From positions 1,116,001 to 1,180,000 of the forward strand of contig CP091033.1 of NCBI GenBank assembly GCA_039725955.1: a stretch of DNA of 64,000 nt. The letters are read 5' to 3'. Position 1 is the stretch's first letter. Each line of letters opens with the position of its first letter. Shown here piece by piece: positions 1 to 64,000 of the stretch. This DNA is from Sinorhizobium sp. B11. GTDB taxonomy: Bacteria > Pseudomonadota > Alphaproteobacteria > Rhizobiales > Rhizobiaceae. Position numbers and translations under genes: made by a program. Under the pieces are notes generated by a model that ran no database searches, was not told the DNA's origin, and saw nothing but the letters and a program-made list of their open reading frames with translations.

Positions 1-347
1 GCGAACGTGACCGCTTGATTGATGCTGTTGAATGAGTTGATCAGGTCGCGCTGAGCGATGAACAGGCCATCACCCTTGGCGTAGAAATTTACTCTTCCGC
101 CGACGGCCGACTTCGAAACCACACCCTCTTTGGCAAAAGGAACACCCAGGATGTCGGCGGCTGTGACCTCGTCGATCTCATGTTCCTCGAACCGATGTGC
201 AAGCACGTCGAAAACCCCGTGCGAAAGGAGGAAGGCTACGTCCTCCAATGAGAGGGTATGTCCCTTTGCAAATACCTTTCCCCCGACAGCAAGTCGGTGT
301 CCGAGCATCATCCCGGTGGCCAGTTTCGTCTCAAACCTGCCGAACAT
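1..347 (-). CDS. Molybdopterin-binding / MocA-like protein, N-terminal part (runs off window)
   Basis: Only the first 115 codons are present; the reading frame is open to the window edge. The start ATG at 347 follows a GGGAGAG ribosome site. The N-terminus (MFGRFETKLATG, then GHRLAVGGKVFAKGHTLSLEDV) resembles the opening of the fused molybdopterin-binding/CTP:molybdopterin cytidylyltransferase proteins that mature the Mo cofactor of xanthine-dehydrogenase-family enzymes. The gene lies directly downstream of the XdhC pair on the same strand, which fits a role in inserting cytidylated cofactor into the IorAB-type enzyme. The catalytic domain is outside the window, so the name is inferred from the N-terminus and context. 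Confidence 0.65.
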   Translation of the reverse strand, partial: MFGRFETKLATGMMLGHRLAVGGKVFAKGHTLSLEDVAFLLSHGVFDVLAHRFEEHEIDEVTAADILGVPFAKEGVVSKSAVGGRVNFYAKGDGLFIAQRDLINSFNSINQAVTF

Positions 348-362
348 ATTCGCTCTCCCGCG

Positions 363-1043
363 TCATATTTTGGATCGCCTATGAGCGATGATCTCTGCAA
401 GGATGGCGACGGCGATTTCGCCTGGCTCCCTCGCGCCGATGTCGAGGCCGATCGGGCCCCGAATGCGCTCAAGAAGCGACTGTTCGAAACCCTCCGCTCG
501 GAGGCGCTCCATTCTCGCAACGTGGGTTCTCGAACTACCGAGGGCACCGATATAGAAGCTACCGGCCCTCAGAGCTTTCTCGACAGCCGGATCGTCGATT
601 TTCGGGTCGTGACTCAGGGCAACGATCGCGGTGTTGGCATCGACTGATAATTCTTCGAACGCTTCATCGGGCCATGCTGGAAGCACGACGACACCGGGGA
701 AGCGGTCCTCGGTTGCGAAAGCCTCCCGCGGATCGATAACGATGGTCTCCATCCCCGCCCGGATCGCCATAGGTGCCAATGACTGTGCGATATGGACTGC
801 GCCGATTATCAAGAGCCGGATCGCGGGACGATGCACATTCAGGAAATATGGAATACCGTCGATCTCGGTTCTGGAGGAAAGTCCGTCCGTCAGGGCGCGG
901 CGTGCAGCTTCGGCGACCGCACCGTCGACGCAATCGGCAGCTCTTAACAATTCCTGGCTTCCTGTGACGAGATTGATGATCTCAACCACCGGAATCCTGT
1001 GTGCCTTCGCCGAGTTGAGTGCGGTGACGAGACTTAGGTCCAT
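363..1043 (-). CDS. XdhC C-terminal (Rossmann) family protein
   Basis: Cofactor-insertion chaperone half for a molybdenum hydroxylase. The protein (226 aa from ATG 1043) has the XdhC_C Rossmann-like pattern: LLIIGAVHIAQSLAPMA near residue 75-90, VIDPREAFATEDRFP, VALSHDPKIDDPAVEKAL, YIGALGSSRTHVARMERL, and RIRGPIGLDIGAREPGEIAVAILAEI at the end. A longer frame opens upstream, but the ATG at 1043 overlaps the stop of the preceding gene as TGATG, the usual sign of translational coupling. XdhC proteins bind Moco and hand it to the large subunit. Here the two XdhC halves are separate genes, as is common in rhizobia. Confidence 0.85.
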   Translation of the reverse strand: MDLSLVTALNSAKAHRIPVVEIINLVTGSQELLRAADCVDGAVAEAARRALTDGLSSRTEIDGIPYFLNVHRPAIRLLIIGAVHIAQSLAPMAIRAGMETIVIDPREAFATEDRFPGVVVLPAWPDEAFEELSVDANTAIVALSHDPKIDDPAVEKALRAGSFYIGALGSSRTHVARMERLRAEGFEQSLLERIRGPIGLDIGAREPGEIAVAILAEIIAHRRSKI

Positions 1044-1351
1044 CAGTTCAGCCTCGATACGAATACTGATATAGTACCGCCACACGAGAGCCCGACGCGC
1101 CACGCTGTTTCGTTCGCAACGCCGAACTCGATAAGCCTAGCTTCGCCGCTGCCAATTACGTCTATTGCCTCGAGGACAACCGCGCCCTCGACGCATCCGC
1201 CTGAAACCGATCCTTCGAAATTCCCTTGGTCATCGATGACCAATCTGCTCCCCGCCGGCCGGGGCGACGAACCCCATGTGCTTACGACGGTTGCGATAGC
1301 CACTCCTCTCCCTGAACGGTGCCATATTTCGGCGGTCTCCAATGGATCCAT
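1043..1351 (-). CDS. XdhC N-terminal (CoxI-like) family protein
   Basis: 102-residue XdhC/CoxI N-terminal domain: STWGSSPRPAGSRLVIDDQGNFEGSVSGGCVEGAVVLEA is the family signature (GSSPRPxG followed by GSVSGGCVE), ending in a GLSCGGTISVFV strand. The ATG at 1351 is preferred because GAGGA lies about 9 nt upstream; a GTG five codons earlier (1366) overlaps that site. It is the third gene of a minus-strand operon with cytochrome c and iorA and is coupled by overlap to the next gene. Expected role: Mo-cofactor maturation and insertion for the IorA/IorB enzyme. Confidence 0.85.
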   Translation of the reverse strand: MDPLETAEIWHRSGRGVAIATVVSTWGSSPRPAGSRLVIDDQGNFEGSVSGGCVEGAVVLEAIDVIGSGEARLIEFGVANETAWRVGLSCGGTISVFVSRLN

Positions 1352-1388
1352 TTGACTATTCCTCACGCAAGAATTTGATCATTGAAGG

Positions 1389-1838
1389 TCAGGCCGATGC
1401 TGAGTGGATCGCTTCCCGAATCCGGACGTATGTGCCGCATCTGCAGATGTTGCCTGCCATGGCTTCGTCGATCTCAGCGTCGGTCGGCTTCGGGTTGGCG
1501 GCGAGCAGAGACGTTGCCGACATTATCTGTCCTGACTGACAGTACCCGCACTGAACGACTTCTTTCTCGAGCCAGGCGGCCTGGACCTTCGCACCGATTT
1601 CCGTCTTGCCCACGCCTTCGATCGTCGTGATCGTCTGGCTGTCAATCATATCCATGGTCGTCTGACATGCGCGCACGGCCACGCCATCTATATGGACCGT
1701 ACAAGCGCCACACTGGGCAATGCCGCATCCGTATTTGGTACCTGTCATGCCGAGGATGTCGCGCAGCACCCAAAGGAGCGGCATTTCATCCGGGGCATCG
1801 ACCTGATGCGTTTCGCCATTAATAACGAGGCTTTTCAT
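1389..1838 (-). CDS. 2Fe-2S subunit of isoquinoline 1-oxidoreductase-type molybdenum hydroxylase (IorA-like)
   Basis: 149-residue small subunit with two 2Fe-2S sites. The plant-type ferredoxin ligands are C38, C43, C46 and C58 ([16 protein letters not shown]...RAC); the second cluster uses CGYCQSGQI and [14 protein letters not shown] near the C-terminus, all intact. The start MKSLVINGE at 1838 is preceded by GGAGCGGAAAG; the longer open frame upstream has no family similarity. It should pass electrons from the molybdopterin subunit to the cytochrome c encoded 23 bp upstream. The only matching large subunit in the window is the broken copy 22 kb away at 23363-25511. Confidence 0.93.
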
Positions 1839-1861
1839 CTTTCCGCTCCTCTGGTGCCGGA

Positions 1862-2239
1862 TTAGTGGACAGTGAGTGTTTTCAGGTAGGCAATGACATC
1901 GGCGCGATCCTGATCCTTCTGGATCGACACGGTCATTCGGGTGCCCTTTACGACGCCCGAAGGCGACTTGAGGAATGCGTCCAGCGTAGCCTCGTCCCAC
2001 GTCAGGCCCGATGACTTCATCGCTGCCGAATAGCCGTAGCCATCTGCTGTTCCGGCTGGACGATCGACGACCCCAAAGAGCCCCGGGCCAACCTTGCTCT
2101 GCTCGGTCGTGGCGTGACAGGCGCTGCAGCGTGCGAAGAGCTTTTGGCCTTTCTCGGGGTCACCATCAGCCCACGCGCTCGAAGCAGGAAGCGCGATCGC
2201 CACCCAGACGAGCGTCAAAAGACAGAATTGTTTCCTCAC
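1862..2239 (-). CDS. Secreted class I cytochrome c
   Basis: 125 aa with a Sec signal peptide ([24 protein letters not shown]) followed by one heme-attachment motif CSACH (C38-C41-H42) and a KGTRMTVSI segment that supplies the axial methionine, then [11 protein letters not shown], the usual C-terminal helix of c2/c-552-type cytochromes. Periplasmic single-heme electron carrier. It is first in the operon with iorA and xdhC, so it is most likely the electron acceptor of the IorAB-like dehydrogenase, as in alcohol/aldehyde dehydrogenase relatives that feed the respiratory chain. Confidence 0.92.
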
Positions 2240-2431
2240 CGTATCCTCCGTTGAAAAAGCAGTGACCCGGTGGTGCTAAATTGCTCCACCGGGTGGTTGC
2301 TAACGCGCGGCCTCGTGCTGCACGCCTGATCCTGGAAATCCGACAACCCGTCGGGTAGCGCCTCTACGGCCAACCACTCGCCACTTTGCACTGGCGCGCC
2401 GGACACCCTGTTTCGCCAGAGCCCCATGCGC

Positions 2432-2986
2432 CTATACCGCCATCGCGGATTCAGACGACTGTGCGAGCCTCGACCAAGAATGGGGGACAGCGGCGACGCC
2501 GGTTCCAATCGTATGGCGTCGCCGCCAATTCAAAGGCGTCACACCGACCAGGCGTTTGAACACCTTTGAAAGATGAGCCTGATCGCTCAGACCGCATGCC
2601 TGTGCGATTTGGCTTAGGGGTTCGTCCGTTGACGTGATGAGGAATTTGGCGGCTTCGATCCGTCGTGCAAGAACGTAGTCGTAGGGAGACTTGCCGAACG
2701 AAACTTTGAAGCCCTTGGAAAAGCGGCTTGCGCTAAGCCGAACCTGCGCCCCGAGCTCCTGCACCCTTATGCAGCATTCGACGTTATCGTCGATGTACCG
2801 CACAATCTTGTTTTTTTGCCATTCGGCCAGGCCGGCAACCGTCCTACCTCGGGGAAGCGTCGGTGCCCTAGCGGGGACTAGCGCCGGCGTTGGGAAATGC
2901 GCCGTGAGGCCATGCGTATTCAAACTCCACACTACGGCCTGATTATTGATCGGACGCAGTTGAGCGGATGAGATTTGGTTTTGCAT
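2432..2986 (-). CDS. AraC-family transcriptional regulator (short)
   Basis: 184 aa. Residues about 55-155 form an AraC DNA-binding domain: VRLSASRFSKGFKVSFGKSPYDYVLARRIEAAKFLI, then the second HTH (PLSQIAQACGLSDQAHLSKVFKRLVGVTPLNWRR). The N-terminal 50 residues match no ligand-binding domain that I recognise, so this is a minimal AraC protein. It sits upstream of, and on the same strand as, the cytochrome c/iorA operon (about 190 bp gap), so it may control it. Its promoter region carries the 10-bp-phased TTAA operator at 3043-3070, in the same orientation relative to its start as the copy in front of the alpha/beta hydrolase. Confidence 0.88.
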   Translation of the reverse strand: MQNQISSAQLRPINNQAVVWSLNTHGLTAHFPTPALVPARAPTLPRGRTVAGLAEWQKNKIVRYIDDNVECCIRVQELGAQVRLSASRFSKGFKVSFGKSPYDYVLARRIEAAKFLITSTDEPLSQIAQACGLSDQAHLSKVFKRLVGVTPLNWRRRHTIGTGVAAVPHSWSRLAQSSESAMAV

Positions 2987-3042
2987 TGGCGTAACTCGTT
3001 GCTTCGGATGCCATGAAACCTAGTCTCGGCATTCGGCGCTAA

Positions 3043-3070
3043 GCGAGTTAAGCGATGTTAAGTCTGATTA
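3043..3070 (-). promoter_or_regulatory. Phased TTAA direct-repeat operator, copy 1
   Basis: A 28-bp site in the AraC/SDR divergent gap with TTAA or TTA at 3048, 3058 and 3068, exactly 10 bp apart, plus a TTAC at 3077. Read on the minus strand it ends about 56 nt before the AraC start. It matches 22 of 28 positions of the reverse complement of 7023-7050. Head-to-tail half-sites repeating once per helical turn are how OmpR/PhoB-type winged helices bind; the window encodes one such protein between the two copies (4210-6990). The repeats are seen directly; the binding protein is inferred. Confidence 0.65.
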
Positions 3071-3196
3071 GCGTTGTTACGGTTTGTGTGGTGGCCGCAC
3101 GCTGCCCAATCTTACAATACTGGTGTCGCCCGTTCGCATATCGCGGCTTGATGGGCGAAGCTCGGAATACGCTTCGTTGCTGTTGTTCTGAAGGAA

Positions 3197-3973
3197 ATGC
3201 CAGTGCCAGAATTGTCCGACGACAACTTACGCCCGCTTGCAGGCCGGGTGGCGCTTATAACCAACGCTGACAAAGGGGTTGGACGCGCAACCGCCAAACT
3301 GCTTGCCGTGGCGGGGGCCGACCTGGCGCTGACAGTTGATACTGATGAGTTGTCTCCCGACTTTATCACCGAGCTACAACTGGTCGGTGGACGGGTCATG
3401 ACCTTCGAGTGGCCAAACGCCGGATCGAGCGTCGAATGCACCCGCCTGGCGCGAAGCGTAGTCTCTTCAATGGGGCGTATCGATGTTTTGATCGCCAACG
3501 CTCACCATCGCGCCCATTGGCAGGTCGATGACGTAGATATGGACGAGGACGCGCTTGAAGCACAGTATTCAGGCACCGTGCTGGCTATGTCGGCTCTCGT
3601 TCGGGCTTCCGTGCGTTTTATGGAAAACGGAGGACGAATAATCGCCCTCAGTGCCAGCCTCGCCGACAGGGTCGGAGCTCCGGGCTTAGCGGACTACGCG
3701 GCCACGAGAGCGGCGATCACGGCTTTCTGTCGTGGTGCAGCGCACGATCTCGGGCCCAGAGGGATCAACGTCAACGTGGTCCAGATTGGATCGATCCAGG
3801 TCGATCTCGCCGAGGCGTCGAGTGAAATGCTCGAAGCCGAGAAGCAAGCGAACGTCCTTAAACGCTTGGGAACGCCGGAAGAGGTCGCGCAGGCGATCCT
3901 TTTCCTCGCCGGGCCCAACTCCTCGTTCATCACCGGAAGCGTTCTAAACGTTGACGGTGGATACAACGCCTAA
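3197..3973 (+). CDS. SDR-family protein with degenerate catalytic motifs
   Basis: 258 aa with the overall layout of a short-chain dehydrogenase: a beta-alpha-beta start (VALITNADKGVGRATAKLLA), VLIANAHHR, a serine strand (IIALSASLADRVG), YAATR, PRGINVNVVQIGSI and the C-terminal ITGSVLNVDGGYNA. Several hallmark residues are altered. The first glycine of TGxxxGxG is Asn, NNAG reads NAH, and the YxxxK catalytic lysine is Arg (YAATR). It is therefore either a weak enzyme or a non-catalytic binding protein. Start ATG at 3197 follows AAGGA. It stands downstream of operator copy 1 and upstream of the NB-ARC regulator gene. Confidence 0.85.
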   Translation: MPVPELSDDNLRPLAGRVALITNADKGVGRATAKLLAVAGADLALTVDTDELSPDFITELQLVGGRVMTFEWPNAGSSVECTRLARSVVSSMGRIDVLIANAHHRAHWQVDDVDMDEDALEAQYSGTVLAMSALVRASVRFMENGGRIIALSASLADRVGAPGLADYAATRAAITAFCRGAAHDLGPRGINVNVVQIGSIQVDLAEASSEMLEAEKQANVLKRLGTPEEVAQAILFLAGPNSSFITGSVLNVDGGYNA

Positions 3974-4209
3974 GGACAACCTGACCCCACATACGCTCAA
4001 TGGTTCGTTGCATAAACTGACCGGTTGGTCTATCTCCGCGATAAGACCAAACGCGAGCCTGACGTGGGAAAAGACTGCCTACCAACTACTCCTGCCCGTG
4101 CTTTTCGTGCCGAGCCTTCACTTGCGACTGCGCCGCTATGCGGCTGCGTTCGCGGTCTTAGTTCTCTGCGCGCGCGTCGCTACAGCCTCAATGTGGCCGG
4201 GTATCTCCA

Positions 4210-6990
4210 ATGACCGTACTAAGGTTTGGACGGTTCGAGTTGGATACTGCCCAGCGTAAGCTGTCGGAATCCGGAAACGCTCTTCAGCTCGGCGGAAAGG
4301 CGTTCGACATACTGGCCGTCCTTGCAAAATCGGCAGGGGAAGTGGTCAGCAAGGAGACTTTGCTCGCTGCGGTATGGCCGGACACGACTGTAGAAGAAGG
4401 CGCGCTCCGCGTGCACCTCGTCACCCTGCGAAAACTGCTCGGCGACCGGACTAGCGGAAGATACATCGAGAACGTGCCGGGTAGAGGCTATGTTTTCGTC
4501 ATGCCCGTCGAGGGCCCCGGTGTCGAGTCGAACAGTCAGCCGGCAGCCAAACCCCATGTTTTGCAACAAAGTTTTCCTCGACTGACTGAAAGGCTCATCG
4601 GTCGAGACGAATTCGTGGCGGAAACCGCGGCTTTGCTTTCGACCAACCGTCTGGTGACAATTTCGGGCGCTGGTGGCGTCGGAAAGACCTCTGTGGCGCT
4701 TGCCGCTGCCGAAATCGTAAGTGCGAGCCGCGAGGTTTTGTTCATCGATCTTGCCGCTCTGAGTGAGGAAAGGCAGATCGCGCCAACGTTGGCCAGCCGT
4801 CTCGGGCTGAGTGTCGTTGTCGACAACGCGGAGCATGCGGTCCTCGAAGCTTTGTCGGGGCGCGACCTCCTCCTATTGTTGGACAACTGCGAACACGTCA
4901 TCGCTAAGGCGGCTGTCATCGTCGAAGAAATTCTCGCGACCGCCAGGAAGGTAAGCGTGCTTGCCACAAGCCGCGAACCCCTGCGCATTGGCGGTGAAAG
5001 AATACGGCAGCTACCGTCCCTCCCAGTGCCTCCGGAAGACAGTCCGCAATCGTCGTTGCTGAAGTATCCCGCCGTAGAGCTGTTCGTTGACAGAGTAATG
5101 TTGTCTTCCGAGTTGGAGGACTTCAAAAATCCCGAAACACTGGCGGCGGCGGCGTCTATCGTCCGCCGTCTCGACGGCATCCCGCTGGCTATCGAACTTG
5201 CTGCATCCGGTGTCGCCAACCTTGGCCTCACACATCTCATCGGATCGCTGAGTGACCCTCTAGCGGTATTAAGAAGGGGACGCCGAACAGCCCCTCCAAG
5301 GCAACAAACTCTACGAGCTACGCTCGATTGGAGCTTTGATAGCCTCACCGACAAGGAACGTCTTCTGTTTGAATACTGCGCGATGTTCGCCGGCGCGTTT
5401 TCGACCGATGCCGCGTTGACGCTCTGCAAGGGCGTGATGCCGGAGGAGGATTTCTACGAAGCTTTTGACGGCCTGTTCTTGAAGTCGCTTTTCTCGGTTA
5501 GCGGCGGCGACGGCAAATATCGACTTCTCCAGACGACGAGAAGCTACGCTCTGGACAAGGTCAAAAGAGGCACTCAAGGCAGTGTTCTGCATGCGGCCCA
5601 CGCGGACTATTGCGAAAAAGCGCTCGCCAACGCCGCTCGTGACTGGCCCACACTCGTTACCGCCGATTGGATGCGCCTCTATGCCGATCTCATCCACGAG
5701 ATTCGAAGCGCGATCCACTGGTCATTTGAGACGCCAGAAACTACCGAACTGGGAATGCGTCTTGCCGCCAATTCCAAGATTCTCTGGATTCAGCTCGGAT
5801 TGATGAACGAGCAGATACAGGTTCTCGACGAAGCCCTTAAACACATGCCGGGATCCAAGCACGAGGGTACGGAAATCGAGCTTGACCTCCGTCATTCCAA
5901 AGGAAGCGCGCTCTATCACGCGCAGGGGCTCTCTAAGGACGACGATGCACTCCACGAAATTGACCGCGCGATAGAGATTGCGACTGACATCGGGAATCTG
6001 GGCAAGTGCATCCAGGCAAACGCCGCGAGAACGGCCCTCCTCAGCTCGCACGGTAGATACCGGGACGCCATCGACGCCGCACTTGCGCTGCGCGAAAAAA
6101 ATCCACAGCTGCCATCTCATATGTTCAGCGGTATGCTTGAACACAACTATTTCTTTCACGGTGATTTCGTCCATGCACGAAGCGAGCTAGCGGGCTCACT
6201 TGACGATGGCAGCGGATCCCTACGGCGAACCGCGAATGCCGGACTTGGTTTCGACCAACGGATAGTCGGCCTAGCGGTCCTGGTGTTCGTGGACTTTTTC
6301 GAGGGGAATATCGCCACCGCGATGGATCGGCTTGAGGCGTCGGTACGCGAAGCTGAGGATTTGGGGTATTCGATCGCTTCGTGCCTTCTCCTGATGCTGA
6401 GCGCTTTTCCGATGGCAACACTTGCGGGCCGACCTCGCCAAGCGGCTGAATATATCGACAAAGCAGAAGGCCTAGCAAAACAGCAGAGGCTCATCCGTTG
6501 GCAGCAGTGGATTTCTTCCTATCGGAACGGGCTATTTGGCGATGACAATCTTAGCGGCCTGGAGAAGGAGCTCTCCGTTGCAGCGGCGCTAAGGCTGGAA
6601 TACTACATTGTCATCGCCGGTGAGCGCGCTCGGAAAACCCACATCGAGCGTGCCCTCCAGGGTGACGCCGGTTGGTGTCGTCCTGAGCTACTTCGCTTGT
6701 TGGCAATCGCCGAGTTTCCGACAAATCCGGAGCTTGCGAGGAAAATCGCCACGGATGCGGTGACACTCGCGCGCAAAATGGCAGCAACGTTCTGGGAACT
6801 ACGCTGTCTGATGACAAAATACGAGCTATCGCCGCGCTCCGATCAACCCCGTATCGTCGATGATATCGAGGTCGCAATCGGCAAATTCGAACCGGGAAGC
6901 AAGACCGCCGATCTCGATCGAGCAACGGACCTGGTACGTTTGGCCCCTTGCCGCAACGGTCTAACCTTCGAGAGCGATTCCGCTTCCTAG
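4210..6990 (+). CDS. Winged-helix / NB-ARC-type ATPase transcriptional regulator with TPR-like C-terminus
   Basis: 926 aa. Residues 1-97 are an OmpR-type winged helix (LRFGRFELDTAQRKL, ALQLGGKAFDILAVLAK, VVSKETLLAAVWP, then ENVPGRGYVFV). Residues about 130-450 form a STAND/NB-ARC-like ATPase: Walker A SGAGGVGKTS near 152-161, LLLLLDNCEHVI as Walker B, VLATSREPLRIGGE, and a GIPLAIELAAS GxP motif. The remaining ~450 residues are helical and TPR-like. This architecture (SARP/MalT-like ATPase switch) usually couples ligand binding to transcription activation. Genes on either side carry the same phased TTAA operator, which suits a winged helix binding head-to-tail repeats. No operator copy is seen in its own upstream region. 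Confidence 0.9.
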   Translation: MTVLRFGRFELDTAQRKLSESGNALQLGGKAFDILAVLAKSAGEVVSKETLLAAVWPDTTVEEGALRVHLVTLRKLLGDRTSGRYIENVPGRGYVFVMPVEGPGVESNSQPAAKPHVLQQSFPRLTERLIGRDEFVAETAALLSTNRLVTISGAGGVGKTSVALAAAEIVSASREVLFIDLAALSEERQIAPTLASRLGLSVVVDNAEHAVLEALSGRDLLLLLDNCEHVIAKAAVIVEEILATARKVSVLATSREPLRIGGERIRQLPSLPVPPEDSPQSSLLKYPAVELFVDRVMLSSELEDFKNPETLAAAASIVRRLDGIPLAIELAASGVANLGLTHLIGSLSDPLAVLRRGRRTAPPRQQTLRATLDWSFDSLTDKERLLFEYCAMFAGAFSTDAALTLCKGVMPEEDFYEAFDGLFLKSLFSVSGGDGKYRLLQTTRSYALDKVKRGTQGSVLHAAHADYCEKALANAARDWPTLVTADWMRLYADLIHEIRSAIHWSFETPETTELGMRLAANSKILWIQLGLMNEQIQVLDEALKHMPGSKHEGTEIELDLRHSKGSALYHAQGLSKDDDALHEIDRAIEIATDIGNLGKCIQANAARTALLSSHGRYRDAIDAALALREKNPQLPSHMFSGMLEHNYFFHGDFVHARSELAGSLDDGSGSLRRTANAGLGFDQRIVGLAVLVFVDFFEGNIATAMDRLEASVREAEDLGYSIASCLLLMLSAFPMATLAGRPRQAAEYIDKAEGLAKQQRLIRWQQWISSYRNGLFGDDNLSGLEKELSVAAALRLEYYIVIAGERARKTHIERALQGDAGWCRPELLRLLAIAEFPTNPELARKIATDAVTLARKMAATFWELRCLMTKYELSPRSDQPRIVDDIEVAIGKFEPGSKTADLDRATDLVRLAPCRNGLTFESDSAS

Positions 6991-7022
6991 CTCGGTGCCG
7001 ACCGTTGTCGAGCGGCTATCCG

Positions 7023-7050
7023 TAATTCAACTTAACACTGATTAACTCGC
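7023..7050 (+). promoter_or_regulatory. Phased TTAA direct-repeat operator, copy 2
   Basis: Upstream of the alpha/beta hydrolase. TTAA occurs at 7032, 7042 and 7062 with TAA at 7023 and 7052, giving about five half-sites spaced 9-10 bp. Its reverse complement matches copy 1 (3043-3070) at 22 of 28 positions. It ends 68 nt before the ATG at 7119, comparable with the 56 nt between copy 1 and the AraC start. Candidate binding site for the winged-helix regulator encoded immediately upstream (4210-6990). Confidence 0.65.
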
Positions 7051-7118
7051 GTAACGGCACCTTAATCGGCACTTTCCTTCGCACCACCAGGGACGCGATT
7101 TCAAGGAAAGGATGCACG

Positions 7119-7949
7119 ATGTCCGTCAAGCTCGAAGAAGCCGAAACAAGATATGTCGAGGCATACGGGGTTCGCTACGCGTACCGCCGGCTGGGAACCG
7201 CAACCGGAACCCCGCTAATTCTCCTGCAGCATTTTACCGGAACAATGGATTCGTGGGATCCGGCCGTTGTGAATGCTCTAGCCGCGGATCGCCCTGTTAT
7301 CGTTTTCAACAACGCGGGTGTCGGCACATCCGGAGGCAAGACGCCTGATAACGTCGACCAGATGACAACCGACGCCGAGAGCTTCATTGCAGCGCTTGGC
7401 TTCGAGAAGGTCGATCTCCTCGGCTTTTCCCTTGGCGGTTTCGTGGCGCAGCTGATGGCCGCTCGACCAGCCGTCAAGGTTCGCAAAATCATCCTTGCCG
7501 GCACTGCGCCCAAGGGTGGCGAGGAACACTTGATGCAGGTCGTCGAGGAAGCCTTCGCTCAAAACGCCGATGACGTTCGCCTTCCGCTGTTCTTCACGCC
7601 TTCGAAGGAAAGCCAGACTGCGGGCCAGGCATTCATCGACCGCGCCACTGTCCGTACGGATCAGCGCGATCCGGAGAGCCAGGAATCCGTGAGCAATCCG
7701 CAAGCCGCCTCCATCATCGGATGGTGCGCGGACAAAGACCCCGGCCATAAGTCGTTGAAAGCGATCAAACAGCCGACGCTCATCATCCACGGCAGCGACG
7801 ACACGATGTTCCCCTCCATCGACGCGTACGAGATGTTCAAAAACATGCCGAACGCAACGCTCGTTTTATACCCGGATTCCGGTCACGGCGCGCTGTTCCA
7901 ATACCCCGAAACGTTCGTCGCCCACGTCCAACACTTCCTGAACACCTAA
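7119..7949 (+). CDS. Alpha/beta-fold hydrolase
   Basis: 276 aa hydrolase of the haloperoxidase/epoxide-hydrolase-like group. LILLQHFTGTMDSWDP provides the oxyanion region, GFSLGG near residue 104 is the nucleophile elbow, IIHGSDDTMFP supplies the acid and DSGHGALFQ the catalytic His. No signal peptide, so cytoplasmic. AAGGAAAGG precedes the ATG at 7119. A 276-nt leader after the regulator gene carries the phased TTAA operator. The following gene starts 23 bp after its stop, so the two form an operon. The substrate cannot be told from sequence. Confidence 0.88.
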   Translation: MSVKLEEAETRYVEAYGVRYAYRRLGTATGTPLILLQHFTGTMDSWDPAVVNALAADRPVIVFNNAGVGTSGGKTPDNVDQMTTDAESFIAALGFEKVDLLGFSLGGFVAQLMAARPAVKVRKIILAGTAPKGGEEHLMQVVEEAFAQNADDVRLPLFFTPSKESQTAGQAFIDRATVRTDQRDPESQESVSNPQAASIIGWCADKDPGHKSLKAIKQPTLIIHGSDDTMFPSIDAYEMFKNMPNATLVLYPDSGHGALFQYPETFVAHVQHFLNT

Positions 7950-7972
7950 ACAACACAACCACGGAGACGAAA

Positions 7973-8692
7973 ATGCCCTCCCTCGTCGAGAAAATCATTG
8001 CCGCTCATGGCGGCTTGGAGAATTGGAAGAAGTACACACGCCTCACGGCACATCTGAAGCAAGGTGGCGTTTTGTGGCCCCTTAAAGGACACCCCGGCCA
8101 GCTCGATGAAACCAACGTGGCGGTCGGTCTCGGTGAGGAGTGGACTTCTCACGACCCTTTCAGCGCCGATGGCAAGGTGACACGGTTTGAGCCGAAACTG
8201 GTCCAGATCAAAGATGCACAGGGAAAGGTTGTCGAAGAGCTCAAGGATCCACGCTCGTCCTTCGCCGGCCACACGTTGGAAACTCCTTGGTCCGACCCGC
8301 AGCTTGCGTATTTCGCGGGCATTGCCATGTGGACATATCTGAACATGCCATTTCTCCTTGCTGCGCCCGGCGTCGAAACGGAAGAAATCGGCGAGTGGGT
8401 GGAGAACGGCGAGACTTGGCAGCGGTTGAAGGTCACGTTCCCCTCGAGTATCGCCACACACAGCACCGTGCAGACACTCTATGTGGACGACAACGGCCTC
8501 CTCAAGCGGCACGACTATGACGTCGAGATTGCCGGAAATACGCCCGGTGCACATTACATTGGCGGCTATAAGGAGTTTCAGGGGCTTATGTTCCCCACGG
8601 AGCGTCGCATCTTCCCCCGACAGCCGGACGGAAAATCGATGGCGGAGCCTCTGGTCGTCTCGATCGATCTCTCCGATATCCGTCTTTCGTAA
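7973..8692 (+). CDS. Conserved hypothetical protein, partner of the alpha/beta hydrolase
   Basis: 239 aa, no signal peptide or membrane segment. Begins LVEKIIAAHGGLENWKKYTRLTAHLKQGGVLWPLKG and continues as a strand-rich protein (YVDDNGLLKRHDYDV, GGYKEFQGLMFPTERRIFPRQPDG). The layout recalls LolA-like open beta-barrels that cradle a hydrophobic ligand, but I see no diagnostic motif and leave function open. GGAGACG precedes the ATG. It shares a transcript with the hydrolase and ends at a strong hairpin (8699-8722), so it is the last gene of the regulated unit. Confidence 0.75.
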   Translation: MPSLVEKIIAAHGGLENWKKYTRLTAHLKQGGVLWPLKGHPGQLDETNVAVGLGEEWTSHDPFSADGKVTRFEPKLVQIKDAQGKVVEELKDPRSSFAGHTLETPWSDPQLAYFAGIAMWTYLNMPFLLAAPGVETEEIGEWVENGETWQRLKVTFPSSIATHSTVQTLYVDDNGLLKRHDYDVEIAGNTPGAHYIGGYKEFQGLMFPTERRIFPRQPDGKSMAEPLVVSIDLSDIRLS

Positions 8693-8698
8693 AGTAGC

Positions 8699-8724
8699 AG
8701 GCGCGGGCAACAACCCGCGCCTTT
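8699..8724 (+). terminator. Rho-independent terminator
   Basis: Nine-bp perfect stem AGGCGCGGG / CCCGCGCCT around a CAACAA loop, followed by TT, 7 nt after the stop codon of the 7973-8692 gene. It closes the hydrolase operon. Confidence 0.8.
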
Positions 8725-8810
8725 GCCGCCGGCACGGCTCGCTGGTGTCACTGAGTGCCCCGAAGTTTTTAGCCCCCCAACTAGACCTGAATTGTTGACT
8801 GTTCGCGACC

Positions 8811-9284
8811 ATGAGAGAGTTCACGAGAAATGCGTTGCAGCATGTTCCGGCTTTTCGAAGGTTCGCGAGCGGGCATGCAGCGGATATAGAATCGGCTGAT
8901 GCTCTGGTTTTGAGCGCACTAAAGAAGCTGAGGGCGCGATGGATGCTCGGCCTCGATAACGTTAAGATCGAAGGCTTCGGATTGATCCATAGTCTCGCGC
9001 AAAGCGGTGTCGCTATATGCGATGGGTTCGACAGCAAATCGACGCTGGAGAACGACGCCGTAATCGTACGTGCCCTCCGCCGGTTGCGGACACTCGACAG
9101 GAGTATGATCTTGCTCACATCCGTCGAACAGCTTTCCTTTCACGATGTCGCGAACGCCTTGGGTGTTCCCGACAGCTTCGTCATAAACGAACTGCCTCTC
9201 GCGAGAGAGCGTTTGAGGGAGATCGTCGAGCTTCCGTTACGCACGGGTGCCCACAAGAGAGCGCACCTTGAGAGGATCAAATAA
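8811..9284 (+). CDS. ECF sigma-like protein (divergent)
   Basis: 157 aa. The C-terminal half has a region-4-like helix-turn-helix: LRRLRTLDRSMILLTSVEQLSFHDVANALGVPDSFVINELPLARERLREI, which follows the sigma-70 region 4 plan (acidic turn, recognition helix, RxxLRE tail). The N-terminal half (LVLSALKKLRARWMLGLDN) is a shortened region-2-like segment without a clear promoter-melting motif. It is followed 1 bp later by a small protein with one C-terminal membrane segment, the usual sigma/anti-sigma order. It is a divergent ECF sigma or a sigma-derived regulator. Confidence 0.6.
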   Translation: MREFTRNALQHVPAFRRFASGHAADIESADALVLSALKKLRARWMLGLDNVKIEGFGLIHSLAQSGVAICDGFDSKSTLENDAVIVRALRRLRTLDRSMILLTSVEQLSFHDVANALGVPDSFVINELPLARERLREIVELPLRTGAHKRAHLERIK

Positions 9285-9285
9285 G

Positions 9286-9633
9286 ATGCCAGACATCACC
9301 GAGATCGAGATCCAGCTGTACATCGACCACTCGCTTTCCGAAGAGCGAAGACTGGCTGTCAGAAAACACCTCTTCAACGATCTGTCATCGGCGCAACGCA
9401 TCGGCACATATGAACGCCATGCTGACGCACTAAGAAGAGCGCTAATTCCAGTCGCCGAAACGCCTCTTCCCTCGATTTTCGAGCCAAACAGCCTTGAGAC
9501 CGAACTTTCCCGTTCGCCATCGATACCTCTGAACGCGGTATCCGGAGCGCTATTGGCGATCTTAGTCACCTATGTCGCGTGGGGATGGGGAGGGTTGCTC
9601 ACGCATCAGATAACCCACACTTTGTTGCGCTAG
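9286..9633 (+). CDS. Putative membrane-anchored anti-sigma factor
   Basis: 115 aa from ATG 9286, one base after the stop of the sigma-like gene. The N-terminus (ITEIEIQLYIDHSLSEERRLAVRKHLFND) follows the pattern of short anti-sigma domains (ExxLxxYIDGxLxxxxRxxVExHL). A single hydrophobic segment (LNAVSGALLAILVTYVAWGWGGLL) lies near the C-terminus, leaving only a short periplasmic tail. The zinc-binding HxxxCxxC motif of ZAS-type anti-sigmas is absent. Size, position and topology support anti-sigma; the partner is presumably the upstream sigma-like protein. Confidence 0.6.
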   Translation: MPDITEIEIQLYIDHSLSEERRLAVRKHLFNDLSSAQRIGTYERHADALRRALIPVAETPLPSIFEPNSLETELSRSPSIPLNAVSGALLAILVTYVAWGWGGLLTHQITHTLLR

Positions 9634-9670
9634 TGCCGCGGCAGTGAGAAACCTGATTTGCACAAAATCG

Positions 9671-9693
9671 CTCGCGGTGCGTCGCGCACCGAG
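9671..9693. terminator. Hairpin between convergent genes
   Basis: CTCG...GGTGCG-TCG-CGCACC...GAG forms a compact stem in the 137-bp gap between the anti-sigma-like gene and the convergent FAD oxidoreductase. There is no good T-tract, so it may be a weak bidirectional terminator. Confidence 0.35.
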
Positions 9694-9770
9694 AGCTCTC
9701 GTAGCTGTTATGCCCTTCTTGAGGATCCAAGCCTCGACTGAAGGCAATATACCGAGACCGCCTTCGCGGC

Positions 9771-11456
9771 CTAAGCCATCGCGTCCAGTAACTTCAGCGC
9801 CTGGTGAATCTGACTGACTACCGCGGCCCCCTCACCCACTGCCGCCGCCACCCTCTTAGTGGAGCCGGCACGAACGTCGCCGATCGCGAAGATGTTGGGT
9901 ATGCTTGTTTCCAGAGCGAGCGATTGTCTTCCGACAGATGAAGCCACTTCTTCGTCAAACACCCGTCCTGTGAGCACAAAACCGCTGTTGTCGGTGTCGA
10001 TTTTGCCGCCTGTCCAATTCGTGTTGGGGTCGGCCCCGGCGAACAGAAAGAGGTGACTGAAATCGCAGTCTCTCGTCTCCATCGTCGCCTTATGCTGCAG
10101 AACACCCGAAACATTCGGCCCGTCGTCCCTGCTGACCGATACCAGTTCACAACCCCGATGTATTTCGACATTGGGCAGCGCAGCTATTCGTTCGATGAGA
10201 TATGACGACATCGTCTCGGATAGATCGCGGCGGAGGATCATGTGCAGCCGCTTGACGCGCGGAGCGAGGAACACCACCGCCTGGCCAGCTGAATTACCGC
10301 CTCCTATGAGCGCTACATCAGAGTCCTCGCAAAGCTTGGCCTCGAGCGCGGATGCCCAATAAGAAACGGTGCTATCCTGAATCTCCGGCAAGCCTTGGAT
10401 CTCGGGCGTGCGATACCGGGCACCGGATGCGATCACAAGCGCCTTCGCGCGAATTGACTGCCCGTCCTCAAGCGTAAGGGATATGGGTGCCGACCTCGCG
10501 CGAGACGTCTCGGGAGCCGTAAGTTCCCTGACCTTCAGCGGAAGCGCAACCTCTACACCGAACTTGAGTGCCTGGCTGAAGGCACGACCCGCAAGTGCCG
10601 CCCCGGAAATCCCGGTCGGGAAACCGAGGTAGTTCTCGATACGGGACGAACTTCCCGCCTGTCCGCCGATCGCGCGTTCGTCGATAACGATAGACCGTAG
10701 ACCCTCGGAAGCCGCATACACCGAGGTCGCGAGGCCTGCCGGCCCTGCACCCACGATCGCAACGTCGTATAGGGTATCCGGATCGAGTTCCGGCATGATC
10801 CCGAGACAAGCGGCCGCCTCTCCATCCGTAGGATTTCTAAGCACGGTGCCGCTTGGGCAGATCATTAGCGGCAATTCATCCGCCGATATTCCGAGGCGCT
10901 CGACGAGGACGAGCCCTTCCTCGTCCGACTTGGCGTCAAGGACCGTGTGGGGATATCCGTTGCTGGATAGAAATCCTTGAAGGCGCATGAGCGAAGGATC
11001 GCCCGATGCCCCGACGAGGATAGAGCCGCCTACGCCGGCGTCGAGGTAAGCAACTCGGCGAAGGATATAAGCGCGCATGACAGTCTCGCCGACTTCCGCG
11101 GACCCGATTATCAGTGCGCGAAGGTGTGAAGCGTCGAAAGCAACTGCAACACACCCGTCGGGTCCGCTCCTAAGCCCCGACAAAGCCGGGCGGCCGGACA
11201 ACTGGTTTATTTCGCCTGAAAACTGACCCGCCTTGTGTGCGGCGACATCCTGATCACCGCGAAAACCGTCATGCCGGAACGCATCGATCTGCCCTTCGAG
11301 AACAAGGTAGGCTGGCGCATTCCGCTCACCGACTGGAAATATTTCCTGGCCGGGCGCGAACTCAAGCGGCCCCGCGCTGGCGAACCTGCGGGCGGTTTCG
11401 ACCTGCAAGGGCGTCAGCGTCGGAAACCTCTGATAGTCACGGGAACCGCTGTCCAT
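9771..11456 (-). CDS. Cyclic-nucleotide-binding-domain FAD oxidoreductase (thioredoxin-reductase-like, no CxxC)
   Basis: 561 aa from ATG 11456 (GAAGGGACG upstream). Residues about 10-140 are a CNMP/CRP-type ligand-binding domain (FAPGQEIFPVGERNAPAYLVLEGQIDAF). A thioredoxin/glutaredoxin-like middle segment follows (SILVGASGDPSLMRLQGFLSSNG). From about 240 it is a thioredoxin-reductase-fold FAD/NAD(P)H oxidoreductase (IVGAGPAGLATSVYAASEG, GGQAGSSSRIENYLGFP, ALIGGGNSAGQAVVFLA, FAIGDVRAGSTKRVAAAVGEG). The redox CxxC of true thioredoxin reductases is replaced by WASALEAKLC. Cytoplasmic. Domain order is typical of this family in rhizobia; the physiological electron acceptor is not known. Confidence 0.88.
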   Translation of the reverse strand: MDSGSRDYQRFPTLTPLQVETARRFASAGPLEFAPGQEIFPVGERNAPAYLVLEGQIDAFRHDGFRGDQDVAAHKAGQFSGEINQLSGRPALSGLRSGPDGCVAVAFDASHLRALIIGSAEVGETVMRAYILRRVAYLDAGVGGSILVGASGDPSLMRLQGFLSSNGYPHTVLDAKSDEEGLVLVERLGISADELPLMICPSGTVLRNPTDGEAAACLGIMPELDPDTLYDVAIVGAGPAGLATSVYAASEGLRSIVIDERAIGGQAGSSSRIENYLGFPTGISGAALAGRAFSQALKFGVEVALPLKVRELTAPETSRARSAPISLTLEDGQSIRAKALVIASGARYRTPEIQGLPEIQDSTVSYWASALEAKLCEDSDVALIGGGNSAGQAVVFLAPRVKRLHMILRRDLSETMSSYLIERIAALPNVEIHRGCELVSVSRDDGPNVSGVLQHKATMETRDCDFSHLFLFAGADPNTNWTGGKIDTDNSGFVLTGRVFDEEVASSVGRQSLALETSIPNIFAIGDVRAGSTKRVAAAVGEGAAVVSQIHQALKLLDAMA

Positions 11457-11556
11457 AGTACGTCCCTTCTCAATGCGTGAGCGGGCCTTGCATGGCTTGC
11501 TTGCCATCAAAGACATTCGACGGGAACTGAAGCTCGGGCAGCGCCCTAGCCGTTCG

Positions 11557-11742
11557 TCATTCCATTTTTCCGGACGCCGGAGGATCGCTCGCAGGGAAAC
11601 TTTCCTGGAGCGCTTCATCGAGAAGTGCGTCCGCTGTGGACGCAGGCGCTTCTTCCACTTCGAGAGCGATATCCGACAACTCGGGCAGAGTCTCGACACC
11701 GTCCCGAACAGGCTCTTCGCTGAGCTCAAACTTCTTATTCAT
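11557..11742 (-). CDS. Small acidic protein with FPASDPPA motif
   Basis: 61 aa starting MNKKFELSEEPVRDG with GGAGTTGCG in front of the ATG at 11742. Its C-terminal half DALLDEALQESFPASDPPA is a widespread motif (DxALxESFPASDPP) of very small proteobacterial proteins, many of them stress-induced and of unknown function. No membrane segment; strongly acidic. It lies 100 bp upstream of the FAD oxidoreductase on the same strand and is divergent from the RND adaptor gene, so the three may share an inter-promoter region (11743-11928). Confidence 0.75.
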   Translation of the reverse strand: MNKKFELSEEPVRDGVETLPELSDIALEVEEAPASTADALLDEALQESFPASDPPASGKME

Positions 11743-11928
11743 CGTTCGCAACTCCTTTTGCGTCGGAGGTTTTCTATCAACCACTCCGCCACCGATATTG
11801 CACGATCGGGTTCCGCTAGGGGGCACCGATCTTACAATCGTTTCCCGCACGTCTCCGGCATTTGTTCTTAAGCGCGTCACTGTCGGCCTTGGGCCAGTCA
11901 CACGCATTTCCGCAACACCACGGGGGCT

Positions 11929-13122
11929 TTGATGAAGTATCGCTCGATCCCATTTTCACTCTGGCTTCTCGCTTGCAGCGCCTCGTTGACCTCGGTCGGA
12001 CTTGCTCAGGAAACAAGTCCCGCGCCTCAGGTTGTCGTGGCCAAACCCGTGATGCGTGATGTCGTCGACCGCGACGAATTCATCGGCCGCTTCCAGGCTG
12101 CTGAGGAAGTTCAAATCCGCGCGCGTGTCGGCGGATACCTACAGGCAATCAACTTCAAAGACGGTCAGCTCGTAAAGGAAGGTGACCAGCTCTTCGAGAT
12201 CGACCAGCGCCCGTTCTTGACAGCATTGAACCAAGCACGAGCTAACCTCGCCGTTGCCACTGCGGGCCTCACCTACGCCCAAGCGCAGTTCGATCGCGTC
12301 AATTCGTTGGTGAAATCCGGAAGTCAGACGATATCCACGCTCGATGACCGTCGCCGCGAGCTGGATTCGGCGCAAGCGAATGTCCAAGGCTCGCAGGCGA
12401 CGCTCGACCGTGCGAACCTCGACCTCACATACAGCCGTATTACCGCTCCTCTCGGTGGACGTATCGACCGTCACCAGATTTCGGTGGGCAATCTTGTCCA
12501 GGCCGACCAGACGGTTCTGACTTCTATCGTCATGCTGGATCCGATCGATTTCTATTTCGACATCGACGAGCGTCGGCTGCTGAACTACGCCGAGACAGCC
12601 CGCAAGAACGGGGAAGTCCTGCAGAGTGGTGGTGGTGGACTGAAGGTCTCCGTCACCCTGGGTGACCGAGACCATACCAGATTCGAAGGAACTCTGGACT
12701 TTGCCGAAAACCGGGTCGATCCCCAGACGGGTACCCTTCGCGCCCGCGCTCGGTTCGCAAACCCTGACTTCGCGCTTCAGCCAGGACTGTTCGGCAGGGT
12801 CGAGCTAGAGGGGTCGAATTCCTATCAGGCTGTTCTCATCCCGGACGAAGCTATCAGTTCTGACCAGGATGAACGTGTCGTTTTCGTTGTCGGAAAGGAC
12901 AACACGGTCAGCACAAAGGCCATCAGGCCCGGCCCCCGGATATTCGGCTACCGTGTCGTTCGCAGCGGCCTCGACGGAAGCGAGTCCATTGTCGTGCGAG
13001 GCGTTGTGCGGGTGCGCCCCGGCATGAAGGTCGATCCCAAGGAAACGACGCTACCGGCTGAGAACAAGGACCCTGTCGCCTCCGCACCGGAGAGCGCCTC
13101 GGTATCGGAGGTAGGTCAATGA
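11929..13122 (+). CDS. RND efflux periplasmic adaptor (MexE/AcrA-like)
   Basis: 397 aa membrane-fusion protein. A signal peptide (SIPFSLWLLACSASLTSVGLAQ) is followed by the lipoyl/hairpin core: EVQIRARVGGYLQAINFKDGQLVKEGDQLFEIDQRPF, a long coiled-coil hairpin around residues 95-160, DLTYSRITAPLGGRIDRHQISVGNLV, then beta-barrel and membrane-proximal domains. It bridges the inner-membrane pump and an outer-membrane channel. GGGGG sits upstream of tandem ATGs at 11929 and 11932. It overlaps the pump gene by 4 bp (ATGA), giving coupled translation. No outer-membrane factor gene is present, so an unlinked TolC-like protein must serve. Confidence 0.92.
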   Translation: MMKYRSIPFSLWLLACSASLTSVGLAQETSPAPQVVVAKPVMRDVVDRDEFIGRFQAAEEVQIRARVGGYLQAINFKDGQLVKEGDQLFEIDQRPFLTALNQARANLAVATAGLTYAQAQFDRVNSLVKSGSQTISTLDDRRRELDSAQANVQGSQATLDRANLDLTYSRITAPLGGRIDRHQISVGNLVQADQTVLTSIVMLDPIDFYFDIDERRLLNYAETARKNGEVLQSGGGGLKVSVTLGDRDHTRFEGTLDFAENRVDPQTGTLRARARFANPDFALQPGLFGRVELEGSNSYQAVLIPDEAISSDQDERVVFVVGKDNTVSTKAIRPGPRIFGYRVVRSGLDGSESIVVRGVVRVRPGMKVDPKETTLPAENKDPVASAPESASVSEVGQ

Positions 13123-16100
13123 GATTCGCACACTTCTTCATTTCCCGACCAATTTTCGCCTGCGTCATCTCGCTTGTGCTGATGATTGTGGGAACGATCG
13201 CCTACTTCGAGCTCCCAGTCTCACAGTATCCCGAAATCGCGCCTCCGACGATCGTCGTCAGAACTTCCTACCCGGGAGCCGACTCTCAGACGATCGCTGA
13301 CACCGTATCGACGCCGATCGAGCAAGAGGTGAACGGCGTCGAAGACATGCTCTACATGTCGTCCTATTCGAGTGCGGACGGCGCAATGACGCTGACGATT
13401 ACATTCGCTCTGGGCACCGATCTCGACAAAGCCCAGGTTCTCGTGCAAAACCGAGTGGCAGTCGCCCTTCCCCGATTGCCCCAGGAAGTGCAGCGCCTCG
13501 GCGTCACGACGACCAAGAGCTCACCCGACCTTCTCATGGTCGTGCATTTGCTCTCGCCGAACGGCCGCTACGACCAGCTTTACACGTCCAATTACGCGCG
13601 AAACCGCGTCAGGGACGTGCTCGTCCGCCTACAGGGCGTGGGAGACATCCAGATTTTCGGCGAGCGGCAGTATTCGATGCGCATCTGGCTCGATCCCGAG
13701 AAGCTGTCGTCCTACGGAATGACCGCCACCGACGTCGTGAGTGCACTGCGTGATCAAAACGTCCAGGTTTCCGGCGGTTCGATCGGAGCTCCTCCCACAG
13801 CCCGAGAGAACCCGTTCCAATATACCGTACGAACGGACGGACGCTTTCAGGATGCCCGGCAGTTCCGCTATGTCATCGTCAAGTCGACCGCCGACGGCAG
13901 ACTCGTCAAACTCGAAGACGTCGCCAGAATCGAGCTCGGCGCGCGCGACTACGTGACAAACTCCTACGTCAACAACCAGCCAGCGGTCGGCATGGGCATC
14001 TTCGCGCGGCCCGGTACGAACGCGTTGGAGACAGCCGCGCAGATCAAGTCCATCATGAAAGACCTCTCCGGCCAGTTCCCGCCCGGATTGGAGTACCGCA
14101 TTATCTATGACACGACGGCATTCGTCTCGGATTCTATCAGCGAGGTCTACCGGACTATCGGAGAAGCGATCGTACTCGTTGCTGTCGTCGTGCTCATATT
14201 CCTGCAGTCCTGGAGAACCGCGATCGTCCCGATCATCGCAATCCCGGTTTCACTTGTCGGTACGTTCGCCTTCCTCGCTGCATTCGGCATGTCACTGAAT
14301 ATGCTGACGCTCTTCGGGCTTGTGCTTGCGATCGGGATCGTCGTGGACGATGCGATTGTCGTTGTCGAGAACGTGGAACGCAATCTCGCAAGCGGCATGT
14401 CACCCCGCAGGGCAGCGCACGTGACGATGGACGAAGTGGGCACAGCGGTCATTGCCATCTCGCTCGTCCTCATCGCCGTATTCGTACCTACAGCCTTCAT
14501 CCCCGGAATTTCCGGTCAGTTCTACAGACAATTCGCGGTGACGATCTCAATCGCGACTGCGATCTCGGCGCTGAACTCACTGACGCTGTCTCCGGCCATC
14601 TCCGCGATCGTTCTTCGCCCCCACAATCACTCGGAGGCGAAGACCAACCCTGCGGCGAAGTTCGGGAAATGGTGCGCCGACATCTTCAACCATTGTTTCG
14701 ACAAGCTCAGTTCCGGCTACTCCTCGATCGTCCGGACCATTGTCAGTTCGAAAACAGGGCTGGGCTCGGCGCTTGTGGTCTTCGTCGCTCTCCTCGCAGC
14801 GACCTGGTTCCTAAACACCAAGGTGCCGAGCGGGTTCATTCCCATCATGGACCAAGGTTACGCGATCGTGGTCGTCCAGCTTCCCGAAGGTGCTTCTCTC
14901 GACCGGACGGACGCGGTGATCAGGAAGGCAGGGGACATCGCGAAGAACACTCCCGGTGTCGCCAATGCTGTTCAGTTTGCAGGTTTCAGCGGAGCGACCT
15001 TCACCAATGCTTCCAACGCCGGAGTGATTTTCACGCCGTTCAAACCTTTCGAGGAGCGGCTGGCCACTGGGGATACTTCGGAAAAGATCATTCAGACGCT
15101 CTATAAAAACCTTCAAAGTGTCGACGAGGCATTCATTATTGCCATCCCCCCTCCTCCGGTTCAGGGCATCGGCAATTCGGGTGGCTTCAAGATGCAGATC
15201 ATGGACCAGGACAATTCCAACATGACCCGCGTTCTGGGACTCGCGCAGCAGATGATGGTCGAGGCGAACCGCACGCCGGGCCTCACAGGGGTGTTCACCA
15301 CCTTTTCGGAATCAAGCCCGGAGTACTTCCTCGATATCGACAGAGACAAGGCACAGTATCTGAACGTTCCAATCCCCAACATTTTCGACACCCTGTCGAG
15401 TAACTTGGGCGTTGCCTACGTCAACGACTTCAATGCCTTCGGAAGAGTCTATCAGGTCCGTGCCCAGGCAGATAAGCAGTTCCGCCTCGAACGCGACGAC
15501 ATGCTCGATCTCAAGGTGAAATCCGCAACGGGTGCCCTCGTTCCGTTGGGCACGCTGGCGGATATCAGAGAGACCAGCGGCCCAACTCTAGTTCAGCGCT
15601 ACAATATGTACGTCTCTGTTCCCCTACAGGGCAACGCCGCTCCTGGCGTCTCGACGGGCGAGGCAATCGAAAAGATGCAACAGCTCGCCGCGAAAACGCT
15701 GCCTCCGGGTACAACGTACGAATGGACCGAACTGTCCTATCAGGAAACCCACGCCGGAGGCAGCGCCGTCTACATCTTCGCATTGTCGGTGGTCTTCGTG
15801 TTCCTGGCACTTTCGGCGCAATATGAGAGCTGGATTCTTCCCGCGGCCATCATCCTAATCGTGCCACTGGCCGTCCTTGGCGCACTGTTTGGCGTCTACC
15901 TCCGGGGAATGGACAACAATATCCTGACCCAGATCGGCTTCGTCGTTCTAATCGGCTTGGCGGCAAAGAATGCCATCCTGATCGTGGAATTCGCACGTCA
16001 GGCGCAGGACGCCGGAAAGTCCGCGGTCGAAGCCGCCATCGAGGCCTGCCATTTGCGCCTGCGCCCGATCCTGATGACTGCACTTGCATTCATCTTCGGC

Positions 16101-16304
16101 GTACTTCCCCTTGCCATCGCCGAGGGCCCGGGAGCCGAAATGCGGCGATCGCTCGGTACCGCTGTGTTCAGCGGCATGATCGGCGTTACGCTGTTCGGGC
16201 TGTTCCTGACCCCTGTGTTTTACGTTCTTCTGCGATCGCGCTACGTCCCGCGGACGCACAACGAGGATGAGTGGGAGCTGGAGACAAAACAGGCCGCAGA
16301 GTGA
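13119..16304 (+). CDS. RND multidrug efflux permease (MexF/AcrB family, HAE1)
   Basis: 1061 aa, the usual length of HAE1 pumps. Starts MRFAHFFISRPIFACVISLVLMIVGTIAYFELPVSQYP, the classic first membrane helix. It has two large periplasmic loops and 12 predicted membrane helices, and the proton-relay region is visible as GLVLAIGIVVDDAIVVVENVERNL (paired Asp in TM4). The second half repeats the plan (AAIILIVPLAVLGALFGVYLRG, IGFVVLIGLAAKNAILIVEFARQ). It exports hydrophobic or aromatic compounds from periplasm or inner leaflet using the proton gradient. Followed by two strong hairpins, then a GlxA-type regulator. Confidence 0.95.
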   Translation: MRFAHFFISRPIFACVISLVLMIVGTIAYFELPVSQYPEIAPPTIVVRTSYPGADSQTIADTVSTPIEQEVNGVEDMLYMSSYSSADGAMTLTITFALGTDLDKAQVLVQNRVAVALPRLPQEVQRLGVTTTKSSPDLLMVVHLLSPNGRYDQLYTSNYARNRVRDVLVRLQGVGDIQIFGERQYSMRIWLDPEKLSSYGMTATDVVSALRDQNVQVSGGSIGAPPTARENPFQYTVRTDGRFQDARQFRYVIVKSTADGRLVKLEDVARIELGARDYVTNSYVNNQPAVGMGIFARPGTNALETAAQIKSIMKDLSGQFPPGLEYRIIYDTTAFVSDSISEVYRTIGEAIVLVAVVVLIFLQSWRTAIVPIIAIPVSLVGTFAFLAAFGMSLNMLTLFGLVLAIGIVVDDAIVVVENVERNLASGMSPRRAAHVTMDEVGTAVIAISLVLIAVFVPTAFIPGISGQFYRQFAVTISIATAISALNSLTLSPAISAIVLRPHNHSEAKTNPAAKFGKWCADIFNHCFDKLSSGYSSIVRTIVSSKTGLGSALVVFVALLAATWFLNTKVPSGFIPIMDQGYAIVVVQLPEGASLDRTDAVIRKAGDIAKNTPGVANAVQFAGFSGATFTNASNAGVIFTPFKPFEERLATGDTSEKIIQTLYKNLQSVDEAFIIAIPPPPVQGIGNSGGFKMQIMDQDNSNMTRVLGLAQQMMVEANRTPGLTGVFTTFSESSPEYFLDIDRDKAQYLNVPIPNIFDTLSSNLGVAYVNDFNAFGRVYQVRAQADKQFRLERDDMLDLKVKSATGALVPLGTLADIRETSGPTLVQRYNMYVSVPLQGNAAPGVSTGEAIEKMQQLAAKTLPPGTTYEWTELSYQETHAGGSAVYIFALSVVFVFLALSAQYESWILPAAIILIVPLAVLGALFGVYLRGMDNNILTQIGFVVLIGLAAKNAILIVEFARQAQDAGKSAVEAAIEACHLRLRPILMTALAFIFGVLPLAIAEGPGAEMRRSLGTAVFSGMIGVTLFGLFLTPVFYVLLRSRYVPRTHNEDEWELETKQAAE

Positions 16305-16320
16305 TCTGCTGCAATCGAAG

Positions 16321-16348
16321 CCATCGCGCGGCGAACGCCACGCGATGG
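16321..16348 (+). terminator. Stem-loop after the RND operon (first of two)
   Basis: CCATCGCG...CGCGATGG perfect 8-bp stem with an inner GGC...GCC extension and a GAAC loop, 16 nt past the pump stop codon. No T-tract follows, so it may act as an mRNA end-protecting structure together with the next hairpin. Confidence 0.6.
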
Positions 16349-16382
16349 AAATAGCGGCTCCGCCGGACCATATTGAATTAGA

Positions 16383-16417
16383 CTGCCGGCGCTTCCGAAT
16401 GGAAGCAGCGCCGGCAG
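16383..16417 (+). terminator. Stem-loop after the RND operon (second of two)
   Basis: Ten-bp perfect stem CTGCCGGCGC / GCGCCGGCAG enclosing a second inner stem TTCC-GAAT-GGAA. It lies between the pump gene and the GlxA-like regulator (ATG 16462) and probably separates their transcripts. Confidence 0.65.
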
Positions 16418-16461
16418 TGCCGCATTTAGCGTCAATTTGAAATAGCAGGAGCATCGAGGCT

Positions 16462-17424
16462 ATGCGCAGCGTCGGTTTCATTCTCGAAGACGGTTTCCAG
16501 GTCATGGGACTGGCTGCACTGTCCGCGTTCGAGTTCGCAAACCAGGAACTGGGCGAACAGGCATACAAGCTTACTGTGATGTCCGAGAACGGGGGCACCG
16601 TGCGATCCTCCCTGAACATCGGCATCCAAACCGGGAAGCTCGAAGAATATCCCGACACATTGATGATCGTGGGCGAACTCGTTCCGCATGTCCCCTCTCC
16701 GGCACTTCGGGAGTACATCGTCAACGCCGCCACGGAATGCAGACGCGTTGCCGGGGTCTGCACGGGCGCATTCCTCTTGGCCGAAGCGGGTCTACTCGAC
16801 GGTAGGCTCGCCACGACGCACTGGGCGCACGCGCGCGACCTTCAGCGTAAGTTCCCGCGGATCCATGTGGACGAGGATCGCATCTTCGTCCACGACGAGA
16901 ATATCTGGACGTCGGCAGGAATGAGCGCCGCTATCGACCTGACCTTGGCCCTAATCGAGGACGACCACGGGGCGGCGCTGTCCAAGTCGATCGCTCGCAA
17001 GCTCGTCGTCTATCACAGACGACCCGGAGGACAGTCGCAGTTTTCGGCGCTCCTCGAACTCGAACCGCGATCGGATCGCATCCGCAAGGCACTTGTGTAC
17101 GCCAAGGAACATCTCCGCAATCCGTTGAGCGTAGAAGAGCTTGCCGACAGCGCGAACCTGAGCCCGCGTCAGTTCAGCCGACTATTCCGCGAGGAAACGG
17201 GACATTCCCCGGCGAAGGCCGTCGAGCGCCTGCGGCTCGAGGCGGCGAGAGCCATGCTGGAAGATGGAACCCATCCGGTCGAAATCGTGGCACGCGACAC
17301 CGGGTTTGCGGATCGTGATCGCATGCGTCGCGCGTTCCTTCGGTCTTTCGGCCAGCCGCCGCAGATGATCCGCCGGACTTTGAAGATGATCGGCGGCTCG
17401 GAGCTTGAGGACGCGGGCACGTGA
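16462..17424 (+). CDS. GlxA-family transcriptional regulator (DJ-1/PfpI + AraC HTH)
   Basis: 320 aa. Residues 1-175 form a class-I-amidotransferase/DJ-1-like domain (VGFILEDGFQVMGLAALSAFEFAN; AGVCTGAFLLAEAGLLDGRLATTHW with the nucleophile-elbow Cys; ENIWTSAGMSAAIDLTLALIEDD). Residues about 215-310 are an AraC double HTH (NPLSVEELADSANLSPRQFSRLFREETGHSPAKAVERLRLEAAR... DTGFADRDRMRRAFLRSFGQPP). Located downstream of the RND pump on the same strand, it is the obvious local candidate to control that pump, although GlxA-like proteins most often control amine or amino-acid catabolism. Confidence 0.9.
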   Translation: MRSVGFILEDGFQVMGLAALSAFEFANQELGEQAYKLTVMSENGGTVRSSLNIGIQTGKLEEYPDTLMIVGELVPHVPSPALREYIVNAATECRRVAGVCTGAFLLAEAGLLDGRLATTHWAHARDLQRKFPRIHVDEDRIFVHDENIWTSAGMSAAIDLTLALIEDDHGAALSKSIARKLVVYHRRPGGQSQFSALLELEPRSDRIRKALVYAKEHLRNPLSVEELADSANLSPRQFSRLFREETGHSPAKAVERLRLEAARAMLEDGTHPVEIVARDTGFADRDRMRRAFLRSFGQPPQMIRRTLKMIGGSELEDAGT

Positions 17425-18159
17425 CAATCGAGGCCGAATACGACTGACGTAGACGGTTGTCATCTCTGGCATGTCGATGAGATCCGACAGCGCCGTCACG
17501 GTTGTCGGGATCGCGGGCTGTAACCTTCGTCGTCCTTGGGATCACACAGCCGTTGTCTGCTTTCATTGCGTTCGAGCCAGGAATGCGTGCGCTCGACAAT
17601 ATTGTCGACCGCCGCGTTGCGCGAAATTTCGGTGGAAGCGTTGCCTATGTTTAGTTGGCCACCTCGAAAACAAACGGAATAAAATAAAGTCCTCCAGCAA
17701 CACCGCGCTTATCTCACGCTCAAATGTGGCATATTGCCTCAATCGTATCGCTACTCAACCGAAAACATTTCGTACGCAGGAATATTACAGAACAAGTTCG
17801 CTTTATTTACGAATACAATAATAACGACATGCGGCACCTGTCAGGCGGATCGCTTGGCAGAAACACTTGATACCCTGATTTCCGATATCTCCATTTTCTA
17901 CTGCACATTTCAGATTTAAGAGCATTAAATGCGGATACAACCCAGCATATTTAAGCGATAGTGGACTGAAGCAGGACTCGATTTTCTTTTTACACGCGAT
18001 AGCGGAGTGAAGTGAAAAGTCGACTACACACCCGACCCAGTATCGCGACCTTATCGGACCAGCGACAGACTGCAGGCTTCTTGGAATTCTGCTCATATAG
18101 ATTGGCGGGATTTTTCGCGCTCGCATTAGGCGTTGTTATGGAATGGGGTGGAACGCGAG
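17425..18159. other. 735-bp AT-richer gap without a recognisable gene
   Basis: Base composition drops visibly from about 17650 to 17960 (runs such as AATAAAATAAAG and AATACAATAATAACG) compared with flanking genes. Stop codons occur in all frames and no hairpin with T-tract, tRNA or IS end is visible. It separates the efflux/GlxA block from the unknown membrane protein at 18160 and looks like a junction of acquired DNA. Confidence 0.5.
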
Positions 18160-20223
18160 ATGACATCAGGTAAACCAAAGTTACCTCCTTCGAATACGAA
18201 CCGACCAGAAGAGGATGCATGGATCAAAGCGCATCCCGCGATTAGGAGGACCGCATACGGCGTCCTGATCCTTATAACGCTGGCCTCTGCTTTTCTTACG
18301 ATCACAAGAGGAGGCATGGGCCCGGCGATAATTTCGATCGTGGTCGTTGTCGTCCTTTGTCTAGTAGTTTTGGGTCTGGTCTGGATAGCAGAGCGGAAGG
18401 AGAAATTGTGGCAGTGGGTGGGTGCTGTTCTAATAATCAGCGCTCTCGCAGGTATCGTCGCGCTTTTCCTCACCATATTGATCTACATTGGGACCGGGTA
18501 TCCGGTCTGGCTTGACGTTTGGTTTGGACCGCCAATAACCGTTGATGCTCCAAAGGGCGTTAAAGTCAGCAGCTCTGGTGCCGGATCCCAAAATTCCGAC
18601 CCAGTTACAACGGCGTCAATCTCCGCCGCTGCGGCGGCCACCAAACCCAAAGACTCCCCCGTAAACGTAGTCCGCCATGACGATGGGTCGTTTGAAGTTC
18701 TAACTGAGAGCAAAGGACCAAGCGTTCGGCAGGACGAAGACAAAAACAACGGATTGGGGCTGATACGGGACCGAAGGTCCAAGGGCATGATCGCACCGAT
18801 CGCGACGTATGAGCGTCAAATACTTTGGGACAAGAACGTCTTCAAAGACGTTGCCATGGAAGTTGAGGTGAGCAGTCGCGAAGGGGGAAACTTTCACACC
18901 ACAAAACGTGCAGAGGGCCAACTAGGTACAGTGACTATTGATGGTCTCCTTAGCAATGAATTGTACGATTACAAAATTACCGCAATTCGCAAGGGACGCC
19001 GATCACTCCCGTTCACGGGTTGCTTCGCAACCCCACTCGACTACTACGTCGACAGCCCTCAACCGCATTGGGCAGGCTATATTACATACTACAGCGCAGA
19101 GCGGGAATGTGATGGTACAATTCACGCTGACAACGGGTCCATAATCTACGAAGCGCTGCAATATTATGACGAGACTCCGGACTACCGGAAGGACCATGGC
19201 CCTGGGGTCGCGCGGTGGATCTACAACGGCGAAATAAAGGCTAGCCAGCCGACCTGGAATGGCACGCTTTACGCCGACCCTGTCGATTGCGTTGGCGACC
19301 AATGCGGCAGCAGGTGTGAATTATCCAACGGTGTGGGGACGTGTGACTTGTTTTTCAGATTCGTGGAGGTCGACGGTACGCTCTACGGGGGAGCACAGAG
19401 CCACTACGAAGGCACAATCAATTTGCCGGGAAGCCTGAGTAGATCGCTCGGGCCTGTAGGTTACAGCTTCAAAGTTGGCGATCTTGAGGCCGTCGATGTT
19501 GAGTATTCTGATGTGTACTCGGGCGACTGGGAGCACAACGACGTTAAGCTCATCAAGGACGCTAAGCTTTCCTCCATCAGCGGCTTCCGTACCGGTGCTC
19601 TGCTCGAGGGAAAAGAAGTCACAAACACGGACTGCCTTCTTGCGGTATTCCCGAGCAACCCGGTCGTCGGAGCTGGCGTTCGAGCCACGTGTGGATCGTT
19701 AGAACTTGGCGAATACAGAGGAAACAACGACCCCTATAACGGGTTTCGGGTTGACCTTACACAAGGCTCCCCGGTGTATCTCTTCCGTTCTGGTGTCACT
19801 ACTGTGCTTTCACCACCGATGGATTCCGACACCGAGACCTGCGTTAAGGGCTTTGGTTTCGGAGTGCCCCCCACCGCTGACTGGCCAATCCAGTGCAGCA
19901 CCGACGATGGAAGGCAGTGCAAGATCCGCAACAGTGCAATCGACACAGAGTTTAGGTTTTCCGTTTCACCGGGCAACCTGCCGAGCATTCAGTTCCTCAC
20001 TACTGAAACCGGCGGAAAGGACAACTTCGTCACTATCGATAACAAGCGCTACGACTTTGCTCCGAGGTCAAAAAAAGACGCCCAACTTTCCAGCGTGGCT
20101 ATGCTTGCTCAAATGTGTAGCGGTAAAATGCTGAAAACGAAATTCTACCCCGACAGCGCCTCGTTGGACAACTTTTGCGCCACGGCCGCAGTGGCGTTCG
20201 CTCGCCTTTTGACGTGCCGTTGA
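18160..20223 (+). CDS. Unknown membrane-anchored protein with large beta-rich domain
   Basis: 687 aa from ATG 18160 (GGGGTGG about 13 nt upstream; a TTG start nine codons earlier is less likely). Three hydrophobic segments lie within residues ~30-110 (TAYGVLILITLASAFLTI; IISIVVVVVLCLVVLGLVWI; VGAVLIISALAGIVALFLTILIYI). After a Ser/Ala/Pro-rich linker the remainder is a strand-rich, cysteine-containing domain with short repeats of the type YxGxI/WNGTLYxD (ARWIYNGEIKA, PTWNGTLYAD, HYEGTINLP), slightly reminiscent of MORN-like repeats. The paired cysteines suggest an extracytoplasmic fold. No family recognised. Its surroundings are AT-richer than neighbouring genes. Confidence 0.75.
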   Translation: MTSGKPKLPPSNTNRPEEDAWIKAHPAIRRTAYGVLILITLASAFLTITRGGMGPAIISIVVVVVLCLVVLGLVWIAERKEKLWQWVGAVLIISALAGIVALFLTILIYIGTGYPVWLDVWFGPPITVDAPKGVKVSSSGAGSQNSDPVTTASISAAAAATKPKDSPVNVVRHDDGSFEVLTESKGPSVRQDEDKNNGLGLIRDRRSKGMIAPIATYERQILWDKNVFKDVAMEVEVSSREGGNFHTTKRAEGQLGTVTIDGLLSNELYDYKITAIRKGRRSLPFTGCFATPLDYYVDSPQPHWAGYITYYSAERECDGTIHADNGSIIYEALQYYDETPDYRKDHGPGVARWIYNGEIKASQPTWNGTLYADPVDCVGDQCGSRCELSNGVGTCDLFFRFVEVDGTLYGGAQSHYEGTINLPGSLSRSLGPVGYSFKVGDLEAVDVEYSDVYSGDWEHNDVKLIKDAKLSSISGFRTGALLEGKEVTNTDCLLAVFPSNPVVGAGVRATCGSLELGEYRGNNDPYNGFRVDLTQGSPVYLFRSGVTTVLSPPMDSDTETCVKGFGFGVPPTADWPIQCSTDDGRQCKIRNSAIDTEFRFSVSPGNLPSIQFLTTETGGKDNFVTIDNKRYDFAPRSKKDAQLSSVAMLAQMCSGKMLKTKFYPDSASLDNFCATAAVAFARLLTCR

Positions 20224-20467
20224 ACCCCATCAATGGGCGTATTCCCAACAAGTAGCGATCAAGCGCTCCGACAGTCGGGGCGTTGCGATCGAGACCGCGA
20301 AGCCGACGAAAGTCGCCCAGCTAACCCCAAACCTCCATGACAAGTTAATGTCCTAAAACGCCGTTTCCTCGACATTTGAGACGATCGCATTTTGGGACAT
20401 GATCCTCCAATCGGAACCGAGCCGATACGCCTAGAGATAGCGGCGTCTCAACGAAAAGGAGCGATCC

Positions 20468-21226
20468 ATGAAAACGACAGGTAACACCATATTCATCACA
20501 GGCGGCACTTCCGGCATCGGGCGCGGCCTGGCGGAAGCATTCCACAAACTCGGGAACAAGGTCATTATCGCCGGCCGTCGCAAGTCGCTGCTCGACGAAG
20601 TAGCCGCCGCGAACCCGGGCATCGACACCGTCGAACTCGACATCAGCGATTTCGCCGACATCGATCGCGTCGCCAAGAAGCTCATCGCCGAGTATCCTAA
20701 GCTGAACGTCCTGATTAACAACGCAGGCATCATGCCGTTTGACGACGCCTCTGGCCTCGTTGACGACAAGGTATCGCGAAACATCATCGACACGAATCTG
20801 CTCGGTCCCATCCGCATGACCTCGGCTCTCGTCGAGCATCTGAAGGCGCAGCCGCATGCCACCATCATCAACAACACGTCGGTACTCGCGTTCGTGCCGC
20901 TAGCGTCGAACGCGGTCTACTCTGCCACGAAGGCGGCCCTTCATTCCTACTCGCTTTCCCAGCGCTTCATGCTTCGTGACACCAACGTAAAGGTCCAGGA
21001 AATCGCTCCGCCGTGGGTCGATACGGATCTGGTCAAGAAGAGCGGCGATCCGCGTGCCATGCCGCTGGATGTCTACATCGCGAAGACGATGAAGGGCCTC
21101 GAGACAGACGCCCCCGAAGTCTACGTCGAGGAAATCGCGTCTCTTCGTGACAACCCAGGTGCCAACGAACATGCTTTCGTCCATGGGTTCAATGAATCCC
21201 TGGCCGCAAACCCGATCCCAGTCTAA
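20468..21226 (+). CDS. SDR oxidoreductase (DltE-like)
   Basis: 252 aa classical short-chain dehydrogenase with all motifs intact: TGGTSGIG near residues 11-18, NNAGIMPF at 86-93, serine strand IINNTS, and YSATK as YxxxK, followed by the PPWVDTDL segment. This is the DltE/YciK-like group starting NTIFITGGTSGIGRGLAEAFHKLGNKVIIAGRR. AAGGAG precedes the ATG. Cytoplasmic NAD(P)-dependent reductase of unknown substrate. The next gene, an MFS exporter, starts 66 bp later on the same strand, so the two are probably cotranscribed. Confidence 0.92.
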   Translation: MKTTGNTIFITGGTSGIGRGLAEAFHKLGNKVIIAGRRKSLLDEVAAANPGIDTVELDISDFADIDRVAKKLIAEYPKLNVLINNAGIMPFDDASGLVDDKVSRNIIDTNLLGPIRMTSALVEHLKAQPHATIINNTSVLAFVPLASNAVYSATKAALHSYSLSQRFMLRDTNVKVQEIAPPWVDTDLVKKSGDPRAMPLDVYIAKTMKGLETDAPEVYVEEIASLRDNPGANEHAFVHGFNESLAANPIPV

Positions 21227-21292
21227 GCCCTCAAAATCGCGGCACTGCCTCCTGGCCACAAACCGGGAGGCAGATCTCGCGAGGAATTCGTC

Positions 21293-22534
21293 ATGTCAAA
21301 TCGACTGAAAGTCAAAGACAACAAGTTGTCCGGTGACGCCGTCCCACACGACGAGGACGCGCCGGCACCGTCCCTGGTTCCTGCCTACTTCCTCGCCCTC
21401 GGTACTTTCGCGATCGGCACCGAAGGGTTCATGATCGCCCCGCTATTACCGACCATCGCCGACGATCTGGGAATGACCATTTCGACCACCGCGATGTTGG
21501 TCGTCGTATTCACACTGGTCCTGGCCATCAGTTCGCCGATTACGACGGTTGCCACTGGACGCCTGAACCGTCGCGACACATTGATTGTGGCGATGACGCT
21601 GTTCACGATCGGCAACCTCGCGGCCGCATTCTCTTCCACCTTCAGCACCTTGCTAGTCGCACGCATCCTGATGGCAGTCGCTTCGGGCCTTTACGTCCCT
21701 AGCGCCAATGCCCTCGCGGGTGCCATCGCAGGGCCTCATAGACGCGGTCGCGCGCTTGCGATCGTGAGTGGCGGGATGACCATTGCGATTGCCCTTGGCC
21801 TCCCTCTTGGCGCTGTTGTGGGTCATGCGTTCGGTTGGCGCGCCACGTTCCTCGCTGTCGCGGTCATGGGCGTTGTTGCTATCGTCGGAATCCTGGCGGG
21901 CATACGCCGGCAGGTGGGAGACGGCATGGCGGTCGCAAGCCTGGCTGAAAGGGTCAACGTCGTTCGTCAGCCAGCGATCCTGAAATTGCTTGCAGTGACG
22001 CTGTTCTGGTCGCTGGGTGCCTACACCGCCTACCCTTACATCGCGCCCTATCTGAATTCGGTGCTCGACTTCGGGGTGACGGGCGTTGCAGCAACCGTCT
22101 CGATGTGGGGAATCGCGGCCGCGGTCGGCGTTACCACTGGCGGAACGCTTAACGACCGATTTGGCTCCCGTAAGGTCGCGATGGTTTCGCTTGCCCTGTT
22201 GGCAGCCTCATTCATCGCTCTTGCGGGCGTGACAAATCTCACACCAACAGCCGCACTGGTGCCCGCGCTCGTAGCGATCGCCGTCTGGGGCTTCAGCGTC
22301 TGGTCCTTTTTCCCTGCGCAGATGGCACGCCTCATCCATGCCTCGTCGCCATCACAAGCGTCGGTATCTCTCTCGCTGAATACATCGACCATGTATCTCG
22401 GCTTCTCGATCGGAAGCGCTATCGGAGCAGCCATCATCGGTGGCGGCGAGATCTGGTTAATCGGAGCGACAGCCGGTGCGGCCGAAATCATCGCACTGCT
22501 TCTCGACAAGCGCTTCACACGCCAAGGGGTATAA
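21293..22534 (+). CDS. MFS transporter, DHA1/AraJ-like exporter
   Basis: 413 aa with about 12 hydrophobic segments. The region after TM2 (ATGRLNRRDTLIVAM) and TM4-5 (RRGRALAIVSGGMTIAIALGLPLGAVVG) carry the drug/H+ antiporter 1 motifs, as in AraJ/YdhP/arabinose-efflux permeases. It starts MSNRLKVKDNK with GAGGA upstream. Expected to export small organic solutes using the proton gradient. Together with the SDR upstream and GST across the terminator it forms a detoxification-flavoured cluster. Confidence 0.92.
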   Translation: MSNRLKVKDNKLSGDAVPHDEDAPAPSLVPAYFLALGTFAIGTEGFMIAPLLPTIADDLGMTISTTAMLVVVFTLVLAISSPITTVATGRLNRRDTLIVAMTLFTIGNLAAAFSSTFSTLLVARILMAVASGLYVPSANALAGAIAGPHRRGRALAIVSGGMTIAIALGLPLGAVVGHAFGWRATFLAVAVMGVVAIVGILAGIRRQVGDGMAVASLAERVNVVRQPAILKLLAVTLFWSLGAYTAYPYIAPYLNSVLDFGVTGVAATVSMWGIAAAVGVTTGGTLNDRFGSRKVAMVSLALLAASFIALAGVTNLTPTAALVPALVAIAVWGFSVWSFFPAQMARLIHASSPSQASVSLSLNTSTMYLGFSIGSAIGAAIIGGGEIWLIGATAGAAEIIALLLDKRFTRQGV

Positions 22535-22558
22535 GCAGGGACATTACCCTTGAGCGCT

Positions 22559-22597
22559 CGGCGGCGATGGCAACATCGCCGCCGATATTCTTTTTCC
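22559..22597. terminator. Strong terminator between convergent MFS and GST genes
   Basis: Eleven-bp perfect stem CGGCGGCGATG / CATCGCCGCCG with GCAA loop, followed on the plus strand by ATATTCTTTTT. It lies 25 nt after the MFS stop and just before the end of the convergent GST gene, so it can serve both strands. Confidence 0.85.
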
Positions 22598-22600
22598 CGA

Positions 22601-23233
22601 TTACGGGGTGGGCTCAAGATCGTCGATAACCACGAGCCCGCGCCCTTCGGCCTGGAGGGCGTCCCGGACCGACTGTCGTTGCGAGACGAGCTTGAGCAAA
22701 TTGTTCACGCGTGGGTACGCATCGGTGGGAATCGCAAAAAATCGTGTCCAGCTGGCAATTACGAAAAGATATGCGTCTGCGGCTGTGAAGGTCTCGCCGG
22801 TCAGGAAAGGACCTTTCATGCCTTCGTCCAGGAACCCCAGACGGCTCTGGATACGCTCGAAGACAAGCGCCCGTGTTTCGTCGTCTATCGGCCAAAACAT
22901 TGGCACGAAGCTCTTGTGCAGTTCGGCAGCGACATAGCTCTGCCATTCCATGACGTGATAGCGCTGCATGGTCCCAGCTTCCGGCATCAGGTCGTGACGC
23001 CCCGCGCGATCGCAGAGGTACTGGGCAATGACGAGGTTCTCGGTAAGCTTGTCACCGTTGTCCAGCTCGAGAAGCGGTACCATTCCGCGTCGGGCAACCG
23101 TCCAGTAATCGGAACCGTCCGCGCGAACCTTGGCCGTGACGTTGACGACCTCTAGGTCAAACGGCAGGCGCGTCTCGCGCAACAAGATATGGACCGAGAG
23201 CGAGCTCGCTCCAGGGTGCGTGTAGAGTTTCAT
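22601..23233 (-). CDS. Glutathione S-transferase
   Basis: 210 aa GST. The N-terminal thioredoxin-fold domain has MKLYTHPGASSLSVHILLRE (beta-class-like Ser/Cys region), GMVPLLELDNGDKLTENLVIAQYLCD with the glutathione-binding cis-Pro and TEN motif. The all-alpha C-terminal domain includes FLTGETFTAADAYLFVIASW, the N-capping/hydrophobic-staple motif. Cytoplasmic conjugation or peroxidase activity on electrophiles is expected. Placed between the MFS exporter and the broken IorB gene. Confidence 0.92.
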   Translation of the reverse strand: MKLYTHPGASSLSVHILLRETRLPFDLEVVNVTAKVRADGSDYWTVARRGMVPLLELDNGDKLTENLVIAQYLCDRAGRHDLMPEAGTMQRYHVMEWQSYVAAELHKSFVPMFWPIDDETRALVFERIQSRLGFLDEGMKGPFLTGETFTAADAYLFVIASWTRFFAIPTDAYPRVNNLLKLVSQRQSVRDALQAEGRGLVVIDDLEPTP

Positions 23234-23310
23234 TTGGATATCTCGATTGATGTTGAAGGAGAAATGCCAGCATCGGGCACGGCTTGAGCCGGTTGGGTTT
23301 TACAAAGTCT

Positions 23311-23351
23311 GAGAGACGAGACGGGCTCCGGCCAAGCCCTCTCCGTCTCTC
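23311..23351 (-). terminator. Hairpin downstream of the broken molybdopterin subunit gene
   Basis: GAGAGACG / CGTCTCTC (8 bp) with an inner GGGCT / AGCCC stem, starting 12 nt after the stop of the IorB-like gene on the minus strand. Probable transcription terminator. Confidence 0.6.
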
Positions 23352-23362
23352 AATCTCTGCTG

Positions 23363-25511
23363 CTAGCTCAGCGCCGCGTCGGCGAGTGGCAGCGAGCGAA
23401 TGCGTTTTCCCGACGCCGCGAAGATCGCGTTGGCAAGTGCTCCTGCTACGGCCGCAGTTCCCGCCTCACCGACACCGCCCGGGTTCTCCATGCTCTTGAT
23501 TTGATAGATCTCTATCTTCGGGATTTCGTTGATGCGAAGCGCTCGGTACATGTCGAAATTGGTCTGATCGACTGCCCCGTCGGTGAACGTCACCCGATTG
23601 TACATCGCGCTGCTCAGGCCGAAGATGACGCCACCTTGCATCTGAGCTTCGACCGTATCCGGGTTGATGACGATGCCACAATCAACGGCGATGACCGATC
23701 GAAGAAGCTTCACCTCATCCTTCGTGATCTCGATATCCAATACATGTGCCAGGTAACTTCCGAACGCCGACTGAAGCGAAACACCCCTCCCGCGTCCGGG
23801 CGGAAGCTTATCGCCCCAACCAGCTTTTTCCGCAGCAAGATTCAACACCGCCAGCGCGCGCGGATTTCTGGTTAGCATCCTGCGTCGGAATTCGACGGGA
23901 TCCTGCTTCGTGGCCGTTGCCATTTCATCCACGAAGCTTTCAACAACGAAAAGATTGTGTGTCGGGCCGACTCCGCGCCACCAGCTCGTGTTCACGCCAT
24001 CAGGCTCGGTGCGGACGTAGTCAGCGAAAACGGCATCTTCGTCGTAGGGCGTCTCCGATGCACAGTCGACGGCGTCCGGATCGACGCCGTTTATGAAGGC
24101 TGCAGGCGCGTAACGTGCAAAGATCGATGACCCTGTCACACGGTGCGTTCGGCCGACCAGACGACCGTCCTTATCCAGTCCCGCGGCGACACGATCGTAA
24201 TAGTAGGGACGATAGTAGTCGTGTGTCATGTCCTGTTCGCGGGTCCACACGAGCTTCACTGGATACCGAACGTCTTTGAGAAGTCTGGCTGCGAGTTCGA
24301 TGGAGTCCACTTCGAGACGGCGTCCGAATGCGCCACCGATAAGCTGGTTGTTTACGAAGACCTTGTCTTGCGGCAGCCCGGTCGCGTCGGCGACGGCTTT
24401 CTGCGCCCTGACCGGAACCTGGGTGCCGACCCATATCGCCGCTCTGTCGTCCTGGATGTGGAGAGTGCAATTGAGGGGCTCTAGCGGGGAATGCGAGAGG
24501 AATGGCGACTCATACACCGCCGAAAGTTTCACCGCCGAATTTGAGATCACAGAGGCGGCATCCTTCTCGTTGCGGATGATCACGCCTTGCTGTTGTGAAG
24601 CCTGCTCCAGCTTCGCGACGATCGAATCCAGGCTCACCGCACCATTGGGACCTGCCTCCCACTCGATCTCGAGTGCGTCGATACCTGCCTTGGCGGCCCA
24701 CATATGGTCTCCAATCACAGCGACGGCATATGGCAACTTTACGATATCGTGGACGCCCTTCACGGCGAGCGCTGCCGCTTCGTTCATCTTCGAGATATGC
24801 CCGCCAACCACCGGACTGATTGCCAAGGTCGCGAATTTCATGCCGGGAACGATGATATCTATGCCGTAGATCGCGCTAACCGTTCACCTTATGCGGCGTG
24901 TCCAGACGTTTGGCGCGGGTGCCGATGACTTTGAATTCAGAGGGCTCCTTCAACACCACATTTTCCGGAACGGGGAGTAGCGCTGCTTTTGGCGCGGCTT
25001 CGATGTAACTCATTGAGCGCCGTGACGCTTCATGATGGATTACCCCGGATTCGACACGACATTCTGATACTGGGACCGACCATTCGGAGGCCGCGGCCTG
25101 CACCAACATAGTTCGTGCGGCCGCCCCCGCTTGTCGCAAACGCACCCAGTCAGCCCTCGTCGAGGTAGAGCCACCTGTCGACTGATCGTAGAGCAGTGGA
25201 TCAAGATACTTCGAGAGGTCCGGAGGCGCTGGTTGGAGCTTGACCTGATCCAACCCAACCTCGAGTTCCTCGGCAATCAACATGGTGCTGGACGTGAAGA
25301 TGCCTTGGCCGACCTCATGATGAGCCATGATCAGAGTGATGCCGTCATCGTCGATTTTGATGAATGCGTTCGGAAAGAACGATTTCTGGTTTTCCTGTCC
25401 GGCTGCGGCCGTCCTTCCAAGCCGTGGCAATTGGACCGAGAGCACCAACCCTCCCGTCGCCAAGACAGTGCCTTTCAAGAAATTTCGACGCGAATGCAGA
25501 TTATTGATCAT
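23363..25511 (-). pseudogene. IorB-like molybdopterin-binding subunit, interrupted by a one-base frameshift
   Basis: Read through, this is a 716-codon large subunit of the isoquinoline-1-oxidoreductase/aldehyde-oxidase family. It starts MINNLHSRRNFLKGTVLATGGLVLSVQLP, a Tat signal (SRRNFLK), with GAGAAGAGAACG in front of ATG 25511. The first frame ends PHKVNG then TAG at 24876-24878; the second frame resumes SAIYGIDIIVPGMKFATLA, which is exactly the expected continuation. One extra base in the GGTT/TAG stretch (around 24877-24880) accounts for the shift. The C-terminal 492 codons retain LNCTLHIQDD, GGAFGRR, WWRGVGPTHN and the GVGEAG motif. Function is lost unless the shift is a sequencing error or is bypassed. 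Molybdenum-centre enzyme, periplasmic. Confidence 0.88.
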
Positions 25512-26082
25512 CGTTCTCTTCTCCGATCCGATGCCAGCCATCTGACCCAGAATTTCAGATTTCGGACGACGACATCGTTGAACTTCAATTCGAGAACTTG
25601 CGTCGGTGTTGGATTTGTTTCTTGAACGATCCGGCAGCGGCACGAACGCGCGAGTATTCTCGGGACTCTTCTGCCTCTGCGGAGGGAGCTTCGTACAAGA
25701 CCGCATCGCCCGAAGAGGCAGTCGATCGTCAAACAGCGACGGGGAATCCCATTAGCCCCTTTCCGTGCTTTTTAGCGGAGCGGGCGAATAAGTTGCCAAC
25801 TGAGGACGCAAGGTTCCAGTGCCATTTACGGGGGCGAGATGAGCAAGGATATCGGATACCGCATACGCGTGCGCTCTAACATAATGGCCCTGGAAAAGGC
25901 CCTGGGTATTTAGTCGATTTTTCTCTCCACACTGTGATCACAGCATTGAAAAGTTGCCGCATCCTCCACCAGAAGCTCGCGCCCGGGCACGCAATAGTGC
26001 TATCTCTGCGTGCGAAAGATACTCTGATTCTCGCAATCAAACTCGCTCATTAGACACAGCAAATTTTGGAGGGTTCTTAACA
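25512..26082. other. 571-bp intergenic region with short repeats
   Basis: No gene longer than a few dozen codons is convincing. Visible structure: GGCCCTGG twice (25886-25893 and 25898-25905) separated by AAAA, and a perfect palindrome CTGTGATCACAG at 25932-25943. A 24-codon frame beginning MSKDIGYRIRVRSN (GGGGGCGAG upstream, stop in the second GGCCCTGG-GTATTTAG) could be a remnant or a leader peptide. It is the upstream region of the unknown two-gene unit at 26083. Confidence 0.45.
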
Positions 26083-26913
26083 ATGGCACGAAAGCCAATG
26101 GCGATGAACGGGCCGAGCCACCCGAAGACGGATCTGCGTGAGCGAGTGTCCACCAGCCCGATGGGCGACGCCCTACCCCTGGTCCACGTCACCGAAATGG
26201 GCATCGGCGAAGCAATAATAGTCTCTGGCCAGCTTCAAGCTAGGTGGTGCAAGGTCTTTGGACGCGATCTTCTCTATTTTTTCCTCGGTCGCCCAGCGTA
26301 TCGCATACACGACGAGGGAGAGACATCACGTTACGTTTCCCGATATCCGTGCGTTTTCGTTGTGGATCCGACCCGCGTCAAGCCCACGCAGGTTTATCCC
26401 TTTGATACGGGTGCCGCCAAAGCGGGCTTCTACGCCAGCGCAGATCCGCATCTCGGCATACGGGACTACATGCTTGAAGGCACCTATGAGAGCGCTCGCA
26501 AACAGCTGGGATTTGCTTTCGAAACAGTGGATGATTACTTCGAGGGACGGCTTAAACCCGGGTTGTCGGACGACGTGCCCGCCTTCGATCAGGCGACGCA
26601 CAGCTATGTCGCGATAGCAAACCAAGCAAATCGGGGCGTCAACAATCCCGGGACATACGATGATCGGGCATCGGCGATCGAAATTGCGACGGAAGGCCAC
26701 CTCGACCTCAAGGGAGCTGTTCAACTCGTTATATTGCCGCAGCAATTTCTGGAGGGGAAAGACGGTAGCAAGAATACCAAACTCATCGATCGATTAAAAG
26801 CGCAGGACCTGACGGTATTGCCATACGATTGGCAGAGCACTCGAACCCCCGCTGATTTTCGACCCGAGATCAATGCGTTGGTTCTGGCCCATTTCAAGAA
26901 GAGCAAACCATGA
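26083..26913 (+). CDS. Unknown protein, first gene of a coupled two-gene unit
   Basis: 276 aa from ATG 26083 with a GGAGGG site 8 nt upstream (in-frame codons further upstream have no such site). No signal peptide or membrane span. Residues 31-95 contain LPLVHVTEMGIGEAIIVSGQLQ, then CKVFGRDLLYFFLGRPAYR and RYPCVFVVDP. This layout (an early H-x-T, a basic Tyr-rich LLYFFxGRPAYR, then a hydrophobic strand) recalls small ADP-ribosyltransferase-like folds, but that is only a resemblance. The stop codon overlaps the next start by 4 bp (ATGA at 26910-26913), so the two products are made in step and probably interact. Confidence 0.75.
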   Translation: MARKPMAMNGPSHPKTDLRERVSTSPMGDALPLVHVTEMGIGEAIIVSGQLQARWCKVFGRDLLYFFLGRPAYRIHDEGETSRYVSRYPCVFVVDPTRVKPTQVYPFDTGAAKAGFYASADPHLGIRDYMLEGTYESARKQLGFAFETVDDYFEGRLKPGLSDDVPAFDQATHSYVAIANQANRGVNNPGTYDDRASAIEIATEGHLDLKGAVQLVILPQQFLEGKDGSKNTKLIDRLKAQDLTVLPYDWQSTRTPADFRPEINALVLAHFKKSKP

Positions 26914-29576
26914 CCTCAAGCTACCGATCGATGAAACTGATTGGCTACGAGCCCCTAACCGGAGAAAATACTGGCTTTTGTACCGGTCTGTATACTGCGG
27001 TTGGCAAATCAAATGAAGTATTCGTACCAATTTCCCTAGTCGAAGGCGGGGGAACGTCAACGGTTGCGGATTTCGTGTCTGTCACGCCTAGAGACGCCTT
27101 CTGGTTCAATAACGATGATGAAGACTGGCCATTGCTGTCGATCGGCGATCCTTGGAAGGATGTCTTGTTGCTCGAGGGCCAGATTCTGTATGGCACGCGG
27201 CAACACTTACTAGCAGAAGCTGCATGGGCGTTTGATGCGTTGTTGCGCGACTATCCTTTCACGGCAGTTGACCTCGTGAGGGACTTCGGCGGAAAAGATC
27301 GGCCGCGGGCTGTCAAAGCTGCGTATGACCGTATCTCCAAAAACTTCACTCACAGCGAAGCTGAGTCCTGGGCGCTGGGAACCTACTTTCGAGGCCAAAT
27401 CCAAACCCATCTCAGGCGTAAATTAGTACAGCGCAATGCGTCGGTGATGGCCCTAGAGGCCCTCCGCTATATTCGGGTCGCAAAATCCGAGAGCGACACG
27501 ATTGTCGAAGTCTCGCTTCCAGGATCGCAAGAGTTCAATCCAGAGGACATTGCTCCTATACTCCGTTTGGGCGATGATCGTGAAGCGATCAACCTACTAG
27601 CCGAACTTTCACAAATTCTGGGCCGCCTTGCACTAAGAGGCCGTATCGAGGACGGAACCCTGGTCGCTCAATATCGGCCCAAGCCAATCGCCGTGATCGC
27701 CATTGGCAGGCTAAGTGAACAGGTTGGCCGAACGTTGATGGAAGACGCCGGTCGGCCACATTTTATACTGGACACCAATTGGCCGAGTAGGCTTTTTGTA
27801 AGAACCACGATAGCCGACCTCGAAGCCTCCGAGCCAGATTCTTTCAGCCTCGCGGTAGTAATACTAGACGACGACTTGACCGGTAGGGATCAGTTCGAAT
27901 TTGAGCAGGTAAGCGCCCTGATCGATCGTCTTGGCCTACCAATGCTCATTACCCCCACGCTGCCGAAGCACGCCCCTTCTGCGCTTCTGAGCCTCAGCAA
28001 TGAACGTGGGATATTCGGGAAACGAATTAGAGCCCTTTGTCTCGATACTTCAGCCGTGCGCTCACCATTCTATCTAGCCGATCGATCGACATCACTCACA
28101 AGACGCACTGCTCTTCAACTCGTGCAGGCTTGTCTTCTATTGCTGTCCGGTCCCAACTCACTTCAACGTTTTTATCGTGAATTAGACAGAAAGGGACGAT
28201 CTTGTCTAACCGTCACTTATTTGGGGAATGGAGCTGATCGACATACGGTTCCATCCGAAGCGGTGGAGGCATCCGACGAGCCAAAGCTAACAGTACGCGG
28301 ATCGATCAGATCGGCCGTGAGCCCTTCCACAAAACGTCAACCCACGCCGACGGGGATCTACGAAATCTGGGCAAGCCATCTCCGCGAGGAGGGTATCGAT
28401 GACCTAGCAATGGGAGTAGTCTCGCGCGCGCTCAGCGAGCTGAAAATGAAGGAAGTCCAGTGGTTTATTGGTGATAGCGATTTCCCAGCTGCCCTAGAGT
28501 CCATGGAATTCCCTCATCTGAAAACGCTTGTAGACCTAGAAATTGGACTTCGGCTTCTCGTCACCGCTGAATCACCTTCCCTGAAAACACTACTGCGTAT
28601 GGCCGAGGCCGGAGTTCAAGCCGTGCGATACTCCGATATCGGCACCATAAAGAGATGTATACTCGCTGCAGTACGCGGTCGTCCCGAAGTGGCGATTCCG
28701 AGCGACATGTTGCCGCTAGGTGTCCCACAACGCTTTAGCTGGCAGCAAAGTACCGTTTTTCTGAGAGCGGTCCAATCTCCTGGTCTCGTGATTGATCGTA
28801 GCGCTTGGAATGACTGGGCCGAAAAATTTCCTGATCATCCGCTGGCCGCGAGAGCAAAAACCATAATGCCGACTGGGGTAAAAGGAGACCGGGAAATCCG
28901 ACCGGCAGTAGCACTGTCAACCATTGACGTTCACACTGCGCTGCTTGAAGGCGGTGAGGCCTTTGAGCTCCTTCGAGAACGCAGAGAAACACGCCCTGAA
29001 CATATGGGCATCAACCGGCTGATGTTCATGGACGATCCCGTCACGTCGGGAGTGTTTCGCTGGGTCTTTCGAGCCGGCAGATTTCCGATCGGCCTGCGCA
29101 GGCTACCGAAAGAAATTACCGTGGGAGAAGGATGGATCGTGTTCGACGGCGACCAATATGCTGCTGCGATGGTCGCTTCGCGAATGTTCGAGACATGGAC
29201 GAAGGCACACACCAGCGATTTTAGCCCCTCAAACACCAGGAAGACTGATTGGGCAATGAATGCCTTTCCGTGGCCAGCGGGATTCAAGCAAATCGATGGC
29301 AACGCCATGATCTGTACCGATCCGACGCCGCGCTTCCAAGAAGTCTGCTCGTCACTTCGGTTCATAGACCTTACCCTAGACTACCGCGACCTTTCACCGG
29401 GAGAGCGTATGAACGAAGCCGAAGCTCAGTATGGAAGCGAACTGAACCTTGCGGCTCTTAGTATGTATGATTTCCCCGCCCAAAGTTCAGATCTGCATTT
29501 GCTCGGTCGCTTGGTTGCCTTAAATCACGAGAATGAGATGCCGACTAGAATGCCAAGGTTAAGAGAGTTTCCGTGA
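26910..29576 (+). CDS. Unknown 888-residue protein, second gene of the coupled unit
   Basis: No family recognised and no membrane segment. N-terminal ~100 residues are strand-rich (GYEPLTGENTGFCTGLYTAVG). Residues ~120-190 are helical and basic (FRGQIQTHLRRKLVQRNASVMALEALRYI). Residues ~260-410 look like a Rossmann-type alternation (KPIAVIAIGRL, SLAVVILDDDLTGRDQFEFEQ, LGLPMLITPTLPKHAP). A linker near 440-490 precedes a helical middle, and the C-terminal 250 residues are mixed alpha/beta (GEGWIVFDGDQYAAAMVASRMFETW, WAMNAFPWPAGF). GC is lower than in the flanking backbone. Translation is coupled to the preceding gene by ATGA overlap. No third gene follows on the plus strand. Confidence 0.75.
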   Translation: MTSSYRSMKLIGYEPLTGENTGFCTGLYTAVGKSNEVFVPISLVEGGGTSTVADFVSVTPRDAFWFNNDDEDWPLLSIGDPWKDVLLLEGQILYGTRQHLLAEAAWAFDALLRDYPFTAVDLVRDFGGKDRPRAVKAAYDRISKNFTHSEAESWALGTYFRGQIQTHLRRKLVQRNASVMALEALRYIRVAKSESDTIVEVSLPGSQEFNPEDIAPILRLGDDREAINLLAELSQILGRLALRGRIEDGTLVAQYRPKPIAVIAIGRLSEQVGRTLMEDAGRPHFILDTNWPSRLFVRTTIADLEASEPDSFSLAVVILDDDLTGRDQFEFEQVSALIDRLGLPMLITPTLPKHAPSALLSLSNERGIFGKRIRALCLDTSAVRSPFYLADRSTSLTRRTALQLVQACLLLLSGPNSLQRFYRELDRKGRSCLTVTYLGNGADRHTVPSEAVEASDEPKLTVRGSIRSAVSPSTKRQPTPTGIYEIWASHLREEGIDDLAMGVVSRALSELKMKEVQWFIGDSDFPAALESMEFPHLKTLVDLEIGLRLLVTAESPSLKTLLRMAEAGVQAVRYSDIGTIKRCILAAVRGRPEVAIPSDMLPLGVPQRFSWQQSTVFLRAVQSPGLVIDRSAWNDWAEKFPDHPLAARAKTIMPTGVKGDREIRPAVALSTIDVHTALLEGGEAFELLRERRETRPEHMGINRLMFMDDPVTSGVFRWVFRAGRFPIGLRRLPKEITVGEGWIVFDGDQYAAAMVASRMFETWTKAHTSDFSPSNTRKTDWAMNAFPWPAGFKQIDGNAMICTDPTPRFQEVCSSLRFIDLTLDYRDLSPGERMNEAEAQYGSELNLAALSMYDFPAQSSDLHLLGRLVALNHENEMPTRMPRLREFP

Positions 29577-30002
29577 CCTACCCGGTCTTGTCGCTCACAG
29601 GGTCGCGGTCGCCAGAGTTCTAGGTCGTTCTACCGAACGCGGGATAGCTCGATAAAAAATGGCGGCCCCACGTTTCGGCGGGAGGAGATAACGTGAGGCC
29701 GCATGGCGAATGCCTTGGGAGGACCATTCGCGCTTAGAAGGCTCGAGCGCCTATTGGCCAACCAGGACGGAGAGGGGAAATCCTTTGGTCGACGGGAATA
29801 GACTGCCATCTTCCATCAGGAGTTTCTTGTATAATCGGCTCCCGGCGATCCACGCAGTGGGAATGTAGGAGCGATTGAACCGCACGCGTCGCTAGGCTTT
29901 GTCGATGACACCAAATCGCCATCCGCAAAAGCGCGACCAAAACTAGGAATCCAAGCGCATCCCTCCAAGGCGAAAGGTTTGATCCGTGGCTTCCGCGGGC
30001 TA
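29577..30002. other. 426-bp gap with a terminator-like hairpin
   Basis: Contains a stem GCGGCC-CACGT / ACGTG-GGCCGC (29662-29702, 17-nt loop) that probably ends the 26083-29576 transcript. Nothing gene-like is visible between it and the convergent DUF3616 gene. Confidence 0.5.
29662..29702 (+). terminator. Hairpin downstream of the unknown two-gene unit
   Basis: GCGGCC (29662-29667) pairs with GGCCGC (29697-29702) and CACGT (29669-29673) with ACGTG (29691-29695), one bulged base on each side. It lies 85 nt past the stop codon. There is no T-tract. Confidence 0.45.
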
Positions 30003-31001
30003 TCAGGGGGTTACAGGGATCTCGTAAATCCGGGGATTGGCAGATTTGTCTCCATCGTCGAACACCAGGCATCGAACGGCGTCCTCGGAGGTTTCGAGAA
30101 CCATCAACGTTTCTGGCTGGCGATCTGGTGAACCTGCAGGATCGAGTTCTGCCAATTTCACGGCTTCGCCACCGGGAGTCCATTTGTAGACAGCGGCTTT
30201 GCCGCCATCCCTGTCTTGCGGACCCGCCAAAATCAGCACGTCATTTTTGTACGCGGCCAGATCTCGAACGGCCTGGCCCTTCCCGAGATCGACTGGATGT
30301 AACTCAAAATCGCCGGGAGCACCGTCGAAAATTTCTTTTACCGAGGCTTCTCCGATGACCGCCTCGCCGTCCAGAAGTGGCCCCCGGAATCCGACGAAGA
30401 ATTTGTCTCCCAAGACGGCGATGCCTTCTATATTCGTGCCGCCCTTTTCTGGAGCCAATTTATTCGCGTCCTTCAGCGCCTTCTTTTGTTTGAGGATTTC
30501 CTCTAGCCGACTGCTGACCTCCACCGAGTGGGAGATGTCGTCTTCCGACCCCAAATCGCCGCCCTTCAGTGCAGTTGCGGGAACACGGTACGCGAAGTAT
30601 CGGGGATCCCCTTTGTTACCTTCTTTGTTGCGGCCGTGAGAGCCCACCAGATAGAAGATGCCGTCGCTAAACGAGATGCCCTCGGTATCCGCTTCTTTGA
30701 TCTTTTTCCCGTTCTTGTCCTTCTTAGTCACAAGGAACACACGGTCCTTGAGCACGAGGTTGTCGCCGGCAATCTCGAACGTCAGCGCGTACCGGTACTC
30801 GTCCCCCACGAGCAAGCACGTCTCCTGGTCCGTCGTGCACGCGGCTCCACTCACCTTGGTCGCTTCGTCAGCTTCAGTAGATGCGGACGGTTGCGGCCTA
30901 AGGATTGCAACTGGACTTAAAGCGTCGCCGGCAGCATTCGCTAAATGCGCAGCGAACAGCAATGAAAAGGCCATCGTTGCCGAGACTATGGGTCTGTTCA
31001 T
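30003..31001 (-). CDS. Secreted DUF3616-family protein
   Basis: 332 aa from ATG 31001 with GGAGGG upstream. Signal peptide MNRPIVSATMAFSLLFAAHLANAAG. The body matches the DUF3616 plan: KIKEADTEGISFSDGIFYLVGSHGRNKEG, then GGTNIEGIAVLGDKFFVGFRGPLLDGEAVI, VRDLAAYKNDVLILAGPQDRDGGKAAVYKW, and PETLMVLETSEDAVRCLVFDDGD. These are repeats of a beta-propeller-like, EG(I/L)-containing blade. Periplasmic or secreted; the biochemical role of the family is not established. Last gene of a four-gene minus-strand cluster. Confidence 0.85.
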   Translation of the reverse strand: MNRPIVSATMAFSLLFAAHLANAAGDALSPVAILRPQPSASTEADEATKVSGAACTTDQETCLLVGDEYRYALTFEIAGDNLVLKDRVFLVTKKDKNGKKIKEADTEGISFSDGIFYLVGSHGRNKEGNKGDPRYFAYRVPATALKGGDLGSEDDISHSVEVSSRLEEILKQKKALKDANKLAPEKGGTNIEGIAVLGDKFFVGFRGPLLDGEAVIGEASVKEIFDGAPGDFELHPVDLGKGQAVRDLAAYKNDVLILAGPQDRDGGKAAVYKWTPGGEAVKLAELDPAGSPDRQPETLMVLETSEDAVRCLVFDDGDKSANPRIYEIPVTP

Positions 31002-31056
31002 GTAGCCCTCCACTTTGCCATCGTCCGCGCACTTTCACTCGGACTAGATCATGATT

Positions 31057-32016
31057 TTAGTGGTTGTCAGAGGGATGGGCGATCTCGTGCATGATCTCGT
31101 CTATGAACACCGACTTCACGAAGTTCTGATTTTCATAGAGCGACCGCAAGATTCCGGTATCGAGGCGGCCCGGGTTGGCGTTCCCCCCTCCTGCCAGCCA
31201 AGCTTGCTCCCACAACGTTGCCAGCAACTTTACGCCCTCTGCCATAACCAATCCGGTTTCCGGCCCGATCGCCTGCCAGAGAGCCTTGCTATGAGGAGGA
31301 GATCCTGGACGAAAGGTATCTTCATACGCGTCAATGATCACCGTCGGCGACAGGTGCGATCTGACTTTCTCGATCAGTGCCATGGTCGCCTCGGCGGCTT
31401 GTTTTCCGGTGGTGATGGCTGGCCAATCAACCGTGGAGTCAAGCTTCGCGCGAATTTGGTCGAAGAGCAGCCCATGATTTGCTGCCCAAGAAATCATGCC
31501 GGTTTCGAACGCGGAATGTACTCCTTCTCCACGATGGGCGGGAGGGCGGTTTCCATTTTTGTCTTTATGGTCGCTGAGGCGAGGAATATCAGGCGCTTTT
31601 GCTTTGTCGCCGTCGCTCAGATGCGAACCGTGCAGCGGTTGGGAAGCATCGCCGACAAAGTGGGCAAACGTGCCTGCGGCCGCCAAAAATCTCGCCGGAT
31701 CCGCGGCTGCGAAGGCTTTCATCCGCTCAAAGAACTGCCAGACGCGAAATGGCAAAAGTCCCATTTCGAGAACCGACTTAGTGCCGTTGTCCAGGAAGTA
31801 CTGCTTCACGTTTTCGGCGGTTAGGACGCCGCTATCTGACCGCCATGCTTCGATAAAGGTCTGATGTCCCCTCCATGGCATGTCTGCATCGAAATGATGA
31901 TTGGGATGCTCCGGCCGGTCGAGCGACCACCGGCACCGGGCCGGTCGTCCCTGCCACCTTTCACGCCAATGTCTTTGCCTTTCGCAGTCAGGTGAGGCGA
32001 AGCATATTTCTTCCAA
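31057..32016 (-). CDS. S1/P1-nuclease / phospholipase-C-like zinc-binding domain, possibly frameshifted from the protease gene
   Basis: The informative part starts near 31915: PEHPNHHFDADMPWRGH, then AAAGTFAHFVGDASQPLHGSHLSDGD, GEGVHSAFETGMI and a long helical C-terminus. Clustered His/Asp residues (NHHFDAD, HFVGDASQPLH, H..FE) are the trinuclear-zinc ligands of S1/P1 nucleases and bacterial phospholipase C relatives. The 30-40 codons upstream of PEHPNHH are basic, motif-free and antiparallel in frame to the protease end, so an independent start is doubtful. The protease frame reaches GGRSTG at the same spot; adding one base to the GGCC at 31913-31916 joins both into one protein. Best read as the second domain of a fusion split by a frameshift. 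Confidence 0.65.
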   Translation of the reverse strand: MEEICFASPDCERQRHWRERWQGRPARCRWSLDRPEHPNHHFDADMPWRGHQTFIEAWRSDSGVLTAENVKQYFLDNGTKSVLEMGLLPFRVWQFFERMKAFAAADPARFLAAAGTFAHFVGDASQPLHGSHLSDGDKAKAPDIPRLSDHKDKNGNRPPAHRGEGVHSAFETGMISWAANHGLLFDQIRAKLDSTVDWPAITTGKQAAEATMALIEKVRSHLSPTVIIDAYEDTFRPGSPPHSKALWQAIGPETGLVMAEGVKLLATLWEQAWLAGGGNANPGRLDTGILRSLYENQNFVKSVFIDEIMHEIAHPSDNH

Positions 32017-33407
32017 ACGATATCCGGGACGTCGGCGAGCTGCACAAACCCGCTGGCGATCATCTCGGCCTGCGTCTGCTCGTTCGCGAGGCGATCCAGC
32101 GGGACGCTGATAAGGTCGGAATTGGCGAGTAGGAAAGCTTTGAGCGTCGGATCCTGGACCAGCTCAATCGCAAGCGACCCGATCGTATAGTGCCCTGTGT
32201 CACCCCAAGTGCCAGACACGCCTTCGTTGGCGTCAATCTGCAATTCCACATCGAGCAGTTTGCAGACGTTGCTTAGGCTCGTCGCAACCGAAAAGGTGGA
32301 CCGCGTTCCGGATCCGGCGAAGACCTGCGCACCCCATTCGACGGCAACAGGACGCAGATCTTGCTCTACGAGAGGCAGTTTTTTGTCTCCGTTCTTGCCG
32401 GAAATCTGAAGATGCCAAACCGCGCCGGAATCGCCGTGGTGTGCCATGCTGCCCTCATGAGGAGCGATCAGAAAGTCGGAGACAAAGTCAAACCCGCCGA
32501 CCGATTTATATCGATAGAACATCGCCTTGATTTTGCCCTTGAGCACGCCCGAGGCCCCGCCGACCGCCACTACTCCTTGGTCGATAAGCTTCCTGAGCGA
32601 AAGGTTCTGCTCGTAGACATCGAAGATCGGCTTGATTTTGGGCAGGAAGTAAATGTTCGACGTCCACAACCGCGTGTCATCGAGACGCACCAGCCCAACA
32701 TCAACGCCGAGCCAGGTCTGTCTCATTGGCAGGGCGGGGTAGATCTCGGAAAACGGCTCACGCGTAATCTGCAGTTTTGAGCTCTCACCTATCTTCACGT
32801 CACCCGTTCTAAGCCTCGCATACACTGGAGTACCAGGCTCTCCACAGGCATGCCGTGCGGTAAGTGCATACGTCGTGCTACCGTCGGAAACCAGGCAGCC
32901 TATCGTTCCGAAATGATCTTCGTTTTGAGTGGTGACACGGAGCGGCAAGCCCCCGCCCAGGCCCGAACTTGGCCAAGAGACCGCTTTCGTAGGCAGAGCC
33001 TGCGACTGGGGAACTGGAGGTGCAACGACGACGCAGATCGGAACGATCCTTCCATCGGGAAGATAGACCCTTTTGGGCAAGATATCCGTCGCGGCGGGGC
33101 GGTTCCGCTGTCCAAAGTCAGCGGGCTCAAGCCACTCCCTCACCAACACTATTATGCATGGCCACGAATAGTCTCTCACTTCAGAATTGTCGAAGGTCCT
33201 CGGGTAGGTTTTCTTGTTCTTGGGTTTCGCGCCTTCTCCTCGTTTCGTCGGCCAATCTTCCTTGTCGCGGATCAAATAGAGACCGATCGCGGTTCCAACT
33301 ACGTTGGCCTTGCTCATCAAATGAAAGTGGAAAAGGTCACGTGCCTCGATGAGGTCTTTCACCGAAAGGGATGCAAAATCGAAGTCGTTGTCTTCGTGTG
33401 TCGTCAT
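31821..33407 (-). CDS. Trypsin-like serine protease (possibly N-terminal part of a frameshifted fusion)
   Basis: 528 aa, no evident signal peptide. The chymotrypsin-fold triad is readable: TYALTARHACGEPG (His), WLGVDVGLVRLDD (Asp) and HHGDSGAVWHL (Ser). About 120 residues precede the protease domain (DLIEARDLFHFHLMSKANVVGTAIGLYLI) and a helical region follows it (LAIELVQDPTLKAFLLANSDLI, VPDIVWKKYASPHLTAKGKDIGVKGGRDDRPG). The last ~20 codons (SIPIIISMQTCHGG onward) resemble nothing and overlap the next frame, where the S1/P1-like domain begins. Gene follows a secreted lectin/lyase-like gene with a 36-bp gap. Confidence 0.8.
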   Translation of the reverse strand: MTTHEDNDFDFASLSVKDLIEARDLFHFHLMSKANVVGTAIGLYLIRDKEDWPTKRGEGAKPKNKKTYPRTFDNSEVRDYSWPCIIVLVREWLEPADFGQRNRPAATDILPKRVYLPDGRIVPICVVVAPPVPQSQALPTKAVSWPSSGLGGGLPLRVTTQNEDHFGTIGCLVSDGSTTYALTARHACGEPGTPVYARLRTGDVKIGESSKLQITREPFSEIYPALPMRQTWLGVDVGLVRLDDTRLWTSNIYFLPKIKPIFDVYEQNLSLRKLIDQGVVAVGGASGVLKGKIKAMFYRYKSVGGFDFVSDFLIAPHEGSMAHHGDSGAVWHLQISGKNGDKKLPLVEQDLRPVAVEWGAQVFAGSGTRSTFSVATSLSNVCKLLDVELQIDANEGVSGTWGDTGHYTIGSLAIELVQDPTLKAFLLANSDLISVPLDRLANEQTQAEMIASGFVQLADVPDIVWKKYASPHLTAKGKDIGVKGGRDDRPGAGGRSTGRSIPIIISMQTCHGGDIRPLSKHGGQIAAS

Positions 33408-33443
33408 CAGAAAATCTCCGACAGCGTGGGGCGAACGGTGGAG

Positions 33444-34493
33444 CTATTTCACTTGCTTGATCCGAACCCAATCGAGGTCCATAACGTCGGTCGATGGGAT
33501 GTAGTCCCTGTAGTGGCCAATCTTGAATTTGGTTTTCTGTTTCGACTTTCCGGGGGCGTCATAGCCGATGTGTCCGGTGGCCCTGACGATGAAGCGGCCG
33601 TCTTGATAAACTTCCACGACGGAATCGTTTTCGGGACCTGCCTGAACTCGATATGACATTTCGGTCCACTCGCCTGCGGGAGACGTAAGGACCGGCTTTT
33701 TCCCGTACTCCAGCATCAGGCTCGCCGCACAGGACTCCGCTTTCCCCGGTTCGCTGTCGGTCCGCTGACAATATTGCGCCTTCCCATCGTTCCAGGGGTA
33801 GTTGAGGTTCGAACGTGATGCCGAGGCGATGAGGCACCTGCAGGATCGGTCCTGGACGGTCACGTTCAAAATGCCGTCGTCGTAACGTTGTGCAAGAAAT
33901 GGACTCGCGTCCTCACCTTTTTCGGTGATTGCTGGCTCGGCTTTCCATTGCGCCACCACCCACCGTATTGAATCCGTTGTGTTTCCGACTTTGGCTGGCA
34001 TTCTGAATCGGAGCGAATAGAGTTGCGGCTTGGTAGAGTCCTGAGCGAAAGACTCGTCGACGCGAAGCTCTTGCCGCTGGATGCAGAGGCCTTCTTCAAT
34101 ACCCTTGGCTTTTTTTACAATCGTTGGGGTGCAATACGGATCAGGCTTGGGCGTTTGCGGGGACCACTTCAACCCGGTCGGTGAAACAAGCATCGGCCCT
34201 AGTGTAGCTTCAGAACCGATCTCCGGACCGAGTGAAAATAGTGTCACACCGCAAGCGGGCTTGCAGCGATGCCCACCGAGATTTCCCGCGTCGACTGTAA
34301 TGTGCGCGACACTATTTGACTTATTTTCGGGATCGGTTGTGAAGGTGACGGGCAATCTGTTGTTGTCGATTTGGCAATCACACCAGCCCTTGCCGAGCGG
34401 CTTGTTGAAATCATCGTTGAAATCAGCCGCCATAGCGGCGTCACAAGACGTGAGTAGTAAAACGAAGAAAATGAGAAAACGCCAAAGTCTCAT
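33444..34493 (-). CDS. Secreted lectin/polysaccharide-lyase-like protein
   Basis: 349 aa from ATG 34493 with GGGGAG 7 nt upstream. Signal peptide MRLWRFLIFFVLLLTSCDAAMAA, possibly a lipoprotein (LLTSC). The mature part is strand-rich (FNDDFNKPLGKGWCDCQIDNN; RQELRVDESFAQDSTKPQLYSLRFRMP; TDSIRWVVAQWKAEP; DLDWVRIKQVK) with several cysteine pairs. It resembles the jelly-roll of heparin/alginate-lyase-like or concanavalin-like proteins (RxE then WH/QWK then a basic strand), but active-site residues cannot be assigned. First gene of the minus-strand cluster ending at 30003. Confidence 0.7.
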   Translation of the reverse strand: MRLWRFLIFFVLLLTSCDAAMAADFNDDFNKPLGKGWCDCQIDNNRLPVTFTTDPENKSNSVAHITVDAGNLGGHRCKPACGVTLFSLGPEIGSEATLGPMLVSPTGLKWSPQTPKPDPYCTPTIVKKAKGIEEGLCIQRQELRVDESFAQDSTKPQLYSLRFRMPAKVGNTTDSIRWVVAQWKAEPAITEKGEDASPFLAQRYDDGILNVTVQDRSCRCLIASASRSNLNYPWNDGKAQYCQRTDSEPGKAESCAASLMLEYGKKPVLTSPAGEWTEMSYRVQAGPENDSVVEVYQDGRFIVRATGHIGYDAPGKSKQKTKFKIGHYRDYIPSTDVMDLDWVRIKQVK

Positions 34494-34909
34494 TGCACTC
34501 CCCTGCAAACATTAGACAACAAACTGCATTCGGACACACCGAAAAGCGCCCGCCGGATATTGACGGGAGATCAATAGATCTACCGATTCCGAGATATATG
34601 CTTATTTTGATAAGGTCCCTCGCCACTTAGATTATCAAATGCCCGAAGGTTGGCAACAACTTTTAGTGTCATGCCGCTGTTATTCGCGCGGCATCTCGCG
34701 TACCTGCACGTACCAAGGACATGAATCGGAGGCAGGTGAAGCTTTGTTTGGCTCGCATCATGCTCGGCCAGTGGCACTTCGCTCATCGGACAAGTTGCTC
34801 CTGTCAGATCAGCAAACTAGATGCTTGATTGTAGGCCCACCGATTCGCACATGTGCACGCGCGGATACCACGGCATCCCTCTGGAACGTCTCACGAAATA
34901 ATCAAGCGC
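34494..34909. other. 416-bp divergent intergenic region
   Basis: Promoter region for the secreted-protein cluster (minus) and the hemerythrin gene (plus). The stretch 34555-34630 is AT-rich (ATATATGCTTATTTTGATAAGG), the likely place of the minus-strand promoter. No gene or strong hairpin seen. Confidence 0.4.
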
Positions 34910-35470
34910 ATGAACATTTTCGACTTGCTAGACGAAAACTCTCGGCCGAAAGCGCCGCCCATTCCGGGCGCTACGCCAACTCATCGCAAGGCCGGCAAGA
35001 AGTTGGCCATGATTCACGACATGCATATCGCTGCTTTGGACGAAACCAGGGAAATGATGGAGAAGGTGGCGGCGGGCGAAGCATTGCTCGGTGACTTGGC
35101 AAACCAGATCTCATCCATGGAGTTGGCAAACAACTACAGGCAGTTTGGAAACCTATGCGGCCGGGAATGCCAGTTTCTCGACTTCCACCATACCTCAGAG
35201 GATACCGAGATCTTCCCGATCATTGAAGAGAACGGCAGCGCCGGACTCAAGCGGGTGATCGAACGTCTCGCCGAGGAGCACCTTGTAGTCGCACGCCTGC
35301 TTGAGAATCTAGCGCACAATGTGATCGAGATGCGGGATCAGCCAGGGCCTGAAACGTTCGCCAGCACAAAGAAGACGTTCGAGCTGTTATACAAGGTGGT
35401 CCGTTCGCACTTCCAATACGAGCAAACCGAGTTGGAAGAGGCTATCGGGTTTTACGCCATCCCGTTCTAG
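34910..35470 (+). CDS. Hemerythrin-like HHE-domain protein
   Basis: 186 aa from ATG 34910; earlier in-frame codons give a basic, unstructured extension. Four-helix hemerythrin/HHE pattern with candidate di-iron ligands: MIHDMHIAALDETREMM (His), LDFHHTSEDTEIFPIIE (HH...E), LAEEHLVVARLLENL (E-E-H) and RSHFQYEQTELEEAI (H...E). Cytoplasmic; such proteins bind oxygen, NO or iron or repair Fe-S centres. Surrounding genes do not show which. Weak ribosome site. Confidence 0.85.
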   Translation: MNIFDLLDENSRPKAPPIPGATPTHRKAGKKLAMIHDMHIAALDETREMMEKVAAGEALLGDLANQISSMELANNYRQFGNLCGRECQFLDFHHTSEDTEIFPIIEENGSAGLKRVIERLAEEHLVVARLLENLAHNVIEMRDQPGPETFASTKKTFELLYKVVRSHFQYEQTELEEAIGFYAIPF

Positions 35471-35497
35471 GGTCACCTGATCCGCAGTGGTGATCCC
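35470..35497 (+). terminator. Hairpin after the hemerythrin gene
   Basis: GGG-TCACC / GGTGA-TCCC with one bulged A, starting at the stop codon of the hemerythrin gene; no T-tract. The rest of 35498-35781 contains nothing gene-like. Confidence 0.4.
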
Positions 35498-35781
35498 ATC
35501 TGTCGTCTCGAATTGATCGAGACCCATTTCGCTTCCGGTTCGGGCAGGATCATGGAATTGCTCAGAGAGTAAAGATGCCACCGCTCAGTAGCCCGAAAAC
35601 CAGGGTATGTGGCTGACTTGCACGAATGGGGGTGCCCATAATTTTGAGCATCCGGCAAATCAGCCAACCTGGTCAAAATAGTCCTGTCTGCGCAAAGCCC
35701 AACCCACAATTATTAGGGGTCAACCTTTTCGTCGCATACGTGACGTTCGCGCTTATCGTCGGGTATCGACGCGCTGGAGGG

Positions 35782-36120
35782 TTACTGGCAAACCCGCACG
35801 GTTTCGTTGTGCCAACCACCGTCGTATGCATTCGCCACTTGGCGATCCTCGTACCAGCAGCGCGGTGGCGGGGGCGGCGGCGGTGGATCGATGTAGCGCG
35901 GACCGCTATTGCTGTTGGCGATTGCACCGCCAATCAAGCCGCCGATGACGCCTGCAGCGATGCCGCCGGCGATCGCGCCTCCGTCGCCATGGTGGTGGTG
36001 ACGTGGCGGCGGAGAGTCATAATCGTGCCTTCGCCACTCCTGTCCGGAGGCAGGCATGGCCGAGCCGACAAGAGAAACAACCAGCATGGCGGCTGGGATG
36101 GAGGAGACAAACTTAGCCAT
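35782..36120 (-). CDS. Secreted glycine-zipper, proline-rich small protein
   Basis: 112 aa from ATG 36120. Signal peptide MAKFVSSIPAAMLVVSLVGSAMPASG, then a His/Pro stretch (PPPRHHHHGDGG), a glycine zipper (AIAGGIAAGVIGGLIGGAIA), eight consecutive prolines, and a C-terminal RCWYEDRQVANAYDGGWHNETVRVCQ with two cysteines. The same layout occurs in small rhizobial envelope proteins of unknown function. The glycine zipper implies membrane insertion or association after export. Confidence 0.75.
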   Translation of the reverse strand: MAKFVSSIPAAMLVVSLVGSAMPASGQEWRRHDYDSPPPRHHHHGDGGAIAGGIAAGVIGGLIGGAIANSNSGPRYIDPPPPPPPPRCWYEDRQVANAYDGGWHNETVRVCQ

Positions 36121-36334
36121 TTCGATTCCGTCGAGTTTGAGAGTCTTACCGGCCAAGGGAATGCCACCTGCATCCCCCAATGAACAGCTATCGAGACGTG
36201 TAGGCTGGGTAGACCAATGTATGGTCGATCCGACGAACCCAGGCGTCGATTGGCGGAGCCACATCCATCGCGCAGGTTCCACCAGTACGCTGTTCCACCT
36301 CTTACACACGCGTAGCAGAGGCTCGGCTAGCAGC

Positions 36335-36700
36335 ATGAGCCTTCTGGAACAAGGTCATTTTGGGCCGTTTTGTACGTTTGAGATGGTCGAGCTTGAAGAG
36401 GCGACCGAGCGGTTTCGCATCGAGCTGGGTGGGGCTATCAGATCAAAGATCGAACTGCTCCAGGAGAAACGAGCCAAGCTTCCACAAAACGGAAACCGCG
36501 TGCGCGAATGGATCGACTCCAGATTTTCGGATGAGATCGTCTCGCTCGCAGAAGCTGACTACGATCTTGAGCACGGCTTCCGCAACCTGCGTCAACCGGC
36601 AAGGGCAAGGGCGTGCCTTGAGGTCATGCGGGAAGCGGCAGTACACCCTGTCGCGGTCGAAGCCGAATTGCTGGGCTTGCTCGAGGTCCTGGCCTCGTAA
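36335..36700 (+). CDS. Hypothetical protein, helical
   Basis: 121 aa from ATG 36335 (MSLLEQGHFGPF); an alternative ATG lies at 36383 (MVELEEATERF). Neither has a clear ribosome site, and the frame opens further upstream over the divergent glycine-zipper gene. The body is amphipathic and charged (FRIELGGAIRSKIELLQEKRAKL, VREWIDSRFSDEIVSLAEADYDLEHGFRNL) with codon use like its neighbours, which favours real coding. No family recognised. Confidence 0.5.
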   Translation: MSLLEQGHFGPFCTFEMVELEEATERFRIELGGAIRSKIELLQEKRAKLPQNGNRVREWIDSRFSDEIVSLAEADYDLEHGFRNLRQPARARACLEVMREAAVHPVAVEAELLGLLEVLAS

Positions 36701-36817
36701 CCGTCACAGACGAAGGCCGCGGGGAGGAAGGCTGCACGCGTGTGGAGCCGCTTGGCTTCTAATGTGCCAATGAAACGAAAACCTAGAGATGCTTAGTCTG
36801 TGAGGCAGGCGACTGTC

Positions 36818-37249
36818 CTAAACGAGCGCGACCCCACGCAGCGACCGCCGTACACTATCGATTTCCGCCGCCAACCCGCGGATCGCTTCAATCGAAAGGT
36901 TGTGCCGTGAGCCATCGGGACCTACGCAGACCACCACTGCGCTATCCGTCTCCCAAGGATTGGCAGCAACAGATTGAATACCGTGCGCTAGAAGATTCCG
37001 GGCTCTCGAAACCTTCTCCACGGCAGTGAGATAGTCAATGAGCCAGCTTCTTGCTGAACCGGCCGCGGCCTCACTCATGTAAGCTCTCCAGTGGGTGATA
37101 ACGGCACCCTTGGCCAATCGTCCTTGCAGGCCTGCTTCCTCGAGTTGGCGGCGCATCTCGTTCTCAAGGAAGCACCAGTAGATTTGAACCTGACCGATTT
37201 CATATGCCAGATCACGGAGGGTTGGATTGGGAAAAACGTCGGTGTTCAT
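36818..37249 (-). CDS. HEPN-like hypothetical protein
   Basis: 143 aa from ATG 37249. All-helical, with RNLLAH at residues 84-89, a match to the RX4-6H motif of HEPN RNases, at the start of the last helical section and preceded by VEKVSRA. The N-terminal helices (LAYEIGQVQIYWCFLENEMRRQLEE) fit the HEPN bundle. No MNT nucleotidyltransferase partner or antitoxin is adjacent. It could be a solitary RNase-type toxin, a structural HEPN, or a chance match; the motif is visible, the function is inferred. Confidence 0.55.
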   Translation of the reverse strand: MNTDVFPNPTLRDLAYEIGQVQIYWCFLENEMRRQLEEAGLQGRLAKGAVITHWRAYMSEAAAGSARSWLIDYLTAVEKVSRARNLLAHGIQSVAANPWETDSAVVVCVGPDGSRHNLSIEAIRGLAAEIDSVRRSLRGVALV

Positions 37250-37557
37250 GCGGGAAACCATATAGCATGCCACAGAGTTCGCCAGTCCAGCACTTCTCAG
37301 ACAAGGTCCGCTCGCTGAGGCAATAAACCAAGACACAAGTATTCTTGCGACCCCAAGGGTGTCCCTTGTCTGCCCCTCGCTTCACTGAATTCCATTAAAC
37401 CGTTTTCCCTCTTGCCAGCCCCATTTTTCCGGGCGAGCATTCCATAACGGTCGCGGCGAACTCGTAGTGGGGTCGACCATCAAACCACCGATCAGCAAGA
37501 TGCTGTGCCCATCCTGGGAATGATTCCGGGGGGAGCGAACGCGTCCATAGGAGCCCA
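37250..37557. other. 308-bp divergent gap
   Basis: Lies between the HEPN-like gene and the 37558 gene. A 76-codon minus-strand frame (37395-37625) is open here but overlaps the next gene and has no ribosome site. Otherwise nothing recognised. Confidence 0.4.
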
Positions 37558-38718
37558 ATGACTACGCCCTCTGAAGTCTTCACCCTCGCAACAGGCGCTT
37601 TCCCAGAACGATATAAAAACGGCACCCAGGCAGAGGGGCCGGTTTACGGTGCGCAGCTGATGTTTACGGGACCGGATGCGGCCATCGAAGTGATCGGAAA
37701 CAAGATAACGCGGTACATGTTCGGCCTTCCGAGCGACAATCCGGCGTTCGCCGAGCTGATCGACAACTACGAGGACTCGATCCTCGAAACCGTAGGCGGC
37801 CTGAGGAAAGCCCCCGACGACCGCGTCGTATTTACAGGTGTCTGGTATCATTTGGACTACAACGAGCGGCCGCGTTTTGAGCCGTACGTCGTCCATGTCA
37901 TCTCGACGGACGGCTCGATATCGTCGCGGCGCTACATGCTCGAAATGTTTGACTACGACAGCCCCGACGAGGGCTTCATGGGCATGTTGGCTCTTGAGAC
38001 GACGTCGCCGAAGGAGATTTGCGAGTTTCTGAAAAAGGAAGCCGCCAAGATTACGAGGCGGGGAAACTCCGCCCATGAAAACTGTGGCTTGACGCCGTTG
38101 CAGGGTGCCATCTGGTTCCCCGCTGAAGACAACAACGAAGACGACATCCCGATCATTGTCACGAAATTGTTTACTGTTGCGGCGTCGGACCAACAACCCG
38201 CCTACGACACCGATATTTTCCCTTCAGAGGCGCACACTCCCTTTCGCCACGAGTTCGCCGAAGCTCTCGTGGAGGCAGTAGAGATAGCGGAAATCACACC
38301 GCGATTAGTTTCGGCCTATAATGCGATCGTTACCGACGAAGCTTCGGATCCATCCAAAAAGTGGGTTCTTAGAGAGCTATCCTACAGCAAGTTCGGTGTT
38401 TACAGCGGGGAACTCGTTTTCCGAGGGCCGAGGACAGGACCAATCAAGCTATCGGAGCTTGCGAATAGCTCTGCCGCGCATGGCTACTGGTTTCAGGTAC
38501 GGCACGGAGACGACATCCATGAACCTATGTTTTCCACATTCGATGACGACGACAGAAGTGGCCCGTACAGCGGCGACGTAGTTCTGCACGATCGTCGGGA
38601 CGCGCAGGCTTCGTACGACGAGCCGCGGTGCCTGCTTCAAAGTGATTGGATAGAGCGACATTCCGGGACTGCCGTCCGCTACATGGCGCTTGGCCCGGAG
38701 CCTCGCCTCAGCTGGTGA
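37558..38718 (+). CDS. Hypothetical protein, unknown family
   Basis: 386 aa, no membrane segment or signal. Starts MTTPSEVFTLATGAFPERY. Mixed alpha/beta with many acidic residues (FDYDSPDEGFMGML; EDNNEDDIPIIVTKLF; FDDDDRSGPYSGDVVLHDRRD). It seems to contain two related beta-rich halves, each with a Y-x-G/F-x-G strand (YGAQLMFTGPDAAIEVI and YSGELVFRGPRTGPIKL) about 270 residues apart; both read Y-x-(A/G)-x-L-x-F-x-G-P. Function unknown. Codon use fits a real gene. Ends 11 bp inside a convergent small gene. Confidence 0.7.
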   Translation: MTTPSEVFTLATGAFPERYKNGTQAEGPVYGAQLMFTGPDAAIEVIGNKITRYMFGLPSDNPAFAELIDNYEDSILETVGGLRKAPDDRVVFTGVWYHLDYNERPRFEPYVVHVISTDGSISSRRYMLEMFDYDSPDEGFMGMLALETTSPKEICEFLKKEAAKITRRGNSAHENCGLTPLQGAIWFPAEDNNEDDIPIIVTKLFTVAASDQQPAYDTDIFPSEAHTPFRHEFAEALVEAVEIAEITPRLVSAYNAIVTDEASDPSKKWVLRELSYSKFGVYSGELVFRGPRTGPIKLSELANSSAAHGYWFQVRHGDDIHEPMFSTFDDDDRSGPYSGDVVLHDRRDAQASYDEPRCLLQSDWIERHSGTAVRYMALGPEPRLSW

Positions 38719-39001
38719 TTTTCGTCAGCCATCGAGATTCCCCGAGCCGGGCGAACTCCATTCCACGCCACTTCAACATCATGGAACAAGCGACCGCGGT
38801 GCGCGCCGTCGCCCGATCCGCGATAGGGGCTTGGCCGTTGATGGAATTCGCCAGCGCGCGGATTTTTCGGTCGATTTCAGCGCAAGTGATGCCGGCTCCC
38901 GCATCAAATCCGTTCGTGAAGCGGCGACCGAACGAAACATCCACTTCGATGATCTTCCAAAGGCGTACTTCGATTTCCTGCCGGTCTGAGTGGTCTGGCA
39001 C
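38708..39001 (-). CDS. Small hypothetical protein
   Basis: 97 aa from a GTG at 39001. Protein-like composition (VRLWKIIEVDVSFGRRFTNGF, CAEIDRKIRALANSINGQAPIADRATARTAV). No motif recognised and no strong ribosome site. Overlaps the convergent upstream gene by 11 bp. The opposite strand frame over the same bases is Arg/Ser-rich and unlikely. Confidence 0.45.
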   Translation of the reverse strand: MPDHSDRQEIEVRLWKIIEVDVSFGRRFTNGFDAGAGITCAEIDRKIRALANSINGQAPIADRATARTAVACSMMLKWRGMEFARLGESRWLTKITS

Positions 39002-39360
39002 CCACCACGCAATTCTGGCTATCCCTCTCTCGTGGAGTACGCGATCGGAGAGAAGGCGCGATCAGATCGCAAAGCGCAAGCAGTGTGATCGGCAGATTTG
39101 CCAATGCACACATCATCGACGACCGCATGCCGACCAAATACGATCGTTCCCTCGCACTGGAACCTGATCCCGCCAGACCTAGAGCGGAAAATCTTGAGAA
39201 ATTGGCCCCTACCTCCTCCGACGACGCTGATCGCCAGAGGAGAATTGACTAATTGTATTCGCGAAGGTTGAGGTCTTTATCGACATCCACGATCGTTCCT
39301 TTGAAGGCGGCCATTTTCGATAACTGCGCATTAATCCCCCTGTTCTAAGACCAACGCGGA
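39002..39360. other. 359-bp gap
   Basis: Nothing recognised; short AT-richer stretch around 39240-39345, probably the promoter of the following small gene. Confidence 0.35.
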
Positions 39361-39801
39361 ATGTCCACATCTAGTAGAAGCAGCGGAAACATAATGGGAT
39401 TTAGTGCAAGAATTTCCGATGGTGAACTGGTCTTCTCTGCTCTTGTGGATGGTGTGATGACCGAGTTTGGGTCGGGAGAAATAGGTTTCCAGAAAGCTTT
39501 CGCTCACATCAGGCGAGAACAGAACCAAATGTTCGAGAAAGCCGAAAATCAACAAAGAATGCTCATAGCCGCAGGCGTAAAAATTCTCGAAAAGCACTTC
39601 TTCGACAACGAGAAGCTATTGAAAGCGTTGTTGGGCGAACGTGAACTCGATCTGAACCAAGCCGATGATGGCAAATATTCATTTTCGATACGCGAGGGTC
39701 TTCACGTACCTGTTTTCGTCACTGACAGTCTGAGCGATATAATCGATCATCTCAGGCTGCCTGTAGAAAGGCCTCGTCCGGGACTTGATCCGCAAAGGTA
39801 A
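39361..39801 (+). CDS. Hypothetical protein
   Basis: 146 aa (alternative ATG at 39394, MGFSARISDGELVFSALVDGV). Central helix-rich part KAFAHIRREQNQMFEKAENQQRMLIAAGVKILEKHFFDNEKLLKALL looks like a coiled coil. No family recognised. Its 3' end overlaps a convergent gene by 50 bp. Confidence 0.55.
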   Translation: MSTSSRSSGNIMGFSARISDGELVFSALVDGVMTEFGSGEIGFQKAFAHIRREQNQMFEKAENQQRMLIAAGVKILEKHFFDNEKLLKALLGERELDLNQADDGKYSFSIREGLHVPVFVTDSLSDIIDHLRLPVERPRPGLDPQR

Positions 39802-40210
39802 GCTTTACTAGTTCGTCGCGGTTTGCTTGGCCTTGTTGCGAAATGAATCTTCGCGCGTTGGCCACGACGGACTCGGTTTCAGGTCGTCCTGCGTAAAGTC
39901 TAAGGGTCTGATCAATATCCAGCAGGCAGCCCGCGCCATGATTTCTTTCCACAGCCAGCCATATATCGAGCAGGGTCTTGGCAGCATTGATCGTCGATCG
40001 CCATTTGGCCTTGTTTTGCACATGCATTGCAGCCCAGTCGATCCAGTAGCGAAGGCTTTCGGTGTCACCACGCGATATCGAAGACCATATTAGCTGGATT
40101 GGAATCGGTTCTTTTGTGCATCCCACTGGAGAGGCCACAACTTGCATCGCGAAATCCGTCACTTGAACTCTCAGCTTTCGAATCCGCTTCCCATCTCGTG
40201 CGTTGATCAT
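39752..40210 (-). CDS. Hypothetical protein
   Basis: 152 aa, ATG at 40210 with an AT-rich upstream region (AACGTTACC...TTTAGGTTCG). Helical, with WRSTINAAKTLLDIWLAVERNHGAG and ARRFISQQGQANRDELVKLTFADQ. No family recognised. Tail-to-tail overlap of 50 bp with the 39361-39801 gene. Confidence 0.55.
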   Translation of the reverse strand: MINARDGKRIRKLRVQVTDFAMQVVASPVGCTKEPIPIQLIWSSISRGDTESLRYWIDWAAMHVQNKAKWRSTINAAKTLLDIWLAVERNHGAGCLLDIDQTLRLYAGRPETESVVANARRFISQQGQANRDELVKLTFADQVPDEAFLQAA

Positions 40211-40397
40211 TTGAACGTTACCTAATCGAACCTAAACAATTTTCCCCACTGAATTGAACCGGCGCAACGGCGATGTGGGTTTAATCTGATTACAGTCCTG
40301 CCTTCTGTTGGCGGCTAGCTACTATGCATATGTAATTCTGGAGCTTTTGACTCAGTGTTGATCCGGTAATTTGCAGCCAGCGGTATTGCTTTTAAGA

Positions 40398-40583
40398 TCA
40401 GGGCGTCTCGTCTTTCCGGCGCTCGATCACACCGTCTCCCAAGGAATAGTCCTGTTCAGTACGCTGCGCCTTCCGACCGCCACGGCCGCGCAGAAAGACT
40501 GCTACGGCAGGATCGTTGGCTTCACTGTCGGCCATCGGCTCCTTTGCGTCTGAAACTTCTGTTGTCCCATCTGCTTCGCGCAT
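40398..40583 (-). CDS. Small hypothetical protein with strong ribosome site
   Basis: 61 aa, mostly charged residues: MREADGTTEVSDAKEPMADSEAND, then AVFLRGRGGRKAQRTEQDY. The ATG at 40583 is preceded by AAAAGGAGG at ideal spacing, the best ribosome site in this region, which argues for translation despite the size. No hydrophobic segment. Function unknown. Confidence 0.6.
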   Translation of the reverse strand: MREADGTTEVSDAKEPMADSEANDPAVAVFLRGRGGRKAQRTEQDYSLGDGVIERRKDETP

Positions 40584-40932
40584 CAACAGACCTCCTTTTA
40601 TCGATAGCTAAGCGATCCGCCGCCAGATCACGTCGCCGGATAAACCGTGCCTCGTCTTGCCGGATTCGATAGCAAATCCCACAAGCTATTTCTCAAAGAA
40701 AAGCCCGCGAAGCGGCCACTAGGAGAGAACCCCATTGCGGTCGCCGCGCGGGCGTTGATATCGAACTGTCACCTCTTGAGGAGGCATTGTCAAATGGGAT
40801 CGATTAACAACGGCTAGACACCGACTTATCTTCGTAGTCGGGAAGCTCGCTACCGCTCGCGCTATGAATCCTTGGTGCTAGGTCCAAGATGGTCACCGCC
40901 GAGGCAACACGCCCTTCTTTCAAATCCCGGCG
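40584..40932. other. 349-bp gap with inverted repeats
   Basis: Contains GCCCGCG (40703-40709) and its inverse CGCGGGC (40747-40753) and a CCTC-TT-GAGG hairpin near 40772. Could hold a structured RNA or a terminator for the convergent-side genes; no gene seen. Confidence 0.35.
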
Positions 40933-41700
40933 CTAAGAAATCTCCAGAGTGAAATCGGGATCAAATCCCGTCTTCTCACCCGGGTACCCCCGCGGGTTCG
41001 AAACAACCCTCGTATCGCTGATTTGGTAGTCGTTTCTATGGTGCACGTGACCATGGATCCAAACGGTAGGTAGCGTCTCAAGGATGAGGTCTTCGAGGTC
41101 GGAAGCGTAGCACGACGTTAGAGGATCGTCTCGATAAGCCGACAATATCGAGCGGGGCGACGGTGCGTGGTGCGAGACGACAACCGTCTTTTGGCCCATT
41201 CGTTTCCGCAATTCCGAAAAGATGAAATCCCTGGTCTCCGCGTGCTTTCGAAAAGCGTGGATGGGGCGGAACCGCTGAAACGGAGTCGTCGAATATTTGA
41301 TCCGCTTGTAGTCGTTCATGCCATTTTCCGCCGCCGCCATCGCCAGCGACGGCTCGCGCCCGAAAAGACCAAAATCGGTCCATAAGGTTCCGCCGACAAA
41401 AAGCACGCCGTCGATTTCCACGACGTCGTTTTCTAGGAAATGCAGGTATGGATAGTTTTCCGCAATTTCTGCATTTCTGAGGCCTCCTAGAAGAGAGGCA
41501 CCATAAAACTCGTGGTTCCCCGCGATAAAAACGATTGGAATGTCGCGGCTAAAATGCCGGAGGAGCCATTCTATGCTCGGGACAATGCCTTTGGTGAGGA
41601 TATCGCCAGCACAAACTATCACATCGACGCCGACAGGCGGCCGATGTGGAAATGGCTCGCCGAATTCAGCGTGTAGATCGGAAATCACCCAGATTTTCAT
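40933..41700 (-). CDS. Metallophosphoesterase (calcineurin-like)
   Basis: 255 aa with every dimetal phosphoesterase motif: ISDLHAEFG (D-x-H), CAGDILTKG (GD), FIAGNHEFYG (GNHE), VVSHHAPSP (H) and WIHGHVHHRNDY (GHxH). Cytoplasmic phosphohydrolase of unknown substrate; close to the YfcE/UDP-diacylglucosamine-like single-domain group in length. Lies downstream of the AAA+/M41 pair on the same strand with a 120-bp gap, so it may be part of that unit. Confidence 0.9.
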   Translation of the reverse strand: MKIWVISDLHAEFGEPFPHRPPVGVDVIVCAGDILTKGIVPSIEWLLRHFSRDIPIVFIAGNHEFYGASLLGGLRNAEIAENYPYLHFLENDVVEIDGVLFVGGTLWTDFGLFGREPSLAMAAAENGMNDYKRIKYSTTPFQRFRPIHAFRKHAETRDFIFSELRKRMGQKTVVVSHHAPSPRSILSAYRDDPLTSCYASDLEDLILETLPTVWIHGHVHHRNDYQISDTRVVSNPRGYPGEKTGFDPDFTLEIS

Positions 41701-41820
41701 TTTCTTGCACCGTGTGTTTTGTCGGGGAATGCGCCAAATTCACGAAGGCAACGCAATAAGATGCTGCCGCGCCGACATTGACGCGCCTTGCCATCAGTAG
41801 GCCTCTTGTTCGGTCGCCAC

Positions 41821-42810
41821 CTATTCTGAAAGAAACGGAACGTCCGGTAGGTACCGGGCCGCGAATTCGCGTCTCATGTTGAGTGACAGCGGATCGAATT
41901 CGATCACGAGTGTGCGCCGAGCCTCGTCGCCCTCGAGCCATCCATCGGCCAGACGCCGGCGGTTGGAGAACACTTTATCAAGGCTAAGGCGGTTCCAGAA
42001 CTGCAGCGATTTGAGCGCGTCCTCCCGTGTCTTTGCTGTTGGCGCGTGCTGCCTTGCCACCTCGAGCCATTCTTCTATGCGCTCATCGGTAATGGTAGCC
42101 GTGGCCTTGATCTTTTCGGCGACCCCATCAGGGACTATGGCCAACGCAACATCGCGAGCCGTCGTGAAGCGGCGATCACGGGTGAAATCGAAACCCCATT
42201 CATCAGGAGTGTCGCGCCACAAAATGGTCTCGGCCGCGTCCGTCCATCGACCGCCCAAAACCAGTCCGAGGCTTTCGAACACTGGAAACGCCTCCGGCGC
42301 GAGATAGGCAGGACCGGTGCCATGGGCTGCCCGAATGTTGGGCCTTAGGAGCCCCGTCGGATTTGGACGCCCCCGGCTCCCCGGGAAATGTCGATATCCC
42401 AAGAGACCGCTCTGCGATGCCAACCGAATGACGATGGCGGCGATGTCGTCCCAACGAGGCAAGAGTGCCGGCAAGGTCGGGTTGGCAGCCGGCTCTACGC
42501 CACCCGCAATTTTAAGGGCTTGACCGAAAGCTATCAAAGCATCGCTAGCGGCCTGACACGCGCTGAAGTAAACGAGTTCGCTGTAGTCGAATTGGGTTGC
42601 AGGGTCTGGCAATGCGGCCCACAAAAATTCGATTACCGGGCCGACCCACTTGGACGGTTCAGGATCATTTTGAGGACCGCTTCCACCGATTTTGATCCTT
42701 CGACCAAGTGGTTGAAACCCCACCTGATCGAGCGCCTCACCCAGCGACCCCGCGGATGGCTTTCCCGGAGTCTTGTGATCACTTGTTGATCGTGTTCGCT
42801 TCACCATCAT
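41821..42810 (-). CDS. Unknown protein coupled to the FtsH-like protease
   Basis: 329 aa (tandem ATGs at 42810 and 42807). First ~45 residues are polar and probably disordered; the rest is helical (WVGPVIEFLWAALPDPATQFDYSELVYFSACQAASDALIAFGQALKIAGG, TDERIEEWLEVARQHAPTAKTREDALKSLQFWNRLSLDKVF, ending LRDVPFLSE-like RYLPDVPFLSE). Starts inside the stop region of the upstream protease gene (ATGA overlap at 42807-42810), so its synthesis is coupled to the protease. A substrate, adaptor or partner role is inferred from that coupling; no family recognised. Confidence 0.75.
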   Translation of the reverse strand: MMVKRTRSTSDHKTPGKPSAGSLGEALDQVGFQPLGRRIKIGGSGPQNDPEPSKWVGPVIEFLWAALPDPATQFDYSELVYFSACQAASDALIAFGQALKIAGGVEPAANPTLPALLPRWDDIAAIVIRLASQSGLLGYRHFPGSRGRPNPTGLLRPNIRAAHGTGPAYLAPEAFPVFESLGLVLGGRWTDAAETILWRDTPDEWGFDFTRDRRFTTARDVALAIVPDGVAEKIKATATITDERIEEWLEVARQHAPTAKTREDALKSLQFWNRLSLDKVFSNRRRLADGWLEGDEARRTLVIEFDPLSLNMRREFAARYLPDVPFLSE

Positions 42811-44747
42811 GTGCCAGTCCTCGGCAGCTTCGCCAAGCTGACAACCGATCTTCGGTAAGACCTAAGGATTTCGACGACCTCGTCGCCCGAGAGCGCCTTC
42901 TGCTCCAATAAACGCTCGGTCAGTGCATCCAGCGCCCGGCGTTGCGCCCTAATGATGGACCTCACGCGTTCGAACTCACTGGCTAGCACCTGATGTACCT
43001 GTTTTCGGAGCTCTTCATTGTTAAGGCGCAACCTCGCGAGTCTCTCCTCGTCAAATTTCTCAACGACCAATGTGTGCCCCATACCCAGCCCTCCCTCGAT
43101 CGCAGTCGCGAGGTCGGTTGCGTGATTGAGATCCGCCGTACTCGCACCCGACGATCCATCTGCAAACGATCCGAAGACCTCGGTTTCAGCCGCGGCTCCT
43201 CCAAGAGAGACAGCAATCGCGTCGAGGTATGTCGCCTTGGTCCTGCGGCGCGGCCCCGCGCGCTGGAATTCCACCTGTCCTACCTGGCCAACACCGTCAT
43301 CCATTCGAAAACTGGAAATCTTGACGTCGGTTATTTGCCCGAAACCGAGTTGAAATCCGACCAGCGCATGGCCCGCTTCATGGACAGCCAGGCCTCGAAG
43401 ATAGTCATCGGGGAGAGCAGTCATTGAAGGTAGCTGCTCGACAACATGCCCGGCGGACAAGGTCTCAGACCGTCGGCGCGCAACCCGCTTCGCGTCTCTT
43501 GCTAGTCGCGCGATTTCTGCTCCCGCCCAGCCATCCGTCGCGAGTTCGAATTTTTCTGCTTCCTCGCCTTCAAGCGTCACGCCGGAATGAAACTCCAGGA
43601 TCGCTAGCCGAGACTGTGTGTTCGGAGGTCCGATTTCCAGATGCCGATCAAGCCGCCCGGCACGTCGGAGCGCGGGGTCCACCATTCGGGGGTAGTTGCA
43701 GGCCGCAACGACGACGACACCCTCCCGGCGTTCGAAGCCATCCATAAGCGCAAGAAGACCTGCAATTACTCCCCGAGCGTATCCGGCGTTTCGACCCGAA
43801 TCCGTCCGGTTTCCGATGGCTTCAATCTCATCAATGAAGAGTATCGACGGCGCGTTCGCTTTGGCTTCGGCAAACGAAGCCCGCATGGCTCGAAGATGCT
43901 CGTCGAGAGCCCCGGCCTCCTGCCATTTCGAAACCGATCCGTATATTATCGGCACTTTACAAGTGTTCGCCAGCGCGCTGGCGAACATGGTTTTTCCGAC
44001 GCCCGGCGGCCCGGATATCAAAACTCCGTTGTCGACGTCTTTCCAATCGATAAGACCACCCCGGTAATCAGCGAGGTCTTTCGCTAGATTGTTCCCCCAG
44101 TCAAATGCGGGCCCGCTTCCCTGAACGTCCGCCAAGGTGGGACCTGTAGACCCAACGGTCTTTGGCGCGGCGTCTTTTGCGATTGCCACTGGAATGCGTC
44201 TTAAACGCTCTAGGGCTCGCAGGGAGGAGCGTCGATCTTGAAAAGCCTTCGATAGGCGCGACCAAGGTTCTGTGAGAAGTAAATCGACGGTGTGTTCGTC
44301 CGCTGGCAGCCCTGCCCGCCGCAATGCCGCCTCCACTTCCCTTGTCGTTCGTGGCCCCAACGGTATGACCGCATCCGAAAATAGCCGATTGTCGTCGGTC
44401 AATCGGTATTCGGGCGGCGCGAAGAATATGGCACGTTGAAACCTCTCGGCCTGCATCTCGTCGCGACCAGATTTCTCCGACCATTCAAAAACGCGCGAGT
44501 CGTTCCATTCATTCGGCGGCCAGAGCCCCTCTGCAAACACTCTCGCGGCCTGCGAGAATACCGGGAGGTAGAAATCATCGTTGGCCACGAGCGTCAGGAT
44601 AGCTCGGCTGCTCGTCCTGTTCCATGGCCGAAGGGCCCCGGCGATTTGGCAGTAAGCCATGAATACCGGCACCGTTACGTGTTCACCGGCAACAATAGGC
44701 TGTCGCCAAGGCACACGTGCTCGTTTGCCCGAATTGTTTTTCGGCAT
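42807..44747 (-). CDS. Soluble FtsH-like AAA+ / M41 metalloprotease
   Basis: 646 aa from ATG 44747 (GGAG 8 nt upstream). Residues ~1-210: helical domain without membrane helices, unlike FtsH. Residues ~245-400: AAA+ module with SGPPGVGKTMFA (Walker A), SILFIDEIEAI (Walker B) and RRAGRLDRHLEIGPP (second region of homology, Arg finger). Residues ~450-620: peptidase M41 with VHEAGHALVGF (HExxH zinc site) and DLNHATDLA, the third-ligand region. It should unfold and degrade proteins in the cytoplasm. Preceded by DUF6634-like and divergent XRE genes and followed by a coupled unknown gene. Confidence 0.9.
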   Translation of the reverse strand: MPKNNSGKRARVPWRQPIVAGEHVTVPVFMAYCQIAGALRPWNRTSSRAILTLVANDDFYLPVFSQAARVFAEGLWPPNEWNDSRVFEWSEKSGRDEMQAERFQRAIFFAPPEYRLTDDNRLFSDAVIPLGPRTTREVEAALRRAGLPADEHTVDLLLTEPWSRLSKAFQDRRSSLRALERLRRIPVAIAKDAAPKTVGSTGPTLADVQGSGPAFDWGNNLAKDLADYRGGLIDWKDVDNGVLISGPPGVGKTMFASALANTCKVPIIYGSVSKWQEAGALDEHLRAMRASFAEAKANAPSILFIDEIEAIGNRTDSGRNAGYARGVIAGLLALMDGFERREGVVVVAACNYPRMVDPALRRAGRLDRHLEIGPPNTQSRLAILEFHSGVTLEGEEAEKFELATDGWAGAEIARLARDAKRVARRRSETLSAGHVVEQLPSMTALPDDYLRGLAVHEAGHALVGFQLGFGQITDVKISSFRMDDGVGQVGQVEFQRAGPRRRTKATYLDAIAVSLGGAAAETEVFGSFADGSSGASTADLNHATDLATAIEGGLGMGHTLVVEKFDEERLARLRLNNEELRKQVHQVLASEFERVRSIIRAQRRALDALTERLLEQKALSGDEVVEILRSYRRSVVSLAKLPRTGT

Positions 44748-44815
44748 CGATAACTCCATGAATTCAGAATTTGGTATAGAGGCTGCCTAGTTCCGGCGCA
44801 GGAAGACCCGCCCTA

Positions 44816-45163
44816 CTAAACTCCTCGAAGACTATCGCTCCAGAAATCAGGTGTCATTGGCGAGCCAAGCCGATACCAGCGCGACATCGTGCGAGGCACG
44901 CCGCGCTCTTCGTCCAAATAGAAGAGCTCGGTCGTGCATGCTGCGCGGTTGTCGGTGATGTCAGGATGTCCAATCGTGCGACCCACGAGGCACGGCACAC
45001 TTCTTTTGATGATGGCCCAGTCTTTGATGAGGACAAGACGCTCTGTTCTTTCAAGAGATCGTTCGACGTTTTCAAGGTCATCCGCGAGCCTGCGGAGCCG
45101 GACAGCAAGACGAGCTCGATACGCATCAGAACCACCGATATCATCCGAATCAACGTCAGACAT
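44816..45163 (-). CDS. Small DUF6634-like rhizobial protein
   Basis: 115 aa; ATG 45163 follows a strong CCGGAGG site. N-terminal helix-rich part (AYRARLAVRLRRLADDLENVERS) and a C-terminal half with CLVGRTIGHPDITDNRAACTTELFYLDEERGVPRTMSRWYRLG, the arrangement of the small rhizobial DUF6634 group that often lies next to XRE regulators and AAA genes. No enzyme motif. 69 bp upstream of the FtsH-like protease on the same strand, hence probably the first gene of that operon. Confidence 0.6.
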   Translation of the reverse strand: MSDVDSDDIGGSDAYRARLAVRLRRLADDLENVERSLERTERLVLIKDWAIIKRSVPCLVGRTIGHPDITDNRAACTTELFYLDEERGVPRTMSRWYRLGSPMTPDFWSDSLRGV

Positions 45164-45219
45164 TTTTCCTCCGGACCTTTGCGACTCATTTCTATCGCAT
45201 ATCGATTCTTATAGACTCC

Positions 45220-45245
45220 ATTTGGGATATTAATAGACCCCAAAT
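45220..45245. promoter_or_regulatory. Inverted-repeat operator ATTTGGG-N12-CCCAAAT
   Basis: Perfect 7-bp inverted repeat (45220-45226 and 45239-45245) with an AT-rich spacer (ATATTAATAGAC), placed in the 125-bp gap between the divergent DUF6634-like gene and the XRE gene. A TTGACA occurs at 45254. The position suits autoregulation by the XRE protein. Confidence 0.6.
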
Positions 45246-45288
45246 CAATAATGTTGACAATTTTTTCCTCGGTCGGCTTCTCGACGAC

Positions 45289-45846
45289 ATGAGGTTACCC
45301 GCACCACCAGAGGCCCTGAGGGTCGCCCGCGCGCTGATGATGCTTTCCCAGCGCGCTGCTGCCACGCGGGCAAACGTAACCCATCGGTACATATCGACAG
45401 CCGAAACCTCTGAATCCCTGGTCAGCTTCAATCTCGAATTGGTCGATTTCTACGTGAGCCAGGGTATCGAGTTTCTTGGGGCAGCGTCGGTGGGGCGCGA
45501 AGTTTCCCGCGCCGGAGCACGATGGCTCGCTCCGATCTCGCCTGAGGAAGTCCGAGGTTATAAGAGAGATTATCACGTAGAAGAGGCCGGGATATCGTTC
45601 CGTGCGGCTCGCGCTATGCTGGGTCACACGCGTGAACAGGTGGCGGAAGAAGCGAACCTGTCCGTTGCGGTCATAAGGGCTCTGGAAAGCGGGGAGCAAT
45701 GGCAGGAGTCTACCCGGACGCTGCAGGCTTACTATGAACGGAAAAACATAGAGTTCCTCGGCTGGAGCGATGCGTCATCCAAGCTGTTTTACGGGGTCGG
45801 CGTTAGGTGGAGCGCGGAGCGTGCCGTTGAGGGAATAGAGCGATAG
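45289..45846 (+). CDS. Transcriptional regulator with two tandem XRE-like HTH modules
   Basis: 185 aa made of two copies of the same ~75-residue unit. Unit 1 (about 11-80): ARALMMLSQRAAATRANVTHRYISTAE, FYVSQGIEFLGA, GARW. Unit 2 (about 103-175): ARAMLGHTREQVAEEANLSVAVIRALESG, YYERKNIEFLGW, GVRW. Each is the usual single-module rhizobial XRE protein (HTH followed by G/N-IEFLG and a GVRW end). Divergent from the DUF6634/protease genes with an inverted repeat between, so the likely repressor of that operon. One polypeptide with two HTHs could bind both arms without dimerising. Confidence 0.8.
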   Translation: MRLPAPPEALRVARALMMLSQRAAATRANVTHRYISTAETSESLVSFNLELVDFYVSQGIEFLGAASVGREVSRAGARWLAPISPEEVRGYKRDYHVEEAGISFRAARAMLGHTREQVAEEANLSVAVIRALESGEQWQESTRTLQAYYERKNIEFLGWSDASSKLFYGVGVRWSAERAVEGIER

Positions 45847-46306
45847 CCGGTTGTACTAGGACGGCATTCGGGAAGCCGAAATGCCTTTGCTCGGCTAGCC
45901 GGTTGACCCTCAAAAGAACGATTCAGTGATCTCAAAAGATCGATGTTTGCGCGAAATTCGGCGCAGAACTCTCTCGTTGAGGGTCGTGGCGAGCCAATTT
46001 CGCAACTGAATATTTTGCCAAACCCAGGGCAGTTGAAGTAATACACTACGCGAATTTTCAGATAGTTAGTCGAAATCGTAAGCCGAATCACCGGGGCGTC
46101 TGGATCATTTTTTTTCGCAAAAGATCATTTTGATTTGGGCCTATAGCCTGAAAAGAAGCCGAGTCTATGCCCGGAACTAGTTAAGGTTGCTGTTGCGATT
46201 GCCGCCGACAAGATATATCTCCGAAATGCCACTCGAAATTGTCTTTTTTCGCCACCGTTGCGATTGAGGTCAAACTTCTGAACCGATCACATCCCGGAGC
46301 GATCGA
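45847..46306. other. 460-bp junction region with several repeats
   Basis: Between the accessory block and the backbone-like sugar genes. It holds TAGCCGGTTG twice (45844-45853, 45896-45905), a 9-bp inverted pair GACCCTCAA (45905-45913) / TTGAGGGTC (45977-45985), a GATCT-CAAA-AGATC hairpin at 45928-45941, and GATCATTTT twice, 20 bp apart (46103, 46123). No gene is visible; the next gene starts at 46307. Confidence 0.5.
45863..45888 (+). terminator. Terminator-like hairpin after the duplicated-XRE gene
   Basis: GGCATT-CGG / CCG-A-AATGCC with GAAG loop, followed by TTTGC, 17 nt after the stop codon of the XRE gene. Confidence 0.6.
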
Positions 46307-47497
46307 ATGCATATCCAGCCGCAACACCGGATCTATGTCTGCTTCTTTCTCTTCGCGATCTCGATGGGTGCGCTACTCTCGCGCCTGCCCGACCTTCAGG
46401 ACGCACTGGCCGTCAATAAGTCCGAGCTCGGCCTGACGCTGATCGGCGCCGCAATCGGCGCGCTGATCTCCTTGACCTTCGCTTCGCCGCTGATTGCCCG
46501 CTTTGGTGCGCGCAAGACGGCGTTTCTGACGGTACTCGGCACGTCCGCTCTGCTGGCAACCATCCCCTGGGCCAACGCCGCCTGGCTGGTTTTCTTTATC
46601 CTTTTTTGTGAGGGCTTGCTGGCCGGCGCGCTGGAAATCAATCTCAATGTCGAGATCGATCGCATCGAGGCGCAACTCGGCCGCGGCGTGATGAACAGGG
46701 CGCATGGCTTCTGGAGCCTCGGATTCTTCCTGACCGCACTTGCCGGCTCCGCCGTACGTCAAGCGGGCGTGCCGATGCATCTGCATCTTGCGCTGACATT
46801 CACTTTCGTTCTGATCGTCGGCATTGTCGTGATCTCAGGCATTGAGAATGCGCCGGCCCGTGCCGGGGCCGAGCATGTGGATGGCCCAAGCATAGCGCTG
46901 CCGACATGGGGGCTCATGCCACTTTGCGTGATCGGCATTGCCGCATTTCTGGTGGAAGGCGCCGGCATCGACTGGTCAGCAATCTATATGCGAGATGTTT
47001 TCGCAGTCGAACCCTTTCTCGGCGGTCTTGGACTGACGCTATTTACCTTCTTCATGGCGATCGCCCGACTGTTTGTCGATCCGCTCGTCGACCGGTTTGG
47101 TGCGCGTGCGGTTGCAACGTTCTTGCTCATTTTCTCGACCATAGGACTTTGTGCCGTTTGGCTGGCGCCGCACCCCTATGTCGCGCTGCTCGGTTTTGCA
47201 TTGATGGGCGGCGGCTGCAGTGCGGTCTATCCTCTCGCCGTTTCCGCGGCAGCACAACGGACTGATCGCCCCGCCCATTTGAACGTTGCAGCCCTCGGGC
47301 AGATGTCCTTCGTCGTGTTCTTTCTGGCGCCACCCTTGCTCGGCTTCGTTGCCGAGCATGCGGGCATCAGGATCGCCTACCTCGTCTGCCTGCCGGTCAT
47401 CATTGTCGCCCTGTGTTTGACGAAGGCGCTGAAGCCCCGCGAAGTTGAAAGCAGGACAAGGATCGAAGCCACGGCCGATCAGGCCGCACGCGGCTGA
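46307..47497 (+). CDS. MFS transporter (YbjJ-like)
   Basis: 396 aa with 12 hydrophobic segments (YVCFFLFAISMGALLSRLPDLQDAL, GLTLIGAAIGALISLTFASPLIARFGARKTAFL, and so on). The LIARFGARKTA loop is the MFS motif A equivalent between TM2 and TM3, and the DRFGARAVATF loop its counterpart after TM8. The group starting HRIYVCFFLFAISMG with SRLPDLQ is the YbjJ/fucose-permease-like MFS set. Substrate unknown. Convergent with the LacI gene; high GC and typical rhizobial codon use, unlike the block to its left. Confidence 0.9.
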   Translation: MHIQPQHRIYVCFFLFAISMGALLSRLPDLQDALAVNKSELGLTLIGAAIGALISLTFASPLIARFGARKTAFLTVLGTSALLATIPWANAAWLVFFILFCEGLLAGALEINLNVEIDRIEAQLGRGVMNRAHGFWSLGFFLTALAGSAVRQAGVPMHLHLALTFTFVLIVGIVVISGIENAPARAGAEHVDGPSIALPTWGLMPLCVIGIAAFLVEGAGIDWSAIYMRDVFAVEPFLGGLGLTLFTFFMAIARLFVDPLVDRFGARAVATFLLIFSTIGLCAVWLAPHPYVALLGFALMGGGCSAVYPLAVSAAAQRTDRPAHLNVAALGQMSFVVFFLAPPLLGFVAEHAGIRIAYLVCLPVIIVALCLTKALKPREVESRTRIEATADQAARG

Positions 47498-47546
47498 GGC
47501 TCGATCTGCTCATCGCACCTTGGCCGCGCACAATGGCGCAGCCCCT

Positions 47547-48572
47547 TCAAGCTTGATCGGCTTGCCCGGCGGAACGGCGAAAGACGAGCGTACATGGCAG
47601 TCTCTCGACGCCTGGCTCGATCGCCTCGCCTTTCGACAAGGCAAGGATCGCTAGCCCCGCCCGATGACCAAGCTCCTTGAGTTCCATGTCGATGGTCGTC
47701 AACGGCGGACGTGTCTGCCGTGAGACGACCTCCCAATTGTCGAAACCGACCACCGCGACGTCGCCCGGGATGGAAATATTTCTGTCGCGCAGCGCGTCGA
47801 TGACGCCACGGGCGATCTCGTCGCTACCGCAGAAGATCGCATCCGGTTTTGCCCCGGATCGCGAGAAGACGGTTTCGATCGCCGCATGTCCCCACTCCTC
47901 CGACCAGTCGCCGAACATGACCTCGGCCGCCGACCCGACGAGCTCCCGATAGGCCTCGGCGCGGATGCAGGCAGCGCGATAGTTCTGCTCGCCGGTGATA
48001 TGCAGAATGCGCGACCGGCCGAGAGCCTGAAGATGTTCGACTGCGAGGCGCGCGCCTTGAGCATCATCGGGATGAAAGCTGACGCTGTCCGATGGCCCCT
48101 GCGCGAAGACATAGACCACCGGAATGCCCAGTTGTGTCAGTTCCGGAGGTGGCTCCATGTCGATGCGTGTCGCGGTGAAGATGATGCCGTCGACCTGTCT
48201 GTCGCGCAGCGCTTCGAGATGCAGTCTCGCCAGTCGCGGATCATTGTTGGTGGCACAGAGGAAAAGCGAGACGCCATGATCGACCAGCACTTCCGAGACG
48301 CCGCTCGCCATCGGCAAGGTTAGACGCCCATAGGTGTCGTTGGTCAGCATTCCAATCGCGTGGCTGCGCTTGGTCAGCAACCCACGCGCGAGCGCATTCG
48401 GGCGAAATCCGATTTCCTCGGCGATCCGCCTTACCTTTTCGCGGGTTTGGGCATTGGTTCGCCCGGTGCCGTTCAGCGCGTTCGAGGCCGTTGAAATACT
48501 TACCCCCGCAGCCTTCGCTACGTCACGGATCGTATGCCGGCCGCCACCAGTTTCTTTCAAATTCGCACCCAT
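47547..48572 (-). CDS. LacI-family transcriptional regulator
   Basis: 341 aa. N-terminal HTH with hinge: TIRDVAKAAGVSISTASNALNGTGRTNAQTREKVRRIAEEIGFRPNALARGLL. Then a periplasmic-binding-protein-like ligand domain (IGMLTNDTYGRLTLPMASGVSEVL; DAIFCGSDEIARGVIDALRDRNISIPGDVAVVGFDNWEV). Divergent from the sugar-binding protein gene; the gap contains a perfect long inverted repeat (48581-48633) only 9 nt from its start, so it represses itself and the ABC operon until its sugar inducer (probably an arabinose-containing saccharide, judging by the GH127 gene) is present. Confidence 0.93.
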   Translation of the reverse strand: MGANLKETGGGRHTIRDVAKAAGVSISTASNALNGTGRTNAQTREKVRRIAEEIGFRPNALARGLLTKRSHAIGMLTNDTYGRLTLPMASGVSEVLVDHGVSLFLCATNNDPRLARLHLEALRDRQVDGIIFTATRIDMEPPPELTQLGIPVVYVFAQGPSDSVSFHPDDAQGARLAVEHLQALGRSRILHITGEQNYRAACIRAEAYRELVGSAAEVMFGDWSEEWGHAAIETVFSRSGAKPDAIFCGSDEIARGVIDALRDRNISIPGDVAVVGFDNWEVVSRQTRPPLTTIDMELKELGHRAGLAILALSKGEAIEPGVERLPCTLVFRRSAGQADQA

Positions 48573-48580
48573 TCAACTAC

Positions 48581-48633
48581 TTTGTTAAAACCTTTTAGCA
48601 GAAAAAATTTAGCTGCTAAAAGGTTTTAACAAA
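48581..48633. promoter_or_regulatory. Double LacI-type operator forming a perfect 21-bp inverted repeat
   Basis: Arms 48581-48601 and 48613-48633 are exact reverse complements, separated by 11 bp (AAAAAATTTAG). Each arm is itself a pseudo-palindrome of LacI type (TTGTTAAAAC then CTTTTAGCAG, 7 of 10 symmetric). The two operator centres lie 31 bp apart, three helical turns. It overlaps the likely lacI promoter and sits upstream of the binding-protein promoter. Confidence 0.8.
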
Positions 48634-48644
48634 AACATGGCCTT

Positions 48645-48673
48645 TTGATGCATACAGCCTGTCGACATAAAAA
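48645..48673 (+). promoter_or_regulatory. Candidate sigma-70 promoter of the sugar ABC operon
   Basis: TTGATG (48645-48650), 17-bp spacer, TAAAAA (48668-48673), about 65 nt before the ATG at 48741 and immediately downstream of the right operator arm, so bound LacI would block polymerase. Confidence 0.4.
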
Positions 48674-48740
48674 ATTTTCTCATTTAACGTCGTCTTTGTC
48701 TCGAGGCAGAGGAGCCTCGCATAAGAGAAGGGGAACCCGC

Positions 48741-49985
48741 ATGATACATTTGAAAACCACCATTGCCGCTGTTGCACTGCTGGCGAGCTCTTCTCTCGCC
48801 AGCGCCGAAGAAATCACGCTATGGGTGCGGACATCTTCGGGTGCCGTGCTTCAGGGACTCGCCGAAAAATACAATGCCTCGCATTCCGACAAGGTTAATG
48901 TGACCCAGATCACCGCCGAGCAGATGGTGCCGAAGCTGGGCGCCGCGATCGCTGGCGGCGCAGCACCTGACGGCGCGGTCCTCGACCTGATCTATCTGCC
49001 GACCTTCGCCGCCAATGACAGCCTTGAGGACATCAGCGATTTCGTCAAGGGATTGCCCTATTCGGCGGCGCTCAGCCCATCGCATATCCGCCTTGCCACC
49101 TATGACGGCAAGGTCTACGGCGTGCCGGCCCTGCCCGATGCCTCGATCATCGCCTACAATACCGACCTCTTCAAGAAAGCCGGCCTCGACCCGGACAAGG
49201 CGCCTGCCTCCCTCGAGGAGATTGCTGCCGACGCGAAGAAGATCCATGCGCTCGACAAGGAAACCTATGGCTTCTATTTCGTCGCCAATTCCGGCAGCTG
49301 GTTGATCTACGATTTCCTGCCGCACCTCTGGGCTGCCAATGCCGATGTGCTCTCCGATGACGGCCGCACCGCCACCGTCGATACGCCGGCCATGCGCGAC
49401 ACGATTGCCGCCTATCGTGACATGTGGAAGGAAGGCGCGATCCATCCGACTTCACGTTCCGGCAACGGCAACAACGCCGTCGAAGCGTTTGCTTCCGGAA
49501 AGGTCGGCATCCTCATGACCGGCTCCTACATCGTCAACCTGCTGACCAGCAAATATCCGGACGTGAAGTTCGCGGTCGCCCCAATCCCCGGCCCGAAGGG
49601 CGGCGCATCGAGCTTTGCCGGCGGTGATACAGTGGCCCTCATCAAGGGCATCAGCGAGGGGAAGAAGAAGGTCGCGCTCGACTTCGTGAAATTCTACATG
49701 GAGCCCGAACAGCAGGTTTATATCACGCAGGAATCCGGCATGCCGTCGCGCACGGACCTTGCCAAGGAAGCCTACGCCAAATTCGACCCGCGCAACCTGA
49801 TCGCCTATGACATCCTCGCCAAAGCGCGCACGCCCTATACCTTCTCCTCGGATGAGTTGTTCGTCAGCCGCACCGGCCCGTTTCTCAACCTGATCCAGGG
49901 CACGATCTTCGGCGACGACGTCGATGGTTCGATCAAGAAGGCGCAGGACGACTTCACCAAGATCCTCGACCGCACAAACCCGTAA
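48741..49985 (+). CDS. Sugar ABC transporter substrate-binding protein (CUT1)
   Basis: 414 aa; AGAAGGGGAA precedes ATG 48741. Signal peptide MIHLKTTIAAVALLASSSLASA. Extracellular solute-binding family 1 plan: EITLWVRTSSGAVLQGLAEKYN, YGVPALPDASIIAYNTDLFKKAGLDPDKAPASLEE, SGKVGILMTGSYIVNLL, AVAPIPGPKGGASSFAGGD, then the C-terminal lobe helices (ALDFVKFYMEPEQQ). Periplasmic receptor delivering oligosaccharide to the permeases encoded next. The neighbouring GH127 enzyme suggests arabinofuranose-containing ligands. A very stable hairpin separates it from the permease genes. Confidence 0.93.
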   Translation: MIHLKTTIAAVALLASSSLASAEEITLWVRTSSGAVLQGLAEKYNASHSDKVNVTQITAEQMVPKLGAAIAGGAAPDGAVLDLIYLPTFAANDSLEDISDFVKGLPYSAALSPSHIRLATYDGKVYGVPALPDASIIAYNTDLFKKAGLDPDKAPASLEEIAADAKKIHALDKETYGFYFVANSGSWLIYDFLPHLWAANADVLSDDGRTATVDTPAMRDTIAAYRDMWKEGAIHPTSRSGNGNNAVEAFASGKVGILMTGSYIVNLLTSKYPDVKFAVAPIPGPKGGASSFAGGDTVALIKGISEGKKKVALDFVKFYMEPEQQVYITQESGMPSRTDLAKEAYAKFDPRNLIAYDILAKARTPYTFSSDELFVSRTGPFLNLIQGTIFGDDVDGSIKKAQDDFTKILDRTNP

Positions 49986-49995
49986 CAACATCTGA

Positions 49996-50019
49996 TGCGG
50001 GGCGGTCGTCCGCCCCGCA
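49996..50019 (+). terminator. Intercistronic hairpin between binding-protein and permease genes
   Basis: Ten-bp perfect GC-rich stem TGCGGGGCGG / CCGCCCCGCA with TCGT loop and no T-tract. Such hairpins between binding-protein and permease genes usually stabilise the upstream mRNA and give more receptor than permease. Confidence 0.65.
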
Positions 50020-50060
50020 CATTCCGGATTGCCGACGCGCGGTTTTGAAATCTTCGAGGA

Positions 50061-50987
50061 ATGACAGTGGTCGACACGCCGACAACACACATAAAACAGC
50101 CGGCCGCCGGGGAGCCGGAGCCGAAGGGGTGGCTGGGACTGGCCTTCATCCTGCCCGGCTTCCTCTTCATCCTGGTGCTGTTTCTCGTTCCGCTCGCCAT
50201 GACCATATGGATGAGCTTCTACAACTGGCCGCTACTCGGCCGGAAGAAATTCATCGGTCTTGCCAATTACAGCGAACTTCTCGGCGACATGCAGCTCTGG
50301 CATTCGCTCGGCTTTACCATGCTCTATACGGTGTTGGTGACGGCAGCGATTTTCGCCGTTGCCTTTCCGCTGGCGCTGCTCGTCGACCGCCCGCTGCGCT
50401 CCGCCGGCTTCTTCCGCACGATCTTCTTCATGCCTGTCGTGATCGGTTTCGGCGCGGCGTCGACGCTCTGGATGTGGCTGCTCAATCCAGACAGCGGCGT
50501 TTTCGCACAGGTGCTGCGCGGCATCGGTCTCATCAGCTCGGCACCTCGTCCGCTCGAGAGCTTCTGGCCGGCGATGGCCGTCATCATCCTGATGGTCGTG
50601 TGGAAGACTGCGGGCTTCACCATGGTCATCCTGCTGACCGGCCTGCAGGGCATTTCCAACGATGTCATCGAAGCCGCGAAGATCGACGGCGCCAGCGTCT
50701 TCAGCCGCTTCCGCCGTATCACCCTACCCCTGATGCGCAATTCGCTGGTGCTGGCGCTGGTTCTCAACGTCACTTCGTCCATGCTCGCCTTCGACCAGTT
50801 CTTCATCATCACCCAGGGCGGGCCTGAAAACAGCACGATCTCGGCGGTATTTTCGATCTATCTGGCGTCATTCTCGTCTTATCGGCTCGGCTACGGTTCG
50901 GCGCTCTCCTTTGCGCTGCTGATCGTGCTGGTCGCCATCAGCGCCATTCAATTCGTGCTGCTGCGCGAGCGGCCGGAGGAAGGCTAA
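50061..50987 (+). CDS. Sugar ABC transporter permease 1 (MalF/UgpA-like)
   Basis: 308 aa; six or more membrane segments starting with LAFILPGFLFILVLFLVPLAMTIWMSFYNW. The cytoplasmic EAA loop reads VIEAAKIDGASVFSRFRRITLPLMRNSLVL, the contact to the ATPase. Inner membrane. Its stop overlaps the next start (TAATG) for coupled translation. Partners: binding protein 48741-49985, second permease and the UgpC-type ATPase at 53821. Confidence 0.93.
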   Translation: MTVVDTPTTHIKQPAAGEPEPKGWLGLAFILPGFLFILVLFLVPLAMTIWMSFYNWPLLGRKKFIGLANYSELLGDMQLWHSLGFTMLYTVLVTAAIFAVAFPLALLVDRPLRSAGFFRTIFFMPVVIGFGAASTLWMWLLNPDSGVFAQVLRGIGLISSAPRPLESFWPAMAVIILMVVWKTAGFTMVILLTGLQGISNDVIEAAKIDGASVFSRFRRITLPLMRNSLVLALVLNVTSSMLAFDQFFIITQGGPENSTISAVFSIYLASFSSYRLGYGSALSFALLIVLVAISAIQFVLLRERPEEG

Positions 50988-51850
50988 TGACTCAAGCGAA
51001 GACAAACACCAATTCGCGCGGCGGCCAGACGGGATACCTCCTCTTCCTGCTCGTATCGATCCTGTTTGCGATCTTCTTCATCATGCCGATCGTCTGGTCG
51101 CTTGCCAATTCCTTCAAGCCGGCCGCCGAAGCGCTTGCCAATCCGGCTGCGCTCTTTTCGAAGACCTTCTCGCTGGAGAATTACCGCCGGCTCGAGAATG
51201 TCGGGGCCGGCTGGTATGTCTATGCCGCCAATTCCGTGATGATCGCGATCGGTACGGTTCTCCTGACCGTCATCGTCTCCGTGCCGGCCGGTTACGGCTT
51301 CTCCAAGTTCAGGTTTCCGGGCCAGTCGATCCTCTTCGTGCTGATCATGGCAACGATGATGATCCCGTTCCAGTCGATCCTGACGCCGCTGTTCTTGATC
51401 CTGAAACTGCTTGGATTGCAGAACAGCCTGGTCGGCCTGGTGCTGATCTACGTGACCTTCCAGTTGCCCTTTTCGGTCTTCATGATGCGCAATGCCTTTG
51501 ACGCCGTGCCGAAGGCGCTGATCGAGGCGGCGCGTATCGATGGGGCCTCGCAGGCGACGATCCTGCGCCGTATCATGCTGCCGATTGCGTTGCCGGGCGT
51601 CGCGACAGTGGCGATGTTTGCCTTCCTCAACTCGTGGAACGAGTTCCTGGCTGCCCTCATCTTCCTGTCGGACCAGAACAAGTTCACGCTGCCGATCATG
51701 CTCGTGAATGTCTCCTCCGGCCTTTACGGCATCATCGACTGGGGCGCCCTGCAGGCGGGCATCGCGGTCACCATGATCCCCTGCATCATCCTCTTCCTTC
51801 TTCTGCAACGCTATTATGTGCGCGGCCTGACGGCCGGCGCCGTGAAATGA
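50987..51850 (+). CDS. Sugar ABC transporter permease 2 (MalG/UgpE-like)
   Basis: 287 aa; six membrane segments (YLLFLLVSILFAIFFIMPIVWSLANSFK first). EAA loop LIEAARIDGASQATILRRIMLPIALPG, typical of CUT1 permeases. Overlaps the preceding stop by one base. Followed 29 bp later by the GH127 gene in the same operon. Confidence 0.93.
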   Translation: MTQAKTNTNSRGGQTGYLLFLLVSILFAIFFIMPIVWSLANSFKPAAEALANPAALFSKTFSLENYRRLENVGAGWYVYAANSVMIAIGTVLLTVIVSVPAGYGFSKFRFPGQSILFVLIMATMMIPFQSILTPLFLILKLLGLQNSLVGLVLIYVTFQLPFSVFMMRNAFDAVPKALIEAARIDGASQATILRRIMLPIALPGVATVAMFAFLNSWNEFLAALIFLSDQNKFTLPIMLVNVSSGLYGIIDWGALQAGIAVTMIPCIILFLLLQRYYVRGLTAGAVK

Positions 51851-51879
51851 AAAGCGGCCCGTCCGCTCAAGGAGTTCCA

Positions 51880-53811
51880 ATGCCTATCGCCCAGAAATCC
51901 CCTTCCCGATCGCCGATCGACCGTTACGTACCCGCCGACCATACCCGCGTCGCTTTCAATGGTGGCTTCTGGAAGAGCTGGACGGAAACCGTCCGTAGCG
52001 TGACCATCCCGACCCAGCATATGCGGCTCGACGAGGAAGGCTTCCTCGAAGTGCTCGATTTCGACAGGCCGGCCGGTCCGCTGGCGCGGCCGATCCAGCC
52101 GAGCGGGTTGTCGATGCAACATTTCTTCGATTCCGATTTCGGCAAGTGGATCGAGGCCGCAAGCTACACGCTGAAGAACAACCCGAACCCTGAGATCGAG
52201 GCAAAGATCGACGCAATCGTCGAGAAGCTCGAACATGGCCAGATGGCCGACGGCTATCTCAACAGCTGGTTCATCCGGCGCGAGCCGGAAAAGCGCTGGA
52301 CCAATCTGCGCGACCTGCATGAAATGTATTCGATGGGCCATCTGCTGGAAGGCGCCGTCGCCTATTACGAGGCGACCGGCAAGCGCCGTTTCCTGGATGT
52401 GATGATCCGCGCCGTCGATCACATCATCGAGACGTTCGGCCGCGAACCGGGCAAGCTGCGCGGCTACGATGCGCATGAGGAAATCGAGCTAGCGCTGGTC
52501 AAGCTTTACCGCGTTACTAGGGATCCTCGCCATCTTGATCTCGCGACCTATTTCGTCGACGAACGCGGCCAGATGCCCTCCTATTATGACGAGGAGGCGC
52601 GCAAGCGTGGCGAAGACCCGGCCAGCTATGTCTTCCAGACTTATGCCTACAGCCAGGCGCATATGCCGGTGCGCGAACAGACGCAGGTGGTCGGGCATGC
52701 CGTGCGCGCCATGTATCTGTTCTCGGCGATGGCCGATCTCGCGTTCGAGAATGACGACGAGAGCCTGAAAAGTGCCTGCGCCCGGCTTTTCGACAATCTG
52801 GTCGGCCGCCAGCTCTATGTCACCGGCGGCCTCGGCCCCTCCGCTTCGAACGAGGGCTTCACCAGGGAATACGACCTGCCGAATGAAACGGCCTATGCCG
52901 AGACCTGTGCCGCCGTGGCACTCGGTTTCTTCAGCCACCGCATGGCGCAGATCGAGCTCGACAGCAAGTTCACCGACAAGCTCGAAACCGTGCTCTACAA
53001 TGGCGCCCTGTCAGGCATATCCCGCGACGGTGAGCATTATTTCTACGAAAATGTGCTCGAAAGCCACGGCCAGAACCGTCGCTGGAAGTGGCACTACTGC
53101 CCGTGCTGCCCGACCAATATCGCCCGATTCATCACCTCGCTCGGCCAGTATTTCTACTCGACCAAGGCCGACGAGGTGGCAATCCATCTGTATGGCGAAA
53201 ATGCCGCCGAACTCTCGGTCGGCAATGTTTTCCTGCGGCTGACACAGAAGACTCAGTATCCGTGGAACGGCGATGTCAAAGTCTCGCTCGGCCTCGATCA
53301 GCCGAAGCGCTTCACGCTACGTCTGCGCATTCCCGGCTGGTGCCGCGATGCAAAGGCCTTCGTCAATGGCGAAGGCACCAAGCTCGACGTTGTCAAGGGA
53401 TATGCCGCAATCGACCGAGAATGGAAGGATGGCGACGAAGTTCGGCTCGCCTTCGACATGCCGGTAGACCGCCTCTATGCACATCCGGCGGCAACCGAAG
53501 ACAACGGCCGCTTTGCGCTGCGACGCGGACCTGTCATTTTCTGTGTCGAGGAGGCCGATCTGGGTACGGAGCCACAGCGCCTGAGGTTGCCGTCACAGGG
53601 CGAGATCGCCGCAAGCTTCGACGAAACGCTTCTCGGTGGCGCCACGGTTCTCGAGGGCGATGCGCTGGAAGCCGATGCATCCGACTGGCAGGAGACGCTC
53701 TATCGCATCCAGCCGCCGGCGCTGAAGCCGAGGCGTTTCAGGGCAATCCCCTACCATCTCTGGGCCAACCGCGAGCCGGGCGCCATGGCCGTCTGGCTGC
53801 ACGAAAAGTAG
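51880..53811 (+). CDS. GH127 beta-L-arabinofuranosidase-like glycoside hydrolase
   Basis: 643 aa from ATG 51880 (AAGGAG upstream; a longer in-frame opening lies inside the permease gene). An (alpha/alpha)6-barrel N-terminal part carries LSMQHFFDSDFGKWIEAASY, GYLNSWFIRREPEKRWTNLRDLHEMYSMGHL and AYAETCAAVA, followed by WHYCPCCPTNIARFI. The CPCC cluster together with the E-T-C site is the zinc/nucleophile-cysteine arrangement of GH127 (HypBA1). No signal peptide, so it cleaves imported oligosaccharides in the cytoplasm. Its place inside the ABC operon indicates an L-arabinofuranosyl substrate, from plant hydroxyproline-rich glycoproteins or arabinan. Confidence 0.9.
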   Translation: MPIAQKSPSRSPIDRYVPADHTRVAFNGGFWKSWTETVRSVTIPTQHMRLDEEGFLEVLDFDRPAGPLARPIQPSGLSMQHFFDSDFGKWIEAASYTLKNNPNPEIEAKIDAIVEKLEHGQMADGYLNSWFIRREPEKRWTNLRDLHEMYSMGHLLEGAVAYYEATGKRRFLDVMIRAVDHIIETFGREPGKLRGYDAHEEIELALVKLYRVTRDPRHLDLATYFVDERGQMPSYYDEEARKRGEDPASYVFQTYAYSQAHMPVREQTQVVGHAVRAMYLFSAMADLAFENDDESLKSACARLFDNLVGRQLYVTGGLGPSASNEGFTREYDLPNETAYAETCAAVALGFFSHRMAQIELDSKFTDKLETVLYNGALSGISRDGEHYFYENVLESHGQNRRWKWHYCPCCPTNIARFITSLGQYFYSTKADEVAIHLYGENAAELSVGNVFLRLTQKTQYPWNGDVKVSLGLDQPKRFTLRLRIPGWCRDAKAFVNGEGTKLDVVKGYAAIDREWKDGDEVRLAFDMPVDRLYAHPAATEDNGRFALRRGPVIFCVEEADLGTEPQRLRLPSQGEIAASFDETLLGGATVLEGDALEADASDWQETLYRIQPPALKPRRFRAIPYHLWANREPGAMAVWLHEK

Positions 53812-53820
53812 GAGATCACC

Positions 53821-54918
53821 ATGGCTCGCCTTGAACTGCGCAACGTGGTCAAATCCTACGGCATATACGAAGCCGTGCGCGGCATTAATCTCGATATCGA
53901 GGACAATGAATTCGTCGTCTTCGTCGGCCCATCGGGCTGCGGCAAGTCGACGACCCTGCGCATGATCGCCGGCCTGGAGCACATTACCGGCGGCGATATC
54001 GTCATCGGCGATCAGGTCGTCAACCGGCTTGGCCCGGGAAAGCGCGACATTGCCATGGTGTTCCAGAATTACGCGCTCTATCCGCATATGAGTGTCAGGG
54101 AAAACATCTCTTTCTGCCTTGAGCAACAAAAGCTCCCAAAGGCGGAGATCGACGAGCGCATCAACCGCGCTGCCGAAACGCTGCATATTACCGAGCTTCT
54201 GTCACGTCGTCCCGGCCAGCTTTCGGGTGGTCAGCGCCAGCGTGTCGCCATGGGCCGCGCCATCGTGCGCAATCCAAAAGTCTTCCTGTTCGACGAGCCG
54301 CTCTCCAATCTCGACGCCAAGCTGCGCGTGCAAATGCGCACCGAAATCAAACGCTTGCACCAATTGCTGCCGACCACCACGGTCTATGTCACGCACGATC
54401 AGGTAGAGGCCATGACCATGGCCGATCGCGTTGTCGTCATGAATGGCGGCATCATCGAGCAGGCTGGACCGCCGCAGGAACTCTATCATCACCCGGTTAG
54501 CCAGTTCGTGGCTGGCTTCATCGGATCACCGTCGATGAACTTCCTCACGGCGATGCTTCAAGCCGAGGGAGATGGGCTGGTCGTCATCCTGGACGACGGC
54601 AGCCGGCTTGCTGTTCCCGCGACACGGTTTCAAGAATATCGGACGCATGCCGGCAAGCCAGTCATCTTCGGAATCCGGCCGGAATCGATATCAAGCCTTA
54701 CACAGAAGCCCGGCTTTGAAACCATCGAGGCGAATGTGGATCTGGTGGAGCCACTTGGGCCGGAAACGATGATCTATTTCGACATCGGCTCGGTCAGCAT
54801 GTGCGCCAATGTCGATCCGGAGAGCGACCCGCGCCCGCGCACGAAAATGCCGCTCTCCTTCAACATGAACCGCATGCATCTCTTCGACCCGGTTGGCGGC
54901 AGGTCGCTTTCGGCCTGA
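53821..54918 (+). CDS. Sugar ABC transporter ATP-binding protein (UgpC/MsmK-like)
   Basis: 365 aa; GGAGATCACC before the ATG. Nucleotide-binding domain with [18 protein letters not shown] (Walker A), [17 protein letters not shown] (signature), [16 protein letters not shown] (Walker B, D-loop), [10 protein letters not shown] (H-loop). C-terminal MalK-type TOBE domain ([40 protein letters not shown]). Energises the two permeases; last gene of the operon, which closes at the hairpin at 54941. Confidence 0.94.
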
Positions 54919-54940
54919 CCGTCGGGAGTGATGACGCATA

Positions 54941-54959
54941 CCCTCGGCCTAGCCGAGGG
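54941..54959. terminator. Bidirectional terminator hairpin
   Basis: CCCTCGGC-CTA-GCCGAGGG, eight-bp perfect stem. It overlaps the stop codon (CTA on the plus strand, 54949-54951) of the convergent S33 peptidase gene and lies 22 nt after the ATPase gene. Confidence 0.6.
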
Positions 54960-56247
54960 GACCCCCACGCTCGCGCACCATCTGCCGCAGGCGTGTGAAC
55001 ACGGCCGGTGACTGGCGCACGCCGTCGTGCTCGAATTCGTTGGTCACCCAGGCCCGGACATTGCCGACATCACCCGCGGTCGCAAGCGACAGCTCGGCAT
55101 CGACATACATATCGTCAAAATAGACTGCTGCGGCCACCGGAATTTCGTTCGAAGCCAGCCGGGCCGGATCGTAGAGCGGTTCGAAGCCATCGTAGCGCGC
55201 CAGCGCTTCCACAGCGTCGCGGAACGGCCGCAGCGAGCGGATTTCCTCGAACATCCATGGATACATCATCTCACCGGTCAGATAGAGCGGCCGGCTCTCT
55301 TCGCCGAACTCGGCAAATTCCGACCGGATGCGCTCCGCCGCCCAGGCGGTCGCGTCCATGCCCTGCCCGTAAATGCTCTCCTGCAGCACCGCAAACATTG
55401 GGTTGCCATCATAGGAGGTCAACGACATGACGGAGGCGAGAAAAGCATCGGAGAACCGCGTTTCCTCCGGATCGGAGAAGGCTTCATCCACCAGCCAGTG
55501 CACGTTTTCATAGCCGGGCGCCATGCCGAAATCGATGCCGATGGTCTGCAGCCTGCGCACCGTGAGACGATCCCCGTCAGGCAGACGGACGTCATCGGCG
55601 GCAATGCAGGCGGCGATCCGGGCGATGCGATCGCGATCGGCGGGATAGCGCTGGTAATATTCCCGGTTCTTGCCGGCGACACGCGGATAGGTGCGGCGGT
55701 AAACGTCATCAGCCGTTGCGGACAGGCCCGCCAGCCCGCCCGTGACATAGCACGCAGCCAGCCCCTCCGGCGCCTGCGACAAATAGGTGAGCGTCAGGAA
55801 GCCGCCATAGCTCTGGCCAAGCGTCTCCCAGCGCACGCCGCCGAACACGGTCTTCCGCAGATGCTCGCAATCGGCAATGATGCTGTCGGCTCGGAAATGG
55901 CTGAGATAATCGGCTCCGGCCTTCCCGTTCGCAAAGCCAGCCATGGTGGCGCTCTCGATGCGCGTGCTTTTGCCGGTGCCGCGCTGATCGAGTAGCACCA
56001 CACGGTAGTTCTTGAGCGCCTCCCCGAGCCAGGACGGCCCGCCACCCACCGGGCGCGGCGACTTCCCGCCCGGACCGCCCTGCAGGAACAGTAGGATGGG
56101 CAGCTTTTCCTGCTTGCGCGCGGGATCGCAAACCTCTCGCGCGAAGACTTTGATCGAGGCGCCATCCGGCTTTTTCCAATCGAGCGGCACATCGACGAAG
56201 TGGTCGCGGATAAGGACGCCGGGGATCGTATATTTGCTGACGAGCAT
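54949..56247 (-). CDS. Proline iminopeptidase-like alpha/beta hydrolase (S33)
   Basis: 432 aa from ATG 56247 (AGGA 8 nt upstream; a GTG ten codons earlier is the alternative). PILLFLQGGPGGKSPRP is the S33 HGGPG-type oxyanion motif, VVLLDQRGTGKST follows, LGQSYGGFLTLTYLS is the nucleophile elbow, and the C-terminal NEFEHDGVR supplies the His. Cytoplasmic removal of N-terminal proline or related residues. Divergent from an M24 peptidase with 96 bp between, so the two may serve peptide or dipeptide use together. Confidence 0.9.
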   Translation of the reverse strand: MLVSKYTIPGVLIRDHFVDVPLDWKKPDGASIKVFAREVCDPARKQEKLPILLFLQGGPGGKSPRPVGGGPSWLGEALKNYRVVLLDQRGTGKSTRIESATMAGFANGKAGADYLSHFRADSIIADCEHLRKTVFGGVRWETLGQSYGGFLTLTYLSQAPEGLAACYVTGGLAGLSATADDVYRRTYPRVAGKNREYYQRYPADRDRIARIAACIAADDVRLPDGDRLTVRRLQTIGIDFGMAPGYENVHWLVDEAFSDPEETRFSDAFLASVMSLTSYDGNPMFAVLQESIYGQGMDATAWAAERIRSEFAEFGEESRPLYLTGEMMYPWMFEEIRSLRPFRDAVEALARYDGFEPLYDPARLASNEIPVAAAVYFDDMYVDAELSLATAGDVGNVRAWVTNEFEHDGVRQSPAVFTRLRQMVRERGGPLG

Positions 56248-56343
56248 GATCAAATCCTGTGGAATGTTTGTCGACACACTGCCTACAATTGCCCTATGCT
56301 GGAATCAACCATTCAGCTTTGACAAAGATAACGGATATATAGC

Positions 56344-57489
56344 GTGTCTCTCCCGGTCTGGTCCCATCCCGTCGCAGCCATCACTGACGAAGACCGGCAA
56401 AGCCGCCTGTCGCGCTTGCGCGAGCGGATGCAGGCGGAAGGCATCACCGCCACACTGCTCGGCCCAACCGAGAGCCTACGCTACTTCACCGGCCTCGTCT
56501 GGCACCTGAGCGAGCGGCTGCTCGGCGCGGTCGTGACGGAAGACAAGCTCACTTATATCCTACCCGGTTTCGAGCGCAGCCGCGTCGAGTCGCTGCCGCA
56601 TCTGCCGGGTGAGATTGCCGTCTGGGAAGAAGATGAGAGCCCCGCCGCATTGGTATCACGGTTCGTTAGCCCGTCTGGAAAGCTCGCGCTCGACGAGGCG
56701 CTGCCGCTCGCCGTCTATCACGCTTTTACCGGCGAGATGGGAGCGGGCCGACTTGTCGATGCCGGGCCCGTCATCCGCGCGCTGCGAACCATCAAATCGC
56801 CTGCTGAAATCGCTCTTATCCGATATGCGATGGGCATCACGCTGGATATTCACCGCAAAGTCCGTGATACGATCGCGCCCGGCATAGCCGCCTCGGACGT
56901 TGCGCGCTTCATCGACCAGCAGCATCGGGCTGCCGGCGCCGATGGCGGTTCGACCTTCTGCATCGTCTCCTTTGGTGACGCAACCGCACTGCCACATGGG
57001 GCGGATGGCGAACAGATCCTGCAGGCGGGTGACGTCATTCTCGTCGATACGGGTTGCCGGATCGATGGCTATCATTCCGATCTGACACGTACCTATATGC
57101 TCGACGAAGGCAATCGCGAATTCGAACGCGCATGGGCAATCGAGCGGGAGGGCCAGCAAGCCGTTTTCGATGCGGCAGAACTCGGCACGCCCTGCGAAAA
57201 CCTTGACGCCGCCGCCCGCGACGTGTTTGCGCGGCACGGGCTCGGCCCCGACTATCGCCTGCCCGGCCTGCCACATCGCGCTGGCCATGGCCTCGGCCTC
57301 GAAATCCACGAGGCACCCTATATCGTCCGCGGCAACAAAACTCCGCTGACGCCGGGCATGTGCTTCTCCAATGAACCGATGGTCGTCTTCCCCGGCACAT
57401 TCGGCGTTCGTCTCGAAGACCATATCTACATGACCGAAGACGGCCCGCGCTGGTTCACGACGCCGGCGGCAAATCCCTACGCGGCCTAG
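56344..57489 (+). CDS. M24-family Xaa-Pro aminopeptidase-like metallopeptidase
   Basis: 381 aa, GTG start. N-terminal creatinase-like domain (RQSRLSRLRERMQAEGITATLLGPTESLRYFTGL) and C-terminal pita-bread domain. Metal ligands are all present: VILVDTGCRIDGYHSDLTRTY (two Asp), LPHRAGHGLGLEIHEAPYI (His), CFSNEPMVVFPG (Glu) and VRLEDHIYMTE (Glu). Likely proline-specific peptidase, consistent with the divergent prolyl iminopeptidase-like gene. Confidence 0.9.
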   Translation: MSLPVWSHPVAAITDEDRQSRLSRLRERMQAEGITATLLGPTESLRYFTGLVWHLSERLLGAVVTEDKLTYILPGFERSRVESLPHLPGEIAVWEEDESPAALVSRFVSPSGKLALDEALPLAVYHAFTGEMGAGRLVDAGPVIRALRTIKSPAEIALIRYAMGITLDIHRKVRDTIAPGIAASDVARFIDQQHRAAGADGGSTFCIVSFGDATALPHGADGEQILQAGDVILVDTGCRIDGYHSDLTRTYMLDEGNREFERAWAIEREGQQAVFDAAELGTPCENLDAAARDVFARHGLGPDYRLPGLPHRAGHGLGLEIHEAPYIVRGNKTPLTPGMCFSNEPMVVFPGTFGVRLEDHIYMTEDGPRWFTTPAANPYAA

Positions 57490-57673
57490 TTTTCGTTTCG
57501 CGTCCGAGCGAAGTCATCCGGCACTGCGGCGGCCGAGAATTCAGTTCGTCAGCCTGTTTGCCATCCAGGCTTCCGGATCGGGGCCGCGCGACCGTTTCAC
57601 TTCGGCAGCGATCAATCAGCGCAGAAATCGTCAGTGCGTACACAAAAGCGTCACCGACAACGGCTATCTTAAG

Positions 57674-57706
57674 TCATCCGAATGAATTTTGGATTCATCC
57701 GAATGA
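57674..57706. promoter_or_regulatory. Duplicated TCATCCGAATGA operator at the phnF start
   Basis: The 12-mer TCATCCGAATGA occurs exactly twice, at 57674-57685 and 57695-57706, 21 bp apart (two helical turns). Each copy is nearly palindromic (TCAT-YCGR-ATGA). Each contains one of the two possible phnF start codons (ATG 57682 and 57703). Likely binding sites for the PhnF repressor itself. Confidence 0.65.
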
Positions 57707-58491
57707 CAAGCGAAGAACATTCGATCGAAGCAAGATCCCGGTCCGGTCAGTGGCAGATCCTCGAGAAACAGATCAGTCGGGATATCGCTTCGGGCGCACT
57801 CGCCCCTGGTAGCCGCCTGCCGACGGAAACCGAGATCATGGATCAGTTCAAGGTTGGTCGCCACAGCGTGAGGCGGGCGATTGCCGAACTGGCATCTGCC
57901 GGCAAGGTGCGGGTCGAGCAGGGACGCGGCACTTTCGTCGAAGAGCACTCCGTCATCACCTACAATATCGCCCGGCGAACACGCTTCCGCAAAAACCTGC
58001 TGGAACAGGGGCGCATCCCTTCAGGTCAACCGGTCTCCGAAGCTGAGATCGCAGCGCCACCCGGCGTCGCCGCGGCGTTGAAGCTTCCCGAGGGCGCAAA
58101 GGTCTACATGATCGCCCGGCGCGGCTTTGCCGACGACGTGCCGATCAGTCTCAGCCATTCCTACCATCCGGTGGAGCGTTTCCCGAATATGCATCTGCGC
58201 CGCCGCGCGGGTGAATCGGTCACGACCATCTACGCTGCCTTTGGAATTCCTGACTATGTCCGGCAGAGCACCGTGATCCTCACCCGCCGGGCGATCGTTG
58301 ATGAAGCGCAGCTTCTCGCCCAATCGCCGCAGCAGCCGGTGCTCGTCGTCCAGAAGACCGACGTCGACATGGAAGGCCGGCCGATCGCCTATTCCGAGAC
58401 GGTCTGGGCCGGAGAACGCGTTCAATTCAGCATTGACAACGAGCCGGAGGATCGCGTCGCGACCACGGCGAAAGGACAGGACGATGAATGA
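57703..58491 (+). CDS. phnF: PhnF-like GntR/HutC-family regulator of phosphonate genes
   Basis: 262 aa from ATG 57703 (GGA 9 nt upstream); the ATG at 57682 adds seven residues and lacks a ribosome site. GntR winged helix: QWQILEKQISRDIASGALAPGSRLPTETEIMDQFKVGRHSVRRAIAELASAGKVRVEQGRGTFV. UTRA effector domain follows (LLEQGRIPSGQPVSEAEIAAPPGVAAAL..., ending PIAYSETVWAGERVQFSID). First gene of the phn operon; phnG begins inside its last codons. Duplicated near-palindromes at its start suggest autoregulation. Confidence 0.9.
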   Translation: MTSEEHSIEARSRSGQWQILEKQISRDIASGALAPGSRLPTETEIMDQFKVGRHSVRRAIAELASAGKVRVEQGRGTFVEEHSVITYNIARRTRFRKNLLEQGRIPSGQPVSEAEIAAPPGVAAALKLPEGAKVYMIARRGFADDVPISLSHSYHPVERFPNMHLRRRAGESVTTIYAAFGIPDYVRQSTVILTRRAIVDEAQLLAQSPQQPVLVVQKTDVDMEGRPIAYSETVWAGERVQFSIDNEPEDRVATTAKGQDDE

Positions 58492-58942
58492 CACAATGGA
58501 AGCCGGCGCGCCCCCTGCCAGCTTCAGTCATGCAAGCATGCTCGACATACTTGCGAGGGCCGATGCCGAGGGAATCAAAGCCGTAGCAGAGGATTTGCTC
58601 GATGAACTCGGGCCAGTGGAGGTTCTCGTGAACCGCACGGGCCTTGCGATGCTGCCCTATACAGACACAGTGCAAAACACGGCCTTCCATCTCGGTGAGG
58701 TGCTCATGGCCGAAGCCCATATTCGCCTGCCGGACCGGGATGTGGAAGGCTATGGCGCGATCATCGGACGCGATCTCGAACATGCCATGGCAATGGCCGT
58801 CATCGATGCGAGCTTCGCAAGTGACATCGGCAAGGCCGGCATCGTGAATTTCCTGACGAGCGAACAGAGGCGTCAGACACAGGACGACGATATCAGACTG
58901 CGCAAGGTCGAGGCGACGCGCGTGCGGATGGAGACCTTCTGA
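58484..58942 (+). CDS. phnG: PhnG-like subunit, divergent
   Basis: 152 aa from ATG 58484, overlapping phnF by 8 bp; GGACAGG upstream. Recognised by position and by MLDILARADAEGIKAVAEDLLDELGPVEVLVNRTGLAML, AEAHIRLPDRDVEGYGAIIGRDLEHAMAMAVIDAS and the C-terminal RRQTQDDDIRLRKVEATRVRMETF. In ordinary PhnG the centre reads RMGGTGxxFxxGDATLTRAxVRL; here the glycine cluster is TDTVQNTAFHLGEVLMAEAHIRL. It should form the core complex with PhnH, PhnI and PhnJ, but the change sits in the most conserved part. Confidence 0.8.
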   Translation: MNDTMEAGAPPASFSHASMLDILARADAEGIKAVAEDLLDELGPVEVLVNRTGLAMLPYTDTVQNTAFHLGEVLMAEAHIRLPDRDVEGYGAIIGRDLEHAMAMAVIDASFASDIGKAGIVNFLTSEQRRQTQDDDIRLRKVEATRVRMETF

Positions 58943-59487
58943 TGAACCAGACCTTGCTCCTTCCGACCGTTGAAGACATGCGCACCAATGCAACATTCGA
59001 TGCGTTGATGTGGGCGCTCGCTCGCCCCGGCCGTGTCCAGCCTCTGCCTTTTCCCGGCCTGCTCGCGCTGGCAGAAAGCTTGCTCGACCGTGAATGCGGC
59101 TTCTTCTGCTCCGATGAAAGGCTCAAGGCCGACATTGCCAGGACAGGCGCGAATGCCGTTGCCCTACCGGAGGCAGAATATGTCTTCGCATCAATCGGCA
59201 CACGTGCAGACGTTTCCGCCCTATCGGCGATGCTGAGCGGCAATCTGCTCTATCCTGATGCCTCGGCGACGATTTTTGCGGAGGCTGAGATCGGCTCGGG
59301 AACGAAGCTTCGCCTCGCCGGCCCTGGAGTCAATGGTGCGATCGATATCGCCATCGGTGGCGTGCATCCGGATTTCTGGGCGCTGCGCGCCGAGGCCATC
59401 CGTTATCCACTTGGCTGGGACATTTACTTCGCAGACGGCGCAAGCCTGATCGGCATTCCCCGCTCCACGAAGATCGAGGTACTCTGA
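58942..59487 (+). CDS. phnH: PhnH-like C-P lyase core subunit
   Basis: 181 aa, slightly short for PhnH (about 194-200). FDALMWALARPGRVQPL matches the conserved FRxxMxAMARPG start. The end AIRYPLGWDIYFADGASLIGIPRSTKIEVL matches the PhnH tail (PLGIDL...LxAIPRTTxVEV). Overlaps phnG by one base and phnI by one base. Structural subunit of the phosphonate-degrading complex. Confidence 0.85.
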   Translation: MNQTLLLPTVEDMRTNATFDALMWALARPGRVQPLPFPGLLALAESLLDRECGFFCSDERLKADIARTGANAVALPEAEYVFASIGTRADVSALSAMLSGNLLYPDASATIFAEAEIGSGTKLRLAGPGVNGAIDIAIGGVHPDFWALRAEAIRYPLGWDIYFADGASLIGIPRSTKIEVL

Positions 59488-60581
59488 TGGCCTATGTTGC
59501 AACACGTGGCGGCGAACACGCCATTGAACAATCAGAGCGTCTCTACCGCGAGGAGCTTGGACGGATCGACAAGGCCCGCGTAGACGCGATCGGCGAAAGC
59601 CTGCCCTATCTGGTCGACCGTGTCATGGGCGAGGCATCGCTCTACGCGCCTGAACTTGCAGCACTTGCGCTCGCCCAGTCCGGCGGCGACCTCTACGAGG
59701 CCGTGCTCTTGCTGCGCGCCTATCGCACGACGCAACCACGCCTGACGATCGCCGAGCCGGTTCGTCAGCAGGATCTCTTCACCGTCAGGCGTATTTCGGC
59801 GGCTTTCAAGGATATTCCCGGCGGCCAGATCCTCGGACCGACGCTCGACTACTCGCACCGGCTGCTGAATGTCGACGTCTTGAATGGCGCGACTTTCATT
59901 CCCGAACCTGTGGAATCTGCGGGCAAGCCGGCACCCGCCACGCAGCCTTCGCTGACTGACTGGCAGAAGGCACAGGGCTTGATCGCCGAAACGCCGACCG
60001 AGGATGTGCCGCTTGACGAGATCCCCGACGTGACGCGCGAACCGCTGCTCTTTCCGGCAAGCCGGGCTCATAAGCTGCAGAGTCTGGCGCGTGCCGATAC
60101 CGGCGGCACATTGGCGCTCGGCTATTCGACCATGCGCGGTTACGGCAGCGTGCATCCGACCGTCAACGAGCTTAGGCTCGGCGAGGCCGAGGTCCGTATC
60201 CGCCATCCGCGCGGCACGCTCTTCAGCGCCGGACGCGTGCGCGTCAGCCAGAGCGAGGTCATCTCCAAGAGCAAGGGGCTGGAGCTCGGTTTTTCCGCCA
60301 CTTTCGGCTGGAATGAGGTCAAAGTGATCGCCGCCGCCTCGCTCGATCTTGCCTCCAACCAGCCCAATCCGCATCCGGCCTCGAACGAGGAATTCATCCT
60401 CTACCATACGGAACCGGTCGAAAGCTCGGGCTTCTGCATTCACTTCAAGCTGCCGCATTACGTGACCTTCCAGTCGAGCCTCGACGCCATCCGGCGCGTG
60501 AAGGCGGATAAGGCAGCCAATGCAACAGGCGCGCCCGAGGGCGCGGCAAAGCAAGCCGAACTTGAAGAGGCAACGCTGTGA
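59487..60581 (+). CDS. phnI: PhnI-like C-P lyase core subunit (nucleosidase)
   Basis: 364 aa. Strong family motifs: YVATRGGEHAIEQSE, VDRVMGEASLYAPELAALALAQSGGDLYEAVLLLRAYRTT, ISAAFKDIPGGQILGPTLDYSHRLL, LALGYSTMRGYGSVHP, and GFCIHFKLPHYVTFQ near the end. H319 and H324 in the last motif correspond to the zinc-binding His pair that in E. coli PhnI lies close to the PhnJ active site. PhnI attaches phosphonate to the ribose of a nucleotide. Here the metal site is kept although its PhnJ partner has lost most cysteines. Confidence 0.92.
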   Translation: MAYVATRGGEHAIEQSERLYREELGRIDKARVDAIGESLPYLVDRVMGEASLYAPELAALALAQSGGDLYEAVLLLRAYRTTQPRLTIAEPVRQQDLFTVRRISAAFKDIPGGQILGPTLDYSHRLLNVDVLNGATFIPEPVESAGKPAPATQPSLTDWQKAQGLIAETPTEDVPLDEIPDVTREPLLFPASRAHKLQSLARADTGGTLALGYSTMRGYGSVHPTVNELRLGEAEVRIRHPRGTLFSAGRVRVSQSEVISKSKGLELGFSATFGWNEVKVIAAASLDLASNQPNPHPASNEEFILYHTEPVESSGFCIHFKLPHYVTFQSSLDAIRRVKADKAANATGAPEGAAKQAELEEATL

Positions 60582-61492
60582 AACTCGATCAACTTACCAA
60601 ACCCTGGGAGGCCTTCAGCTACGGCTTCCTGGATGAATCCGCCAAGCGCGAGATGCGCCGCCGCATCCTCAAGGCCATCGCCATTCCCGGCTATCAGGTT
60701 CCCTATGCCAGCCGCGAAGTCCCGATTGCCCGTGGCTGGGGAACCGGCGGCCTGCAGGTGACTCTGACGCTTCTGAAGCCAACCTCCGTCGTCAAGGTCA
60801 TCGACCAGGGAGCCGACGATTCCGTCAATGCCAGCAGCATCCGCAAATTCCTGCGCCGTGTCAGCTCAGCCCGCGAGACGCTGGATACGCTGGAGGCCGA
60901 CATCATCCAGTCGCGCCACCGGATTCCGGAGGAGAAGCTGCGCGAGGATCAGATCCTCGTGCTGCAGGTTCCCAATCCCGAGCCGCTGCGGCCCGTCCAG
61001 CCGGACATGTCGGAGGCCCGCATCATGCATGGCGACGCCGACTATGGTCAGCTTTGGCTTACGCTTTACGAGCAACTGGTCCGGTCCGGCCGCATCATGC
61101 AGGGATCGAGCTATCCGAGCATGGTCAATGGCCGGCATGTGATGACGCCGTCTCCGATCCCGCGCTGGGATGTGCCGAAGATGAACCAGGCGGCAAACCT
61201 CACCATCCTTTCGGCCGGCCGCGAAAAGCGCATCCATGCCGTGCCACCCTATACCCGCGTCGAACCGCTTGTCTTCGACGACGTGCCTTACCGGGTCGAG
61301 GACCATGCTGACAAGATTTGTCACCGCAGCGGCGTAACAGGCTACTTTATGAACGAACTGCCGCAGGACGATGGTGCCTCCACCTTCGAGGTCTCCGACA
61401 GCCAGTACGGCGTCAAGCATATCCGCAAGCGGGATGGCGAAGCCGTCGCCGTCGGCGAAACCTATTACAAGCAGGGCAGGATCGAGCAATGA
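60578..61492 (+). CDS. phnJ: PhnJ homologue lacking the radical-SAM cysteines
   Basis: 304 aa. Clearly PhnJ over most of its length: ILKAIAIPGYQVPYASREVP with G38 at the position of the E. coli glycyl-radical Gly32, GWGTGG, KVIDQGADDSVNA, SRHRIPEEKL, LSAGREKRIHAVPPYTRVE. E. coli PhnJ then has CxxC...C-x5-C (C241, C244, C266, C272) for the 4Fe-4S cluster and thiyl radical. Here the segment reads KICHRSGVTGYF...STFEVSDSQYG: only C248 remains, the others being S251, V272 and G278, and C248 is the only cysteine in the protein. The C-terminal tail is longer (KHIRKRDGE...YYKQGRIEQ). It overlaps phnI and phnK by 4 bp each. Ordinary radical C-P cleavage is not expected. Confidence 0.9.
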   Translation: MKLDQLTKPWEAFSYGFLDESAKREMRRRILKAIAIPGYQVPYASREVPIARGWGTGGLQVTLTLLKPTSVVKVIDQGADDSVNASSIRKFLRRVSSARETLDTLEADIIQSRHRIPEEKLREDQILVLQVPNPEPLRPVQPDMSEARIMHGDADYGQLWLTLYEQLVRSGRIMQGSSYPSMVNGRHVMTPSPIPRWDVPKMNQAANLTILSAGREKRIHAVPPYTRVEPLVFDDVPYRVEDHADKICHRSGVTGYFMNELPQDDGASTFEVSDSQYGVKHIRKRDGEAVAVGETYYKQGRIEQ

Positions 61493-62337
61493 GCGCCGTA
61501 AATCTCTCCGCCCCCAATCCGTCCGCCCCCAGTCCGTCCACCTCAGGGCGCCAGCCGCCGCGGCTGATGCTGTCCTCTCCCATCCTGACGATGAACGGCA
61601 TCCGCAAGAGCTTCGGTGACGTGCAGGCGCTGCGCGGCGTCGATGTTACCGTCTATCCCGGCGAAGTGCTCGGCATCGTCGGCGAATCCGGTTCCGGCAA
61701 ATCGACACTGCTCAGGATGATGAACCTCGAAGACCGGCCGGACGCCGGCGAATTCCGGCTGGCGCTGCCTGGCCGAGAGGATCTCAATCTCTTCACGCTC
61801 GACCGGTTCGAGCGGCGCATGCTGCGGGCGCGCCATATCGGCATCGTCTATCAGAACCCGCATCTTGGCCTTCGGATGAACCATACAAGCAGCGGCAATG
61901 TCGCCGAGCGGCTGCTCATTGCCGGTGAGCGGAATTTCGCGACGCTTCGCGCCCGCGCCAAAGGTGCCCTCGACGCCTCGGAGTTTCCGGTCGCGCGCAT
62001 GGATGCCCGTCCGGCCGAGCTTTCCGGCGGCATGCAGCAGCGCGTACAGTTGGCCAAGGCAATCGCACTCGAGCCTGCCCTGCTCCTGCTTGATGAGCCG
62101 ACGACCGGGCTCGATGTCAGCGTCCAGGCTCTGGTGCTCGACACGCTGAAGCGGCTGCAGCGCGAACGCCGCATCACTATCGTCATCGTTTCGCATGATC
62201 TCGGTGTTATCCGCACCATGGCAGACCGGGTCATGGTGATGCGTAACGGCGAAGCCGTCGAAGAGGGTCTCGCCGACCAGATCTTCCAGGACCCGCAGCA
62301 TGAATATACTCAGCAGCTCGTGCATGCGAAGCTTTGA
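61489..62337 (+). CDS. phnK: PhnK-like ABC-type ATPase of the C-P lyase complex
   Basis: 282 aa from ATG 61489 (ATGA overlap with phnJ). A Pro/Ser-rich N-terminal extension of about 30 residues (NLSAPNPSAPSPSTSGRQPP) precedes the ABC domain: GIVGESGSGKSTLLRMM (Walker A), AELSGGMQQRVQLAKAI (signature), LLLLDEPTTGLDVSVQ (Walker B), VSHDLGVIRTMADR. PhnK docks on the PhnGHIJ core in E. coli. No transporter permease genes accompany it, consistent with this non-transport role. Confidence 0.92.
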   Translation: MSAVNLSAPNPSAPSPSTSGRQPPRLMLSSPILTMNGIRKSFGDVQALRGVDVTVYPGEVLGIVGESGSGKSTLLRMMNLEDRPDAGEFRLALPGREDLNLFTLDRFERRMLRARHIGIVYQNPHLGLRMNHTSSGNVAERLLIAGERNFATLRARAKGALDASEFPVARMDARPAELSGGMQQRVQLAKAIALEPALLLLDEPTTGLDVSVQALVLDTLKRLQRERRITIVIVSHDLGVIRTMADRVMVMRNGEAVEEGLADQIFQDPQHEYTQQLVHAKL

Positions 62338-62352
62338 CGGGAGAGGCATCAG

Positions 62353-63099
62353 ATGAACATGCACACACATCCATCCGCTTCCGGGCAGATGATCCTCTCC
62401 GTCCAAGGCCTCGCCAAGCATTTCGAAATGCATCACCTAAAGCGGACGCTTCATGCCTTCGACAAGGTCGATTTCGAACTGCGCGAGGGTGAATTCATCC
62501 TGCTGACGGGCGAAAACGGCGCCGGCAAATCGACTTTGCTGCGCACGCTATACCGCTCCTACGTACCGCGCGCGGGCCATGCCTATTATCACACGCGCGA
62601 AGGCGTCATCGACCTGACCGTCGCAGCCGACGTAGATATAGCCCTGTTGCGCAAGCGCGAGATCGGCTTCGTGACGCAATTCCTGCAGGCCCGCCCGCGC
62701 GTGGCGGCCGAAGAACTGGTCGCCGAGCCGCTGCGCCTCGCCGGCCGACCTTACGACGAGGCGATCGAAGAGGCCCGCCGGTGGCTCTCCGCGTTCGGCG
62801 TGAAGCGAGGGCTCTGGGCTGCCTATCCGTCAACCTTCTCCGGCGGCGAGCAGCAGAAGGTCAACCTGGCTCGCGCGCTCATCCTCCCGCAACGGCTTCT
62901 CTTTCTCGACGAGCCAACCGCCTCGCTCGACAAGAATGCGCGTCGCGCACTCGTTGCCCGCCTCGCGGAGCTGAAAGCCGCTGGCGTCGCAATGATCGGC
63001 GTCTTTCACCACCCCGACGATGTCGCGGATCTCATCGACCGCGAAATCAGCCTTCAAACACGACAGATCCAGGATGGAGCAGAAGATGTGGCTGAGTGA
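62353..63099 (+). CDS. phnL: PhnL-like ABC-type ATPase
   Basis: 248 aa; GGGAGAGG upstream. ILLTGENGAGKSTLLRTLYRSYVPRAGHAYYHTREGVIDL (Walker A region, PhnL-specific spacing), EIGFVTQFLQARPRVAAEELVAEPL, STFSGGEQQKVNLARALI (signature), LLFLDEPTASLDKNARR (Walker B), GVFHHPDDVADLIDREI. PhnL is required for phosphonate use and is thought to assist the PhnI step. Overlaps phnM by 14 bp. Confidence 0.92.
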   Translation: MNMHTHPSASGQMILSVQGLAKHFEMHHLKRTLHAFDKVDFELREGEFILLTGENGAGKSTLLRTLYRSYVPRAGHAYYHTREGVIDLTVAADVDIALLRKREIGFVTQFLQARPRVAAEELVAEPLRLAGRPYDEAIEEARRWLSAFGVKRGLWAAYPSTFSGGEQQKVNLARALILPQRLLFLDEPTASLDKNARRALVARLAELKAAGVAMIGVFHHPDDVADLIDREISLQTRQIQDGAEDVAE

Positions 63100-64000
63100 T
63101 TTCGAAATCGTGTTGCGCGATAGGGTCATACCGCGCGGCGCAGTCAGGATCGAAGACGGTATCATCGCAGAGATCAGCGAAGAGCCCGTGGCCGCAGCCG
63201 ATATTTCCGGCGATGGCAGGCTTCTGCTTCCCGGCTTCATCGATATGCATGGCGACATGATCGAGCGCGAAATCGAGCCGCGCCCCAATGTGCGCTTTCC
63301 CCTGGAACTCGGCATTTTCGAACTCGACAAGAAGCTCGCCGGCAATGGTATCACCACGGCCTATGCCGCGCTTTCCTTCCACGCCAACAGCAGCTACGGC
63401 CACATCCGCTCGGAAGAACATTCGCGCTCGATCATCCAGACCTTGGTCGAACTTAGGAAGAACGATCTCCTGATCGATCACAGGGTTCATGCGCGCTTCG
63501 AAATCACCTTCACCCATGCCCGCGCCGTCATTGAAGATCTGCTGCGCGCCGGCGCCCTCGATCTCGTCTCGCTGATGGATCACACGCCGGGCCAAGGCCA
63601 ATACCGCGATGTCGAACGTCACATCGAAACGATTGCGCGCAACAACAAGATCACCCTCGAACAGGCTGCCCAGCGTGTTCAGCAACGCATGGAAAACCGC
63701 GCCCAGAACGGCGATGCGGTCGACAATCTGCAGGGGATCGCCGCCACGGCGCGCGACCATGGCGTCATCATCGCCTCCCACGATGACGACAGTATCGAAA
63801 AGGTGGCTATCGTCGAGGGACTGGGCGCGCGCATCAGCGAGTTTCCGGTGACGATGGCAGCCGCGCAGGAAGCGCGCAAGTTCGGGCTGGCAACCGCCAT
63901 GGGCGCGCCGAATGCTCTTCGCGGCCTTTCCTACTCCGGCAATCTCTCGGCCCGCGAAGCCTATGAACGCGGCATTCTTGATATTCTTGCCAGCGATTAT
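63086..64000 (+). CDS. phnM: PhnM-like alpha-D-ribose 1-methylphosphonate 5-triphosphate diphosphatase (runs off window)
   Basis: 305 codons, open to the window edge. Amidohydrolase fold: LLLPGFIDMHGDMIEREIEPRPNVRFPLE (metal-binding HxD), ANGITTAYAALSF-like NGITTAYAALSFHANSS, LVSLMDHTPGQGQYRD, VIIASHDDDSIEKVAIVEGLGARISEFPVTMAAAQEARKFGLATAMGAPN, GLSYSGNLSAREAYERGILDILASDY. It removes pyrophosphate from the nucleotide-phosphonate intermediate. The HGDxIEREIxPRPNV version is the form common in alpha- and betaproteobacteria. ATG 63086 has AGGATGGAG upstream inside phnL. Confidence 0.92.
   Translation, partial: MWLSDFEIVLRDRVIPRGAVRIEDGIIAEISEEPVAAADISGDGRLLLPGFIDMHGDMIEREIEPRPNVRFPLELGIFELDKKLAGNGITTAYAALSFHANSSYGHIRSEEHSRSIIQTLVELRKNDLLIDHRVHARFEITFTHARAVIEDLLRAGALDLVSLMDHTPGQGQYRDVERHIETIARNNKITLEQAAQRVQQRMENRAQNGDAVDNLQGIAATARDHGVIIASHDDDSIEKVAIVEGLGARISEFPVTMAAAQEARKFGLATAMGAPNALRGLSYSGNLSAREAYERGILDILASDY

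What the first reader, a model, noticed from the sequence alone, without database searches (positions are those of the whole stretch)
26083..29576. Coupled two-gene unit of unknown proteins: candidate undescribed system
A 276-aa protein and an 888-aa multidomain protein overlap by ATGA and stand alone between unrelated genes, with lower GC. The small protein has an H-x-T plus LLYFFxGRPAYR pattern that resembles ADP-ribosyltransferase-like enzymes; the large one has a Rossmann-like middle. Small-enzyme plus large-partner units in accessory DNA are often defence or conflict systems.
Basis: inference. Interest (0 to 1): 0.7.

Follow-up and report, generated by a model that had tools for sequence, protein, structure and literature searches.

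The report
Toxin-like enzyme with swappable host-mimic partner
Two overlapping bacterial genes make a DarT-like ADP-ribosylating enzyme and a partner whose front end is constant while its back end is swapped between relatives for different proteins, some of them extra copies of the cell's own ribosomal or stress proteins, which looks like a phage-sensing system that uses bait.

Summary
The pair is real: a 276-aa and an 888-aa gene overlap by ATGA; neither matches Pfam, PADLOC, NCBIfam or PHROGs. The small protein folds as an ADP-ribosyltransferase (ART) nearest DarT and Tpt1; H, Y and E are invariant in 74 of 74 members. The genes travel together: 85 of 92 ART loci have the partner's N-domain directly downstream, and 7 of 7 strong hits in 385 genomes are paired. 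The N-domain is one family (84 of 84) while 83 C-termini fall into 31 clusters. Some ends are extra copies of host proteins: ribosomal S9, RelA/SpoT with both active sites changed, an AMP ligase, a cold-shock domain. One is the DarG C-terminus inside a split darTG operon. The window's partner has a pseudo-FtsZ and an MmeI-type DNA-recognition end. Neighbours are rich in defence genes. Best reading, untested: an ART effector held by an adaptor with an exchangeable bait that senses invaders. I found no description in seven paper searches.

The parts
26068..26073 (+). ribosome-binding site GGAGGG of the small gene
   Evidence: read from the sequence
26083..26913 (+). small gene: ART-fold (DarT/Tpt1-like) putative effector, 276 aa; H35 (codon at 26185), Y65 (26275) and E200 (26680) invariant in 74 of 74 aligned members
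26910..26913 (+). ATGA start/stop overlap (translational coupling)
26910..29576 (+). large gene: modular partner (constant N-domain plus exchangeable C-terminus), 888 aa
26910..27269 (+). partner N-terminal domain (residues 1-120), beta-rich, the only part shared by all partners found
27678..28508 (+). pseudo-FtsZ/tubulin domain (residues 257-533), without the GGGTG[ST]G loop
   Evidence: (CetZ 3zid Z 12.2, 203 aligned, rmsd 3.7; FtsZ 5h5g Z 10.9)
28398..28673 (+). alpha-beta-beta-beta-alpha-beta stretch (residues 497-588), possibly a dead REase-like core; overlaps the ranges on both sides
   Evidence: secondary structure; the assignment is by eye (inference)
28575..29543 (+). MmeI-type target-recognition and C-terminal region (residues 556-878), no methyltransferase motif
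   Evidence: 5hr4 residues 616-905, Z 11.9, 228 aligned; sequence link to a long DNA-methyltransferase ORF; motif check

Best explanation
The unit is a two-component conflict (most likely anti-phage) system. Gene 1 is a DarT/Tpt1-like ART that acts as effector. Gene 2 is an adaptor: its conserved N-terminal domain pairs with and restrains the ART, and its C-terminal part is an exchangeable bait or guard module that resembles, or plugs into, a host machine or a neighbouring defence system (ribosomal S9, RelA/SpoT, FtsZ, restriction target-recognition domain, DarG). When an invader's protein binds, modifies or displaces the bait, the ART is set free, uses NAD+ to modify nucleic acid or protein, and stops growth or phage production. 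In the window the bait is a pseudo-FtsZ plus an MmeI-type DNA-recognition end. Shown: ART fold, invariant H-Y-E, near-obligate pairing, constant N-domain, swapped C-termini, extra host-protein copies, defence-rich neighbourhood. Inferred: ADP-ribosylation, restraint by the N-domain, bait sensing, triggering by phage.
For: ART fold: model pLDDT 94.5; Foldseek best hits DarT, E 1.9e-4 to 9.3e-4, probability 0.98-1.00; Tpt1 Z 8.9 and DarT Z 7.6-8.7; H35/Y65/E200 invariant in 74/74. Pairing: 85 of 92 loci; 82 of 84 partner ORFs start within 20 bases of, or inside, the ART stop; 7 of 7 strong ART hits and 7 of 7 N-domain hits coincide in 385 genomes. Modularity: 84 of 84 N-termini in one cluster, 83 C-termini in 31, no link in 3 shuffles; RelA, TPR and AMP-ligase partners nest in the window's own starred ART clade of 18. 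Host-protein copies beside a separate ordinary copy in the genome: S9 in 3 of 4 MAGs, 64-81% identical; Rel 458/714 identical with changed HD and synthetase motifs; AMP ligase 412/570; cold-shock 43/62. Lodged in other defence systems: DarG C-terminus in a split darTG operon; an AIPR-type operon beside 10 of 13 window-type relatives and 0 of 79 other loci. 131 neighbours match 177 PADLOC models, 131 control genes 3.
Against: No assay; binding of N-domain to ART was not modelled. Z 8-9 is only just above the 7-8 that the tool calls typical for models without a clear match (note); the case rests on the best rows being ARTs and on Foldseek. By sequence the link to DarT is weak (hhalign 25 columns, E 0.0072, probability 5.4), and no PDB chain is found with the ART or N-domain profile. 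The AMP-ligase copy shows no visible active-site loss against its paralogue, so 'dead bait' is not general. Most C-terminal clusters match nothing named, so 'bait' is an extrapolation for them. No operon of the AIPR type lies in the window or in 3 of 13 window-type relatives. The PADLOC control came from one genome. One intact ART (L054) has no N-domain beside it.
Confidence: 0.5

Rival explanations
1. Targeting adaptor: the C-terminal domain senses nothing but carries the ART to its place of action (ribosome through S9 or Rel, nucleic acid through cold-shock, SNF2 or target-recognition domains), where it modifies its target.
For: S9, Rel, cold-shock, SNF2 and target-recognition domains bind ribosomes or nucleic acid (ends found; the binding is general knowledge); fused S9 is better conserved than ART or N-domain in 6 of 6 pairs and keeps its SKR tail.
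Against: AMP ligase, FGE-sulfatase, RES, TPR and the DarG C-terminus do not fit; a pseudo-FtsZ without its GTP loop is an odd address label; nothing would be left to restrain the ART.
Confidence: 0.17
2. Toxin-antitoxin pair with substrate-mimic antitoxins: each ART attacks a particular host protein and the partner neutralises it with a copy of that protein.
For: The copies are close to the host's own proteins; C-terminal clusters follow the ART tree more than chance (30 changes against a shuffled mean of 55.8).
Against: ARTs 35-44% identical to the window's, inside its clade, carry Rel, TPR or AMP-ligase ends, which would need repeated retargeting; DarT modifies DNA (general knowledge, also passages); a DarG C-terminus is not a plausible substrate.
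Confidence: 0.13
3. Ordinary toxin-antitoxin module: the N-domain is the whole antitoxin and the C-termini are neutral gene fusions picked up by insertion.
For: The N-domain is the only constant part; in L061 the unit lies between the two halves of darG; S9 fusions lie beside a transposase-like ORF (L032) or among conjugation-type ORFs (L073).
Against: FtsZ-type ends are kept in two large clusters (24 partners) and full-length free-standing versions were not seen in 372 genomes; the Rel end keeps 64% identity over 714 residues while both active sites changed; S9 ends stay the best conserved part. Neutral fusions should decay.
Confidence: 0.12

Closest known systems
DarTG (DarT ART toxin, DarG antitoxin)
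   Same: ART fold of the small protein (DarT Z 7.6-8.7; Foldseek); two-gene enzyme-plus-partner layout; one relative (L061) carries a DarG C-terminal domain, 47-50% identical to two DarGs.
   Different: No DarT (PF14487) match in any of 74 members; the window's partner has no Pfam match, so no macrodomain; a constant N-domain with swapped C-termini has no DarG counterpart.
CmdTAC (mRNA ART defence)
   Same: ART as anti-phage effector with partner proteins (PMC11618068, start of abstract in a search listing).
   Different: Two genes here; CmdTAC has three (recalled). No PADLOC model matches either window protein, though whether that 2023 library holds CmdTAC was not checked.
PARIS, Ronin, PrrC-type guard systems
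   Same: Logic only: a sensor that a phage anti-defence protein acts on holds a toxin in check (PMC12409349, passages).
   Different: Their effectors are nucleases or a short toxin, not an ART (same passages); their sensors are not a series of exchangeable host-protein copies.
MutL-Z1-PDDEXK-AIPR operon (Mza-like; the name is recalled, PADLOC Mza models hit neighbours)
   Same: Gene neighbour of 10 of 13 window-type relatives: same strand just upstream in 7, convergent downstream in 3.
   Different: Not found near 0-hit loci: none of 79 loci of other types, 3 window-type relatives and the window itself.
Integrated-decoy NLR receptors of plants (recalled)
   Same: Constant signalling part with swapped, host-derived bait domains.
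   Different: Different kingdom, folds and effector; an analogy, not kinship. A search for 'integrated decoy' with phage terms listed no bacterial counterpart (15 of 358 papers shown).

Membership tests
ART superfamily (H-Y-E type) | ART fold | tested here: met
   the first 39 VIA rows are chains I know as ART-fold, apart from three rows of CC0527 (unclassified by me); DarT leads Foldseek
ART superfamily (H-Y-E type) | conserved H, Y and E on core strands | tested here: met
   H35 (strand 33-38), Y65 (61-68), E200 (200-203) invariant in 74/74; that these form the triad is inferred from general knowledge
ART superfamily (H-Y-E type) | NAD+-dependent ADP-ribosyl transfer | not testable with these tools
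   needs biochemistry
DarTG | DarT family sequence (PF14487) | tested here: not met
   16 families listed for 74 members at E <= 1, none is DarT; hhalign to two DarTs aligns 25 columns, probability 5.4
DarTG | macrodomain (or NADAR) antitoxin as partner | tested here: not met
   window partner has no Pfam match; for all 84 partners 25 of 27 matched families were shown and none is a macrodomain or NADAR
Defence systems of PADLOC 2.0.0 | match to a model | tested here: not met
   no match at E <= 10 for either window protein
FtsZ/tubulin GTPase | tubulin-type fold | tested here: met
   window partner residues 257-533, Z up to 12.2; L035 type by sequence: 23 of 23 PDB sequences at E <= 1 are FtsZ, best 7.1e-5
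FtsZ/tubulin GTPase | GGGTG[ST]G nucleotide loop | tested here: not met
   0 of 29 partners put in FtsZ-type classes (24 by structure or clustering, 5 by eye)
Type IIL RM enzyme (MmeI) | target-recognition and C-terminal region | tested here: met
   residues 556-878 on MmeI 616-905, Z 11.9; Foldseek E 2.5e-7
Type IIL RM enzyme (MmeI) | methyltransferase motif [DN]PP[YFW] | tested here: not met
   0 of 14 window-type partners
Guard/decoy immune system | bait resembles a cell component that invaders target | tested here: inconclusive
   extra copies of host S9, Rel, AMP ligase and cold-shock protein; whether phages target them was not tested
Guard/decoy immune system | effector released on interference with the bait | not testable with these tools
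   needs experiments

The most novel reading that the evidence does not exclude
A general bacterial integrated-decoy immune platform: one ART effector and one adaptor domain onto which evolution plugs copies of whatever invaders attack - ribosomal protein S9, a catalytically dead RelA/SpoT, pseudo-FtsZ, restriction target-recognition domains, parts of neighbouring defence systems such as DarG - in the way plant NLR receptors carry integrated decoys. The list of C-termini would then be a read-out of the host proteins that phages target.
Probability: 0.4. Interest if true: 0.95.

Novelty: categorically new. Interest (0 to 1): 0.85.

Why it matters
If right, bacteria have a modular immune system in which a single toxin-like enzyme is wired to exchangeable baits made from the cell's own proteins. 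The C-termini would point to host factors that phages attack, including ones not yet known as targets, and would explain extra copies of S9, Rel or FtsZ-like proteins in accessory DNA. It also gives a large ART family without a Pfam model a setting and a testable role.

Tried and rejected
Housekeeping or core function: rejected; 7 strong ART hits in 385 genomes of the class, and 4 of 200 genomes of relatives, own included, have any match to the large protein. Independent genes: rejected. S9 fusion as the host's only S9: rejected for 3 of 4 MAGs; in the fourth (G201) only the fusion was found. C-terminus as a copy of a nearby gene: tested by tblastn inside the own locus for the partners with more than 60 C-terminal residues; only L067 has one (29% over 310 aa). 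Free-standing C-termini: the window type (A11) gave its own unit plus ten partial hits of 91-147 model positions in ORFs of 746-2009 aa among 372 genomes; the one I read, L136, is a DNA methyltransferase by its motifs. The L035 type (A12) gave one known unit (G426) and one weak partial hit. Clean empty site for the window's unit: not found; two same-genus genomes share the DNA up to window 25638 and then differ. General catalytic death of enzyme-like ends: seen for Rel and the FtsZ loop, not for the AMP ligase. AIPR-type operon in the window: no (only a 74-residue MutL match at 60.6 kb, E 1.2e-4). PDB by sequence with the N-domain and ART profiles: nothing. Papers: search listings; passages of PMC9503650, PMC11833690 and PMC12409349. 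None that I saw describes this pair; long lists were capped, and subscription journals and preprints are not in that library.

Rows dropped: of 11 plasmid records 7 were fetched; of 82 genome-contig relatives 80 were kept by the tool. One search counts all 92 loci (7 plasmid, 80 genome, 5 viral). A3 holds the window and 73 of the 85 genome and viral loci; L035, L046 and L059 were left out for a doubtful start, nine others as broken, cut or duplicate, and the plasmid loci because the structure tool does not take them. The C-terminal clustering used partners over 240 aa and so left out the cold-shock partner L068. A6, used for the model of the large protein, holds 13 sequences. PADLOC neighbours: 131 of 149 listed (residue limit); control: 131 of 134 ORFs from seven 20-kb stretches of the window's genome.
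Full report
What is there. The window holds two coupled genes on the + strand: a 276-aa ORF (26083-26913) with a GGAGGG ribosome-binding site, and an 888-aa ORF (26910-29576) that starts inside the stop of the first, ATGA. The flanking genes are on the other strand and unrelated. Neither protein matches Pfam, PADLOC, NCBIfam or PHROGs even at E 10. The genome holds one copy of the small gene, on a 2.16-Mb contig of a three-contig assembly. A contig of 168,387 bases occurs both in G064, of the same genus, and as the contig of L014 (Rhizobium sp. 2MFCol3.1), so the host is probably a Rhizobium (inference).

The small protein. tblastn found it on 11 plasmid records. A scan of genome contigs with a profile of plasmid-borne relatives gave 80 kept loci and viral contigs gave 5, mostly Alphaproteobacteria, with contigs labelled Bacillota, Bacteroidota, Verrucomicrobiota, Planctomycetota and Chloroflexota as well. 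In 74 aligned members H35, Y65, P106, F107, D108, G110, D193, R195 and E200 are invariant. The AlphaFold model is confident (pLDDT 94.5, pTM 0.92). Its best Foldseek matches are DarT chains (E 1.9e-4 to 9.3e-4, probability 0.98-1.00). By VIA the best rows are tRNA 2'-phosphotransferase Tpt1 (Z 8.9 over 105 residues) and DarT (Z 7.6-8.7 over 156-173), then other ARTs; the tool warns that a best Z of 7 to 8 is typical for models without a clear match, so the weight lies on the agreement of the rows. H, Y and E lie on strands, as in H-Y-E type ARTs (family knowledge). By sequence it is not a DarT: none of 74 members matches the Pfam DarT model, and a profile comparison with two DarTs aligns only the H-x-T region.

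The pair hardly ever comes apart. Six-frame HMM searches of the 92 ART loci found the partner's N-terminal domain directly downstream in 85. Of the seven others, three end at a contig edge (L057, L070, L093), three have a frameshifted or truncated ART (L050, L045, L090), and one (L054) has an intact ART without N-domain. Of 84 partner ORFs, 82 begin within 20 bases of the ART stop or overlap it. In a separate sample of 385 genomes of the class the ART profile hits 8 (7 strong, one partial at E 4.7e-4) and the N-domain profile hits 7; the 7 strong hits and the 7 N-domain hits are the same seven places.

The partner is modular. Partners are 238-1134 aa long. The first 130 residues of 84 partners form one phmmer cluster (single linkage, E < 1e-3); shuffled versions give no link in three trials, and a profile of that part finds every partner with E <= 3.4e-15 (the profile was built from them). 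The rest, in the 83 partners long enough, falls into 31 clusters; RelA and TPR partners were still grouped with the window type, so the number is, if anything, low. Pfam names some ends (loci found by motif or eye): ribosomal protein S9 (L032, L033, L041, L073), RelA/SpoT (L018), AMP ligase (L029), SNF2 helicase (L031), FGE-sulfatase (L095), RES (L058), cold-shock domain (L068), TPR (L013; L019 by eye). On the ART tree the L018, L019 and L029 units nest inside the window's own starred clade of 18 rows, together with L027 and L030, whose ends are different again; so C-termini have been exchanged under related ARTs (35-44% identical to the window's for L018, L019 and L029).

Host-protein copies. 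The S9 ends are complete, keep the SKR tail, and are 74, 81 and 64% identical to the separate S9 of the same MAG in three of four cases; in the fourth only the fusion was found. S9 is better conserved than ART or N-domain in all six pairs of these loci. The Rel end is 458/714 (64%) identical to the same genome's own Rel, yet the HD motif (LLHDTIEDT to LIHGGSAET), the second HD-site motif (KLADRLHNM to KLAARLHEM) and three synthetase motifs are changed; that these hold the catalytic residues is recalled. The AMP-ligase end is 412/570 (72%) identical to a separate gene of its genome and shows no visible active-site loss, which speaks against catalytic death as a rule. The cold-shock end is 43/62 identical to its nearest other copy.

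The window's partner. The model (pLDDT 76.9, 13 sequences) has a beta-rich N-domain, a helical stretch, a tubulin/FtsZ-type fold at 257-533 (CetZ Z 12.2 over 203 residues) and an MmeI target-recognition plus C-terminal region at 556-878 (Z 11.9 over 228). The FtsZ nucleotide loop is absent in 29 of 29 partners that I put in FtsZ-type classes (24 by structure or clustering, 5 by eye) and a methyltransferase motif in 14 of 14 window-type ones. For the related L035 type the FtsZ link is also seen by sequence: 23 of 23 PDB sequences at E <= 1 are FtsZ. A dead REase-like core between the two is a guess from secondary structure.

Neighbourhood. Of 13 window-type relatives, 10 lie beside an operon of the MutL-Z1-PDDEXK-AIPR type: six with all four genes directly upstream on the same strand (L007 by annotation; L017, L020, L021, L023, L028), L016 with the end of AIPR at the locus edge, and L024-L026 with AIPR, PDDEXK and Z1 downstream on the other strand up to the locus end; 0 of 79 loci of other types have it, nor have L014, L015, L022 or the window. 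In L061 the order is darT (34-38% identical to two DarTs), a DarG macrodomain-only ORF (64-65%), about 360 bases, the ART, then a partner whose C-terminus is the DarG C-terminal domain (47-50%); the unit sits between the halves of darG. Of 131 nearest neighbours, matches reach 177 PADLOC models (several models can hit one protein; AbiU and MzaE six proteins each), against 3 models for 131 genes of the window's own genome. The control is one genome, so the contrast is indicative.

Mechanism. A constant effector and adaptor with swapped, often host-derived ends is what a guard or integrated-decoy system would look like: the adaptor restrains the ART and the end is the trap. Changed active sites in Rel, the missing FtsZ loop, close copies of host proteins, the place inside darG and the link to a restriction-like operon support sensing rather than catalysis by the ends. 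Targeting of the ART, substrate-mimic antitoxins and neutral fusion are the rivals; none explains all the ends. ADP-ribosylation, restraint and triggering are inferred, not shown.

Known relatives. It works most like DarTG in its effector and like PARIS, Ronin and PrrC in its presumed logic (PMC12409349, passages), but fails the sequence and partner tests for DarTG and matches no PADLOC model. I saw no paper describing the pair in seven searches and passages of three papers. I call it categorically new because of the exchangeable host-derived ends; the ART fold and guard logic have known counterparts.

Noticed in passing
window 23363-25706: The molybdopterin-dependent dehydrogenase upstream is split into two ORFs here but is one 716-aa ORF in a same-genus relative (L118); probably a frameshift.
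   Followed up: partly
window 25638: DNA similarity to two same-genus genomes (81%) stops here, 445 bases before the unit; one of them (L118) goes on with other genes, a catalase-like one first.
   Followed up: partly
L016 1227-4499 and L020 8786-12058: These two window-type partners are about 180 residues longer at the C-terminus than the others of their type; one of 84 partners weakly matches an OLD-type TOPRIM model, not assigned to a locus.
   Followed up: no
L073 1088-15796: The S9-type unit of a MAG labelled Bacteroides lies among ORFs that look like relaxase, coupling protein and VirB4, as in a conjugative element (assignments by eye).
   Followed up: no
L067 4400-8406: The partner's C-terminus is 29% identical over 310 aa to the next gene downstream, which lacks the N-domain.
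   Followed up: partly
L054 7968-8801: An intact ART without the partner N-domain; the only such case among 92 loci.
   Followed up: no
window 31821-33407: ORF with a Nal1 C-terminal domain match (E 8e-7), beside an ORF with a weak S1/P1-nuclease match and a polysaccharide-lyase-like ORF.
   Followed up: no
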